Shown piece by piece: positions 1 to 64,000 of a DNA stretch of 64,000 nucleotides. Position 1 is the first letter of the stretch. The number at the start of each line of letters is the position of its first letter. The DNA is taken from the NCBI GenBank assembly GCA_949751835.1, contig CATKHK010000036.1, positions 310,001-374,000 on the forward strand, read 5' to 3'. The notes beneath the pieces are model-generated. The model made no database searches and had not been told where the DNA came from. It was given only the letters and a program-made list of their open reading frames with translations. A program made the position numbers and the translations under genes. The stretch is from Blepharisma japonicum (taxonomy: Eukaryota > Ciliophora > Heterotrichea > Heterotrichida > Blepharismidae).

Positions 1-3000
1 CAAAGGCTATCAAAACTGAAATAAAAATAGAAGCCATTGTGTATTTATTAAAAGAGTTTATCTGCAGTGAAATGGTCATCATTGACACTATATACCAATC
101 AATAAAGGCTAAAGAACCTATATATGTAAAATTTTCTGTGAATCCTGAAGCGTTAATAGTAGAATTCAACCCTAGGAATAAAAATAAAAATATGATAAAA
201 GCATGTATGAGACCTTCTATAGCAAAAGATGTCAGCTTTTTAAAAGTAAACAGTTCTCTTTTTATCCCTAAATCATAAGATTCGGGATGCAATGTAATTT
301 CTCTTTGCGGAATATCTTCGTCAAAAATTCCTACTGCTATAATAGGGATAAGCGTCACAAGAAAATCCAAAATAATAATGAATTGACTTTCAATTAAGCT
401 AACCCCCGAGAATCCAACGCTTGAACTGTAAAAAAATAATAAGCATACCAAGAGGACATCTCTATAAATGATTAAAAAAATAACTGATGCTATTCTTGTA
501 TAGCTATAATGTCCTTCAAATAGTAATAATTTTTTCAACTGGGAAAAATCTCTAAGCCATATGCATCCGCATAATGAAGCATCTGGACCTTCATTTCCAC
601 TGATCCCAACCCCTATATGAGACTCTTGGATCATCCCAGTGTCGCTTGATCCATCTCCAATAGCCATAATAACAGGCTTAAACTCAAAATTTCCTTTTAG
701 CAGTTTAATAATTTTTATTTTTTGATCAGTTGTAATCGAGCTGAAAACAACACTTTTTGCAGCAAAAAGTAAAGCTACCAAATATCTTCGGTTTTCTTCT
801 GAACTTAATGCAAATTGCAACCCAGTTCTATCAATAGACAAGCTATAAAATACAGTATCCGGATCAAAAGGATTTTTTAAAGCATCTTCTAATACAACAT
901 TTTCAGCAAATTCTGACATTAATGGATGTATAGCCCTTCTTTGAAACGGAATATTAAAACCCTTTTTTCTAGGTGAATCAATAAAAGGTGAAGAGATCAT
1001 CAATTCATCCCTCATCATGATTTGTTCACTTCTATTTGATATATTATTATACTCCCCTGTGAATTGCCTTTTCGGAGACCCTAATGATTTATTAGGATTT
1101 TCTGGAGACTCTCCTATATGATAAATGAGCTGCTTTATATGGTTTCTCATAGTTCTATTGCACTCCATTTCTGATGTGATATTCATAATTCTTGCAATCT
1201 GCATATGCTCTTCAATTAACCCGGAAGAAATCCCAGCACATAAGGTGCTTTCTTCAGAGTCTCCACTAGCAATTCATACCTTAATCCCTGCCCTACTCAA
1301 TAGTGCCATAGTTTCCTTTGTTTCTTCACTAACTAAGTCTTCAATTCCTACAATCCCTAAAAATTTCATCCCTTTCTCGTAAAATTCAAACACTCTATTC
1401 ATTCTTCCATCAGAATTTACAGGTGATAGCTTAGCATTTCCATATGCAAATTTAAACTCATTCAGTTCTTTTGAACTTAACATGCGATAGCCTAATAAAA
1501 TTTGTTTTTTTCCTGATAAGCACTTTAGGCAGGTGATAGATTCTATGCTGCTAAAATAACTATTTTCCAATAATAAATGCTTTATCATAGGATCTCGGTA
1601 TCCACGGACGTATAAAATTGCTTGATCACTGTCGGGACATCTAACTAAAATTCTTGTTCTTTTAGTCTCTGGACTATGAGGTTGAAATGCAACCACATTT
1701 ATATCCAGCTGTTTGTCAATGTACATTACTGATACTTTTCTATTTGACCTTTTAATTAATTGCATCCCTGCCCTTTCACATGTTTTTGCTAAAAGCTTTT
1801 CTTCGTCTGATAGAGCAAAATAGTCTCCATTTTCCCTTGTTACAGTTTGGTTGCAAATAGCTAAATTTAGCATAAAGTGGAAAATTGGGGAATAAATGTC
1901 AGAGTCCTTTAAGTCATGCCGCAAGTTAATAAAATGATTGTAATCAGTCGAGATTTTTTTAAAGAAACCTGGAGCATAATCGCTTCCTTTGGGTGTTTCA
2001 TGAGGGGTGGTAGGATACGGGCAGGAATCAATGGTTTCTTCACAATCATTCACGTAAATTTCATCACCAATTATACATACATTTGCAGTTAACACGTCTT
2101 TGGTTAAAGTTCCTGATTTATCAGCTAAAATATATTCAACCTGGCCTAAGTCTTCATTAATACTCCAAGTATGAAAACCGATATCTCTATTTCTATGCTG
2201 GATTTTGTATACTTGGAAGCATCTAATTATGATCAGGCTGATAAATAAAGAAATTGGGATAATATTGCTAAACAGGATAATAAAATTCCCTAAAAGCTCA
2301 ATTATAGTGTCTTGGTGTTTTAACTCAAAATAAACAGTTCCCATTAAAGTAGAAAATAAAACTAGACAAAAAGCAAAAATTCATAAGTACCTAATCCATT
2401 TCCCTAGCAATTTTTGGCTGACTGAAATTCTTCTTAGTCTGTTTCTTTTGTGGGCCCAAGTAGTACAGTCAATTCCAGTATAAATTATGGTGCCAAGGAT
2501 CCAGCTGGTATTCACTAGCTTAGAATCGCTTTGTAATAGGTTATTTATTGTTATTTGTGAAGCTTTTGGGTTTGAAGCGAGTTTAAGTGACCCAGAAAAA
2601 TTTTGGTTTTCATTTGCAAGTGAGACTTTTATAGTTGCATTAAGTTTATTGAGCATAGATACTGCAATATTGATATCTGTTTTATCAAGGATTTCTTGAG
2701 AATCCTTCATTGATCGCTTGATCCTCAAACTTTTTTCACCATTTATTTTTGAAATATCTGCATAACAGATATGTTTTTTAGATCCTATGCTCAAGATCAA
2801 CATATCTGCAGGGACAGTTTCATTTTCAGTGATGCATAATATATCTCCTACCCCAATGTCTCGGCTTTTTTTCTCTGCTATCATATTTCCATTTCAGACT
2901 TTATAAAGCCTATTGTTTACTTCTTCATCATTTTTGTATTTCCAATAATCATTCAAAGCATCTTTTATAAGGTTAAACAAAATCATGGCAAGAAAAACGC

Positions 3001-3262
3001 TAAAAATAAATCATTTATACAGCAAATCAAAATTTAGAGGGGTAAGAAGGACAATAAAGATCATGAGAAACCATAAATTGTATGAGTATTGGAGCTGCTC
3101 AAATAAATTTTTGGGAAAGAAATCTCATTTGGTGTATAGAGAAGTCCTTGTCGAGTTTGTGTTATATAAATTGCTTGTGCAAGATAAGCCTTCGTTTAGC
3201 TGAATTATTCGTCAGATTTCTTTTTCTTTTATTTCGGACTTGTGCTTCGATAAGTTTTCCAT
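1..3262 (-). CDS. P4-type phospholipid-transporting ATPase (flippase), C-terminus cut by window edge
   Basis: P4 family ATPases flip aminophospholipids to the cytosolic leaflet. The N-terminal half shows the P4 signature FFPKNLFEQ followed by two membrane segments and IKDALNDYW (canonical IKDxxDDxxRH). The phosphorylation motif DKSGTLT has its Asp at about residue 381, and the P4-specific PISLFISL helix precedes it. The hinge reads AIGDGSSDTGMIQ, followed by GVGISGNEG. The first ~1087 residues are present; the last membrane helices run off base 1. No intron is seen; at least ten in-frame TGA codons are needed as Trp (for example at 2357-2359 and 1271-1273). Start is the first Met (3260-3262) before the homologous region. 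Family call is firm; substrate is unknown. Confidence 0.93.
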
Positions 3263-3674
3263 AGTGTGATTATAAACGATAAATAAATTAACTCAAAACT
3301 ATTTTGAATTATTGACTAGTTAAGTGAAAAACTGGAAAATTTATTTGAAGAAAAGATTGACGAGATGTTGGAACAGTAAAAATATTTCAGAAAATCTTTA
3401 TAAATGGAATGAAAGATAAGATGCAATAGATATGGATGAGTTAATTGGGTTTTTAAAGAGAATTTAACAAAAATAATATAAGTAGTCCTAGATCATAATT
3501 TTCTAATTTAATCAGAATTTTGAAGAAAATACATAATGATTATTTTTGAATTTTTTTCGAAAATTAGAACCTGAAAAAAATTAAATTCAATGAAGAAAAT
3601 TTAATTGGATTCAGCTTGTTAAAGTTTGATAAAATACTTTCTTCTTATATATTAAATGCCTGATAGCCAGGAAT
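3263..3674. other. Gene-free stretch between flippase start and PP2C end
   Basis: 412 bases. It must hold the flippase promoter and the PP2C 3' end, both on the minus strand. On the plus strand, about 3300-3480 reads like short broken coding pieces (for example EKLENLFEEKIDEMLEQ), but no intact frame and no family can be recognised. No RNA gene seen. Confidence 0.5.
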
Positions 3675-5087
3675 TTACTCATCTGTAAACATGTCATCCA
3701 TTCTATCCACAACAATTGAGCCTCTCCTAGGATCTTTCACTGCAACATCTTTCATTGTCGGTGCTCTTCTAAATTCATGAAAAACTTCTGCACTTGGCAC
3801 CACTTCAGGAATTTTCCCAGGATCTTTGTGACTAACTTTGATTGTTGATTGATTAAGTTCTAAAATCAAGCACGAAATATCATCGATCATCACATCTTCT
3901 TCTTCAATGATCGTTTGCCATCGAATTCTAGCTTCTTCACATAGCAGCTGAGCTATACAAGAATTTTCTGGCTTTACAATATCAAATGCTCTATCTTCTG
4001 ATCCTCTTTTACATCTGCCCCTGTAAAACTCTATAAAATGAACGACATCTTCATTTTCAAGGACATCCCAAACACCATCTGATGCAGCAACTATAAAATA
4101 GTCTTCACCTCCTGATAGTTCATAATTGGTGCAAACAGGAGTTGAGATTACTCCAACCCTTTTACCTCTGGTATCCCCAATGGATCTGCTCATAGCAAGT
4201 CCTGGACCATTTGAGTATAATTCTCATACTCGATAAGGCCCAATTCTATTCCCAAATTCATCAGTCAGCTGCTGCACCCTTCCACCATTTTTCATAATTC
4301 TTGATAGCTCTTCAGGATCTTCAGGTTTTTGGTCTCTTGTGAGCTGTACAGCATGAATTGCTGGATTTGGGACACTGTTTCTTCTTTTCTTTACATCCTC
4401 AAGTACTTTTCTGTCTTCTCCTATAATTGCCGGAGGAGCCGGTAATATTGCTGGAATGCAAGAAGTAGCTAAAACTGCCCTAGAGTCTCCTACACTAGCA
4501 CAGTATAGTGAATTTCCATAATAATATACTAAAACCCCAGTGCTGCTTATATTTTACCTTCCAGAGTTTGTTGCATTTATGTTGTTTATAGGGTTTCGCA
4601 CCTCATCATCGCATTTTTTAATAATTGCATTGAGTAATTCCAATGGGTTTTCCTATTTAAAAAATACTGTAAATTCACTCTTATGGGATTTAAAAAATTC
4701 ATCTACAGTACTTGCACATAACTCCACAACTTTTTCGCCTTCAGACCCGTGCCCATCAAAAAGTGCCATTAAGACACTGTCTGAATCACTGCAGAATAAG
4801 CATAAATCTTGACATTTTTTAGCAATTTCTCCATGTGGGTCAAGTCCTGGGAGAACACAAGCTGATGACCAAAAACTGTGACTCCCAAATTCAATTTTTT
4901 TCGACAAGCATAATATAGGTTCTGTATGGTTATAAGTTAAACTGTTTGTCCCAACAATTTTTCCAGTATTGGTTCGTTGCTTAATATGAACTGTTGCTTT
5001 GCGGTGATAATTTCGAATATCATTATTTTCTGAATTTTTTGAATTGATATCTCTTTTGCTTTTATTAGTCCCGTTGATACATCCCAT
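3675..5087 (-). CDS. PP2C-type Ser/Thr protein phosphatase, N-myristoylation-like start
   Basis: Metal-dependent (Mg/Mn) protein phosphatase of the PPM/PP2C family, 460 residues after removal of two 15-nt introns (4653-4667 and 4543-4557). Metal-binding FDGHG has its Asp at residue 111; GDSRAVL, GPGLAMSRSIGD and ASDGVWDV follow in family order, and DDISCLILEL ends the catalytic domain. The protein begins MGCINGT, so Gly2 and Cys3 could be myristoylated and palmitoylated, placing it on membranes (inference). The C-terminal ~75 residues are charged and outside the fold. One in-frame TGA (GPYRVWELY) is Trp. Removing the introns keeps one frame to the TAA at 3675-3677. Confidence 0.93.
4543..4557 (-). 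other. 15-nt intron, PP2C gene
   Basis: Reads GTAAAATATAAGCAG on the minus strand. Removal joins TNSG to STGVLVYYYG, matching the PP2C strand before GDSR. A at position 10. Confidence 0.9.
4653..4667 (-). other. 15-nt intron, PP2C gene
   Basis: Reads GTATTTTTTAAATAG on the minus strand. It carries the only in-frame stop between KSEFT and ENPLELL; removal restores the PP2C frame. A at intron position 10. Confidence 0.9.
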
Positions 5088-5721
5088 TTTGTTTATGAAT
5101 GATTCACTGAATATTTTTATGGATTTTGATTAGCACGAATATTGAGCAAAGCTAAAATTAAAAAAAAATAAGATTTTAATATAAACAGCGAGTAGAAAAC
5201 ACACTTTGAGAATGATTATCTTCAGAATAAAAAATATTTTTGAAAAAATGGTTATTAATTGAAACTGGCAATGCTTTACAATGAATTTTTATATCTTTTG
5301 GTGATGTTATTGAAGATAATTAAAAATTAATATTATAAGTTGATTAGATTGGTGAATAAACAGAATAATTATTCAAATCCTTTACAAAGAAATAATACAT
5401 AAGCAAATTATTTATTTATAATATTTCTTTCTAATTGATGGAAATATTATAGTGAATATATTGCTATTAAATATAATTTTTGAATTCGTGCATTTCTATT
5501 CAAAATAGATATGTTTATTTATCCAATTAGCTTTCCACATGCACATATGGATTTTGAAAAAGCTTTGCAATTCCATTATAAATCACATCAACAAAATGTC
5601 GATTACGAAAGTTTTTTATTTCTTTCTAAAAGTAGATTATAATGATGTATATAATAAAGTATCGGCATAATAACTCCATTTAATCCGGAAAAGTACTGAT
5701 CAATTATAATATATATAAAAT
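5088..5721. other. Gene-free divergent promoter region
   Basis: 634 very AT-rich bases between the starts of the minus-strand PP2C gene and the plus-strand gene at 5722. It should hold both promoters. A 43-codon frame at 5511-5642 was considered and not accepted. No RNA gene or repeat is apparent. Confidence 0.5.
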
Positions 5722-6177
5722 ATGTATTGCAATCGCTGAAATAATTTTGCTACTTTAGGATTAGCAAAATCTTATAATGAAATAGAAGAGGAGGAATTTT
5801 GTAAAACAGAAATATTAGCTTGTCTTTCACACTCAAGCACGAATGATGATATATCTTCCCCGATTCCCTCATTAGAGAGTAATGATGTAGAATCGAATTG
5901 TTGTACAAATTGAAAAATTTCCAAATGTCCAGAATATTATGTATATAAACCAATAGACCCTGATGAAAATAGTCATTTATTTTCTAAATTGACAGTAGAG
6001 AAAGAAATAGAGATCAGCAATTTAAATGATAGAATTCGAGCACTAGCGAATCGCTTAGATGAAGAAATAGAGCCTGTCTGCATTAGAGATGAATGCAGTA
6101 TAGCTCCCAAACCCTTAGATTTAGGTTCTCCTTCCTCTAATTTCATGAGAAGAAGGAGAATGAAAACTATAAAATAG
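5722..6177 (+). CDS. Unknown acidic protein, 151 residues
   Basis: Not recognised. The frame opens at ATG 5722 (MYCNRWNNFATLGL), crosses TGA codons at 5734 and in CCTNWKISKC, read as Trp, and ends in TAG at 6175-6177. It is acidic in the middle (EIEEEEF), Ser/Asp-rich, then has a short possible coiled coil (EKEIEISNLNDRIRALANRL) and a basic tail FMRRRRMK. A start here is favoured because it is the first ATG after in-frame stops. Codon content is clearly less AT-biased than the flanks, which supports coding. Confidence 0.6.
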
Positions 6178-6501
6178 TTTATTATATCTTAAACATTTTG
6201 TTTATTTAAAATGCCTGGTAGACTAAAAATGATCTAACCTCTGGCTAAAAGAATTAATAAAAAAATTCACAAAAGAGCAAGTAATTTCTGATTTTCTTAA
6301 GACCTGTAAAAAATAACTGAAGCTATAAGTTCATTTTTCTTAATTTGCAGAATTAAGATTGACAGTAACTTTTATTCAAAGAAATAAGGTAACTATCAAA
6401 GATAGGACAGCTATATTACAAATAAGAGAAGAAATAGTGAATCAGGAATAATTTCGCAATAAGCAACTTAAAAAATTATAGTAAATTTTATTTTCTCGAA
6501 C
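6178..6501. other. Gene-free convergent spacer
   Basis: 324 bases between two convergent 3' ends. About 6350-6450 on the plus strand reads like a coding fragment (LRLTVTFIQRNKVTIKDRTA) but has no start and is not part of a longer frame; possible gene remnant. Nothing else seen. Confidence 0.4.
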
Positions 6502-7065
6502 TTAAATTTCTGGATCAGAGGCCTGATTGTTATAATTTGAACAATTTCTTTTCACAGAGGAAGATTTTCGGTTAAATTGTTTTTTACATTCCATTACCTT
6601 AAACCTTCTCTGTCTTGTTTCTAAAATATTTTGTTTATATCTTAAATGATTTTGAAAATCTTTTTCATAGCTTGCAAAGTCTACAGATAGGGTTGCATTT
6701 TTCAATCGATAAGAGATATCTAAATTTTCCTCTATAATTTTCACTTGTTTCCATAGTCGAGTATGAAAATTTGAGACATTGTATTTTTTATGAGGCCGAG
6801 TTTGAGGAGAAGCTGAAGAAATATTTAGAAGATTTCTAAGAATTCTTAAATTTTCCTTATTTATCCTTTCATTTTCTATACCTTTTGATGCAGGCACTTT
6901 GGCTAGTTTTATAGGATTTGTATTAGAAAAAAGTTTTGGAGATGGAAAATCAATTGATGACTTAAGACTTCGAATTTCATTCGAATTTTTATGGCAGTTG
7001 CTGATTTTATTTTTCCAATCTATTAAATCAGGTCTCACAGCTAATGTAAGGCGTTTTGGTTTCAT
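6502..7065 (-). CDS. Basic protein, possibly CFAP97-like
   Basis: 187 residues, ends in TAA at 6502-6504. The middle has ENERINKENLRILRNLLNIS, which resembles the ERIxRENRxLLxKLxxI segment of the ciliary CFAP97/hemingway family, and the rest is Lys/Arg-rich with helices. The resemblance is short, so the family call is tentative; the gene itself is well supported by an open frame with coding composition. It is divergent from the B-box/kelch gene with only 89 bases between starts, so a shared promoter is likely. Confidence 0.6.
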   Translation of the reverse strand: MKPKRLTLAVRPDLIDWKNKISNCHKNSNEIRSLKSSIDFPSPKLFSNTNPIKLAKVPASKGIENERINKENLRILRNLLNISSASPQTRPHKKYNVSNFHTRLWKQVKIIEENLDISYRLKNATLSVDFASYEKDFQNHLRYKQNILETRQRRFKVMECKKQFNRKSSSVKRNCSNYNNQASDPEI

Positions 7066-7154
7066 TTTTTCTATTACGCTTAATTGGCTTATTTATCAAA
7101 TAATTTATATCTCCTTGAAGTTTTTTTATTTATTTTCATCCAAAAGTTGCTAAA

Positions 7155-8534
7155 ATGCGCCATTGTTTAGATATACCTTCTATATTAATAAAGAAAATGT
7201 CGTACAATTGTGCACTTTGCAATTACTTAAATATAGCTACTTTAATATGCACATCAGATAACGAAAAATTCTGTGAGAACTGCATTGATATTCATTTGAG
7301 ATCTAGCAATGCTGGACATAAATTTCAGTCTATTGAGCTCTATGAAGAAGAAAAAATCAAAGAAGAGCAGCGAAACTTGGAAAACTTGCAAAAAATATCT
7401 GAAGCATTGAGACAAAAGATGACTAAGGAAAATGAGTCTGTTGATAAATATACAGAAGATATTTACAATTTATTGCAAAGCAAAAGACAATTATTGCATA
7501 GTTTAATTGATGACATAATAGAAGATCAAATTGATGTCTGCTATGATGTGAGGGATAAGGCTAAGATGGAAATGAATTTATTGCTAAAAGAGCTATCATC
7601 AGACTATTCTCATAATTCAGAACTTTCAGATTTAGTCAATAGATTTCAGTCAATAGAGGATACCAACAACTTAACTTTCTTAGAAATCAGAAATCCAACT
7701 CATAACCGAAATTTATCTAAAGCACTAAAGCAGGAACTAAACTATACTTTACAGTTTTACCCTTATGGAAAGCCTATACCTTTAATACATTTCAAACCAG
7801 CATCACATGAGCTATGCATCTATAGTGGAATTTCCAATACTTACAGTAAAATAGAAATTGGATCACAAATATTCAAAGACTATCCATCCTATTGTACCTT
7901 GCCTGATAATACAATACTGTACTCTGGAGGGTGAAAAAATAATGCATCAAGCTCTGAAGTACTTTTAATTGATCCTAAGTTTAAAGAGGTTGAGCCGAAG
8001 CCATCATTGAAAACAGCTAGGCACCAACACTCAATGATTTTTCATAACGGAATTGCTTATGTCTTTGGTGGGGCAACAGCTACTGGTATAACAAATTCAT
8101 CAGAAAAATGGGTTTTTGGAGAAGATATGTGGAAATCAAATGGATTTATGAATAAACCAAAGGCCCAAATGGGGATTTGTGTACTGAATGGAATTATTTA
8201 TATTTCTGGAGAAAATGATATAGAAAGCTTTAACATAGAAACAAATGAATATAGAGTACTCCCAATTATATTGGAGGGAAATTTGCTATCAGTGCTTATA
8301 CCAAGGCAAAACTCATTCTTGATGTTTAGAGGAGGAGAACTAAGAGAAATAGAAGTAACTCCAAGAATTATTGATTTTGTAGTGTCTCCTATTAAAAGGA
8401 TGGAATGGTGGTGTCCTACTCAACCAATTTGGCTAGGCAGCCAAATTTTTTTATTTACTGACTATAACAAAACTATATATTGTTTTGATATGAGAGAGAA
8501 AGCTCTCTATCTTGCTAATAGCTTTAGACAGTAA
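7155..8534 (+). CDS. B-box zinc finger / coiled coil / kelch-repeat protein
   Basis: 459 residues from the first ATG; a second Met at 7197 (MSYNCALCNYLN) may be the true start. Residues ~18-60 form a B-box-like zinc finger (CALC...C...CENC...H...GHKF). A long helix with coiled-coil character follows to ~180, then kelch-like beta-propeller repeats with paired GG (ILYSGGWKN, YVFGGATATG, LMFRGGELRE). TGA at 7932-7934 lies right after a kelch GG pair and is read as Trp. The layout is like TRIM proteins without a RING, so it is probably a scaffold or substrate-binding protein. No intron seen. Confidence 0.85.
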
Positions 8535-8718
8535 TAATAAAAATATTAGATAAATAAGCACTTTTTATGGAAAAATTAATAATTTGATGATACTGCAGTT
8601 TTTCTGAAAAATAAATTTTGCTTCGATATTTAATTTTCTTTATCTATAATTAACTTATAATTAATAAATATATCAATACGGTCGAATTATATGAGTAGAA
8701 TGTATTATTATATTGCTA

Positions 8719-9381
8719 ATGTCGGTATATGGCGGATTTTCAGCACTATGTTCAGAATCATCATATGTTAACTGCCTGAGTCACATCCTTGAATTACTCC
8801 AATATCACGTTTTATCTTCTATCAAAGAATGTAATATCTATGCAGCTCATATTGACTTTAGCATATGAAGCAACGATTTTCATAAATCTTTTGAGAGATT
8901 GTATATACTAGAACAGCAAAGATTTTCAATACCAAAATTTTCGGATTCTTGCAAAGAAGTATATAGATATATTGAAGGAATTAAGCATGACCAGCCATTG
9001 AAAGAGCTGAAAAGTGAAAAAAAGCTTAGAAAAAGAAAAAGCAAGCACAAAGAAGAAGGAGATGCATCAGCAATGATCCTAGAAAAAGCTAATGAGTCAT
9101 TAAGAGATTTATTAAGAGAAAGCCCAGTAAGTATGAAATATAAAACAACTGAAAGAAATGAAAGGAAAAAATGTGTAAGCACTAGACCAGCTACAAGTAA
9201 GCATAGAAGATTTATAAGTGAGGGAAATTCATTTATGCTAAGACTTCCTTCAGCTTCTTCAAATCGTAAGAAAAATCAAATTGAAACAGGAGCATTGCAG
9301 CGTCGATCTTTAAAGCGATTATTACAAGATCTTGGCACCTCTGCTTCAAAATCTGTAATGTGAATCCCAGACAAATCTTAA
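8719..9381 (+). CDS. Unknown basic protein, 220 residues
   Basis: Not recognised. The frame starts at ATG 8719 (MSVYGGFSALC), crosses TGA in FSIWSND and again at 9361-9363, and ends in TAA at 9379-9381. The N-terminal ~90 residues look folded (hydrophobic, Cys-containing helices); the rest is strongly basic (KKLRKRKSKHKEE, KHRRF, RRSLKRLL). A nuclear or nucleic-acid role would fit the charge, but this is only inference. Confidence 0.7.
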
Positions 9382-9498
9382 GTTGTTTTTCATTATTATA
9401 CAATTTTCAAATTATTTAATTATCTCTTATAAAAGAGCGCCGACTTTTCAATAAATTTTCATATTCATTAAAAGCCTTAAAATTATCGATAATAAGAA

Positions 9499-10071
9499 TT
9501 AATTAGTACTTTGAGTCTGGGTCATATTCTTAATCACCATATTCGTGCCTTGCTTAATAGCTTCTTCTTTAGCTACAGCAGCCACCTTTGCTCCGATATC
9601 AACAGCACGGTCAATACCTTCATCTATATCTTTCATATGCTTCTGGAGAATTGGCCTTATAGCTGTTTCATATATTTTCAAAGCTCCACGTGTCTGTGGA
9701 GCGAACAAGAAAATTAAGAAGGCAAGCTTAATAGGGTAATAAAAGGGCAGCCAGGAAAACAGAATTTCAGACCAGTCATCGATAACCTTGAAAAGGGCAA
9801 ACACAACCCAATAGGTCAGCCACTGTTTGTCATCGTCAGTCTCAGCTGATTCTATTGCTTTAAATGACATATAAGCTGGGTAAAGGATGGCGATTATATC
9901 TGTTATTAGAGATGACCCTAATCCAAAAAGCATGCAAATGAGTAAAAGAACACCAGTACCAGCAACTATTTGCCCTGTTTCTAAGCCAGTCTTGGCTGAA
10001 ATGTCTTTGAGAACTGGCATATTTTTGGTGCGATGAGTCAGATCCTGTAAAATTTTGTTTACTTGTTCCAT
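9499..10071 (-). CDS. REEP5/Yop1/HVA22-family ER membrane-shaping protein
   Basis: 190 residues, the usual length of the TB2/DP1/HVA22 family. A leading helix is followed by a hydrophobic hairpin (VLLLICMLFG), then the family core YPAYMSFKAIES, DDDKQWLTYWVVFALFKVID and FYYPIKLAFLIFLFAPQTRGA with the IYETAIRPIL helix after it. These proteins curve and stabilise tubular ER. The C-terminal ~50 residues form an amphipathic helix, as in Yop1. No intron, no internal TGA. Ends in TAA at 9499-9501. Confidence 0.95.
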   Translation of the reverse strand: MEQVNKILQDLTHRTKNMPVLKDISAKTGLETGQIVAGTGVLLLICMLFGLGSSLITDIIAILYPAYMSFKAIESAETDDDKQWLTYWVVFALFKVIDDWSEILFSWLPFYYPIKLAFLIFLFAPQTRGALKIYETAIRPILQKHMKDIDEGIDRAVDIGAKVAAVAKEEAIKQGTNMVIKNMTQTQSTN

Positions 10072-10264
10072 ATTATATTAGGTCGAATTTTCAGGAGGCT
10101 TTGGGATTTTAATAGAGGGTTATTTATAATAGAAAAATTCTAGAATATAAATTTTTGAAACATCTAGAAATGAGTTAAAATTAATAAAGAAAATTTATAA
10201 GTTTCATCATTAGTATGCCTTCACTACAGCTATATTGCTTTTGTTTATTAATTAAAGAATTTTA

Positions 10265-13200
10265 CTAAAATAACTGATTATTATTACTCTTTGCAAATTC
10301 TAATATTCTTTCTAATCTGTTTGAAAACTCACTAAGATTTTCCTCTTCCTCGTCAATTCTTTTGATTGCTGAATCACATAGGATTTGGTTGCTTTGATTG
10401 ATTTTGTCAATACTTTTTTCTAGCGCTCTGAGCTTCCCTTCCCATTCGTCTCTATCTTCATTGACAGTTTCATGGCAAGATTGGACATATTTGTTTTCAT
10501 TTAACAACCTCTTATGAAACATCATATATTCAACTTCTATTATCATGTTAATCAATTCCTTTAAATCAGCAGCAACACGATCGCTCAGTACCCTTTCATA
10601 TGTATCTGAAATAATAGAAATCAGCAAATTAAACATAATAATTGGCCCTATTATCAAAGAAGTAGTCACCATTATAAACTCGATAAAATTAAAATCACCA
10701 TCAGGGTAATTGCCAAGTGCTAAATTATAAGAATCTTTTAGAGACATAATGATTTCTATAGGGCTATCGTTAAACGCAAGCACCATGAAAAGGAAACTAA
10801 AAGCAAGAGTGGAATATAAAAATAAAATTAGAAATCCTGAGATGTCTGCTGCAGTTTCAAATAGTAAATTTATGTAAGGTCTGGTAGAATCTATAAGGCG
10901 AAAATAAGTTAAACCTCTTAGCCAGCTCATAAGTGTCGCTACTGAAAATATGGAATACAAGTATCTATCCAGCCCTCCTGTCCATTCTCCAATAATGTAA
11001 ATAAATATGAAAATTCCTCTGCTTCAGTCCACATAATTCATCCCATCAGAAAAGTACGACCAACCTCCTACACATATTTGAAAAACTTCATATCCTAATA
11101 GCAGTATATTAAAGACAAAAAGACTGATTAGATATGAGAGATTCCCCATAAAAAAGAGGGTGTAAACACAAAGGCACAGCATATACGTAAGAAAGATTGA
11201 GCCTTGATAAATCATGATGTATTTAGCAGTTTGCCACTTGTATTCAATAATATCTTTGACAAGCTGGCTTTTGATAACATCTGAGTTGGAGCAGGCTTCC
11301 AGGGATTCTAAAAATTCAATGCTTTCTTTGCTGCCGAGGGCCATGTTGACTTTTACATAGCTTTCAAAAAAAGTAACCCCAACTCCATGAGAAGTTAGCT
11401 TCCCTTCATCAAGAAAATCTCCTGCCTTTACTCTAAAATTGTCTTTGAGCAGTATATTTGGCAAAACTACATCTTTTGCGCAGAATTTCGGTAAGCCTTT
11501 TCTATAAATATCTTTATATATCACATTGTATAAATCTCCCAGGAGCGAGAATCCCATTCTATTCATTGCTGTTAAATCAGACTCTACCATCTGCAATAAG
11601 TAAATATTAGTTTCTCCTTGCTCGCAAAAAGCTCTAATAACATCATCTCTTAATTGCCCTAGGCCTCTTAATAAACACACAGACAAAGGATTAAAGCCAT
11701 TCTTTGATGTAAAGAATGGAGGACTCTCTTGAGATAATGATAAAGTAAGATAATCTCTTTGGTTTAAATAAGCATATATGTGGAGAGAATTAAAAAATTC
11801 AGGTAAAATCAAGAATTGGTCCATTTCTGGGTCTGGAGTTTGTTCAAGTTCGGTGAGAAGAGATTTCATGTAAGTTAAGAATTTTTGTATGGAGTCTTCT
11901 GGACCAAGAATTCTGAAATCGTTTGTTATTAATGGGTTTTCTTGTAAGTAAATCAATTCATGCTCTCCTGTGATTATATATTTTTCATCTGATGATAAAT
12001 TCATACAAAAAATGGCTTGCTTTCTTGCCATATAAGTTAATGGCGTCCGATATTTTAAAGAATAAATCTGCAGAGTTTTATCAAGCGATGAGCTAAACAA
12101 TATTTCATTGTCAAGTGTTATATAAAGTGATGTTACAGCATCAGAATGTTTACTGAATGTTGATTCATGATAAAATTCAAACACGCTTCATATCTTTACT
12201 TGCCCAGAAGCGCAGCCAGCTATGATGTAGCTATCAGTTCTGTCAAAAGCTACACATGTTACTTGGTCAAGTGCAAGTATCACTGATTTTTCATTTCCTT
12301 CTTGATCCCAAACTCTTAATGATTTATCACTACTTCCTGACACAAGGATTTCTCCGTTCGAGCTAATAGAAATGGACCAAATTGACTGCTGGTGACCTTT
12401 TAGTGAGATTGCTTCTAAAGTTTCAATGTCCCATATGTTAATTTTTGAGTCTCCTCCTCCAGTAAATATTTTGAGATTATTAGGGGTAAAGCATAGATCC
12501 CTTATCGGCCCCATGTGAGCATGAATTTGCTTTTCTATAATTTTTCCAGCAAGGTTTACGATATATAAATGCCCAATTTCATCACCAATCGCTACGTATC
12601 TTTCATCTGAAGAAACAGCAGCTTTTAAACATGGGCCTTGTGCAGTAAGCAACAGAAATCCTTCGTCTTCATAAGGATTTCATAGCCTGACACATTTATC
12701 AGAGCCACATAAAATGATTGATTTTGTGATAGGAGTAAAAGTGACACATAAAATATCATTTTGAAGGGACCGATATATTTTATCATCAAGAAAGACAGGA
12801 AAACTTCATATTTTTAAGCTCATGTCTTGGGATGAAGACGCTATGAAATCTTGATTTGGGGATATCAATAAGCTGGTAACTGGACCTGTATGGGCATTTA
12901 GTGCAATTTCTCGACGCTCTTTGTCAATATCTCATACTTTTATATTAGAATCTCTGCTACCAGAAATGAGAAAGCTAGAATCATCATTAAAAGCCAAAGC
13001 AGAGATGGAAGATGAATGCTCAGAAATTACTTTAATCGGGGTGAACTCTTGAATACTCCAAATAATAACTAGATTATCATCTCCACCTGAAGCTAGAAAT
13101 GAAGAGTCTTTATTCACTACTAAGCATCTCACGCAATCACTATGGGACTTTAAGTTTAAAATTTCTCTTTTAAAGGTTATATCATATACCTTGATTAGTC

Positions 13201-13945
13201 TTCCTTCTCCTGAAGAAAAAAAATATTTTCCATCATAAGTCATTGCAATGCATTTTACCGGAAAATTATGCTGTAATATTATCTCTTCGAAGGATTTTTT
13301 TGCTAAACTTCATTTTCTTACTGTTTTGTCGTCACTTGCTGAGTATAAAAATAATCTTCTTTGGTCTAATAAAATTTGGCACACTTGCTCAGAATGACCT
13401 AAAAATTCAAATTCTAGCTCAAAAAGCGGTAGTCTGTATCATCTAATTTTTGAGCTTTCTCCACAAATAAAGGCTCTTTGGTTTATCTCATCTAATAAAA
13501 GGCAGTGGATTTTTTCGCTTCCTAAAGGTACATCATATGTAACTTTTTTTTCGATGATATTGTATTTTGAGACAGACCCATTTTCACTGCCAAAGAAGAT
13601 AGAAACTCCATCAATGGAAAGAGAGAGACAAGATATAGAATGAGGAGTTGCTAATGTTGACTCAGCGTTCGACAAAATATTATTTGTGATTTCATCCATT
13701 TTAGAGATAAGTAGCATCTGGCGTGGGGTTAATTGCTTCTTTTTTCTACCTGTTATTTTCTTTTGAATTGGTTTTTCTATTGTTTCTAGAGGAGCTAGTT
13801 GCTCAAGCTCAATTTCTTGCTGAGTTTCTTGCTGGGTTTCTTGGTAATTTTCTTGAGTTTCTTCTTGATTGGTAGTAAGCAGAGGTTCTGAAATATCTCC
13901 CATATTAAATTTGTGCCAAATTAAATTTAATATTTTTTTCCGCAT
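10265..13945 (-). CDS. WD40-repeat / TRP-like cation channel fusion
   Basis: 1226 residues from the first Met; MGDISEPLL at 13903 is an equally good start. After a Gln/Glu-rich leader come roughly nine WD40 repeats (for example ASGGDDNLVIIWS, GGGDSKINIWDIE, SGSSDKSLRVWD), a helical linker with ankyrin-like pieces, then six membrane segments. The last contains NLLISIISDTYERV, the S6/TRP-type gate, preceded by a pore loop with LALGNYPDGDF. The tail is an acidic coiled coil. TGA codons at WD-repeat tryptophans and at NYVDWSRG join the blocks in one frame; the stop is TAG. Likely a membrane cation channel regulated through its propellers. Confidence 0.9.
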
Positions 13946-14487
13946 TGATGAGGATCAAGCATACCAAGTAAATATTTTAAAAAGAATATAAATTAATACT
14001 TTCGCTGCCAAATTGTAAGAATCGAAAAACTTTGGTAAAATATTTCATGAAGAATTTGATTTAAATAAATTATAAATAGTCTATTTATTTAATATTTATA
14101 ACTTTGATGATATTTAAGAATATGCAATGAGAAAAAGAAGTTATTGGTTTTAAGCTATAAGTCTTATTTCGACTGCAAAATCTAGCAGTCCAGTTTTTCA
14201 TATATGAATAAAAATTATCAAGCTCATGACTGTAATTTCAAATTCTCAATACCATTAATAAATTAATAAATTATTTAATATTTATCATTTAATTTGTCGA
14301 TTAAAAGAGCTTTTCATCCTCTTTATTGAAAACTCATTTAAACTTAATAAAAATCAATATATTAGTTCTTTATTATAAGCATTTATATTTTTTAATCTTT
14401 TCATATGATTATTGAGTTCTTTTTTGTTACTTCAATTGAACTTATTTCTTAAATTACTATTAAAATTACTCTAAATAGGGGGCTTAT
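13946..14487. other. Gene-free divergent promoter region
   Basis: 542 AT-rich bases between the starts of the channel gene and the bromodomain gene. It should contain both promoters. I see no open frame, RNA gene, or notable repeat. Confidence 0.5.
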
Positions 14488-15909
14488 ATGGAATTTACCT
14501 GTGACCAGATTTTAGCATTGAATGCTAAAATGCCTCGGTTATTTAAAATAGACAGAAAAATAAGCTCTAATACTCGCCATGTAATTTTTATACAGCGAAG
14601 AACCGAAGCCGAGAAATTACAAATAGGCACCCCATCCAAAGAGCCTATTCCCACCAAAAAAGGAAAAACCAAGAAAGCGAAAAAGATCGTTGAATTTGAT
14701 GGAGATACCTTAATATACAATGATTTACCCCAAGAGCAAACTCCAAATACTCGAAAAAAGTCTTTAAGATCCAAAAAAGCTCCTGGATCAGAAGAAGATG
14801 CTTCATCAGCTAGCAATGAACCTATTGAGCCAGCCCCAACCAAAAAAGCAAAAATTCCAAAGCCTCCAACTACAAAGTCTCCAGCCACAGGTAGAAAAAC
14901 AGCTGCTTTCAATAAAATCAAGTCGATCCTCCAACAAGTCATCAGGCATCCTATGGCTGAGCCTTTCCGAAATCCAGTTGAGATCAATGAATTTCCAGAC
15001 TATTACACAAAAGTCAAAGAGCCCATAGACCTGTCTACGATTGAGACAAAATTAAACGAAAATAAATATGAAACAGGTTATCAATTCGCAATTGACATGA
15101 GGCAGCTATGAAGCAACTCATTTTTATATTATGCTAAAGGCTCTGATACCTATCACATGACAGTTGAGCTTAGCTCGCTATTTGAAAAACTTATAAAAGG
15201 TAACGAAAGCCTCGTTCTAACAGGAAGAAAAGACATTGTCCAAGATCTCTATCATCAAGTGCAAACATTAACAAAAGAAATCCAAGGCTCAAAGATCAAA
15301 ATTGAAGAAAGCCCTCCAAAGCCCAAGCAAAAAGCAAAACCTGCTAATGAAAAGCCTATGACTTTAATAGAGAAGAAGAAGCTATGCCTCAATATAAAAA
15401 GTTTAAAACCCAAATATTTAAGAGGAGTCATAGACATAGTAAAAAAGTGCATGGACGTCAGTGAAAGAGAATTCCAATTTGACGTAGAAAACCTTCCCAC
15501 TGCGATTTGTAGGGAGCTCGAAAAGTATGTAAAAGCTTGCTTGAAAAATGAATCTCAAAATAAACCCAAAGCAAATGGAATGAATAGTGAAGACATTGAA
15601 AGGGTACGAAAGATAGCAGAAGAAAAACTGAAGCATGTGGATTTGAAAATTGAAGAATTGACAAGGGCACCACAGCAGGTAGAAAGTATAATGAAAAAAG
15701 AAAAAGAAGAAGAGGTTGTGGAAAGTTCAAGCACTAGTGAAAGTGAGGATGAAATCATACCACCTATGCAAGATATAGGACTTATACCGCCTAACAAAGA
15801 AGATAGTGAAAGTTTGCCAAGGGCTTCAGATGTATGAAATTCTTTGAGTAATGATTTAAGAGCCAAAAACCCTGAAATCTCATCTAGCGACATAGTAGAA
15901 ATTAACTAA
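14488..15909 (+). CDS. Bromodomain-NET (BET/GTE-like) chromatin protein
   Basis: 473 residues. A basic, Ser/Pro-rich N-terminus precedes a bromodomain at ~137-235 (FPDYYTKVKEPIDLSTIETK). A NET/ET domain at ~291-352 (MTLIEKKKLCLNIKSL, then LPTAICRELEKYV) follows, and the tail is acidic. TGA at 15109-15111 encodes the aromatic residue before SNSFLYY, and another TGA at 15835 extends the gene to TAA at 15907-15909. The usual acetyl-lysine-binding Asn (YN) is Tyr215, so recognition is probably altered. One bromodomain plus NET matches plant GTE proteins more than animal BETs. Likely reads histone acetylation and recruits transcription factors. Confidence 0.9.
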
Positions 15910-16152
15910 AAACTTAATTTTATTTTGTTTGGATAATATATTTTTTTTAAGCATAGATCTGTTCGAAATACATAAATTTGGTAATTTTCTATAATGGGCA
16001 AGTTTTCTCTTACTTTATCAAGAATAATTTTATTAATTTATAATATCGGCATGAGATTCAAATAGCTATTGTCTACATACTTATATTCAAGCTCACTTAA
16101 TCATTATTCTTTTGTTGTTAAATTTCCCATATTTCATCTTAAGAATCCTACC

Positions 16153-17361
16153 ATGAACATCTTGTCAATAGAATCAAAGTTTCAAGAATTAGACAAAAAA
16201 GATAGACACGCGAGGCTATACTACAACCCAAAAGCAGTAAAAGGTCTTAAACATCAATATATCAGTGACATCCGTGCTGATTTTCAGCATGACACTCTTC
16301 TCTATGGTTTAGGGTTGTTTTGAAACCAGGAATTCGAAAATGAAGGAGTAGCTACCGAAGAAAATATTCCGGAAGCTACTCAAGAAGAGCCCTCAAAGCA
16401 AGTAAAAAAAGATTCTGAGCCAAAGCCAGATATTATTGCAAAGCGAAAAAATCAAAAATTGCTTGACATCCAAAAACCTTTAGCTAAAGACGACTATCAG
16501 GGCATTTTTTCTAATACAAAAGTATTAAATCACGATTACCTTTATAAAAGGCCTCAACTAGAAAACAGAACAGCTGGTTGGAAAACTACTGGAGATCAAG
16601 ACATAACAGTTGTAAACAAAGCGGCCCAAGGAAGTATTAATAATCCTAAGAAGAGCAGCATTGAAGATTTAAAATCAAAAATAGATAAATATAGATCAGA
16701 TTACAAAGGAAAGCCAAGCAAAAAAATGCAAGAAGGCTTCACCCAAGATGAATTCAAAACAATGATGGAGGATCATCAGAGATTTTTGAGAGAAAATAAA
16801 GGAGCTGATAGAAATTTCCAGCTATCTCCTACAACATTAAGAAAGCTAAATACCTCAAACAGCTTTATACAGTCCAGAACTCCTGAGCCTACATTTGAGC
16901 TAAAACTTTCTGCGATTGACTCTTATGAAGATATCAATGATGGAAATATGTCTTTTATTGAAGGCAGTGAAAATAAAAGCTTTGAAAAGCCTTTAAGCTC
17001 TAATAACACTGATAGGCCATATAGAATTCAGTCAATGAAGCCAATTACTTTGGAAAGATTGAGCGAAAAAAGCCCAAAAAAAGGAAAAATTCAAATTCAG
17101 CTACCACCTATAATAAAGAATCAAAAGCCTAGCAAAACAAATTCTAATAAGCCAATTGCAAACCCTTTAACGCATGCTTTATATGCTTACAAGCAAAATT
17201 TGGATGCTTTCCATCCACATGCGTATCCTGCTAATTTAAGTATTTTTGAGACTCATGATTTCATAGAACAGCGATACTTCAGGTCTTATTTAAAAAATAA
17301 AAAAGCTGTAGAAGAGCCTGAGGTTTTATTAGGAGTTCATGGGAAGCCTGTGCTGATGTAG
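16153..17361 (+). CDS. Unknown protein, 402 residues
   Basis: Not recognised. The open frame runs further upstream to 16069 but only through a TTG, so ATG 16153 (MNILSIESKFQEL) is chosen. TGA at 16321-16323 (GLGLFWNQEF) is Trp. Most of the chain is polar and likely disordered (Lys, Ser, Asn, Pro), with small ordered patches near the N-terminus (DKKDRHARLYYNPKA) and the C-terminus (THALYAYKQNLDAFHPHAY). Ends in TAG, 29 bases from the convergent HAD gene. It could be a cytoskeletal or ciliary protein, but nothing in it proves that. Confidence 0.75.
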
Positions 17362-17390
17362 TTTTTATATAATTTACGTAATAATCATTA

Positions 17391-18287
17391 TTAGTTAAAT
17401 TTTCCTACTGATTCATATATGAAATCTGGAGAATAATCATATTTTGTATATGAATCCAATGTCTCTACTCCTGTTAAGACTAAAACTGATTTTATTCCTG
17501 CATTTTTTGCTAATAAAATATCTGTCTTCATAGTATCGCCGAAGAAAATTGATCTTTCTTTATTGATTCTGTCCCTTTCAAATATATAATTTAATAGATA
17601 AGGGTCTGGCTTGCCAATATTTACAAAATTTTTTATCCCGGATGATGCTAAAACTGCATCGACGGTGCAAGCAGCACATGGCAGTAAAAACTTTCCTAAC
17701 TTATATTGTGTATCATAATTAGGGGAGGCCATAATTGCTCCATTCTGCATGTGAATTGAGGCATAATAAATCATTTGATGGCTTAATGTGTCAGAATGAG
17801 AGACTATAACAGTTTTTATTTCTGGATCAATATTAAGCCTAAGATTTTCATAAATTGGAGGATTTAGTGACCTTGTATTAGTTACTCTGAATCCGAATTC
17901 AGTAAGTTCTTCATCTACACCATCTTCGCCTATTGTTAAAACTTTGGAATTTCTTGGAAAATTATTAGTTGCCCATTGCGCACTTGCATAAGCACCGTTT
18001 AAGATGTTTTCTTTTTTGACTGTGATTCCATATTTTGCAAAAAATTCTACTTGCTTTTCTCTTGTTCTTCAAGAATTATTTGTAACAAAATAAAGTTCTT
18101 TTCCCATATCACATAACTTGTTGATAAATTCCACTGCTCCAGGCAATGCTTGATGCCCATGAAAAAGCACTCCATCTACATCAAAGAAAAAGTTATCAAA
18201 ATCATTTAACATCAAGAAAATAATGTCAGAATAAAAATAATCGAAGAGTGGCTTAATTTTAGTAATAAAGGAAATATTCTTCAACAT
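17391..18287 (-). CDS. HAD-superfamily phosphatase (4-nitrophenylphosphatase/PGP type)
   Basis: 298 residues from the first Met; MLNDFDNFFFDVDG at 18212 may be the true start because the upstream gene stops only 12 bases before 18287. Motif I is FDVDGV (nucleophile Asp36), motif II TNNS, and motif IV GDTMKTDILLAKNAG, with the lysine of motif III in NIGKPDPYLL. This is the C2-capped class containing phosphoglycolate and pyridoxal phosphatases. TGA directly after TNNS is Trp (WRTREKQ), common at this place in the family. Substrate cannot be told from sequence. Confidence 0.92.
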
Positions 18288-18299
18288 TTATTAAAAAGA

Positions 18300-19001
18300 T
18301 TATCTTCGATAATCAGGCACAAAATTCGCTCTTTCATTGAGGATTTCTTTTTGCTCTTGTTTAAGCTCATTTAATCCATCATGTGCTGCAGATCTCGATT
18401 GCGCATATGTGAGCCCAAAAATATTATCAGCAGCTACTCTTCTGGAAACTCCTGTATATCCTGGAATAGGCTCTCCGTGCTTCATAGGCTCTTCTTGGTG
18501 TTCTTTCCCAAAGAAAATTTCTGTATGGGTCTTAAAATCGTCTCCTTTATTTTCTTGCTGAAAATTAACTTTGCTGTCCCCAAAAAATGCATTTGTAGCT
18601 GCTTTGAATTCCCTGTCTCCATCTTCAATAGCCCAGAACTTGTTTTGGGTTTCAATAGGAATAACAACTGGCTCTTTGCCTTTTTTAGGCTGAACCCCTA
18701 ATATTTCTGTTGCAGTTTTCTCTTTTACTGTATGCAAATTTATAAATTGCTCTCTATGGACGGACTTGTACTTATCCTTTGGCTCTACGTCCAAACCTTT
18801 TGGAAATTCCCCTGCTAAGGACTTGTGAGTGGTTTTCCCATAGGTTTCACCGAATAGGTTTTCAGATTTTACACTAGGGATGTAGCCTTGATAGCCTGGG
18901 ATGTGGCTTTGGTTCGCGTTTCTTCCGATCCCTTCTTCTTCATCTAGTCCAGATGGGATATGTCCTGTATAACCTGGTAAATGTTTGAACTGAGTCGTCA
19001 T
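18300..19001 (-). CDS. CIMIP2/FAM166-like ciliary microtubule inner protein
   Basis: 233 residues. It carries repeated PGYTGH/PGYQGYIP/PGYTGV motifs at the N-terminus and near the C-terminus, and LFGETYGK and IFGLTYAQS after them. This Pro-Gly-Tyr pattern followed by a G-x-TY-G element is the hallmark of the FAM166/CIMIP2 family, which lines the lumen of axonemal doublet microtubules. Family members are short and mostly unstructured, as here. No intron or TGA. Assignment rests on the motif pattern only. Confidence 0.7.
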   Translation of the reverse strand: MTTQFKHLPGYTGHIPSGLDEEEGIGRNANQSHIPGYQGYIPSVKSENLFGETYGKTTHKSLAGEFPKGLDVEPKDKYKSVHREQFINLHTVKEKTATEILGVQPKKGKEPVVIPIETQNKFWAIEDGDREFKAATNAFFGDSKVNFQQENKGDDFKTHTEIFFGKEHQEEPMKHGEPIPGYTGVSRRVAADNIFGLTYAQSRSAAHDGLNELKQEQKEILNERANFVPDYRR

Positions 19002-19102
19002 TTATATATAACTGTCGTTAAATGAAGATGATATTTGAGGAAATATGAATATAAAGAGATTTTCAACGAAGACTAACAAATTTAAGCATAAATAAAATTT
19101 TA

Positions 19103-22100
19103 TTAATAGCCTCTTTCGCGATCTGTTAAGAAAATAGAGCCAATGACAGAAGAAAACCACCCTCCCTGCTGCTCAGGCTCTTCTATAGGATCTTCTATAG
19201 CCTTTTCTTCAGTCTTATGCTTTATTCCAGTAGCCATTTCTTGTATGAGGCTTTGGAATTGCTCTTTGATTACAGCAATTTCTTCGTCTTTTTCTTTCAA
19301 TCTTTTCTCCAGATCGTGCGATTTTGCTTCCGATAGCAATTTTTCATAATAAGATTTTTGGTTTTCGAGGCTTGCGCGATTATCATTCTGGCTTTCTCTT
19401 ATTTTATCAAATAAAGCTTCAATTTCTCCATTGAGATTTCCTATTTTCTCATGCAAAATTTCTTTATCTTCTTCAAGCTCTTTAATTTTAGCTTCAAGCT
19501 CATATTTTTCATTTTGCAATGTATCATTTTCCTCTTTATTTATTTGATTTTCCGAAAGATTGTTGATTTCTTCATAAGATTTTGAGAGTTCGTAATCTTT
19601 TTGTTGAATTTGATATTGAAGATCTTCTATCTTCCCTTCTAATTCGTTTAGTTTTATATTCATTTCTTTTTTATGAGTTTTCTTTAGGGCTAATTTTTGC
19701 TCTAAGAACGACATTTCTTCTTTCAATTTTGATCTTTCTTCAGACAAAGCTAAATAGTTTTGCTTGATTTCTTTATTTTCAGTTCTTGATTTTTCGATTT
19801 CTTTTTCTAATAGTTGCAATTTACTTTTAAGCTGGGCATTTTCATTACTTAAATGGGAATCATTTTTTTCTTTTTTTTCTGAAAATTCATGAATTTCTCG
19901 CTGGAGATTTGTCTTAGCAATTTTTTCATTTTTAAGCTCTTGCTCTAGCATAAGAATTCTTTGATTTTTGTCAAGCAAAATGTTTTTTATTTCATCTATT
20001 TCGGATTCTTTTTCTGATATATTGTTCTGCAGCTCTAATAAATAATCTTCTTGATTTGTAGTGCTCTCTTTGTATTCTTCAAACGCAGTGACTGTATCTT
20101 CATAGTATTGCTTATTCTCAGATGCTTCGGTTTTATGCATTTCAATTTCTATCTCAAATTTTTTCCTTTCATTTATAAGAATTTGCTCATAGTGGGTTTT
20201 AACATCTTCTAGCTTTTGCCTATCAGAATTAATTTGGCTTGTTAACTTTTCTATTTCCTCTTCGTATTTTGATGCCATGCTAGCTAGCTCTGCTTGATTA
20301 TTTTCATTATTTCTTTGAATATCATCAACCAAGTTTTCATTTTTCAGCTGTAGATTAGAGTTTTCGAGAGTTTTTGCATCAAGCTCGCTTTTGAGATTTT
20401 CTAATTCATTGAATAAATCATCTTTTTCTTTTTGGAAGCTCTCTTTAAGAGCTGCAAGGTCTTTTTGATAATTTTCCATTTCAGTTTCAAAAGAGGTTAT
20501 TTGACTTTGGTAATTTTTTACTGTATCTGAATGGTTTTCTTGCAGAATCTTTAAATTTTCTTCTTGTGTGCTATTCTGTGCTTCAAGAACATCTACTTTT
20601 TCTTCAAAAAGCTTTATTTCTGACTGCAATAATAGAATTCTTTCATCTCTATCTACTATGCTTTGCTGGATTTCGATATAATCACTATTAATTTTATCGT
20701 AGTTTTGATTGAGGTTTACATAGTCCTCTTTTATGTTTTTTAGCTCAAAAATTTCTTTATTTTTATCGTAAATTTGTATCTCAAGAATCTTGCTGTCTGA
20801 TGCTAATTTTTCTAGTTTTTCTGATAGGTTATTTGCTTTGTTTTCTATCTCCAATCTAGATTTTTCAATGATTTCTAAATTCAAATCTTTTTCATTTAGC
20901 TCTTTATCTTTTTGTGAAATTATTGAAATATAATTTTTACTTTCTTCATCTGACTTGTGTAATAAATCTGACATTTGTTTATCTTTTAGGATAATTTCAT
21001 TTTCTAGCTCTTCTCTTTCTTTTTCGAGTGAATTAATGACATCTTTGAAGCTTTTATTTTTCTTTTCACTTTCTTCAAGTTTCCTTGAAATCTCATCAAC
21101 TGCTTTTTGTAATTTTGTTTCCCTCATGCTTGCCTCTGCTAAATCTGCTGAATATTTTTTCTCTATTATTTTTGCTTCGTCCAAATTTTTTGAAACCTCA
21201 TCAATGATTTTTTGTAATTTATTTTCTCTCACACCTGCATCTGTCAAATCTGCTAAATTTTTCTTCTCTATTATTTTTGCTTCTTCTAATTTTCTATTAG
21301 CAATTTCATTTTCTTCCTTATAAACAGTAAGCTTATTTTGATAATTTTTTATTTCATCATGATAGACTTTTTTGGTTTTTTCAAATTCTGCCTTTTCTCT
21401 TTCAGCTTTTTCGCTATTTTCATGCTCGGTTAAGTGGAATTCGTTTTTAATATTCTCTATATGCTCATGTGCTTCTCTTAACTCAATCTGCATTTTGTAA
21501 ATCTGTTCCTTTTGTTTATGTCCTTCTCTCTTTTCTTCAATAAGATAGGTATGGAGCCTAAGCTTTTCTGTTTCTGCTTGTTGCAATTGAGCTTGAAGTT
21601 CTATCATCGCATCCTCTTTAGGCTCACTCAGCATTTGCATTTTCAAGTTATGAATTTCGTCCTCTAGTGCTCTTCTGTTAGCTTCAAGATTTTTAATTTG
21701 CAGTAAGGCATGCTCATAATCTTCTTCTGCTTGTTTCTGTTCAAAAATCGATTTCTTTAAGTCAACATCAGCCTTGCTTTTGGCTTTACTTAAAATTCCA
21801 ATTTTCATTTCTTGCTCCTCTACAATTCCTTTTAGTCTTTCTAGCTCTTCATTGTTTTCTCGGCATTGATCTTTGAATTGCTTTATTTGATTTCTATTAG
21901 AAGAAATGGTTTGCTGCAATCTTTGTCTCTCTTCGTTAAAATACTGCTTATCGAGCTCTTGCTCATGCCTAAATCTGTCAAGTTGTTTTAATAATGCTGA
22001 TTTTTGGATATCAAGTTCTTGAATAGTTTCTCTAATTTCTGCTAATTCTAAGTCTTTTGTCCCAATATAAGATTGCAAAGAAAGTTTTTCATTTTCTAAC

Positions 22101-24262
22101 TTAGCTGCTTGAAGTTGAAGGTCACATGTATCAGCTTCTGATGGGTTTCCTGCACTAGCTGACCTCAGAATAGTATTTTCATGATTAACAGAAATTAATG
22201 CTTTCTGCATATTTATTATTTCTTCTTTTAAAGCAGCTCTGCTTTCTGCTTCAATTTTAAGATCCCATTCTAATTCTTGAATTTTCAACTCGTTTTTGGC
22301 TCTTAAGTCATTTAAATAGGAAACCTGCTTATAAAGCTCTTCGTTTACTTCTTTCAGCTCTTCAATTTGGTCTTCACTTTGTTGAGTAAGCTGTCTTAGG
22401 GCTGCTTTCAGCTCTAAATTTCTTTCGTTGACTTGAACCTCTTCAACTTTACTATTTTTCTGGGTTTCCTCTGGCTGAGGAACCTCAAAGCTTTCGGCTT
22501 CTTTATATTCAACTGGATTATTTTCATCTTTATTTGGATTATTTTGATTAAAAGCCATTTCCACATGAATTAATTCTTCTTCAACAATTGATACCGTTTC
22601 TTTAATTGGTTCTACCATAGAATCATCTTTTATTGGCTCAATTTTGTCTTCTTCCTCTAAATTTTCATAATTTTCATTAAAAGCTCTTGCTGAAATTTCT
22701 TCTTCTTTTTTTCTGCTGAATTCTTCTATAGGTTCTTCAATATTTGCTGGCTTATAATTCATTTCACTATATGAAGATTGTCCTAGAGTGTCTACATAAT
22801 TAGACCTTTTCCTTGGCTCTGCAGGTTTTGCAAATGCTTTAGGTGGGAGCATTGCTTCTTCCTCTTTTGTGTCCTCTTGGCCTTCTATTACCCACTTTTT
22901 CTTTACTTTGTCATAATAAAATCCACCAGAGTTGCCCAATTTCATTTCTTTGGGAGGAGGATCATTAGATGTAGATTTTGATGAAAAAATTCCTTTGATT
23001 TTGGCTCCAAAAGATTTAGGCTGATTTTCTGGGGGTGGAGGCTGAGTTTTTTTGATTGCTCTGATGGTCTGATGAAGGGCATTTCGGCGCTCGATCTTTG
23101 GTAAGTGAAAACTTGCAAAATTAGGAATATACTCAAAATCTTGATCAGATTCTAAAGAGCGTGCGGTTGACCGACAAGTGCTCATATCAGGTGACACGAG
23201 TGGCATAGCAAGATTTAATTTTGGCTCTTCAGCAATTTCTTCTTTTTCTGGTGTTTCTAAATCTTTTCTTATTCTTACAGATCTTAGCTTTTGCTGTGGT
23301 TTTGAACTCGTAATTTTATTGATTTTTTTTGAAGGCTTATTACTTTCTAATGTTTCTGTTAAAATTTCGATGCTTTTTGGCTTGAAATTTGCTACTTCTT
23401 CTGTTGCAAACTCTTTTATCTGATCAAACTGCTCTTTGACTAATTCTGAGATTTTTTTCTGGTCATCTTTCAACTCTTCGATTTTCCCTTCTAAAACCCT
23501 TTTCATACTCATCTTTTTATTAAGAAATTCATTTTTGCTATTATTTCCTTGGCATCCCACCTGTGATTGCCTATGAATTTCATTATGAACTATAACTTGT
23601 GAAGATTTTTCTACTGATTCTATTTTTGTCTGAATTTCTGCTTCAGATTTTGGTGACTGAATTTGAGTATTTTTATCAGTTAAAATTTTTACCTCAGTTT
23701 GACTGAAATTTTCTTTACTCTGAATTGCTGATGCTACTTGAATTTCTTTTTCAGCCTGAAGTTTTACGAATTTTTGATGAGTAAGAGCTTCCATTTTTAG
23801 CTCTTCTATACATTGACTGCCTTTTTCAGTAGCTTTTGGGCGCACTTGGATGGACTTTTCTTTCAGGTTGAAAAAAGAAAAGTCTGTTTGTGACTTAGAT
23901 TTCGAGCTAGAAACTTCTGTTTGGGTAAAATTTGATTCTGAGGGGCTACAATTTTGAGTAGATGAATCAACTCCTTTTACACGAATTTGCGATGCTACGT
24001 TGGCTTGGGATACTTGTGTTTGGATTTCCTCATCTAATAGCTTTTTATATGCAATTTCTACTGTTTGGATTTCTTTGCTCACTAAGTCTTCCACATTGAA
24101 TCCTCTTCGACTGGCGACTCTCAAATACATTTTTTCCAGCTTTGAAATCTTGAAGCCTCTTTGCTCATATTTTTCAGTCATTAATTCAAGCTCATTGAGT
24201 AGTGAATTTTTCTCTTCCATCAGCTTGGCAACTAGACTCTTCGGGTCTATATCTAATTCCAT
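19103..24262 (-). CDS. Giant coiled-coil protein with LC8-like motif array and Sec16-like motif
   Basis: 1719 residues in one intronless frame. Residues 65-235 hold about fourteen [T/S/I]-Q-x motifs at mostly 11-residue spacing. Residues ~417-475 (FGAKIKGIFSS, KLGNSGGFYYDKVKKKW, acidic/Pro tail) match the conserved C-terminal motif of Sec16. From ~620 to 1690 the chain is continuous coiled coil, including one 35-residue tandem repeat. The last residues, GGWFSSVIGSIFLTD, look like a membrane-touching amphipathic or hydrophobic helix. The layout suggests a golgin-like or ER-exit-site tether able to bind dynein light chain; this role is inferred. Ends in TAA at 19103-19105. Confidence 0.85.
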   Translation of the reverse strand: MELDIDPKSLVAKLMEEKNSLLNELELMTEKYEQRGFKISKLEKMYLRVASRRGFNVEDLVSKEIQTVEIAYKKLLDEEIQTQVSQANVASQIRVKGVDSSTQNCSPSESNFTQTEVSSSKSKSQTDFSFFNLKEKSIQVRPKATEKGSQCIEELKMEALTHQKFVKLQAEKEIQVASAIQSKENFSQTEVKILTDKNTQIQSPKSEAEIQTKIESVEKSSQVIVHNEIHRQSQVGCQGNNSKNEFLNKKMSMKRVLEGKIEELKDDQKKISELVKEQFDQIKEFATEEVANFKPKSIEILTETLESNKPSKKINKITSSKPQQKLRSVRIRKDLETPEKEEIAEEPKLNLAMPLVSPDMSTCRSTARSLESDQDFEYIPNFASFHLPKIERRNALHQTIRAIKKTQPPPPENQPKSFGAKIKGIFSSKSTSNDPPPKEMKLGNSGGFYYDKVKKKWVIEGQEDTKEEEAMLPPKAFAKPAEPRKRSNYVDTLGQSSYSEMNYKPANIEEPIEEFSRKKEEEISARAFNENYENLEEEDKIEPIKDDSMVEPIKETVSIVEEELIHVEMAFNQNNPNKDENNPVEYKEAESFEVPQPEETQKNSKVEEVQVNERNLELKAALRQLTQQSEDQIEELKEVNEELYKQVSYLNDLRAKNELKIQELEWDLKIEAESRAALKEEIINMQKALISVNHENTILRSASAGNPSEADTCDLQLQAAKLENEKLSLQSYIGTKDLELAEIRETIQELDIQKSALLKQLDRFRHEQELDKQYFNEERQRLQQTISSNRNQIKQFKDQCRENNEELERLKGIVEEQEMKIGILSKAKSKADVDLKKSIFEQKQAEEDYEHALLQIKNLEANRRALEDEIHNLKMQMLSEPKEDAMIELQAQLQQAETEKLRLHTYLIEEKREGHKQKEQIYKMQIELREAHEHIENIKNEFHLTEHENSEKAEREKAEFEKTKKVYHDEIKNYQNKLTVYKEENEIANRKLEEAKIIEKKNLADLTDAGVRENKLQKIIDEVSKNLDEAKIIEKKYSADLAEASMRETKLQKAVDEISRKLEESEKKNKSFKDVINSLEKEREELENEIILKDKQMSDLLHKSDEESKNYISIISQKDKELNEKDLNLEIIEKSRLEIENKANNLSEKLEKLASDSKILEIQIYDKNKEIFELKNIKEDYVNLNQNYDKINSDYIEIQQSIVDRDERILLLQSEIKLFEEKVDVLEAQNSTQEENLKILQENHSDTVKNYQSQITSFETEMENYQKDLAALKESFQKEKDDLFNELENLKSELDAKTLENSNLQLKNENLVDDIQRNNENNQAELASMASKYEEEIEKLTSQINSDRQKLEDVKTHYEQILINERKKFEIEIEMHKTEASENKQYYEDTVTAFEEYKESTTNQEDYLLELQNNISEKESEIDEIKNILLDKNQRILMLEQELKNEKIAKTNLQREIHEFSEKKEKNDSHLSNENAQLKSKLQLLEKEIEKSRTENKEIKQNYLALSEERSKLKEEMSFLEQKLALKKTHKKEMNIKLNELEGKIEDLQYQIQQKDYELSKSYEEINNLSENQINKEENDTLQNEKYELEAKIKELEEDKEILHEKIGNLNGEIEALFDKIRESQNDNRASLENQKSYYEKLLSEAKSHDLEKRLKEKDEEIAVIKEQFQSLIQEMATGIKHKTEEKAIEDPIEEPEQQGGWFSSVIGSIFLTDRERGY
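21091..21303 (-). repeat. ~105-bp tandem duplication inside the coiled-coil gene
   Basis: Two adjacent units of about 105 bases (35 codons) with clear DNA similarity. Each encodes AKIIEKK-x-x-ADL, a RE-x-KLQK segment and a DE-x-S-K segment. The unit length is five heptads, so duplication kept the coiled-coil register. Confidence 0.75.
23558..24070 (-). repeat. Degenerate 11-residue TQT-like motif array (protein level)
   Basis: Residues 65-235 of the coiled-coil protein. Core triplets IQT65, IQT80, SQI91, TQN102, TQT113, SQT124, IQV138, SQC149, IQV174, SQT187, TQI199, IQT210, SQV221, SQV233. Gaps are mostly 11-14. This resembles known dynein light chain LC8-binding arrays. Confidence 0.7.
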
Positions 24263-24362
24263 TCGATATTATATCAATAATAAAGATTAAAGATTTCTTC
24301 TAATTTTTAAATAATTCATATATAAGTATTGATGAAATACATAGAAAAAATATTTTTTATAA

Positions 24363-25988
24363 ATGTCTTACATAAGAAGACTATCGACAATAGGGAAAAG
24401 ATATTTCTCTAAAAACTGGAACTATGAAACATTTGTCGATGAAGTCTTTAAAAATGATCTTTTTTTACAAGTAATTTTCCCTCAAAGAGATGAGTATGCA
24501 GAAGAAATCAACACAAAAAATTTCACAGACAAAATCATTGAATCATCATTTATAAGGCCACCAAAATTGGAGCATGAACTTGAAAGAATTGTCAGGACTG
24601 AAGGAATATATAAATCTGAAGAATTTGCCAAGCTTAAGAATGACGATTTCATACAAAAAATACTCAAACCTTCTCCAGAAGCTGTGGCCAGATTTCAAGC
24701 TTATCGTCCTCCATCTCAAGATGATTTTCTTTTGCAAAAAGGAAAAGAAGCAGGTGTTAAATTTATTACAGGTTCGTCCAGTATAACTTCAGCAATGCAG
24801 CAGATTTACTATACAATCTCCAATTTCAAGTCTCCAGACGTGACTGGTTTAGCAAAAAATTACGATAACCAGAATATGAACTATATGTCTGCCTATAGGA
24901 AGCCTACAACTTTGATGCTAAGAAAAGTCGATCAAAATTTATATGCTATTGATGGAGATCACGGACCTTTGCCAGCCCAAAATGAAGCTTTGACCACAAT
25001 GGGGATCGTTTTGGAAACTATGTTTACTACTGAAAAAGAATTATTTAAAAGAGTTATGGACCCAACTGTAGAAATCTCAAAAAAAGATATGGAAATTTTA
25101 CACTCATCTAGCAGATCCTATAGATATAGGCAGTTGGGGAATATTTTAGTCCGTTCGCAGATTGATTGTGAGTCAGTCTCGGAAACTGGTGAATATTTTG
25201 TATTCGAAATAAAAACTAGAGCATGTGCTCCAATCAGATATGATGTAAAAAATTGGGAAAATTATTTAGACTATAAAATAGAAGCACGAACAGGAATCCA
25301 TTCCTCATATGAGAGAGAATATTTTGATTTAGTCAGAAGCATTCTATTGAAATACTTTTTCCAAATTAAAATGGGGAGAATGGATGGAGCATTTATAGCA
25401 TATCACAATCTAAAAGAGTTGTTTGGATATGAGTATATGAGACTCGAAGAAATGGAAAAAAGGCTTTTCGGGGGAAGCGACTTCGCTGACCAAATATTGA
25501 AAAATTGCGCATGCATTCTTCAAGATGCACTGCAAGATGCCATTGCCTTGTTCCCTAATGACCCAATGCTTAAAATCGGCTTTTATGCTATGTATAGGAC
25601 AGATGAGCTTTTCATTACTATTGAAAGATTTGATGAAATGGAGCAATGGAATGACCATTCGAAACAAATTGAAGGAATTGAAGATGAGCTTGACTATTAT
25701 GAAGCCTTTCACCCAGGAAAAACTGCTTATACGCTTGGTCGGCGATTTTACCCTCACATTAACGGAATACTCCAAAAAGAGCCTGTTTTCTTGGAACCTG
25801 GTGACAAATTTTCAATAAAACAAATAAAATATACCAAAGGGACCATGGCGTATAATGAATATATGTACTTCTTGCATTCAGCTTACAAAATTGATACCCT
25901 AGCCCACCATAAAGACTTTGCTGGGTTGTGGAAGAAATTTAACGATTTTCATATCTACAGGAAACCTTTATATAGGGAATCAAGCTAA
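24363..25988 (+). CDS. Pet127-like mitochondrial RNA-metabolism protein
   Basis: 541 residues. The start MSYIRRLSTIGKRYFSK is a basic, hydroxylated, acid-free leader typical of a mitochondrial targeting peptide. The core has YFVFEIKTRACAPIRYD, the conserved Pet127 segment containing an E-x-K pair of a PD-(D/E)XK nuclease-like fold, with RSQIDCES upstream. The N-terminal GLAKNYDNQNMNYMSAYRKP and the later YRTDELFITIERFDEM also fit the family. Yeast Pet127 acts in mitochondrial RNA 5' processing and decay with the exoribonuclease. No intron. Divergent from the coiled-coil gene with 100 bases between. Confidence 0.82.
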   Translation: MSYIRRLSTIGKRYFSKNWNYETFVDEVFKNDLFLQVIFPQRDEYAEEINTKNFTDKIIESSFIRPPKLEHELERIVRTEGIYKSEEFAKLKNDDFIQKILKPSPEAVARFQAYRPPSQDDFLLQKGKEAGVKFITGSSSITSAMQQIYYTISNFKSPDVTGLAKNYDNQNMNYMSAYRKPTTLMLRKVDQNLYAIDGDHGPLPAQNEALTTMGIVLETMFTTEKELFKRVMDPTVEISKKDMEILHSSSRSYRYRQLGNILVRSQIDCESVSETGEYFVFEIKTRACAPIRYDVKNWENYLDYKIEARTGIHSSYEREYFDLVRSILLKYFFQIKMGRMDGAFIAYHNLKELFGYEYMRLEEMEKRLFGGSDFADQILKNCACILQDALQDAIALFPNDPMLKIGFYAMYRTDELFITIERFDEMEQWNDHSKQIEGIEDELDYYEAFHPGKTAYTLGRRFYPHINGILQKEPVFLEPGDKFSIKQIKYTKGTMAYNEYMYFLHSAYKIDTLAHHKDFAGLWKKFNDFHIYRKPLYRESS

Positions 25989-26007
25989 ATTATTAATAAT
26001 AGACAAA

Positions 26008-27600
26008 TTATGTTTTAGGAGAAAATAAGATGTTTGAAAAAGATCTTCGGCTTGGCCCAAGTATGTTGCACCTTAATAATTTTGCTTTAATTGCACTCAT
26101 TTCTTCAGGAGGCTTTGAAACTTTTACTTTTTCTGGTTTTTGAGGATTGTCGAAATGAATAAAACCCTGCAAAGATGAGTTAGGTGATAATGCTTTTGCA
26201 TATGAATAGCCACTTAAGTCAAAAGATGAAAATCTTTGTCTCGTTTCTTGTCGTGAAATTTGCAAATTATCTTCAAATTTTGAGAGCTGATCACTCAATA
26301 AAGAATTTATTGATGATTTCCTATGCAGCAAAGAATTCGTTTGTTTAGGAGAAATCATATAGCTGCCATCTTCTGTATTTTCATAGTTAATTGAAGCTGT
26401 TGGACTTTTGAAAGGTTTTAAAAAGCAATTAGCTGTAGGAATTGTTGGCTTAAAATCATCGTCTTCAGGAAGAGATAATGGTTGACTGTTTCTTCTTATT
26501 GACAGTAAAAGCGTAGAATTGCTTTGAATGTCTTTTAAGTTCTGAACGATCTTTTCTCTATGAAGCTCTTTTACTTTATTATAGTCCATAAATTGGTTTA
26601 ATGCATCTTCTGATCGTATCCTGCGCTTGAATTCTAGCTTGGATATTGAGAGCATTTCTGCAGTTTCTGAATAGCACTTACAGCTAGTAAGTCTATTTGT
26701 GCCTTTAATAATTTCTTCATGGCCAACAAACTCTCCTTTGCTTTTTATTGCAAGTCTTGCTTGCTGGAATTTGCATTTTTTCTTTATAAATTTAGGTCTT
26801 CCATATTGATTTGATTTTGTGTCGATTATAGGCAAGTCTAAGTTTACTTTTCTATAGAGTTCTACTTCTCCATTTGTAATTATATACACGTCTTTTGGTG
26901 AATCATTTTCTCTATAAATCACTTGATTTCTCTTAAATGAAATCGGAGTAAAATAATAGCTAAGTTTTACTAGCTCTCTTTTTGCCCATTTTGAAAATAC
27001 CGGCAAAGAGCCTAAAAATTCAATTAAATCATCAAGCTTTGTAGTGGAATTTTCTCCTAAAATACGTAAATAATCATGCTTTTCTAATATTGCAAAATGA
27101 GTATTCGTCTCGCAAATAATAGTAGCTGCGCGTGGTTGACTTTTTAGTAACGCCAGTTCTCCAAAAGAGCAGCCAGCTTCAAGCATAGAGACTTGCATCA
27201 GCTGAGTCTCTTCTTCTGAAATCACAGTTGGGACGAGAACTTTTACTGTTCCATTAAGAATAACATAAAATAAGTCACCTTGGTCGCCAACATTAAAAAC
27301 AACATCATCCTTGTTTTTAAATAAATAATGCATATATTGGCAGCATGATCTATGCGCACTTTCATTTATTTCGTTTCTTATTCTAATGAAGAATGGAACG
27401 TCTTGAGTTATTGTTACAAGAGTTTTCAGGAAATTTGATGACCTGCTTGTAGGAGAAGTATTTAAAATTGTGATAACTTTCATAAGTGAAGGAGAAATTC
27501 CAAGGGCAGTTTTCGAAAATGATGCGAAAAGAGGGGTGATTGGGGTTAATTGATCTTTTATATTAGGTGTATTTTGAGAAGATGATCTGCTATGAGACAT
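26008..27600 (-). CDS. Protein with two cyclic-nucleotide-binding domains
   Basis: 530 residues. The first CNB domain, ~85-190, has the phosphate-binding cassette FGELALLKSQPRAATI with both Glu and Arg expected for cAMP/cGMP binding. A second, more divergent CNB fold lies at ~195-330 (VYIITNGEVELYRKV, GEFVGHEEIIKGTNRLTS), where the cassette Arg is not obvious. The remaining C-terminus is Ser-rich and likely disordered. There is no kinase or channel part, so it resembles ciliate CNB-only proteins or a PKA-regulatory-like module without the docking domain. Convergent with the Pet127 gene, 19 bases apart. Confidence 0.88.
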   Translation of the reverse strand: MSHSRSSSQNTPNIKDQLTPITPLFASFSKTALGISPSLMKVITILNTSPTSRSSNFLKTLVTITQDVPFFIRIRNEINESAHRSCCQYMHYLFKNKDDVVFNVGDQGDLFYVILNGTVKVLVPTVISEEETQLMQVSMLEAGCSFGELALLKSQPRAATIICETNTHFAILEKHDYLRILGENSTTKLDDLIEFLGSLPVFSKWAKRELVKLSYYFTPISFKRNQVIYRENDSPKDVYIITNGEVELYRKVNLDLPIIDTKSNQYGRPKFIKKKCKFQQARLAIKSKGEFVGHEEIIKGTNRLTSCKCYSETAEMLSISKLEFKRRIRSEDALNQFMDYNKVKELHREKIVQNLKDIQSNSTLLLSIRRNSQPLSLPEDDDFKPTIPTANCFLKPFKSPTASINYENTEDGSYMISPKQTNSLLHRKSSINSLLSDQLSKFEDNLQISRQETRQRFSSFDLSGYSYAKALSPNSSLQGFIHFDNPQKPEKVKVSKPPEEMSAIKAKLLRCNILGPSRRSFSNILFSPKT

Positions 27601-27875
27601 TTTTTAATAAATTTTAAGGATGATTAAATTTAAAACGCCATACGAAAATCTTTACTCTTAACATTAACAGTTTTTAAATTATTAATTAAAAAATATTAAT
27701 GCTTAATAATATATTGATAATATGTCATTCCATTGAATGTTCATTCGCATTAACCTAATTTCATGCAACGCTAAATAGCATATTATTTATATTATTAATA
27801 AATCCTTTTTCACTTTAAAATAATTAAATAGCGTCAATGAAATTTATATTTAACTATAGCTTCAGTTATTTCATT

Positions 27876-29351
27876 TTATTTTGGGATATCTACTGGCTCA
27901 TCATATATATTCAGCTTTTTTCTTGCTATTGCTGGGCCTCCTCCATATATTGTATAATAGGCTTGCCAAACTTTTTCATTAACTCCTCGATAATGAGCTA
28001 CTGGTTTCAGCTTCAACTTAAGTTGCTGCATTGTAGTGGGGTCTAAAAACAACGAATCATTCGAAATTTTTCCTGGTGGGAGCGTCCCTATCTCTTTATT
28101 TGGTGAATTTTGTGCCATATTCGGTGATGGTTTATTAAAAATAAAACTTTTCCATTCAGCTATTCACTCAGCATTGATTATATACCAGACTCCAGTATTC
28201 CCAGACTCATTATCAAGCTCGCTTATCATCTCTAACTCAGAATTTCTTCTCAACTGAATTTCGTTTAATTCCTTCTCAGTCACATTATTTGGATTTTTCA
28301 GAAAATTGGGATAAGTCTCAATTTTTCTAAAACTTTTACAGCTAAAACACTGAATTTCTCCATCGATATTTTTGCTATTGCAAGAGAAACAATCCCAAGT
28401 TTCGCTTTGCTTTTCTTCTACATGGATTTCATATGACTGAGCTATTACATCCTTTAGGGATTCATAGCAAGCTCGGTTGATACTTAGTGTCAGAATATTT
28501 ATATCTGGAGATATTTCTGGGCTTGGGATAGAAATTTCAGCCAAAATTTTTGGGATTTCTTCAGCTCAGCTGACTATTTGTTCATCTTTTAAAGATTCTA
28601 AATCTAGTATTCGAGCTTCAAATTCCCTTAAACTTCCTTGGATGGTCTCTAATGAACCTAGTTTAAATTCTGCTTCTTCTTGCTGTTGTTGTAGCATTTG
28701 ATTTAAGTTAGTTTTTGCGTCATTATAAATTTTCTGCAGGCTTTTTTTGAGCATCTGGAAATGCTCTTCTAATTTTTCTATAGATTTTTGGTTCTCATCA
28801 CTTCCAAGCCTGCCTAAATTCATCTTCATTCTATTTAAATCGCTTTTTTTCTTTGTTATATTAGTCAACGCTTCTTCCAAAGAATCCCTCATAAAAGTCA
28901 CTATTTCAGGAAGAGGCTTAATTATTAAGCCGAGGTCAGCGATTTCCTCTAAGCATTCATCACATAGCAAGCTATAAGGTTTTTCTGTATAGGAATGGAT
29001 AGGTAAGTCATGCTCTTCACAATGTTGACCAAATGTGATTTCATGGGCAAAGGTTTTTACTTTTCTAACAGGACTGAATCCCGGATTAATTGAGGGCCGA
29101 GAGCAAACTAAGCTTAGAAGAGAAAAATTTTTAGGCATAGTGTTTATACATTTGTTTGCATATGAAATATCTGTATCATTGTATTGTCTTTCAATTGCAA
29201 ACACATTAGGGCTATTGCAGGCTGGACAAATTAGCTGAGATATTGAAAATAATCGATGAGCACAAGGATCACAAAGAGAATGCCCACAATTGAGAATTCT
29301 GGGAATAATTTCTTCTGAATTTCAGGTATTTAAGCATTCAGGGCACTCCAT
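27876..29351 (-). CDS. RING / B-box / coiled-coil / RanBP2 zinc finger / DUSP protein (likely E3 ligase)
   Basis: 491 residues. RING C3HC4 ligands are C3, C6, C22, H24, C27, C30, C42, C45. A half B-box follows (C111, H114, C130, C133), then a coiled coil (~150-250) and a RanBP2-type zinc finger (W319, C321, C324, C335, C338). The C-terminal ~100 residues are a DUSP domain: VWYIINAEWIAEWKSF, LPPGKISNDSL, VNEKVWQAYYTIYGGGPAIA. DUSP is best known from ubiquitin-specific proteases. TGA at 29306-29308 (CLNTWNS), at 28563-28565 and two near 28145-28163 read as Trp join the blocks. Start is the Met right before the RING. Likely a ubiquitin ligase. Confidence 0.88.
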
Positions 29352-29682
29352 ATTAAATCTTTAGTGAAGTCCGATTAAAGATTAATTGAAATTTCTTTGA
29401 TTTGTGCATTTCTTATAAGGCAATAATAAGCTTATGAATTTTTATAAAATTTGGAAATATTTTAGTTAATATTTCGGAAAATTTTTTTGATTTTTTTTGA
29501 GAATTTAAACTTTATTTCTTTATAGCTATCTATTCTGATCAAAAATTAATTTTTTGGATAATTGAAACTATCTAAAATCAATATAACTTACCAATATCGT
29601 TTAAGGTTTTTTCATTTTTTACGTCATTGCCACTAATTATTGAATTTATGGAAAATATAAGGCTTTCCCAAAGTATTATAAT
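29352..29682. other. Gene-free divergent promoter region
   Basis: 331 AT-rich bases between the starts of two RING-finger genes on opposite strands. No coding frame, RNA gene or repeat is apparent. Confidence 0.5.
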
Positions 29683-30459
29683 ATGGATCACAAAAAAGGG
29701 ATTTATTTGCTTACCTTATGCGTTTTCATCCTTTCTTACGATACTCTTCTTATTTCTTATCTCTTTTATACTAAATTCAACGAAACTATTATCCAGATTT
29801 TTGGATTTTTATTTTTCCTGTTAAGCCTCCTGATAAACCCTATAATCCTGGTGATCTTTTCCAAGCAAATGACACAACTCTCTGTATGTCGCTTTAATGC
29901 AAGGCTCATTATTTTTGTCCCAGCAGCAATTTTTTTGACAAACACGTTTTTAGTCTTCATTCCTGCAATTCTAAAAAAATTAATGCGTGTTGTAGGTGTC
30001 GCTGATAATAGAATAATTGCATATGCAGCAGCGATTTTATTTATTGGGAAAATAGCTACTACTGGATTATTAGATTTATTTTGCCAAACTCTTATTATTG
30101 GAAACAACATTGCTTCAGCTGAGTCACTAGAATATCTAGATTTTGCATTTATAGCTGGAGATGCATGGGTAACTCTGCTTCTCTGCATCTTTATATGCTG
30201 TTTTGGTAAGGATTCCATAAAAACTTGTATCGGACGCTACTTCTCATCTCTAGACTTAGAACAATCACTACTAGAACCTATTGAAGTTCAATTTTCTAAC
30301 AAAATCAAGCAGGAATCTTGCGCTATTTGCTTAGAACGTTTCAATTATGGTGAAATTCTCTCAAATCTACCTATCTGTGAGCATTCTTTTCACAAAAATT
30401 GCTTAAACCGGTGGATGGACTATAGGCAGGCATGTCCGCTTTGTAGGAGTGAAGGATAA
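29683..30459 (+). CDS. Multi-pass membrane RING-H2 finger protein
   Basis: 258 residues. About six hydrophobic segments fill residues 1-175 (YLLTLCVFILSYDTLLISYL through AWVTLLLCIFICCF). A C-terminal RING-H2 follows: CAIC, then C-x-H-x-x-H in CEHSFHKNC, then CPLC. This is the layout of membrane-anchored E3 ligases that mark membrane proteins for degradation. No intron or TGA; ends in TAA. Confidence 0.9.
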   Translation: MDHKKGIYLLTLCVFILSYDTLLISYLFYTKFNETIIQIFGFLFFLLSLLINPIILVIFSKQMTQLSVCRFNARLIIFVPAAIFLTNTFLVFIPAILKKLMRVVGVADNRIIAYAAAILFIGKIATTGLLDLFCQTLIIGNNIASAESLEYLDFAFIAGDAWVTLLLCIFICCFGKDSIKTCIGRYFSSLDLEQSLLEPIEVQFSNKIKQESCAICLERFNYGEILSNLPICEHSFHKNCLNRWMDYRQACPLCRSEG

Positions 30460-30491
30460 CTTCAATGATAAATTAATTAACAAATTTTAAT

Positions 30492-30653
30492 TTACTTTGT
30501 TGATAAAAGTTTGCTTAATTTTTTATAATATCTTGAAATTAAAATCTTATGCTGCTGAGATTCGATATCTTTTTCATTATTTTCGGGTAATTTTGGAGAT
30601 AATCCATGGTATTTTCTCGCGCTGATAGATTTTGGACTATTTCTATGCATCAT
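30492..30653 (-). CDS. Small basic protein, 53 residues (candidate gene)
   Basis: Open frame from ATG 30653 (MMHRNSPKSISARKYHG) to TAA 30492-30494. Lys/Ser/His-rich with a helix near the end (ISRYYKKLSKLLS). Composition is clearly less AT-biased than intergenic DNA and it fills the gap between two genes with 32 and 21 bases either side. Not recognised. It could also be the 3' part of a longer transcript. Confidence 0.45.
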   Translation of the reverse strand: MMHRNSPKSISARKYHGLSPKLPENNEKDIESQQHKILISRYYKKLSKLLSTK

Positions 30654-30674
30654 TTTCGGAAAATAAAATTTTGA

Positions 30675-31121
30675 CTAAATATTTTTTACCATATAAGGAG
30701 CTAATGATGGATTTGCTTTTGGGCTCGGAATATCAGAATTAAATCCAAAATTAGATGAGATGCTAGCTATAGATTCTTTAGGAGAACAATCCGCAGATGT
30801 AGGCTTCATTCGATTCTTATTTGAACCCTTTGGGGTTATTAAAAAATTACTTGATTTTTTCGCAGTTATCTTGGATTTTTGTACAGATTTTTCTTCTTCA
30901 ATTTCATTGGATTCTTTTTCATTCCATGTAATATCGAGTATTTCTTCGAAAATAGTTTTTAGGGAGACTTTTACAGATTCCGAAGAATTGATTTTTTTCA
31001 TTTTCCTCAAAATTGACTGAATTTCTACGAAATGTGCCTCGTATTCTTGGTTTTCTATTATTTTTTCAACATTAGCATGCAAATTCAGCTCTTGAGCAAC
31101 TTGCTCATTTCAACTTGACAT
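30675..31121 (-). CDS. Unknown polar protein, 148 residues
   Basis: Not recognised. Start at ATG 31121 (MSSWNEQVAQEL), with TGA at residue 4 read as Trp; ends in TAG at 30675-30677. The N-terminal half is helical (IENQEYEAHFVEIQSILRKM, SLKTIFEEILDITW). The C-terminal half is Ser/Lys/Pro-rich and probably disordered. The N-terminal helix could be a small dimerisation segment. Confidence 0.65.
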
Positions 31122-31272
31122 TTTATATTAAATCATTATATGACCAAACTATAAAAGATGGTGTACACAAATCTTTTCTATTACCAAAAGTATAATTTAT
31201 ATTTCGAAATGCAATAATTGATAAAGGATTTTACATATAATCTCATATAGCTTATCTATTAACTCTAATTAT

Positions 31273-31752
31273 CTAATGAGTAAAAAAGTTCCCCAAATCG
31301 TTTCGAGCAAATCCAGGATTGGTCTCTCTTATATGATAATCGTTCATAACAAATGGGAGCCTTCTGCTCTGATGGGAAACTAGTCTTGGATATGATTCAT
31401 CACTTCTGAGCTTCGTTGTTTTTGCCAGGCCTATTAGTTCTTGTTTTTTTCTTGGATCAATATTAGAAAACTTGCTTGCCATGGTTGATAGCATAAGTTC
31501 TTGCCTTGACTGTCGCCTTCTTAAAAATCCAGTCGTTTGAGCTCTGGCAGGTGGTTTGATAGGTGTCTCATCTCTATTAGGGCTGCATTGATACCTGAAC
31601 ACATTGAAATGGGTTGTATTGTAGAGAACTTTATCATTTGTGGTTCCTACGTCATCATAGAAAATTTCCTTGGAGCGGGAATAGTTGACATAAGGCTGTT
31701 TTTTAAAATAGGAGTAAGCTTTTAAGTCATCGAGGCTTTTTTGGCTATTCAT
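31273..31752 (-). CDS. Unknown protein, 159 residues, possibly axonemal
   Basis: Not recognised with certainty. It is rich in Tyr, Arg and Asn with little predicted helix. It ends NPGFARNDLGNFFTH, a kind of Pro/Gly/aromatic tail seen in small axonemal microtubule-inner proteins; this is only an impression. No intron or TGA; ends in TAG at 31273-31275. Confidence 0.65.
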   Translation of the reverse strand: MNSQKSLDDLKAYSYFKKQPYVNYSRSKEIFYDDVGTTNDKVLYNTTHFNVFRYQCSPNRDETPIKPPARAQTTGFLRRRQSRQELMLSTMASKFSNIDPRKKQELIGLAKTTKLRSDESYPRLVSHQSRRLPFVMNDYHIRETNPGFARNDLGNFFTH

Positions 31753-31897
31753 TTTATATGAGTTTTTGAAGATTATATGTAACTGTTTACAATTATATAA
31801 AATATCTGACTGAAATTAATGGGAGGGCAAATTCTCTCATGTTATAAAGTTTGAATAAATATATTATTGAAAAAACTTTTTAATTGCATAAAAAGAG

Positions 31898-33266
31898 TTA
31901 ATTAGAATCTGTGACAGTTAAGGCAAACTCTTTTTCTTCTATAATAGGTTTCCATGGTGAGATTTCTTGGAATTTCCAATTAATCACAAAAGAAACACCT
32001 GACAAGCAGGTCAAAATCCAAAACATTGCTTGATAGCCTAAGGAAGGCACAACATAAAGTTGTGTTAAAAATATCATAATCGTTGCAAAGCCAAAACTGA
32101 AAAAAAATAGACCAAAAATTTTGGCTCCCATGCTAAATAACTATTACTTTCTACCAAAAAGTTTTGCCATGACAGTAGGGAATAAGGAAAAATGGCCACC
32201 TTCGCACATCATAATTACACAAATTCAGATAAAAAATAATGCTTCAACTGAGCTTATATAATATAGTGTTGCCATCATTATGATTTGAATTACTAGTAAA
32301 ATTCCGTATGATAACCTAAATGTTGATCTGTCCATCAAATATGCTCATATATACCGAAAACTTCCATTAAATACTGAACTAACTGATCCTACAATTGACA
32401 AAAAATCGTCATTACCGATTTTTTCATTTCCAAAACTTTTATATGATCCCGCTATATAATATCCCGAAGCTAGATTTAATATTACCGGTAGAGCATATAC
32501 TTGCTATAAAAAGCATTATAAACTTGTGTGACTTTATCCCTTCTTTTACATTTGGGCATGAATATTGGTCTTTTTCAGTTTTATTTTGTTTTATTATAGG
32601 CGCAAGCAATAAAATCCCAACAACACTCATTATTAAATAACAAAGAGAAAGTCACCTGAGCATAGCAGGAACTCCATCAGCAATACTACTATCAAAATAA
32701 TGGTTTGTTGTTCCATCATCTTTCACTTTTATATTAGCTTTTTCGTTGTGTGGGTTTACTATTTTCGTAGCAATTTGGTTATAAATTGCTGCTCCCAACC
32801 CAAAACCTCCAACTATGACTCCACTTACTTTTCCTTTAGAGTTAGGGAAGTGGCTCCAGCCTATAATTAAAGGAGTTGTATATGATAACCCGCAGCCCAG
32901 ACCGAACATAAACCCGTATGTGACACTGAAACTGACTAAGTCTTTGCAAAATGAGCTTGTAAATATTCCGAGTACCAAAAGAGAATTTCCAATTATAATA
33001 GATCTGGATAAAATTTACATATAAGGAGAATACTGTTGGGCAATTCAGGAGCCAAGGAAATTTGTCATAGTGCTTGCAGTCACTTGTAAAGTAAACAAAA
33101 TATTGATGTCCTGAATTGTAACAGAGTGTTCATGCTCCCTTAAATAAGATGCTATGTATCCGCTAATATTTCCTGTGATATATAAAGTCCCTAAGACCTA
33201 TCTAGCATCTACCAAATGAATAAGAAAAGCTCCTAGTAAAGATAAAACTTTCCTTTTTGTATCCAT
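31898..33266 (-). CDS. MFS transporter, monocarboxylate/OFA-like
   Basis: 435 residues once four introns (33198-33212, 33004-33018, 32470-32485, 32133-32147) are removed; the total is a whole number of codons. Twelve membrane segments can be traced: GAFLIHLVLGTLYITGNIS at the start, SLLVLGIFTSSFC, YGFMFGLGCGLSYTTPLIIG, VSGVIVGGFGLGAAIYN, and FSLFPTVMAKLFGRNMGAK. The last resembles the AKxFGxKNxG segment of oxalate/formate-type antiporters. TGA codons (GSWIAQQYS, FIWICV) are Trp. Likely carries a small carboxylate or other organic anion. It is the most intron-rich gene in the window. Confidence 0.88.
32133..32147 (-). other. 15-nt intron, MFS gene
   Basis: GTAATAGTTATTTAG on the minus strand. 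Removal joins MAKLFGRN to MGAKIFGLFFF. A at position 10. Confidence 0.85.
32470..32485 (-). other. 16-nt intron, MFS gene
   Basis: GTAATATTAAATCTAG on the minus strand, the only 16-nt intron seen. Removal shifts the frame and joins SICSTA to SGYYIAGSYKSF. A at position 11, the same distance from the 3' end as in the 15-nt introns. Confidence 0.85.
33004..33018 (-). other. 15-nt intron, MFS gene
   Basis: GTAAATTTTATCCAG on the minus strand. Removal joins QQYSPY-I to SIIIGNSLLV. A at position 10. Confidence 0.88.
33198..33212 (-). other. 15-nt intron, MFS gene
   Basis: GTAGATGCTAGATAG on the minus strand. Removal joins AFLIHL to VLGTLYITGN. A at position 10. Confidence 0.88.
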
Positions 33267-33324
33267 CTTTCTTAATATTGAAAAAATCCATACTTATTTA
33301 TTCCACAGCTTATGAAATTTATTT

Positions 33325-35379
33325 TTAGAAACCTGGGTGCACTCTTAGAAATATGGGGAATCTTGGTTTTCCTTTATTGCTGACTTCTTGATATTTATAA
33401 GTAACTCTTGAACCGATTTTTGGAGGCCTTCTTCTTTGTTCATCAGTAAATCCTGACCCGATTTTGAAATTCACGCCATTATCTCCTACAACTTCTAAGG
33501 CTCCCATAAGATTAGCCAGTCTTCCTGTGCCTTTTTGATGGCCTGTGACGGTAGCTTCTGCATCAAAAAATGTTTTCACTTTGAGAAGTGTATCGGATCT
33601 TCTGTGCTCGTACATACTTCCAGGTTTTCTAAGCATTAAACCTTCACCTCCAAGGTCTTGGACTCGTTGTAACTCTCTTTCCATATGTTCTTTGCTTTCA
33701 CACCTATAATGTTCATGTGCTCTCACATAAGGTGACTGCAATTTCGCAGCTAAGTTATGAAGATAGTTCAATCTGTCCTCAAATGGTGCTTTTAATGATG
33801 GGGCGTCAAACAGCACATATACAATTTTTGCCCATTCATTCATATCATATTTTTGTGCATCTTGTCTTTTAATTATTCCAACACATTCTGAAAATTGCTT
33901 TCGGCCCATCCACAGCTCTCCATCTAAACTGACAGTTTTTGGTAACTTTTCAATAAAAAATTTTGGTGCGAAAAATGGATTTCCATTTCTTGACTGGAGA
34001 CGGCTACCATTCCAATAGCATCTAACACCATCTAGCTTTTCACTCATAATTCAGCCAGTGGGGTCAATACTATCATCCCAGGTTTGGGCTAGTAAAACTT
34101 GGATTTTATCTGTGGGCTTTCCCTTTCCTCTTTCTATTACATATCTTGGGTCTATTCTTATAAGGTCGTTTCCTTCAATTTTTCTTTGTTTCACTTTTTC
34201 TTCTTCATCATATGGCAGAATAGCACTACCTGTAAGCGCTGGGACTCACTCACCATCTTGAATACTCCCAAGGATTTTTTGGCGTATTTTTTTGGGAATC
34301 CCTAATTCTTGGAGATCATTATCGTTCATAGTCAATACTTGATCAGGATGAATTCCTCTTGTTTCAAAATTCAGCACATACCTTCCTAAATTAATAGAAT
34401 CCATCATGCTTTGTATAGTCTTGTAGGGGTTAATTTTCTCTCGTTTCCTTTTCACTGGGAGATTTTCTAAAATTTGAGTTTGATTTAAATCTACTTCATT
34501 TTCTTCATCAGTTTTTTCTAAAATTTCTTCTTCAGTTTCTTCTAGGACCTCAGTATGCTGGCTTGTATTGAGGTCTTCATCTTTTATTTCAGGTTTTTCG
34601 AAGATAAAACTGGTCAAAACGCCATTTTCTTCATCTTCTACTATTTGATGCTGATGCATAGAAGATAAAAGAAGGGCTTGGGCCACAGGAAAGGCATGGT
34701 CGTCTATTTCTACTGCTCCACTTCTACGTAAAAAGCCAGGCTGTGATTTAGGAGGGTCAAGACTGTGGGTTTCTTCTTCATCTTCGCTAATTTCTAGGGT
34801 GCATTGTTTTTCTAATTCGCTTAAAAAGCCTTCTTTTTTATTATTGTTGCCGTCCTCTGAGCCAATAGACATGGTTTTAATTATGTCGCTTTTGTTGAAA
34901 TCAAAGGCAAATTTCAGAGAGTTCCTTTTATAGCCAGTTGCAATCATTTTTCTAATCATTTCTTTCGCTTTGGCAAGAGCAGTTTGGTGGTCTTTATAAG
35001 TGTAAATTGAAGTTTCAGGCGGGCCAGCTTTTGACCCTTTTTCAGTTTTTACTCTTTCTTCATGCACTTGAATTTTTATAAAATCAGGACCTTTTTCTAA
35101 GTAATCACCAAGAAATTCATCAGCCACAAGAATTTCTGGGGCTTGTTTGAATGCATATCCTTTTGATCTTTTTGAAGTTATCATATCTTTTCCTTTTAAT
35201 AGTGCTTTATCAATAGAATTAAATCGTTTCCATGATGTTTCTATATCTTCCTCTTTTCCATTCGTAATTTTTCCAGTTCTAATATGATTTGTTTGATTTT
35301 CATTTCTAATTTCCCAAAATTTTCCAGCAGAGTTTTGCATATAAATTTTTGAGTTAATTCCGAAATCAATAGAATCCAT
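33325..35379 (-). CDS. WGR-SAM-ATP-dependent DNA ligase fusion
   Basis: 684 residues. An N-terminal WGR-like domain (KFWEIRNENQT, GKITNGKEEDIETSWKRF) is followed by a second related segment (~100-175), an acidic linker, a SAM domain at ~325-378 (INLGRYVLNFETRGI, LQELGIPKKIRQKIL) and a complete minimal ATP-dependent DNA ligase. The ligase shows motif I EKLDGVR with adenylated Lys448, motif III LDGELW, IIIa LFDAP, IV GEGLMLR and V LLKVK, then an OB fold ending FPIFLRVHPGF. The entry LAQTWDDSIDPTGWIMSEK resembles small bacterial-type ligases. WGR occurs in PARPs, so a strand-break repair role is likely. TGA at 34244-34246 and 34051-34053 are Trp. Confidence 0.92.
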
Positions 35380-35635
35380 TTTATAAACAATTTAGCTGAG
35401 GGAAAACTTGGATATCTATATACAAAATTTAAAGTTTCTAAAGTTTAAGAAGATAAAAATAAAAATTAAAATGATGATGGCAATCCTGGATTTTATATAT
35501 ATATAAAAGAGAGCGTTGCTGATATAATGTAAACTAAATATCAAAGATTTGACCTAAATAGTGCTATCTATATATGAATAGGTTGATATTATAGGATTCT
35601 TATTATTTAATTAAAGTAATTGAGAGAAATTGTCT

Positions 35636-37198
35636 TTAAATTAAGCTGAAACTCTGGACAACAGGATATGATGAATTCTTTTCTTCCTTCTCCATACTCA
35701 GTAGCTCAATACTTGCAAGGCTTACTTTTATATCAAATACAAATTTTCTTGCCAATACATCTGAAACATCCATCTTTTGGTTGTGGTCACACTTTGCCAA
35801 AGTTAAATGCTGAGCTTTCTCCAGATTTCCTCCTACAAGTTTTAATTTCTGATTTTTTAGATCTTCTTGGCTGATAATTCCTCCATCCATTAGGGTTTTC
35901 ACAAGTTCAGTATTCATTTGGTTCATCTTATCTGTTTCTGCATCTTGCTTAAGCTCTAAAGTAAGTACATGTGCTGCAGTTGGCTTTCCAAAGAATCCAA
36001 CTTTATCGAATGTAAGGTTAAGAGGAGATCCTTGAAGGCTTCGTCTTATAGTCTCTAAATTATTGTTAACAAGGCTTACTGTTTGATCAGTCGATTCTAA
36101 GTTCATCAATGCAAGCGTCAAGTGGAACTTGTTAGGAGTGTTAATTCAGTCATTCTTAAAATTACCGATTCTGCATGTGAGGATTTCTTGTTGTGCTTTG
36201 GCGATGTTTGGATCATTTTCCATGCTCAATGCGAAGAAATGAGTGAATCTCTTCTGCTTTTTGCCAGATCCCCACGATTTCATAGCTTTTTGATCAGTTT
36301 TTACTAATTTAATAAAATTTGCATACCCTTCCTTAACTTGATCTTTCGTATATCCAATAATTTCAAGGACTTTGCTATTTTTATTGATCAAAAACTCAAC
36401 ATTATTTTTCATTTTCGATTTTAAATTTTTTATATTTTGCCCTTTATTTGCTAATAAAAGAGTAATGCATGGCTGAGGTATATCTTTTACATTGGTTTTA
36501 TATCCTTTCCACTTATTATCTCAGTTCATCTGTAATTCTGGGTATTCTTCAATTTCAATAGTTTCTTTTTCTTCTTCTTTTTTCTCTTCCTCTTCCTTTT
36601 CTTCAGCTTCTATTTGTATTGGGTTTAGATCTGATGGCTTTAGAATCATAATTAACTTTCTCGTTTTTTGGTTAATAACGTTGTATTCTGATGGTTTTGA
36701 TGCTTGTGTTTTATTGAGAAAATTAAGTATCATTTCATTAGCATTCATCACAAACTCTGGGCTATTTCCTCTGATTTCTACAGTTAAATCTTTTATGTTC
36801 CCTTTTAAGACTGTATGAGTTTCTGATTCAACTCTTTTTTGGTATTCTGTTCTGTCTAAACTGCAAGCTCCAATCACTATTGTAAAATGCTGCCTATTGT
36901 TAAGCTTGTTAAATAATGTGTAAGAATTCATCTGAGAATCGTAAAAAATTGTTTCGGTGATTGAGCTTTCAACTTTTGGCTCTTCAACTACATATTTTTT
37001 AGTTAAATCTTGCATGAGATCTTCATAATCTTTGACATCCAGATTTACAATTTCTTCTTCACCTTCTCCATCATCTTCTTCTAAAAGCATCAAATTATTT
37101 TCTTGAAATTTTGACTGTACAGGCTCCTGCAACACAACTGGGTACTTCCTATAAATTCTTTTTCCTATTGAAATAAGAACTGCAGTTTCCTCAGCCAT
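35636..37198 (-). CDS. ASCC1-like KH / 2H-phosphodiesterase protein
   Basis: 520 residues. Two KH-like segments lie at ~100-165 (HFTIVIGACSLDRTEYQKRV) and ~235-290 (PCITLLLANKGQNIKNL), then an AKAP7/ASCC1 2H-type domain: THFFALSM, FHLTL (His359) and QHLTL (His464). Both catalytic H-x-T pairs are present. The N-terminus is acidic and may be disordered. Human ASCC1 has one KH plus this domain and works in the ASCC DNA/RNA repair and ribosome-quality complex. TGA at 36525-36527 and near 36146 are Trp. No intron. Only 24 bases separate its ATG from the upstream gene's stop. Confidence 0.85.
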
Positions 37199-37222
37199 GA
37201 ATAGATTTATTAAAATAAAAAT

Positions 37223-39361
37223 TTAGAAATTATTATCAGGGTTCAGCCTCCTTTCATATTCTTGCTTCATTGCTGACTTTTTTAAATTATTCATTGTTTC
37301 TTTCATTCTCTGTTTTTCTTCATTTTCTGATTTAAGCTTAAAAATTTCTTCTCTAGTTTGCCTTATATAGTCTACTTTAGCTTCTTGCTTCATGGCTTTT
37401 ATTTGTTTATCTTCTTGAGATAATGTCATTGGGGTCATTCGTTTGGAATATAAACGATCATTTTCAGACATAAACATGCCGGATGAGGGGTTAGGGACCA
37501 TGTTGACAAAAGTATCTTTATGAGGCGGAGAAGCACCATATCGAGTTTTAGGGAGCAAAGCGCTATCAGGTATAAAAGAATTTCTCATAGTTTCATGAGC
37601 CTTACTAAAAGAATTTATGTTACTTTGCTGGTTTTTTAGAAATTCTTTCGTTGGCTGATTAGTGTTTAGAGGCTTTTCTTTGGAGTCTGAAAATACTTCG
37701 TAATGGTTTGCAACGATGTTTGGCTGAATATGCTTGGAAAAGTCTCCGAAATTGATATAGCCCTTTTTATTTTCATCTAAAAACGCCATTAATAAATTTG
37801 AATCTTCGTTTTCTAGACCAATTTTATTACGCTTTAAACCAGCTTGCAAATCTTCTATAGTAATATATCCTACTTATGTTTTACCATCTCCATCCTTATC
37901 AAATGTCCTAAAAATCGTAAATAAATTTGTAGGTCCTTGGCTAAATAACTTATTATCCAAATCATTCAGAATTTTTCTAAGCCTAGGCTTGTCTTCTTCT
38001 GCATAGCTTTTTGTTTCTCTATTAGGTGGCAATGATCTATATCTCTTCTGAGCCTCATCAGCAAATGTTTGATCATTTACAAATACAGCATTTGCTACTG
38101 CATCTGCACTTATTTCTTTATCTTTATTATAAATAAATGATGATAAAAAGCCTTCCAAATCTTTTTGTGTAATTTTGGTGGATTCTTGATCATCTAAAGT
38201 TCCAATAACTAATTCATTTAATTTCTCTATCGAAATTCTTGAATTATTTCCTATTTCATTTAATTTGTTTTTTAAATTTTCTTGTGAAGTAAATGTTGTT
38301 TTCAAAAAATCTCGAACTATTTTAGCTCTATTAATTATTTTTTCGAGCTGGTTTGGAGGTACAGTTTGCCTATCATGAATTTTGAATTCATTATTGTAAA
38401 AATTTTCATAACTTTGTGCATAAGTTGAAGGGTTAGACTGGTATTCATCAGAAATTTCATTTATTTCAACTTCTTCTAATTTTTTAATTGCTTCTTTATA
38501 ATTAATTCCATCTGCAGCTCCTCCAAGCTCCTCATACAATTTTTTAATGCTATTTTGATTGCAACGAGGCAATCTCATATTAGACATAACATCTGCAAAA
38601 TTTTCATAAGAAATTTTATCAGTTTTGGATTTATCAATTCATAAGAATTGAGAATTTAACTTTTTTGTAGCCCCATGCAATTGAGTTTTCATTTTATTAA
38701 CTTGAGCTCTAGTAACATCAATATCTTTTACCTCTTTTACCTTTTGGAATTCTTCTGATAAAAAATTTTTAAATCCATTGAAATCGATTGTTTTGTTATT
38801 TCCATTAGCAGCATAGTCCATCAAAGCTTCAGCTTCTTGAAAATTTATAGAAAATCCAAGCTTATTTACCATTTTATGCATACCCTCTGCATCAATAATT
38901 CCTGAAGCTTTTTCATCTCATTGTTTAAAAATTTTCATTAAATCTTTCCTATTGGTATATTTTTCACTTAATTTCTTCCTTAAAATTTCCAACTCTCTGT
39001 TTCCATCATTACTTGTATAAGCTAATTTTGCTAAATTTGACAATTTCGTATGAGCGTTATTTACAAAACTTGGATCAACCCTTGAATAAAACGATTTTGC
39101 TTCAAGAACTGTAGTTTTTGGCCTAGTTTGTATAAAATTTGTTTTTAGTTGTTTCTGGTTAGTAGCATAAAAAGACATTTGGGATTTTATTGGATCTTCG
39201 AATGACTGCTCTTTTATGATTTTCTTAGGAAGGAATTCTTCATGATAATTATACTTGCTTTCATGCAATGCTGCTCTTATTTTTGCAGGGCTTGCTGAAG
39301 CAAATCGTCTGTCTACGTTTGATTTTCCTGTTAAATGCACTCTAGGTTTTCTTACTGCCAT
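37223..39361 (-). CDS. Multi-EF-hand protein, probably ciliary or cytoskeletal
   Basis: 707 residues after one 15-nt intron (37870-37884). Several EF-hand-like repeats are seen; most are degenerate (WDEKASGIIDAEGM, WIDKSKTDKISYENF), and one is canonical, FDKDGDGYITIEDL, formed exactly at the splice junction. The C-terminus is basic with a coiled coil (EIFKLKSENEEKQRM). TGA codons at 38915-38917 and 38636-38638 start two EF-hands as Trp. Many large EF-hand proteins of ciliates sit in axonemes or basal bodies; here that is inference. Confidence 0.85.
37870..37884 (-). other. 15-nt intron, EF-hand gene
   Basis: GTAAAACATAAGTAG on the minus strand. Removal completes the calcium loop DKDGDGYITIED. 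A at position 10. Confidence 0.93.
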
Positions 39362-39410
39362 TTATTATAACGAAATAGAATCTGTAATCTCATAGTTTTA
39401 TAATAAAGAT

Positions 39411-39785
39411 ATGGATGAAGAAGAGGAAGCGAAAGCAAATGAAGGCCCTGAAATATTGCTACCTCCTGATTTAGAGCTGGAAATGAAATCGCTTAGTTTG
39501 GAAGAAGAAACCTTAGATGAATATTTTAGGGAAAATCAGCCCCAATTGAGCAAATGCCCTGTGTGCATTATCATAATGACAGTATTTTTCACAATCATAG
39601 ATATTGCATTGATAATTGTAGGATTTTGGCTTGCTTCAGATAATCTTTCTAAAGCTCTACCTTGCTGAATAATTGCCTCCTTATTAATGCTTCCAATCGG
39701 ATATTGCTATGGCCTACTAATTAAAGCTTATTATGCAGATCCTGAAGAAAGAGCAAGTATTTTATTTGATATTCCTGATATCTAG
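39411..39785 (+). CDS. TMEM230-like two-pass membrane protein
   Basis: 124 residues. An acidic N-terminus is followed by two membrane helices (VCIIIMTVFFTIIDIALIIV and IIASLLMLPIGYCYGLLI) and the tail KAYYADPEERASILFDIPDI. The second helix plus YYAxxxxR...DIPD matches the TMEM230/TMEM134 family, whose members act on endosomal and synaptic vesicle trafficking. TGA at 39666-39668 is Trp. Divergent from the EF-hand gene with 49 bases between starts. Ends in TAG. Confidence 0.85.
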
Positions 39786-39850
39786 ATATGTTTTTTACTA
39801 CTTATTTTGTTAACTCCTAGTTAATTAATCCATTTCATACTGGAGATTTT

Positions 39851-41089
39851 TTAAAGCTTAGGATTCAATAATTTTACTGTATGCTTACAAATCGCTATTA
39901 TGTCTTTTTGAGGCACATCTTTATGGATTGGAAGATATAAAAGATTTTTAAACATTTCATAAGACTTTTCGGGTTTAGGAATATTTGATCCTTCTGGAAC
40001 AGGGACTGCGTATAGCTGAGAAATACCTGAGTAAGTATCAATCCCAGCATTATTCAGGACATCATATGCTTTTTTTGAGTCTTTAGCTACTATTGGATAA
40101 AGCCAAAAAGTACGATCTTTAGGGTTTAATCCAGGAACTGTGACTCCACCTTTTATCAAAATATCTGTCCCTTCTTGCATGTTTTTCATACCCTCCATGA
40201 ACTTTTTCTCATCAAAGTGGCTGATTCTTCTTCATAGAAACGAAAGCATAGCTGTGCATGGTCTGAATCTGTAAACTTCTAAGCCTTGTCCAGGTGCAAA
40301 ACCTCTGAGAAGTGACACAACCCTTTTTTTATAATCGTATTTTGCTTTAAGTAAAAATGGTCTAAGTATGTAATTAAGCCATCTTATATTTAGTAAGACT
40401 ATTCCACCAGAATATTTTAGGATTTTTTTGAGGTAAACCTTTCCTGGCTGAATTGGATAAGTATCGTGGATTAATTTGGCTTGATGCAGTATAAAAGGAT
40501 TTTTTCTGATAATCATCACAGCACCTTGGAATGCGGTCGCATGTTTAATCGGCCCAAAGCTAAAAACAGTGACATCTGCATTTGGGTCTCCTTTGTAGCT
40601 TTGCCCAATATACCCTTGAGCGCAGTCTTCTAAAATTGGCAAATTGTGCTTTTTTGCTACTTTAGCAATTTCAGTTAAATCATATCTGACTCCATAGGTG
40701 AATGTGGCAATTATAAGTTTGGTCTTATCTGTGATAGCTGCTTCTAACCTTTCTGGGGTTACAGCTAAAGTGTCAACTTCTACATCTACAGGAACTGGGA
40801 CAAATCCATGAAGTTTTATTATTCTAACCATCTCTGGGATGTTAATGGCAGTCATTAATATTTCAGAACCTTTCGGTATGTTTAAAGCTCTTAAATAAAC
40901 ATCAAAGGCAGTTCGTACACTGATTGAGACTATTACATTATCCTCATCTGAAAAAGCTTTAGTAAGATTTTGCAATAATACTGAGCGTTTCTCCCCTGTA
41001 TAGATAGCTCTTCTTAAAGCTCGAAGCCAATCAAACCATGAGCAATCAATACTCAAACATGCGTAAGGATAAACCGGGAACCAAAACAT
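39851..41089 (-). CDS. DegT/DnrJ/EryC1/StrS-family PLP aminotransferase
   Basis: 412 residues. The PLP site is visible: LEDCAQGYIG with cofactor-binding Asp155, and FSFGPIKHATAFQG with Schiff-base Lys182. SVRTAFDVYLRALNIPKGSE near the N-terminus is the family's substrate/cofactor start. These enzymes aminate keto-sugars or related carbonyls. The C-terminal domain (YSGISQLYAVPVPEGS, LLYLPIHKDVPQKDI) fits. A basic aromatic N-terminus and a hydrophobic stretch near 230-245 may give membrane contact. TGA at 40229-40231 (LSFLWRRI) is Trp. Such enzymes are mainly bacterial, so transfer is possible. Confidence 0.9.
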
Positions 41090-41702
41090 ATTTATTTATT
41101 CAACTGCTGCTAATATAGAAAAATGCTCACAAATTTTATTAATAAAATTTTCTTCAATCTGCTTGGTTTTCAATTTACAATTGTGATTTCTGTGATCTAT
41201 ATAATCATATCTATCTTTATAACACAAAAATTTCGTTTTTTAAAAATAAAAACCTTTTCAAATCTTTCCTTATCTTTTTTGTTTAATAAAATTATTTAGC
41301 CAAATTCGTAGTCTGAATTGATTTAAAGCTTGCATTATTCTATATCTCCAGAAAAGTAATTTATTATATACCGATTTCTTCCGACCATTTTTAATAGGCT
41401 TTAGACTTAATTTATATTATAGAATAGCATTAATGTCATTAGTTCTAAGATACATCAATTTTAATTTATTTTTTATTAGGCAATAGCTAAATATCAAAAT
41501 ATTTTTATTATTCTTAAATAGAGTAATGGGAATGGAAAACTCATGGTGGTTATTACTAAGTAAATAATAATTAACTTTAATTCTCTTTAAAATTTTGAGT
41601 GGTAAGTAATAAAATCTAATAATTTGCAATCTTCTCTGTTATAGATGCTTAATACTATTAAAATTCATGTAAAATTTTATTCTCAGAAGTAATTAAATAA
41701 AA
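41090..41702. other. Intergenic stretch with decayed coding sequence
   Basis: 613 bases between the aminotransferase start and the 3' end... of the F-box gene region to its right. The left half contains the remnant listed at 41096-41334. The right half is AT-rich; a 70-codon frame at 41417-41629 has intergenic composition and was not accepted. Confidence 0.4.
41096..41334 (-). pseudogene. Possible decayed gene fragment, family unknown
   Basis: Translated pieces look like protein rather than spacer: MQALNQFRLRIWLNNFIKQK near 41334 and YDYIDHRNHNCKLKTKQIEE, then INKICEHFSILAAVE ending just 6 bases before the aminotransferase ATG. No single intact frame links them and no 15-nt intron explains the breaks. 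Origin (host gene copy or element) is unknown. Confidence 0.35.
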
Positions 41703-43145
41703 TTATAAATCGAAATTATAAACTCTAAGCATATTCCCAAAAACTCCTACGATTTTGACTTCATCAATAAAGGCTTGTACACATCCAGTTTTACTTGGAT
41801 TCGCTACAAATGATTTTGGCACCAATCTTGGATTTACACTTCCGCCCAATAGCACATATCGTTTTTTCCCAGTTGTGGAGTCATAAACATAAACAGAGTT
41901 TTCATTAGAAGCAGCTATAAAATTGAAGTCATTGCAAGAGACTGAGTTAAAATGCTTGCCATTCTCTTCCACCTTTGATACTAAAACAATTTGATTGTTT
42001 TTATCGATTTTTAGTAATGAAACCGTATTGTTGTTGCCGACTGATATAAATGTGGTCCCGTTAATGTTTGCAACAGTGGATAAGTAGTTATCTCCGAAAT
42101 TTTGAGGGTAAAAGATATATTGGTTACGAGCATGATTATATATTGGGTAATAGTTGATGATCATTAAGGTCAATGTCATCAAATAGACCCCTTCATTAGT
42201 ATTTGCTATAATTTTATTATTTTCTAATGACAATTTTAACACAGTTTGCTGGCCAAGATGAGTTTCTATCTATATTTTACCTCTTCTAATGTTTGTTTTA
42301 AGATCCTGCTGATAAATAGTATTTCTTATGCCAAAATATACAAAATTACCAGATTTTACTACGTTTGCAGTCAGAGGAATGCCTGGAAGGAATAATTCAA
42401 ACCCAATCTCTGCTAAAGTTACTTGATTAAAAGCATCAATTCCAATGATTTTCCCATTTCCATAACGATTTCCACCAGCAAAAATTCTATATTAAAAATA
42501 CTGTGTGTTGTCGCATAAAGCAATAGAAGTCATTTCTTCAAGCTCCAATTTCCCACTTGATATTTCTCTAGGCAATTCTGATCCCAAACTCCAAACAATA
42601 AACTCTCCTGTATTTGTACCAGCAAGTAGCAGCTGATCATTATATGTCAAAAATTTGATTGGAGATCCTAAGTGACCAATATTATTCAGCTTATAAGTCT
42701 GTGGATTTTCAGGTGACCATAAGATAATTTCTCCATTATTGGAACTACATTAAAAATACCCAGATGCGATGAAATCGCCTATAATTATAGTCGACGTAAT
42801 AAAATCAGTATGACCTCTGCATGGAGCCATTGCATAATCTTGCGGAGTCCCTCTTAGCATGCCTTCATCAGTAGTTGTCCGGCGGATAAAAAGTGCTCGC
42901 CATGAATTAAGCGATTTAGAGATTCGGCAAAATGGTCATTTTCTAAGACAGAGTTCTCTTCATACTAGTTCCATCATTGAGCCTCTGTAAGCATTTTTGC
43001 AGGACAAGCTAGCTTTGGCGATGTCTTTATGATCAAGAAAGCTAAAGATCACAGAATAAACATTAGGAGATAAGGTGTTCATTTTTATAAGAAAACCATA
43101 GTTACCTACAAATTTTATATATTTATTATCAACATAAATTTTCAT
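41703..43145 (-). CDS. F-box / WD40-like propeller protein
   Basis: 465 residues after three 15-nt introns (42745-42759, 42487-42501, 42266-42280). The F-box is at ~23-68 (TLSPNVYSVIFSFLDHKDIA, WRELCLRKW), followed by WD40-like blades (SGSNNGEIILWSPEN, AGTNTGEFIVWSLGS, ASNENSVYVYDSTTG). F-box/WD40 proteins are substrate receptors of SCF ubiquitin ligases. The first Met leaves 27 bases to the upstream stop; MNTLSPNV at 43082 is an alternative. In-frame TGA in the F-box (ELVWREL, LRKWPF) fall at typical Trp sites. Confidence 0.88.
42266..42280 (-). other. 15-nt intron, F-box/WD40 gene
   Basis: GTAAAATATAGATAG on the minus strand. Removal joins KTNIRR to ETHLGQQTV. A at position 10. Confidence 0.88.
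42487..42501 (-). other. 15-nt intron, F-box/WD40 gene
   Basis: GTATTTTTAATATAG on the minus strand. Removal joins CDNTQ to IFAGGNRYG. Differs from the intron at 42745 at one base. A at position 10. Confidence 0.9.
42745..42759 (-). other. 15-nt intron, F-box/WD40 gene
   Basis: GTATTTTTAATGTAG on the minus strand. Removal gives ASGSNNGEIILWS, a canonical WD blade. A at position 10. Confidence 0.9.
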
Positions 43146-43172
43146 GGAAAATCTTTGCTTGATAATACAAAG

Positions 43173-44822
43173 TTAATGTATGTCAGTTATTCTTCTTATA
43201 CGGTCTTTAAGGTTTCTTGGGGAAATTGGAGAAATATCATCAAAGGCTGTTCTTCTTCTATTGGTGAGTCTTCTCTGGGACAATCGTTTCGTGCCTTTTC
43301 TTTGCTTGTCTTCATCTTCTTCTAGCTCAGTGCCCACTTCTGAATTTTCACTTGAAAAGCACATCATGATCTGTTTAAACTCGTCAAAACTCATAAAATC
43401 TCCAACTTTTAGCTGGAATTCCTTTATGATTTCTTCAAAATCTTCTTGTGAAATATAGCATCCAGCTTTTTCAAGAGCAAATTTAAGCTCATCTACACAA
43501 ATTCGTCCGTCATTATTCTATATGATTGTTACCATGTCAAAATGCTTGAAGACAATTCACATTCCTTCTTCATCTAATAGCCTTTTTCTATCCATCGCTG
43601 CTATTAAAAATTGGGTATAATTCAATTTCCCCTTCCCAATATAGTCAACATTTTGCATTAATTTTGTAAATTCCCCTCCTAAGATTGAATATCCATTTCC
43701 TTTCATCGCTACAGCAATATCTTCAACTGTAATGAACCCTGTGTTGCTTCTATCAATTAATTTAAAGGCTCCTTGAAGCTCATGAAGCTCCTCTTCAGAT
43801 AAGTTCCTAACAAAAACCTTCATAGCTTCTTGCCACAGCTTGCTTGGAGCTCGGAATTTTTTAAGCGAATTAAATATCTCAAGGCCGACCATTCTTTCCT
43901 GAGGAGTTTGGTATAAGATAGAAAATCATTTATGCTGAAGAGCATTGGCTATAGTAATTCTGGTGCTGGGGTTAATATCAAGAAGCTTTGATATTAGCTC
44001 TTTGGCATCATCAGAAATCATGTTTCAGGCTGTAGAAGAAAATGAGTAATCTCCTCGTGTTATTTTTTGGAACAGCTCATTCATATTGTAGGCTAAAAAA
44101 GGCTGCCGGCCTGATAATAATAAATACATCACGACACCCAGTGATCAGACGTCACACTCTTTTCCATAAATTCCTCGCAAAACTTCTGGAGCTACATAAT
44201 AAGGAGTTCCTACCTTACTTAGCATATCCTCTTCCCCAAAATTCACAGACATGCCAAAATCAGCTAATTTTACTTCAGCATTCGGCTCTGAAGTCATAAA
44301 TAAAAAATTTTCCGGCTTTAAATCTCTATGGCAGATTTTTAAGCTATGCAAGTGGTTCAACGCTGAAAGCATTTTTTGCATTATTCGGGCAACTTCAGAT
44401 TCCACTATAGATCCTTTCTTAATCAAATAATCAAAAATGTCTCCTCCAGAGCAATATTCTAAAACCATATGAATATACTTGCTATCTTCGTATGTTTCAT
44501 ACAGCTTTATTATATTAGGATGGTCCACTGTTTGAAGAATTTCAAGCTCCCGCTTAAGCATCACCATGCTCCGCTTAATTCGGTCTTTATTCAAAGACTT
44601 AATTGCAAATTTTTTGCGCTTTGGACTTTCTGGATTTTCAGATGTTTCAATTTTATAAGCTTTTCTTACCACTCCAAATTGTCCGTAACCTAAAATTTTG
44701 ACAAATTTATATTTGTTATGTATACTCTCTAATCTGGCAGCTGTAGAAATGTCAGATTTAAGAATTGGCTTCCCAGTTCCAGGCTCTCTCATGTAAATTT
44801 CTCTGTGAAAACAGATTCCCAT
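43173..44822 (-). CDS. Calcium-dependent protein kinase (CDPK)
   Basis: 544 residues after one 15-nt intron (43518-43532). It starts MGICFH, a myristoylation/palmitoylation-like signal. Kinase motifs: GYGQFG at ~45-50, Lys75, HRDLKPENFLF with Asp167, DFGMS with Asp188, VAPEVL; TGA at 44142-44144 is the Trp of subdomain IX (ECDVWSLGVV). An autoinhibitory junction and EF-hands follow, including DRSNTGFITVEDI and FDMNNDGRICVDEL. The C-terminal ~50 residues are very basic (KRLSQRRLTNRRR), longer than usual for CDPKs. CDPKs phosphorylate targets on calcium signals in plants and alveolates. Confidence 0.95.
43518..43532 (-). other. 15-nt intron, CDPK gene
   Basis: GTAACAATCATATAG on the minus strand. 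Removal completes the EF-hand FDMNNDGRI. A at position 10. Confidence 0.93.
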
Positions 44823-45010
44823 TTACAAATTTTATAAATAACAAGGATTTTGTGTGGGCTATGCACTCGAGCTGAAACTTAAAAAGAGAAAATTTTAATC
44901 ATTTACATAAGAGCATAATGGCTATGAAAAACGCAATGATGGTATCTTTAAATTAATAAATGATTTGCTTATCCTTTTATGAGTATTATTAAATTTAAAA
45001 CACAGTAAAT

Positions 45011-45328
45011 TTAGCTGACTTTTTTAGCTGCCAGCTGGTTTCGGTATTCCCGAGCATTGCAGAGGTCTTTTATTTGTGCATTCAGAGTATCGTTAGGTGA
45101 TAAAGAGCTTAAAATATAATTGCTCTTTTTAGTTCAGGCCTTGTGTTTTTCTTCCAAGCTCTTTCTGAACTCCTCAAATTGTTCTTCTATAGGAATTTCC
45201 GATTCCCTTTGTTTCTTTTCCTTTCTGTCTTTTAGCTCCATATGCTTATATGCTCGAATCATTCCGTAATTTGAGTACTCTCTATCGCAGCTTAACGGTG
45301 CATCCATTTTAAATTGATAATTACGCAT
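45011..45328 (-). CDS. Unknown small charged protein, 105 residues
   Basis: Not recognised. Starts MRNYQFKMDAPLSC at 45328 and ends in TAA at 45011-45013, crossing TGA at 45134-45136 (KHKAWTKKSN). Highly charged helix in the middle (ELKDRKEKKQRESE). 19 bases separate it from the coiled-coil gene upstream on the same strand. Confidence 0.65.
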
Positions 45329-45347
45329 TTAACTTATCTCTTAATTG

Positions 45348-46553
45348 TTACTCTTTTGAGTGAGTCAAGCTTTCCATGCTCATCATCACCTCAGCAAAAT
45401 TCATTAAGTTCTGCCTCTTATTACTCTGCTCATTTTTCATGATATTTTTGGCAGCTTCCACAACTTGTCCTATGACTTCCAAAATTTCCGCTTTTTCTGA
45501 CTCTATTTTTTCAATTTTTTCATCTTTTTCTCTGATTTGCTTGCTTAGCTGCTCTAATAATGCGTTATTGCTTTGGATTCTTTTAAGAAGCTCTTGGTTG
45601 TCAGTGTTTAGTTTTTCCATAGCTTGAGAGGCATTTTCTTGTTTTCTTGAATTAATTCCTGCTATTAGTTCCTGGGTTTTAACCCTTTCTGTATCTAGCA
45701 ATTTTTTAGTATCGATTAATTCACGCTCACTTTTTGTGACAGCGTTTTTAAGCACAGAGACCTGCTCTTCAAGCTCTGCCTGCTTTCTTTTATATTTTTT
45801 TTTTGAATTATTTTCTTCTTCATTGAACTTTGAGTTTATATCTTTCAAAGCTCCCATGGTTTGGAAAATCACATCCATAAAGCTCTGCATCTGTGCATGG
45901 CACTTTGCTATGCCATTTTGTAGCTCTGCGATTTTGCTTTCTTTTTCTTGCAAAAGCAAAGCATTCTGATAGTTCGGAGGCCTTTGAGTTCGCTCTTGGT
46001 CTATATCCGCTTTTATCATCCCTATGAATTCAACTAGTCCTCTAACACTGTCTGGCTTTACGTGCATTTGGCTAAGGACCTCGGCTATTAGATTGTCTGT
46101 GACATGGATTTCTTCTTTAATTTCAGTTTTGCCTTGTGTGGCTATCTCAATGATATCTTTTGCACTTACTCGAATGTCTTCTAAACTTTCTCTCGACTGT
46201 ACTTTTCTTCTAAGAAATTCATTTGAGTCTGTAGGCTTTGCGTCAGGATAAATCGCATCTAAATCATCAGCTGGCTGTTTTATTGCTAAACTTTCCCTTA
46301 GATTGACCATACTCTGTTTCAGCTCTTCTATGTTGCCTATCCTATTACTGATTGCCAAACTTGAAAGAACTTGACTTACAAAAGGGGATGCTAAGCTGTT
46401 CAAAATTGACTGATGCCACTGCCTTCATGACGGGACATTGGGAAGATCGTCTTCTCTGCTATTTCTTAGTTCATCCACAAGCAATAATTCAGGTTTTTCA
46501 GATGCTTGAGAACTTTTGCTTAATTCAAACGTTGATGACATTTTTGAGTTCAT
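45348..46553 (-). CDS. Coiled-coil protein, 401 residues
   Basis: Starts at ATG 46553 (MNSKMSSTFELSK), crosses TGA in NVPSWRQWHQ, ends in TAA at 45348-45350. After a disordered ~100 residues, residues ~100-390 are helical, with a long coiled coil (KKYKRKQAELEEQVSVLKNA, QIREKDEKIEKIESEK). The C-terminal FAEVMMSMESL helix is less charged. No family recognised; such proteins are common at basal bodies and cilia. The start lies 33 bases from the divergent phospholipase D start. Confidence 0.8.
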
Positions 46554-46586
46554 TTGAAATCCCTCTTTATTGAATTAAGCTATAAT
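46554..46586. promoter_or_regulatory. 33-bp divergent intergenic region (compact bidirectional promoter)
   Basis: Only 33 AT-rich bases lie between the ATG of the minus-strand coiled-coil gene and the ATG of the plus-strand phospholipase D gene. Core promoter signals for both must be here or inside the coding regions. No specific element is claimed. Confidence 0.45.
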
Positions 46587-49500
46587 ATGGAGGAAAATAA
46601 AGGTTCAGTTTTCAAAGTCACCAAGGACAGTTCGATTACTTATCAAATCCAAGAATATTTGTTAACAAATTATACCTGAAAAGGAAAAAAATTCAAAATA
46701 TTCGCTTTTATATTAAAAGGTTCAATAAAGTCTAAAGAATACATTTGAAAAATTAACAAGAGTTATAGCGATTTCTCTCAAGCTATCAATGATCTTCAAA
46801 CTGAAAAAGGTACTCTCAACTTGAACTTACCTCATTGGCCCAAACAAAGACACTTTCTGCGTAAAAATGACGAAGAAAAATTGTATATCTGTTTTGAAAT
46901 GTTCAAAGCTTTTTTAGATCCTGAGTTCAGCTCTTCTAAGAGCATCATGGAATTTATCGAAATTTCATCGAAATCTTTTACTCAAGATAACAAACTTAAA
47001 GAAGGCTTCGTCTTAAAAATTGGAGGTGGAAGGGTTAGTAACCAAAAAAAATTGTTTAATTGCTATAACTGTGGGACAAGAATTTCGAAAAGATGGCTTA
47101 GAATAAATGAAGATGGTTTAGAATATGTTCATGATCCTTTTCTTAGCAATTTATCTGACGTGATTCCTTTTGGAAAAGATTTTGCAGTAAAAAGTGGAAG
47201 AAAAGAAACAGAATATATAGATGGGCTGAGAATTATGACACCTCAACATAACGTAGTATTTAGAACTGGAAGCGTATTTAAACGTGATGAATGGGTTGAA
47301 GCCATAACTGTGGCATATAGCCAGTCAGAGTATAAAATATCTCAAATTCCCAACGATTCTTCGTTTTTAGTAAGAAATCATAACCATGTGAAATGGTATA
47401 TTGATGGCGAAAATTACTATTCTGATGTATATGAAGCCCTAACCAAGGCAAAGAAGTCTGTTTTTATTACTGATTGGTGACTTAGTCCTGATATGTATTT
47501 GAAAAGGCCAGCATCAAAATATCCTGAGTCTCAAATTGTAGAAGTTCTTGGAAGTCTTGCAGATCGAGGAGTACTAATTTACATCCACATCTATAAAGAA
47601 ATCACGTTTACCTTGACTTTAAACTCTTTATATACCAAAACAAGACTGACTCAAAGGAGCCAAAACATCAGAATAATGCGCCATCCAAACGTTTCAATTA
47701 AAGGAGGATCTTTTCTTTGGTCTCATCACGAAAAAATGGTAATAGTTGACTATAAGCTTGCCTTTATGGGAGGGCTTGACCTTTGTTATGGGCGTTGGGA
47801 CAATAATCTGCATTATCTTGTAGATAATGGCGAAGAAAAAACATGAAACGGGATTGACTATTCCAACGTCAGGATAGTTGACTTCACCAAAGTTGAAAAC
47901 TGAGAAAGGGACACTATAGATAGATCGACAGCTCCCCGAATGCCATGGCACGATATAGCGATTTCAGTTAGAGGAAGAGTTGTAGGTGATATAGCTTCTC
48001 ATTTTAGAGACTTATGAAACCACTCAGTTAGAGATATAACTGGGTCTAAAGAAAATTCTGAATTGATTTCGTTGATGGATACTACGAAACTGCAAAGGAT
48101 TCAGACAAAAATGGACATTGTTATAAGTAAAACAACAGAAAGCCAAATTGTAGATAATGAAGAAGAGCAAGCAAAGCAAACCCCATCGAAAGGAAAATTG
48201 ACAATTTTCAAAGGCCTTGCTAGTCAGCTGTTTGCTGGAGAATCTGATAATCCAGTAGACAATGCTGCGTTCAATGCGAATATTTTGCATCAGCAGTTTA
48301 TTAAGCAGAGAGACAGAATTAATAGCACACCTGAAAGAATGCAGCTACTAAGTGCTCTGAACAGCCCAGTTTCAAGAAAATCAGGATTGCTAGAACATCT
48401 TGGACTTCATAATATTTCAATTTTTTCAAAACTAATTCAAGCCAAATTAACTCCACATCCAAGAGCACAAAGATTCTTCAGTGAGCAAGATAAGGATGAA
48501 CGAGAAGAAAGAGAAAGAAAAGAAGAGCAAGATTATGAAGAAACTATTGTCAGACTTAGAACAGAGGTAATAAGGGATTCCAAAGCTTTTATTGATGTTA
48601 CCCCAAAAATATCACCTCAAAGCACAGAAACGATTGGTAGCTGCGAATGCCAGCTTGTAAGAAGTGCAGGACTGTGATCGATAGGAATGCTTCCTGCAGA
48701 AAGTTCGATACATTCTGCGTACATTCATGCCATTTATGACGCACAATATTTTATTTACATAGAAAATCAGTTTTTCATCTCAAGCAGTGCTGGCTCTCCT
48801 GTTATAAACTGCATTGCTGAGAGCTTAACTTATCGTATAGTTAAAGCCATAAACATGAATCAGCCTTTCAAAGTAATTGTAGCCATCCCTTTGCTCCCAG
48901 CCTTTGAAGGGTCAGTTGATGACCCTTCAGCTTCAGTGCTTCGTGTTCAGCTTCACTGGGAATATCAAACTATCTGCAGAGGGGTCAATAGTATTTACGA
49001 GCATCTTAAAAAATACACAAAAAGACCTAAAGATTATATAAGGTTTTACTCCCTTAGAACTCATTCAATGCTAGGCGACACTCCAGTCACCGAAATGATC
49101 TATATCCATTCAAAGCTTATGATTGTAGATGACCAAGTAATGATCTGCGGAAGCGCCAATATAAATGACCGCAGTATGAATGGAGACAGAGATAGCGAAA
49201 TTGCTTTAGTAATAAGAGACAGCAATAAAGTTATGAGTGTTATGGACGGTAAAGAATTTGAAGTAGGAGAGCTCCCTCATAGCCTGCGCATTAACATTTT
49301 TAAGGAGCATTCAGGGTGCGATGATCTTAAGGTGTTGAGGGATCCTTTTTCTGAAGAATTTAATGAAGTCTGGAAGTATAGGGCAAAGCTTAATACTTCA
49401 TACTACAGGAATGTTTTTAGGTGCTATCCTGATGATAGGATTAAAAAAATCAAAAAGATAAAAAAATATGAAGATAGAGCAAATTTAGATGATTATCACC

Positions 49501-49622
49501 ATTTAGTAGAAAATGTAAAAGGGAACATCGTAGAGTTTCCGCTCAAGTTTTTAGAAAGCGAAGACTTGCAGATTAAAGTGTCGAATAAGGAGTATTTCTT
49601 GCCTGATATCACATTCGTTTAA
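46587..49622 (+). CDS. Phospholipase D, PX-PH type (PLD1/PLDzeta-like)
   Basis: 1011 residues. A PX-like domain (~25-110) and a PH domain (~135-255, FVLKIGGGRVSNQKKLFNCY, EWVEAITVAY) precede two HKD catalytic half-sites: HHEKMVIVD (His381, Lys383) and IHSKLMIVD (His841, Lys843). ITDWWLSPDMYLKRP has one Trp as TGG and one as TGA (47478-47480), the clearest proof of UGA = Trp here; STAPRMPWHDI and IENQFFIS also match. A disordered insert of ~130 residues separates the halves. It hydrolyses phosphatidylcholine to phosphatidic acid and choline. No intron. Confidence 0.96.
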
Positions 49623-49764
49623 GAATAAATAAAAATTCTTAATAAGAATACAATATTACCAATATTAGACACAATAAAGTAATAAAATTTAATTAATATT
49701 TCGAAATTTAATATGTGAAGTCAATTTATTAATTGAAAAATGCTTTGAAATCATTTAATATAAA

Positions 49765-52700
49765 TTAAGAGTCTCTCCTTTGGTAAAACAAAATATAAGC
49801 TGCAGGTGTCACTAAATTTTCTTGTTTGATCGGAAAATAATAAGAGTCGTCCATATCGATTCAAGAATTTCCTTTAGGACTTTTTACATAAGCTGTGTAA
49901 TGCCCTCCTACCATTGAACCATAATGATTTGATATTGCATATAAATCATAAACTGCTTCATTATTTTCTCCTACAAATTCGTTAAGACTTAATCCTTCAA
50001 TAGGAAAGTTTACCGTTGAATTTATTTTTTCGCTCCAAGAAGACCTTGATTTAAACCTTATCAAATGAATAATCAATATTTTTGGTGCCTTATGAATATG
50101 AAAAGACTTAGTGGCTTGCACAGATTTTTGGCATTTTGGACACTGCCATTTATTTTTATCATCCAATTTCTCTGGCTCTGAAGAAAATTTTCAACAGTCA
50201 TATAAAGAAATTTCAGAAGCTTGCTTTAGATTTGGCTCTTGTATGATATTTGTAGATTCTTTAAAAATGTTAAATTTTTCTAGTCCTAAAACTGTACTAT
50301 TTCATTCTATTTCTAATATAAAATAATTTTTAGGGTTTCTTCTATGGTTTAGCATTTCTCTTAATGTAGTATCATTATTTTGAGGTAATACACAATTTTT
50401 GCAATTTTTTGAGCCACAGAATTCACAGGAAGTTTTCTCTGGATTTGGAGATTGGTTTACAATTTTAATCAAATATAGAGGATCTGTCATTTCATTAAAT
50501 TTATTTAATGCATCAATTCCATCATCTAATTTCTTGCCAGTATTTTCTTCTATGATTGACTTAAAATAATAAGCTAAGATTATATGGATTTCAAGAGCTG
50601 TATATGATTTTGATAAAAATATAAGTCTCATAAAGGTTTGCAAAGATTTTGTTGAAAAAGGCGTATTCCCTGGAACTTTTGTAATAATTAGTGGAATTGC
50701 TTCTACATCGCTCATATTTTCTGGCATTTCAAAAGCTATTATACTTTTATCGCCAATATCAGATATTGAGGCAGTATCTGAGACAAAGCCTTTTAGTGTA
50801 AAATTCGAATATGCTGCAAGCATTATGTATGGAATATCAAAAAATTGTTTTATAAGTGTTTTTAGCATACTTATTTTTGAGTCAATATTTATTGCAAAAT
50901 TTTGCCTAATTGGTGTTTTCTCTGGGCTTGAAAAAACTATGACAACTTTGATAGTTTTCACCTCAAAATTTGGTATTGACAAAGAAAACGTTAAAAACGG
51001 ATCATATCTAATAGACTGAAAATTACATTCTGGGCATGTCAGCATTGATTTACTTTGCCCATAAAAATTGTCAACAATAAAGCTCTGATTTTTTAATAAA
51101 AATTTTTCTCAGGATTTTAATGCGAACTCTTCTTCAGTCTTTGCTGTTTCCATGATATCATTTTGATTATTATTTATAGCTGCTTTATTCAAATCTTCAT
51201 GCAAACCATTTAATATATAAGTAAGTAACTCATGAGAGTCGTGCTGCTGATAGCCCATAAATTGGGGAGCCAATTTTGAGATGGTCCCTTTAAATTGCCA
51301 TGGAGAAACAATAGCTGACGTACCTATTCATAAATCTCTCAATAATCCAGCATAAGAAAAAACTAAATGGATTCTTTTATTAGAGCTCTGACTAATGCTT
51401 TGCATAAAATCTCCATTTAAAAAATAGCTCGTTAATGGGATTGTATGAGATAAGCACTGTATAGCAGAGTTCATATAACAGGTATTGCCCAAATTCTGCA
51501 ATCCAGTCATTCCTAGTCGAATTGGCTCTGCAGACTGATTTGATGACTTGATTTGATCACACAAGTCTTTATGCCACTGATAATTTTCTTCTTGGCACTG
51601 AATGCTGCAATATTTTACTACCAAGCATCCAGGGCAAACTGTGAGATTTCCAGATTTTTTGCAATTTATACAAACTTCACTGGGTGTATTTGTAAGTGTT
51701 CACTTTCCACTTAAATTTAAAAATTCAATGATTACAACATCTTCAGCATCAATTTCAGAATACTCCAGCTCGGTTTGGTCATTCAGAAGAACAGAATCTT
51801 TTACATAAATTTCATCTGAATTGAGGGGAAATTCCTTATTACTTACTTCAGTTTTTGGGACTTTTCATAATCTGCTTATTTCAAAACATAAGCATTCCGA
51901 CAAAAGCAAGTCTTTTAAAACTCTATGGAGTTTTAGTCTTAAATCATTTACAGTTGCTCTTCTACTTATGCAAATTGTTTTTATAGGAATTTCTCTGCTG
52001 GTGATTTTTGGTAAAATCAAAATATCAATTTCTTTAAGGTAAACTTCTACTTCAGTTATAAAATCATCAGAAATTCCTAAAGAGTATCTTGGAATCTCAT
52101 TATCGACTATATTTCATGTGGAACTTAATATAAAATATGCTTCTTTTGGAATAACAACATAGTCTTGATCTTCATATAAATCATTTTTTATATAAATATT
52201 GGTGTAATAGGAATTTGGGTCTGTGTCATAATAAAACTTATCATAATCTGGAAGAGAAATTATGCTGACATTTGATATTGGTCCTGGAGGATCTATGGAT
52301 TTATGTGTTGAAAAATCAGTTCATATATCAAATCAATCTTTAGAAATTATATAGGAGAGGTTCCCTGGCTTTTCTGAATAATTTTTTATGATGAAATTAA
52401 AAGTCTTGAATTCCTCTGAAGAATTTTTTTCTATAGAGAGCCTTAGGATTTTTTCTTGAACTAATAGATTAGATAAGCACATATATTGAGTAATTTCACT
52501 TAAACTATAATAAGCTTCTTCCAAGTTTCCTAGCCTTTCTAAAGCTTTTCCCATACACAGAGCAATTTTTTCATAATATCTATCCTTTATCTGCTGATCA
52601 GACAGATTTTTTACTAAATCTAAGGACTCCTTTGCTGAGAGAATAGCATTTGGATAATTTTTCATATTATAGTAGCATATCATAACTCCATACTTTGCTT

Positions 52701-52821
52701 TTATATTTGTATGCACTCTAAAGCTCTGTATAAATCTAGAGATTGCCTCTTGGTATTCACCAGCAATCAATCTCTCTTCTGCTTGTTCTAAGAGGGCTTG
52801 AGCTACAGCTTGTTTTTCCAT
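49765..52821 (-). CDS. Ubiquitin-specific protease with TPR-like, DUSP, UBL and MYND domains
   Basis: 1018 residues. TPR-like helices at ~1-150 are followed by a DUSP domain ([24 protein letters not shown]), a UBL-like region, a MYND zinc finger at ~384-422 (CINC...CPGC...YC..QC...H...C) and the USP catalytic domain. The Cys box is [13 protein letters not shown] (Cys448). The His box is [11 protein letters not shown] (His974), followed by [13 protein letters not shown] zinc-ribbon CxxC pair (CEFCGSKNC) and CPKC sit between. TGA at 49858-49860 (GNSWIDMD) extends the frame to TAA 49765-49767. The USP4/15 subfamily has DUSP-UBL-USP; the MYND before the catalytic core is unusual. Confidence 0.92.
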
Positions 52822-53640
52822 TTATTTAGCAAATTCTTATAATTACAGATTTCAAGCTGAGTATTTTAAAATCATCATTAGCATAATGGTAGACAAATAG
52901 ACTACTTAAAACCGCCTTAAATCTGATATAACCATCATTTAGCAGCAGCTAGCAAAAAATCAAAAATCCAAAATAAAGACATCATAGCTGTTTTCAACAC
53001 AGACAAAACAATGAGTCTAAAATTAAGCACCCAAGCATTGCCAAGCTTAGAGGAGAGATTTTTAGAAGGATTTGATATAGGAATCTTGTGAAAACCTATT
53101 ACAGCTGAAAGTATATATGATTTAGAAAGAGATGGCGATATGGCAAAAACGATCGAATATTCGAGCAAGCATTTATAGAATACTCTCAGTCAAACATAAG
53201 CTTATTCAGTCTGTTACTCAAAATAATGGAGGTTTTGGAGCAAATCAAGATACTAAACTTTTTATTATATTATTAGATAGGATGAACATAATTGATTTCA
53301 TATAAAGAAATCTATCTTTTCACTTTCCCAAATGTCAAAGATATAGGATTTTGCCTCATTTTTTCATATTGAAAATCAGAAAGGGAAAATTATTATTGAT
53401 TAATAATATTGAAGATTAGAAGCAAAAGCTACATAAATGTTTTCAGAAAAGGGCTATGAAATGCATATCTATTTTTGAAGATATTGAAGAACGTTGCAGA
53501 TCTCTAAAGGTTTATAAAAGAAGTGCTGCTAGATATACAACCTTTAGATCATTTTTATTCATAATTGACTACCTTAATTAAATCTAAAAAACAATTTCTT
53601 CTAAATTTATATCTCATTTAATAATTTCATTAATTCTTTA
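52822..53640. other. Gene-free stretch with decayed coding sequence
   Basis: 819 bases between the divergent USP and kinesin genes. Most of it is the remnant described at 52919-53580. A tRNA-like string near 52870 was rejected. Both flanking promoters should lie at the ends. Confidence 0.5.
52919..53580 (+). pseudogene. Decayed protein gene, family unknown
   Basis: Long coding-like stretches occur on the plus strand but no frame stays open throughout: IIAVFNTDKTMSLKLSTQAL with ERFLEGFDIGILWKPITAES, then a piece with NNGGFGANQDTKLFIILLDR, then KCISIFEDIEERCRSLKVYK and YTTFRSFLFIIDYLN. Breaks are not explained by 15-nt introns. Base composition is coding-like. It appears to be a relic of one gene of ~200 residues; what it encoded is not recognisable. 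Confidence 0.5.
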
Positions 53641-55539
53641 ATGGAAGGAGAAGATCATAAAGAAGAACATTTTACAGTTGCTATAAGAGTTAGGCCTTTT
53701 ATTGCAAGAGAATTAGAAAGCGCAGCGAAACTTGGATGGGAACTCCCAGGTCCAACTTCTATTAAGGAAACTAATGGAGATAGAATGTTCATTTATGATA
53801 ACGTCTTCGACCAAACCACCAGTACCCAAATCCTCTATGAAGAAATCTGTGAAAAAATTGTATGAAAAACTCTAGAAGGCTACAATGGTTGCATTTTTTG
53901 CTATGGACAGACAGGCAGTGGTAAAACCTTTACAATGCAAGGGTCCAGAAAAGACAGTCCAGGAATAGTCCCTTTATCAATTGATTCAATTTTTACTTAT
54001 ATTCAGCAAACCCCTGATAAGAGTTTTTTGCTCAGATGTTCTTACCTAGAAGTATATAATGAATGTGTCAATGATTTATTAAACCCTTCTCTCCTTAACT
54101 TGCAAATCCAAGAAGACAAACAGGTATCATTTAACTAGAGCGGTGTTAAAATAGTAGGAGCCACTGAAACAGTATGCACGTCAATTAGCCAAGTGAACTC
54201 ACTCCTCTATTTGGGAGAGACTCATAAACAAATTGCAAGCACCAATTTCAACATGAGAAGCTCGAGGTCTCACACGATTTTCAGAATGGTTATAGAGTCA
54301 AAAAACAGAGGTGAAGGCGATAGTGGTCTGAATGTCGCCACACTGAATTTGATTGATTTAGCTGGAAGCGAAGGAGCCAATGCCCATGGATCTGCTGCAT
54401 CAGTTCACAGAACAAGGGAGATGAGCTTTATTAACAAGGTGAATTTTATATAGAGTCTGCTTACCCTATCAACAGTAATCATGAGGCTGAGTGATAGAAC
54501 GAATAGCACACCTATCCCATATAGAGACAGCAAACTAACTAGACTTCTGCAGCCTTCTTTACAGGGCGAGTCTAAAGTTGTAATTATTTGCAATATTTCA
54601 CCAAGCCTTGATTCTTATGAAGAGTCTTCGTCCACTCTTAAATTCGCACAAAGAGCAAAAAAAATAAAGCAGATAATTGCAAAAAATGAAATACATGACA
54701 GCAAAACACTGATAGTGAAGTATGAAGCAGAAATTAAAACACTCCAAGAAAAGCTGAGAGAAATGGAAACTAAGTTGTTTGAAGAGGCAGGGAGTCAAGA
54801 TAACAAAGAAACAGTGGTGAAAATGGAATTAAAGCTGTCCACAATCCAAGAAGAGAAGGACCAACTTGATACCAAGATGGAAAGTCTTATGCAGGAAAAG
54901 CTGGAAATGCAAAGTGAATTAGAAAGGCTGAGATCAATGATTTTAGTATCTGAAAATGTTAAAATTAACTCAGAAAGCAATGATGCTGAGCAATTTACTG
55001 AAAATAATTCAAAGCTTAATGATAGAAGAAGAGTAAGGCTAAGTGTTATGAGGGAAAGCATATCAGGATCAAGGCAATCGATAGCCAGAGTTTCATATAG
55101 ACCTTCAGAAATATTATTAAAATCTGGCAGTGACATAGAAAGCCGCTTTAGAAAATTCCCCACAATAGATGAAAGTAAAGTTCCTGAAATTTCTGATTCA
55201 GGGGATTTTCGTGAAACAATGCTGCTTGATAAACTAGATAACTTAAAAGAGCTGCTTGAAAGCGAAGAGCCATTAGAGAGGATGTCAATGATGCTGACAC
55301 CTCAGGATATTCAAGAAGCAAGGGATTTTATAAGGAATTCAGACGTTCATGAAAATAAAGAAGAGCCACAAATAGATTTTATTGCAATCATTCAAGAGCA
55401 GGATGGAATCATACAAAGCCTGCAAAGCGTTATTGAAGAAAAAGATGAGCAAGTAGCGCTACTTAAAGATGAACTAGAACTCTGTAGAACAAATTTGGCA
55501 AGGATCCAAAAGCAACTGAAAGAAACGAAAAATAAATAG
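53641..55539 (+). CDS. Kinesin, N-terminal motor, kinesin-7/CENP-E-like
   Basis: 622 residues after two 15-nt introns (54124-54138, 54439-54453). P-loop GQTGSGKT, switch I NMRSSRSH, switch II DLAGSE, then INKSLLTLSTVI and the neck YRDSKLTRLLQPSLQG. The motor occupies ~1-340; a coiled coil follows, then a basic Ser/Arg patch (RRRVRLSVMRESISGSR) and a final coiled coil. The loop RTREMSFINKSL resembles kinesin-7. TGA at 53863-53865 (KIVWKTLEGY) is Trp; the stop is TAG at 55537-55539. Plus-end-directed microtubule transport or division is likely. Confidence 0.95.
54124..54138 (+). other. 15-nt intron, kinesin gene
   Basis: GTATCATTTAACTAG. Removal joins IQEDKQ to SGVKIVGATE, as in kinesin motors. 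A at position 10. Confidence 0.93.
54439..54453 (+). other. 15-nt intron, kinesin gene
   Basis: GTGAATTTTATATAG. Removal joins SFINK to SLLTLSTVI, the conserved INKSL motif. A at position 10; the only intron starting GTG rather than GTA. Confidence 0.93.
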
Positions 55540-55568
55540 GCAATATCTAATTATATAAATTATTATTA

Positions 55569-56408
55569 ATGGAAAAATTCACGAATTATGATGAAAGTCT
55601 GCCTTACTCGCTAAAAACAGTGTTTTTTGCTAGTAACTTGCCACAAATAAGCCCTACAAAGCCTAAAACCCAGAAAGAAGGAAGAAGAAATAACCCTTAT
55701 TATGCAAGTTTTGATAATTCTCAGACTAAAAGAATCAAAGATTATAGTGTTTATCAATGAAACGATGGGATTTTTGAGCTAAAAGACCAAGAATCGTCTT
55801 TTACAGAAAAAATTAATTACAGTGGTTGCATTCCAAAGATTTCTCCGATAGAGCAGAGAATAGCGTTTCAACAAGCACGACTCTTGAAAGTGCCATTAAA
55901 AGATAATGACAATGACAGTCTCCAACATTTCAAGAAACTCATTGAAAAGTCTTTGAATAAATCAAGAAAAACTGCAAAAATAACCGAAAATACGCAATGC
56001 ACTCCAGATATTGAGAAAATTGATATCAGTAAATTTTTGGATATCAATAAGCCTCGACCCAAGCCCAAAAAACTGCATTTATTAAAAAACGAAAAGAATA
56101 ATGCTATAAGTCCTTACAAACGATTTTTAAATAGAATCCCAACTCTAAACAACCCATATAAACGGGCATGTAAATCTCGATCAGGATCACTTATGAATGA
56201 AAGTTTAACTGTAAGGCAAATAAATTCTCATAGGGAAAATTCCTTTAAGGATCAAAGCAATGAACAAATTTTGAATGGAATTAGAGACAGTCTCCTCTAT
56301 CTTCCATATACTCATAAAAGAGCAGCTAAGCATAGAAAATCTAAAGAGAGTGTCTATACAGAATCTTCTGGTGAGGAACTGTTACTGGATAGCAAATTAA
56401 ATTCATAA
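55569..56408 (+). CDS. Unknown basic protein, 279 residues
   Basis: Not recognised. ATG 55569 (MEKFTNYDESLPYSL), TGA at 55758-55760 (SVYQWNDGIF) read as Trp, TAA at 56406-56408. Lys/Asn/Ser-rich, with basic clusters (KPRPKPKKLHLLKNEKN, KRAAKHRKSK) and short hydrophobic patches. It follows the kinesin by 29 bases on the same strand; co-regulation is possible but not shown. Confidence 0.7.
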
Positions 56409-56462
56409 CATGCTAATTAAAATTTTACTAAAAATTTATATTTATTTAGTAACTTATAAAAC

Positions 56463-57386
56463 ATGTTCGAAGCTCTTTACAAAATCCCAGAAATCAAAGA
56501 GTTTTTAGCATGTTTTCCGAGGGAGCAATGAAGAGGTTGTATTGAGGCGAGTATAGTTCTTGGCATAAGATGGACTATTAGTCGATTTCCTAATGGGTGC
56601 ACATATAGTCAACTTAAATCAGAGGCAAAATCAAATTTTCAATGAACTCAAAAAAGAGCTTCCGCAAACTGAGAAGAACACTACAAACCTAACAGAAACT
56701 CTTTCAGCAGTGCAAAAATTTCTGAGAACTGGTTATCAAAAGAAAACAGAAAACACTCGAAAACAATGAATGAGCAAAAGATTCCAAATCGCCTCAAATG
56801 TGTTAGCTCAAAAATCAAAAACGAAATCCACCGCGATATTGCCTTATATAAATTCAAAATGAACTCTTCAAGAAACTCGTTAATCGAAAAAAGCGCCGAA
56901 ATTGAAAAAATAAACAGTGGTGTACAAACAGAAAGAGCCTCACTTCCAATAAATACAGTTGATGATTTTACTCCTCATATAAACGATGAGAATTTTTCTA
57001 GTCTTGACTATAGTGAATCTTTCAAAAAGAAAAACAAGAGAAAGCATAAGAAAAAATTTTCAATTACTGAAGGCATTAAAGAGCCAAATACCCTTTCTAT
57101 AGAAGATGCCCAAGATATATTTACTTATATAGCGAATGGAAAAGATAGCCCTTTAAAAGTGAAAACTAATGGCATAAGATTGCCTGATAGAGAGAAAAAT
57201 GATAAAAGTGTAGTTGATATAGCTGATAGGTTTTTAAATAATCCTATGGCTTCTTATTTATCCAAAGAAAAAAGTTCAATTTCAGGTTTGCATTCTCCTA
57301 AATTTATAGAGCGGCTTTTAATACCTAAAAGTAACCCTACTTCCAGGCCTGAGACAACAAGTCCTTCTTATTTATTTGATTTTTAA
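56463..57386 (+). CDS. Unknown protein with ordered N-terminus, 307 residues
   Basis: The frame starts at ATG 56463 (MFEALYKIPEIKEFL) and crosses four TGA codons read as Trp (EQWRGC, NFQWTQ, SANWEEHY and others) before TAA at 57384-57386. The first ~60 residues (ACFPREQWRGCIEASIVLGI, then RWTISRFPNGCTYSQL) look like a compact helical domain. The rest is Lys/Ser/Asn-rich, with a basic run KKKNKRKHKKK. The TGA-containing part has coding composition, so the longer model is preferred over the ATG at 56766. No family named. Confidence 0.7.
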
Positions 57387-57455
57387 TAATTTAATTAATT
57401 TCATATTTATTTTCCATATCAATAACTATCATTACTTGTTGTTGCCATAATATAA

Positions 57456-58508
57456 ATGCATTTCACATTATTTCTGTCACTTGCCACTACATTGGTGTAT
57501 GCAAACTTTTACAATCCAAAGCTGAAGCAAGGCACGCTGACTTGCAATTCTTACGGTTGTCCTCCGACAAATTCAACGATACCTACTGATCATTGTGTAG
57601 TAGCGAACGGTGCTAATTATTATGTTTCTCCTTGTTCAAAGGCTTCAACTCCATATTGCAACACAACTACAGGGTTATGCACAGCAAATCCTACCACATC
57701 GATTCTTTCATACCCAGGTGAAACTTGTATAAGCAGCTCTAATTGCTACAATGGTGCTTCTTGTAACAAAGGGATCTGCTCTGGGAATTCTTACCTTCAA
57801 GCATGCTCTTCTCACGAAGACTGCAGTCCAGGGTTAATGTGTGGACAATCAAATAAATGCATTGGACAGCTAGGCATTGGAGATAGCGGCTGTAGAGATT
57901 ATCATGACTGTGTCAACTATGCTTCTTGCAATTTAACATACAGCTCATTAAATGGTATTTGTGTCCAATATGCGACTTTAAAGAACGGAGTTGTAGTCAC
58001 AGATTGTGAAAATGGGTTTTCCCATATGTGTGCTTCAGCAACATGCTTGAAAACTGGGGACGATTTTTATTCAACAATTGGAGTCTGCATTGATGCACCT
58101 ATATCTACTCGTGCTATGCCTGCCAACTGCACCGCCGATACAGACTGTCAAGGCAAAAATTCAGATGGACTATTCTTAAGCGCCTGCGAATGTGGCTACA
58201 CAAATCCAGGAACTGCCTTCTGCAAGCCTTTTATTGGAGATGCACAAGGTCAGAATTTTATTAAAGCTTGGGTTAATGCAATGAAAACAACTAATAAAGT
58301 CTGCAATACAGCCAGAAGAGCTGCCAACGCATGCTTAACTGTTGCAGGAGCTTATGAGTCAGCATTAATGGCAACCTGGGAGTTTGACTACTATACAGCC
58401 CTTCAAGGAAACGACGCATGCGTTAAAGCTGTTATTACTGATGATTACTGGCAGCCTTCTGGAAGCATTTTCTTAATGCTCTCCTGCATTTCTGCTTTAT
58501 TCATATAA
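57456..58508 (+). CDS. Secreted cysteine-rich surface protein, probably GPI-anchored
   Basis: 350 residues. Begins with a signal peptide (MHFTLFLSLATTLVYA, likely cut before NFYNP). About 30 cysteines sit in repeated pairs (CISSSNCYNGASC, CSSHEDCSPGLMC, CRDYHDCVNYASC), similar to disulfide-rich repeats of ciliate surface and extracellular proteins. The C-terminus GSIFLMLSCISALFI is a short hydrophobic end typical of a GPI-attachment signal. N-glycosylation sites such as NST and NLT occur. Likely at the cell surface; ligand unknown. Confidence 0.88.
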   Translation: MHFTLFLSLATTLVYANFYNPKLKQGTLTCNSYGCPPTNSTIPTDHCVVANGANYYVSPCSKASTPYCNTTTGLCTANPTTSILSYPGETCISSSNCYNGASCNKGICSGNSYLQACSSHEDCSPGLMCGQSNKCIGQLGIGDSGCRDYHDCVNYASCNLTYSSLNGICVQYATLKNGVVVTDCENGFSHMCASATCLKTGDDFYSTIGVCIDAPISTRAMPANCTADTDCQGKNSDGLFLSACECGYTNPGTAFCKPFIGDAQGQNFIKAWVNAMKTTNKVCNTARRAANACLTVAGAYESALMATWEFDYYTALQGNDACVKAVITDDYWQPSGSIFLMLSCISALFI

Positions 58509-58532
58509 GAGTTAATTTATTCTTAAAATAAT

Positions 58533-59984
58533 TTATACCTTAGCTTCTTCTTGTGTAGTTGGTTTTTGAAGTCTTTCTTTTAACTTATCGAAAATTGCAA
58601 GAAGTTCTTTGTCTACTTGTTCTGAACGAATGAAAATATCAATATAAACCAAAGCTTTGTTTACCTCGTATTTCTCATAAGCTAGTTTAAATGCTTCTCT
58701 CAGCTCCCAGAAAAAATCACTTTTTGGATAAATGCTGCATGCTGTTATAAGCTTTCACAATGCTTTAGAGCTTAATTCGCCTAGCTCCATAACTCTTTCA
58801 GAAGCACAATTAAAAATTTCTTCATCAAATTTATTTACCTTGTAAAAACCGAAGGCAAAGAGACTGATGACATGACTGTCGACATTTTTGTAATAAAGTT
58901 TGAATTTCCGTTTACAGACTTCTCATAAATCATCTGCTTTTATTTCTGCGATCCCAAAGATGTATGCTATAAGACTAAGCTCTTTAGGCTGAAAATCATT
59001 GATAGATGCTAAAATTCCAGGAAGAAGATAGCTTATAACTGCTTTTGAGTCATCCAGTTCATGGTATGAATTGAGAATAAGCATTATATCCCTTGGGTTT
59101 CTTAATTGTGAATGGTTTTTTATGATACATTCAGTTAGGGCAGGCTTGAGGTCTTCGGAAAGCCATCTATGATGTCCCATTATGTCACATAAATTTGCAA
59201 TTTCCTTGGAGTCTGCTGAAACGATATCATCGCAGATTGATAATATTAATGGCTTTAATGATTCATGATCAGGTTCTTTTCCTAAATATCTCAGCAATCT
59301 TGAACGATGAATAAGGCTTAGAGAACTTAATCTTCTGTTGATTTCACCTTTTGATTTTTCAATAAAATTGGTTAGCTGGCCTAAAGGCATAAAAGCTTGA
59401 ACCAATCCAACCAACTGTGCGTCTGTTGCTTTTCCTAAGTTTGATAATGCTTTTTTAGCAAGAGCTTGATAGAGATTGGGCTTTGAATAATTCGCTGTTC
59501 ATAGTATCCTTACAAGCCAATGAATATTTTCAGGATGTAGCTGATCTTTTAGCTTAAAGGTCCTATTAGCTACAGTATTATAAAAATCTGACCCACCTTT
59601 GTATCGCTTTCAAAATATTTTTGCATAATTTACAAATAAATCTTGGTCGCACGATTCTAATTGCTGAAGAACATAAGGCTCAGCAATTAGAAAGAGCTTA
59701 TCACCATAAATTGTTTGAGAAAAAGCTTGAAGAGTGTCTAGAGAAGACCAAGGACTGTTTTTGATAAGATCCTCTCCTAGAGAGGCCAAAGATTGCCATG
59801 TTTGATCATCATGAATTTGAGGTTTATCCCAATAAAGTTTGATAAGATTAGGAAATTCTTTGATTTCTAAGTCAGTCCCTTCTAAAGATTCTGGGAGTTT
59901 ATATTCTTTGTGTGTGCCTTGTATTAATGCTTGCCTATATTGTGCTAGTTCACTTGCCCTACAAATTCATCTCATGATAATCAT
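58533..59984 (-). CDS. Helical-repeat protein, possibly mitochondrial RNA-binding
   Basis: 483 residues; starts MIIMRWICRASELAQYRQ (a basic, mitochondrial-leader-like N-terminus) at 59984 and ends in TAA at 58533-58535. Most of the chain is short paired helices in repeats (LYQALAKKALSNLGKATDAQ, ELSLIAYIFGIAEIKADDLW, LLPGILASINDFQPKE) that resemble the FASTK/heptatricopeptide class of organellar RNA-binding proteins. Five or more TGA codons are Trp. Family call is by repeat look only. Convergent with the secreted protein gene, 24 bases apart. Confidence 0.72.
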
Positions 59985-60088
59985 TTGGTATTTTATACCA
60001 AATATTAAAATTGAAAGTATTACTCAAAAATAATTAATAATAAAGAAGCTTATTAAAGCAAATTTTATGCTATATTCTAATATATACA

Positions 60089-63000
60089 TTAATTCTCAGC
60101 TTCTTTCAGGTATTCGTTTTCAATTCTTTTAAGCTCTACCTTATAAATTGACCATGCCAGCATAGAAAACTCGAAATTTTTTGCATTCATGCCTAACTCA
60201 CAAGCCCTTAATCGCTCTTCCCACTCATCTTCTGGCAGACTTTTCCATTTTTTATTTTCATTATTTTTCATAACTGAGATAATGTTGAATAGATTTTCTT
60301 TTTCATTGGATATTTTTTCTCTAGCATTATCAAATGTAAAGCCAGGTGGGCTACTATAAAATAGCCTCACGTCTTGCAGTGAAAATAAATTGCTATCAAT
60401 GCATTTAAGCACAAGCTCCTCTAACATTACTACTTCATTCTGAAATAGTGATGCAAGATCTTTTAGTTTTGTGTTTTCATAGTCAATATCTTCATCTTTG
60501 GCAGGAATAGAGATCTTTTGTTTAAGAATGTGTCTAATCAAAATAAAGAGCATTCTTTTAGAAATAGTTCCATCAACGCCATATCCAACTGCCTTCACCA
60601 ACATCTCGATTCCGTCTTCTATTTTTTTTTGAAAGTCTTCATAATGATCAACAATTATTTGCAAAAATATTTCAAGATCAATTAGCCCACAAGCATTGAT
60701 TCGTTTTGGATCTGGCTTATTTTTAGATTCAACCTCGGCTTGAATTTTTTGAATGACACTTCTTTCGAAAAAATCAAGTTTTTCTTTAATGCATTCATAA
60801 GCCCTGTTGATTGGAAACATATTATGCTCTGCGCTTTCTTCGTACCAAGTCATAATCCCAACTTTGGAAATTAGCATGTGATGTAAGCAATTCAGGTATA
60901 AAGAAAGGCTAACTCGGCTGTAATTTCCTTTTTTTATATAGTCTCCACATTCTAAAAATCGTAAAAATACCTCAGATCTAGCTTGCTCAGAATACACAAA
61001 CAATGATGCCATAAAGTCCAGAAATTTTTTATCGCAAACAGTCTTTAACTTATACCGTTGATCAAATTCATCAAAGGCTAACTCCAGGAGCTCAAATGTT
61101 TCATCAGCTTTTAACTTTTGAAAAGCCACTTGGTATATAGACGCTAACAATTTATTAACCAGCCTGAAGCTCATTGATGATCTTTTTTTGACTTTTTCAA
61201 GGCTTTTTGACATCATTTTTCCAAAAAGGCCGAAAACATAATGAGACTTTTTGTGAGCTGCTACATGACTAACTGGATGATGAAAATTAAATTCATCAAA
61301 TTTTGTGGTTTCTTTATAGTATTTTTTGTCTTTGCTGACGTTAAATGATTTCTGGGATTTTCATATAGAGCTAGATGACCTACGAGAAAAATCTTCAGAC
61401 CTTCTACTTCTGTCTTCAGGGATTTCAGGGACTTCTATTGGAGGGATTTCTTTAGTGATATTTGATTCTTCGTCTTCTGAGTAGTCAGACTCTGACGAAA
61501 AGTATGATTCAGATATTGTTTTCTCATTAAGAGCTTTGACATAGCCTTCGATTTGTCCTTCTTCTTTGCCAAGATTTTCTCCAGCAGTAAATCCTTGCGA
61601 TTTTCCAAATTCTATCCCAGACAAAAATCCATCTTTCCAAGAGTTCTTGTTTCCGTCATCAGGGATAAGAGTTCTTATAGTTTCAAGATCCAGATCAGCA
61701 AAGCTTTGAATAGAAATATTAGATAAACTTTCTGGTATTTTTGGAATTACTGAAATAGATCTTCTTTTAACTTCTTTTAAGGGAGATAAAAGCGATTGAA
61801 CAACGTTTTGTTTCTTCATCTCTATATCTTTGTTCATTTTTTCTAGGAATTGCTTTCTCAGCTCAATTTCTTTATCAAGCTTCCCAATTTCTTCCATTTT
61901 GGATTGGAAGATTTTTTCATTATCAAACATTTCAAGATCCTCAGAAGCCATCGTTTGATATCTTACTCCAAATGAACCAATCCTATGCATTGGCGTTCCT
62001 AATCCACTCTGAAAAATATTATGCTCAGTGATAACTGAAATATTTGACACCATGCTTTGGTCAGCTATGCTGGCAGCATCCTCATTATTTTTTTCAGTAG
62101 GAATATTATTGTTTTCTAAAGTATTATCAAGTTCTTCGATAGTTTTTGCTTCCTTGATGATTACTACTTGGTTTGTGAACTGCCTTTTTAGTTCTGTTGG
62201 ACCAGATACATGGTTTTCAGTAAAAGACATTTCTGAGGAAACTTCGTTTTCGCTCTGTGAGATAGGGTTTTCCCTAACCATTGTAGAAGACCTAGCCATT
62301 ATTTTTTCAGTAGGGTCTAATGGTGGCTCAATGCTATTCCGAAAAGACAGTTCATGGGCTAAAACATTTATTTTTATATTCGAAGTGTCAAAGATTTCTT
62401 TATCAGGCTCTTCCATAATGGCAGACTGATCGTTCATGACTTCATAAAGAAGTTCCTCGAACTCAACTTGTATTTCTTTATCATTTATTTTATTCTCAGC
62501 CACATTTTGATCTTGTGGCGCTACTTTGTATTCTAAATTTTCAGGACTTGAGGACGGCTCTCCCCCAAATGCCTTTTCAAAGACTGAAGGGTCTTTGCTT
62601 TGACTATTTTCTTTAGCCATATTCATTAAAGTTTTTCTAATATTAGTTCTTCTTCTTGCATTTTGCCTTCAATTCACAACAGAAATTGGGGTATTTTCAT
62701 TTTTCCCAGTAGTTTTCATACTATGTTTTTTACTGAGCTTCGCCATTTCATTGAATTTTTTATTCCATAATTCTTGTTGTTCATTAAAAGATCTAATAGA
62801 ATCTTTCCATCGAAGCTTGTACACCCTTATATCTCCTTTGAGCTTGCTAATAATTTCATCTTTAGTTTTAAGGTTGCTTTTTCATTCCTGGCTTTCTTTA
62901 TTATGATCTTCAGCAGCTCTTTCCTGCAAGTTTTTCATTTCTTCGATTTCTTTGCTATGCTTCTCTTCAATTTCTTTCACATAATTAAGCATTTTGTCTT

Positions 63001-63730
63001 CTTTTTTTTGGTAAACACCTGGCTCTTTTGATAGTAGCTCTTTTAAGAGGTCACCTCTTTCTTTGCATTGAACAGTTACTTGTCGGATCATTTCTTTGCA
63101 GCACATGGAAAATACCATTTCCACTTGGTCAGGGTCATCATAGGTTTTGTTCATTTTTTCATATCAGTCTTTGAGCATCACTACTTCTTGCCTGCCTGAG
63201 GGGTTTCCCAAGTCAAGCCATTCTGGAGTTTCTGGTATATTTGAATTTACTTGTGAAATAAAGTCAAAATTTACCATTGAGTTTGAGCCTCTTGATTTTA
63301 AAGGATGCTTAAGCTTTTTCTCAATTACAAAATCCAAGCAGTTTTCTCTAATACAATGATTAGGAAAATTCACTTCGTGAGGAGACAGAATAGGCGAGGC
63401 TATGAAATCTGTTGATTCCATTAATTTTTTTAAATGATCAATATCTGACGGAAGTGCTGGCAAAGTACCTGAAGAATTTCTTTTTAGTTTATCTTTCAGG
63501 TGTGAAACATCTCTTGTATTCAGAAAAATATTCGATTTTTCGCTTTCTTTAAATTTTACATTTTCCTGCCTCAGTAATTCTCGGATTTCTTCTGCTCCCA
63601 TTGTTCTTAGTGAGTCTAGATCAATTTTGCTTTTATTTCGCCTTTGGGTTGCCTTCAAAATCAGCCTGTTGGAATATACAGGGCTCCTAGCATCATCTCT
63701 TATATCTCCTAATAATTTACTACGATACAT
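60089..63730 (-). CDS. AXDND1-like protein with axonemal dynein light-chain (p28-like) domain
   Basis: 1213 residues in one intronless frame. Around residues 170-300 lies the p28/DNALI1-type axonemal dynein light-chain domain; EMIRQVTVQCKERG near 215 matches the conserved ELIRQVTINCAERG of DNALI1, and a coiled coil with EIEEKHSKEIEEM follows. A long acidic disordered middle and a helical C-terminus (~840-1213) complete it. This length and layout match AXDND1 rather than the ~250-residue p28. TGA at 63155-63163, 62882-62884, 62671-62673 and 61361-61363 are Trp. Start is ATG 63730; MGAEEIREL at 63601 is an alternative. Confidence 0.82.
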
Positions 63731-63734
63731 TTTA

Positions 63735-63998
63735 TTAATAAGCACCTGCAGTAAGCTGTTCCAAGAAAGCTTGAAAATGTTCCTTCCTAACCTCTATATA
63801 AGTGTCTTCAAAGAAATCCCTCCTAAAATCAGCTTCAACTGCTTGGGCTGCTTCATGAAATCTCCACCCAAAGTCATTTCTCTGCTGCACTGCACTTGTA
63901 ACTCCTGTGACTAGAAAAGTGTTTCTTGATGTGTTTAAAACACATAAAACCATTGGCTTTGGCCTGATATTGCTTCGGAGCTCTCTATAAGCTTCCAT
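63735..63998 (-). CDS. Unknown protein, 87 residues visible, may be 5'-truncated
   Basis: Open to the right window edge; an ATG occurs at 63996-63998, so it may be complete or continue outside. The chain RPKPMVLCVLNTSRNTFLVT, then FGWRFHEAAQAVEADFRRDF looks like a folded alpha/beta protein. Ends in TAA at 63735-63737, four bases before the ATG of the AXDND1-like gene. Family not recognised. Confidence 0.6.
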   Translation of the reverse strand: MEAYRELRSNIRPKPMVLCVLNTSRNTFLVTGVTSAVQQRNDFGWRFHEAAQAVEADFRRDFFEDTYIEVRKEHFQAFLEQLTAGAY

Positions 63999-64000
63999 AA

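Follow-up and report, generated by a model that had tools for sequence, protein, structure and literature searches.

The window, by which we mean the whole 64,000-nucleotide stretch of Blepharisma japonicum DNA analysed here, carries on its reverse strand an ORF at positions 19103-24262 that is open under translation table 4, uses no TGA and encodes a protein of 1719 residues, with the following features.

19103..24262, reverse strand: coding frame of the 1719-residue protein, read with genetic code 4; its B. stoltei orthologue is P0002
24107..24244, reverse strand: N-terminal helical stretch ahead of the array, residues 7-52 (AlphaFold2 helices; B. stoltei identity)
23558..24070, reverse strand: 14 candidate LC8-type cores, residues 65-235 (core counts, flanks, B. 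stoltei glutamines)
23387..23542, reverse strand: helical stretch directly after the array, residues 241-292 (AlphaFold2 helix)
22733..23137, reverse strand: conserved module, residues 376-510 (FASFHLPKI ... GGFYYDKVKKKWVIEG ... YVDT), common to an array-free paralogue
19223..22411, reverse strand: long E/K/L-rich stretch, residues 618-1680 (composition)
19106..19165, reverse strand: C-terminal tail, residues 1700-1719 (GGWFSSVIGSIFLTDRERGY), kept in the B. stoltei orthologue and paralogue

No Pfam family scored above its cut-off in either the conserved module or residues 618-1680, the latter of which we read as coiled coil from their sequence composition. The array-free paralogue, which is encoded in the same genome, has the module found here at residues 376-510. 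The GGFYYDKVKKKWV module suggested the C-terminal region of human SEC16A, but an alignment to an approximate SEC16A segment covered 12 residues at E=0.28, and we rejected a Sec16 identity. The TPR_Sec16 Pfam family matched the genome once (E=6.5e-5), and we tentatively read the matching frame as Sec31-like.

An earlier note had described 14 Q-centred cores at residues 65-235 (window 24070-23558), and all are present as written: 65 IQT, 80 IQT, 91 SQI, 102 TQN, 113 TQT, 124 SQT, 138 IQV, 149 SQC, 174 IQV, 187 SQT, 199 TQI, 210 IQT, 221 SQV and 233 SQV. The gaps between them (15, 11, 11, 11, 11, 14, 11, 25, 13, 12, 11, 11 and 12) likewise match those given before. Calling the cores TQT-like holds in the sense that 12/14 are [STI]Q[TVI], although literal TQT occurs only once in the 14, while the 11-residue spacing applies to seven of the 13 gaps, with none shorter but the remaining six ranging from 12 to 25. 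The list was also selective, as it omits the [STVI]Q pairs TQV82, SQA85, IQS180 and IQS201 within residues 61-240. The smallest gap among the chosen cores, 11, is the same as the QT2-QT3 spacing of dASCIZ, and at 11 residues or more the spacing leaves room for neighbouring LC8 dimers.

The density of cores is decisive and their regularity moderate, because the shuffle and genome counts are extreme whereas tests on chains of cores are weaker. Residues 61-240 contain 13 strict [STVI]Q[TVI] cores, against a mean of 1.82 and a maximum of 9 in 100,000 composition shuffles. As background we called 162 ORFs mechanically, with a minimum length of 150 codons and without regard to introns (68,327 aa), from 20 segments of 10 kb of this genome plus the window. 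Among them, this ORF holds 13 strict cores inside 171 residues, while the other 161 have no more than three, a number reached in two of them. At gaps of 11-13, strict cores could be linked into a chain of at most six, a length reached in 22/20,000 random placements of the same 13 cores, rising to 279/20,000 with gaps of 11-15 and 605/20,000 with gaps of 10-15. When all 18 [STVI]Q were used, this became 281-807 of 20,000 placements, giving a P for regularity of about 0.001-0.04 across the chain tests. Unselected Q-to-Q distances of 11 numbered seven pairs compared with 2.4 expected (18/5,000 shuffles), an excess that is not significant once corrected for the 29 distances tried. The earlier description of a ladder "this long and regular" is thus borne out for density, which is far above chance, but highly regular spacing is unsupported by the chain tests.

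Tandem Repeats Finder detected no DNA tandem repeat in window 23400-24200, and nucleotide identity between unit flanks was 0.351 compared with 0.314 (sd 0.018) for random segment units, so we rejected an origin by recent tandem duplication. A search of the genome with the array as query gave five matches in all, with the array itself first and the next at E=0.083, and in the frames examined the four weak matches had strict-core counts of 1, 2, 1 and 1. No second ladder was therefore present among the matches of this homology search, a type of search that unrelated ladders would escape.

The B. stoltei orthologue P0002 has 1716 aa, is 89% identical overall and retains all 14 array glutamines. 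Across the array segment 165/180 residues are identical (92%) with no indels, and 56/60 are identical across residues 1-60. Identity in the array exceeds that in two other presumed-disordered stretches (156/187; P=0.018) and in the paralogue pair's N terminus, which has no array (115/159; P=3e-6), and by this comparison the array segment is constrained between two Blepharisma sequences, both from one genus. Changes fall on 3/42 core residues and 12/138 residues between cores, such that the cores change no less than their surroundings. Protein searches with an exact-word filter brought up two sequences, P0002 and P0003, both from B. stoltei, and none from other genera; in one of these searches scoring was confined to the 7977 candidates with the most words in common, and the filter may have missed heterotrich orthologues that have diverged.

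We examined the residues flanking the 14 cores and found D/E at position -4 in nine (P=1.3e-4 compared with the segment's other residues), with a polar residue there in all 14, and K/R at position -3 in seven (P=0.004), while D/E/P at +2, likewise typical of LC8 flanks, occurred in 3/14 with no enrichment. At the level of sequence, the -4 and -3 flanks follow the LC8 preferences given by Jespersen et al. 2019 (PMC6607443). Position +1 is T/V/I in 12/14 sites here and 10/14 in B. stoltei, and sites 113 and 187 have F, a disfavoured residue, at -2. In the tables of the same paper, SIQT peptides from human DAZL and FMN2 and one viral SIQT peptide showed no binding, and five SQT peptides comprised one weak binder and four non-binders (PMC6607443).

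LC8 motif scoring of the segment was among the checks suggested in the earlier note. We derived a crude matrix from the peptides of 16 published binders, ran it also on 27 non-binders, and found that only 7/20,000 draws made among non-core residues of the segment reached the joint score of the 14 flanks. However, on this matrix, which barely separates binders from non-binders (17/27 non-binders reach 7.5 or more), site 199 (8.6) is the only one inside the binder range (16 binders, leave-one-out 7.5-21.1), the other 13 score below every published binder used, and six lie below the lowest non-binder (1.5). Across the full-length protein, the Q ranking second is 407 (8.0), outside the array. Sites free of rule violations were 6/14 here and 4/14 in B. 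stoltei, compared with 13/16 binders, 1/3 weak binders and 9/27 non-binders.

LC8 itself is encoded by four genes on four contigs, which differ pairwise at 29-52 of 270 nucleotides and specify one identical 89-aa protein. This protein is identical at 79/83 aligned residues to its best PDB match, 1rhw, which we take to be fly LC8, with all four differences within the first 27 aligned residues. Homologues of RSP3 at four loci provide eight strict N-terminal sites with the anchors VQT, TQT, TQV, TQI and IQT, at one to three per locus and 20-25 residues apart, with an acidic +2 in 8/8. Two of these paralogues have INTQTD and INIQTD, respectively, at one site, which indicates that either T or I can occupy -1 in a protein expected to be an LC8 client in this organism. 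Core counts in the first 220 aa, followed by the tally from 5,000 shuffles, were 3 and 63 for L038, 1 and 2043 for L039, 2 and 507 for L040, and 2 and 449 for L041, and this control is clearly above chance in only one of the four loci (L038).

An AlphaFold2 model, built from two sequences as a single chain, placed helices at residues 7-34 and 41-52 (ten-residue pLDDT blocks 51-71) and at 241-292 (blocks of 75, 84 and 78 across residues 251-280), and from this model residues 7-52 and 241-292 are possible first and second dimerisation segments, respectively. Over the array itself the ten-residue blocks were 28-62, with weak helix at 57-95, 146-184 and 207-234 and no strand. Foldseek returned nothing from the PDB at E<=0.001, and the sole sequence hit to a solved structure near the array at E<=10, SG122_C3 (8e1e), was rejected at E=0.19.

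We infer that residues 65-235 are a largely disordered, multivalent LC8-docking segment, which is the best-supported reading and one that we regard as probable. The core density, the -4 and -3 flanks, the cognate LC8, the RSP3 anchors and the sequence constraint all point to the multivalent array proposed in the earlier note, but binding at all 14 sites is unsupported because 13/14 are not TQT and 13/14 score below every binder. The same residues could serve a different QT-reading partner, or form a constrained disordered linker in which the Q-triplets have another purpose, as the single sites score low on the LC8 matrix and +2 is not biased towards acidic residues as it is in the RSP3 sites. 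None-the-less, the combination of a buried -1/+1 preference with an acidic -4 and a basic -3 fits LC8, which the genome encodes nearly unchanged, and we consider this alternative quite unlikely.

The 11-residue period could also be structural, with Q at a fixed position in a short beta-solenoid or in a hendecad helix or coiled coil that extends the helices on either side; in its favour are the 11-residue period of hendecads and the AlphaFold2 helix across parts of the array. This reading is very unlikely given that the array is low in L (3.9% vs 11.8% in the long coiled-coil stretch) and rich in S/T/N/G/P (28.9% vs 18.3%), that its gaps drift from 11 to 15 with one of 25, and that its pLDDT is low, strand is absent and the Foldseek search of the PDB was empty. 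The segment can also be viewed as an SQ/TQ cluster, that is, a multi-site substrate of an ATM/ATR-type kinase with Q dictated by kinase specificity, and the sites may have a dual use. ASCIZ itself interacts with ATM and is also a client of LC8. Eleven S/T-Q pairs start within residues 82-233, a density at which the cluster rule of at least three SQ/TQ per 100 residues applies. However, I precedes Q in 5/14 sites, and such kinases are not known to phosphorylate I-Q sites; nor is their specificity known to account for T/V/I at +1 in 12/14 sites or the enrichment of K/R at -3, which leaves this reading highly improbable.

If the array is an LC8-docking segment, two chains would run parallel, held by the long coiled coil and by the helical segments that bracket the array (7-52 and 241-292), and each LC8 dimer would clamp one motif per chain at successive sites ~11 residues apart. 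This would create a beads-on-a-string rod that, at full occupancy, would reach no more than roughly 56-58 nm (171 residues x 0.33-0.34 nm). Single sites are probably weak, and occupancy would consequently depend on avidity and LC8 concentration. Simultaneous occupancy of most of the ~14 sites, which would make the ladder longer and more tightly spaced than any other known for LC8 and set a ~56-nm rod in a giant coiled-coil tether, is doubtful; should most bind, their number would equal or pass that of ASCIZ (11). As the array-free paralogue would be a similar protein without the rod, LC8 supply could tune the length or stiffness of the tether.

LC8 binding would make this protein a client in which we saw no relationship by sequence to the examples known from animals, fungi and axonemes, with candidate sites at least as many as the largest number given in the review text (11, ASCIZ; PMC12017986) and tightly spaced. 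Such a system would probe the in-register zipping of many weak, closely packed motifs, with the array-free paralogue as a built-in control.

Among known systems, yeast Nup159, which binds Dyn2, has five LC8 sites, and electron microscopy shows it as a stiff beads-on-a-string rod (PMC12017986, PMC3995210), and the role of LC8 binding there is given as not known in the review (PMC12017986). As in our protein, its multi-site segment adjoins coiled coil, but it has five sites rather than about 14, its binding is measured whereas ours is predicted from sequence, and it is a nucleoporin with FG repeats, while the 1719-residue protein has one FG dipeptide. ASCIZ/ATMIN is similar in holding many LC8 sites within a disordered region, with seven in fly and 11 in human, where three more SQT/VQT motifs are also present, and QT2 (274-285) and QT3 (285-296) of dASCIZ show that a proven client can have 11-residue spacing (PMC5963919). 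It differs as an animal LC8-regulating zinc-finger transcription factor with mainly TQT anchors and, by the coordinates given, a fly spacing of 11 to 38 residues (PMC5963919); no zinc-finger family was among the Pfam matches of our protein up to E=1. With the 3-residue linker of dASCIZ, equivalent to 11-residue spacing, the complexes were heterogeneous and more of them were off-register, whereas those with 6- and 9-residue linkers were uniform (PMC10046861), which counts against a uniform rod here. RSP3 has N-terminal TQT-like LC8 sites, by prediction in Tetrahymena (PMC12399478) and likewise in this genome, although with only one to three strict sites, 20-25 residues apart, and +2 acidic in all eight. 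Swallow and LCA5 also place LC8 sites next to coiled coils, but with one site in Swallow and two in LCA5, where LC8 bridges tetramers; coiled coils are described as common near LC8 sites, and in Swallow the affinity is raised (PMC12017986).

All 14 TQT-like cores, and all 13 gaps between them, that the earlier note had listed for this coiled-coil protein were found where it placed them. The list is a selection: of the 22 glutamines in residues 61-240, 18 belong to [STVI]Q pairs, and four of these pairs (at 82, 85, 180 and 201) were omitted. The ORF and two further conserved parts of the protein are as follows:

Window 19103-24262, minus strand: array-protein ORF, 1719 residues, genetic code 4, no TGA used.
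Window 22733-23137, minus strand: module FASFHLPKI...GGFYYDK.KKKWVIEG...YVDT (FYYDK module), conserved, also in the array-free paralogue L036, no Pfam family over cut-off.
Window 19106-19165, minus strand: C-terminal tail GWF.S..GSIFLTDRERG, conserved in both the orthologue and the paralogue of B. stoltei.

The density of cores is clearly above chance. Using the strict core [STVI]Q[TVI], we counted 13 in residues 61-240, where 100,000 shuffles gave 1.82 on average and never more than 9, and four in the remaining 1539 residues. The background set comprised 162 mechanical ORFs totalling 68,327 aa, taken from the window and from 20 x 10 kb of its genome; apart from the array protein, none of these ORFs (161) had more than 3 strict cores per 171 residues. 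Spacing is moderately beyond chance, and the proposed regular 11-residue spacing held only in part: a six-core chain at gaps of 11-13 was matched by 22 of 20,000 random placements of the same 13 strict cores, but by 279 to 807 of 20,000 under alternative chain definitions, and the signal in unselected Q-Q distances of 11 (18/5,000) was lost on correction for 29 distances. With a minimum approach of 8 imposed, a smallest gap of 11 among the 14 sites, themselves the earlier reader's choice, arose in 11 of 200,000 trials.

The array and its constraint are also evident in B. stoltei, where the orthologue (P0002; 89% identity overall) retains Q at 14/14 sites, with 39/42 core residues kept (S149T, V176A and V235L being the changes), T/V/I at +1 in 10/14 sites, and 165/180 identical residues across the segment with zero indels. 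The flanking helical parts are similarly conserved (56/60 and 51/55 identical), and two presumed disordered stretches, with bounds of our own choosing, are less so (69/80 and 87/107; joint P=0.018). Cores are no better conserved than the intervening residues (3/42 changed against 12/138), and therefore two such close sequences cannot identify the triplets as the target of selection. Protein searches found no relative outside Blepharisma. The 89% match to P0002 suggests that the source is itself a Blepharisma, though other than the deposited B. stoltei. A paralogue is present in both genomes (P0003, 1470 aa, in B. stoltei; L036, 793 residues read, in the source genome) and resembles the array protein in the FYYDK module and where the coiled coil begins, but its N terminus holds a single strict core and is 115/159 identical between P0003 and L036 (P=3e-6 vs the array). 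P0003 also has the C-terminal tail, which is kept although the coiled coil preceding it has largely diverged; the tail could be a membrane or partner anchor.

Published LC8 ligands have mid-sized buried residues at -1/+1 and P/D/E at +2; position -4 is polar, for example aspartate, -3 is large and in many cases basic, and -2 lacks bulky aromatics (PMC6607443, Jespersen et al. 2019). In the array, -4 is D/E at 9/14 sites (background 0.17, P=1.3e-4) and polar at all 14, -3 is K/R at 7/14 (P=0.004) and +1 is T/V/I at 12/14, in part through site choice, with no enrichment of D/E/P at +2 (3/14). We scored the flanks with a small matrix built from 16 published binder peptides (PMC6607443). When flanks were drawn 20,000 times from non-core residues of the segment, 7 draws reached the total of the 14 array flanks. 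Singly, 13/14 sites scored under every binder (leave-one-out 7.5-21.1), the exception being site 199 at 8.6, and six scored under the lowest of 27 non-binders. The matrix discriminates poorly, with 17/27 non-binders scoring ≥7.5, and it undervalues S and I at -1 because it has only T and V there. Sites free of rule violations numbered 6/14 in the array, 4/14 in B. stoltei, 13/16 among binders and 9/27 among non-binders. In the published tables, SIQT peptides (two human, one viral) were non-binding, as were four of five SQT peptides, the fifth being weak (PMC6607443). The sites therefore look singly weak as putative LC8 ligands, with pooled flanks that lean towards LC8.

A search of the genome (45.2 Mb, 224 contigs) for the dynein light chain family gave 21 matches at E≤0.001, and 20 of these passed the family cut-off. 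Four LC8 loci (L001-L004), on four contigs (1486-1755 in each), encode a single identical 89-residue protein despite pairwise differences of 29 to 52 of 270 coding nucleotides, which indicates strong purifying selection on each copy. This protein matches PDB 1rhw at 79/83 aligned residues, with no difference in the last 56, and we infer from this near-identity that animal motif rules should apply.

Homologues of RSP3 served as an internal control. For RSP3, N-terminal TQT-like LC8 motifs have been described in Chlamydomonas and in vertebrates, and prediction places them in Tetrahymena too (PMC12399478). Their four loci (L038-L041) hold eight strict sites in the first 220 residues (VQT, TQT, TQV, TQI, IQT). 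Only L038, with three sites, was clearly above its own shuffles (63/5,000); the other three were not (2043, 507 and 449 of 5,000), so that it is through homology to RSP3 that they are identified. The paralogues L040 and L041 differ at one shared anchor, with T against I (INTQTD versus INIQTD), and provide natural variants with which LC8 anchor tolerance could be tested. All 8 RSP3 sites have an acidic +2, whereas the array mostly lacks one.

AlphaFold2 was run on residues 1-330 with two sequences, giving a mean pLDDT of 49.7, helices at 7-34, 41-52 and 241-292, and, over the array, ten-residue pLDDT blocks of 28-62; weak helix is drawn there over 57-95, 146-184 and 207-234. The alternative that the array segment forms a beta-solenoid finds no support in this model, which has no strands in residues 1-330; the first sites and the 149-174 stretch may be partly helical. 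In known LC8 clients, coiled coils often lie close to the binding sites (PMC12017986), and a helix-bracketed multi-site segment is in line with this. If LC8 does bind, two parallel chains, aligned by the helices either side of the array, would offer motif pairs for LC8 dimers to clamp and, with single sites weak, binding would depend on neighbours and LC8 supply. At full extension, 171 residues would make a rod no longer than about 56-58 nm. However, the QT2-QT3 pair of fly ASCIZ (dASCIZ), with a 3-residue linker equal to the 11-residue spacing, is reported to form heterogeneous, off-register complexes, unlike 6- and 9-residue linkers (PMC10046861), which warns against a uniform rod.

From its shape, we would guess that the array protein is a large coiled-coil tether or scaffold. 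It matched no Pfam family above its cut-off, and among open-licence PubMed Central papers we found none mentioning both LC8 and Blepharisma; those retrieved for multiple LC8 sites in protists did not contain the word protist. The array protein is neither a Nup159 nor an ASCIZ, having only one FG dipeptide and no zinc finger. Nup159 would nonetheless be closest in proposed working, with five sites adjoining a coiled coil and a stiff rod reported there (PMC12017986), while the count of candidate sites is similar to that given for human ASCIZ, which has 11 sites and a further three SQT/VQT motifs (PMC5963919).
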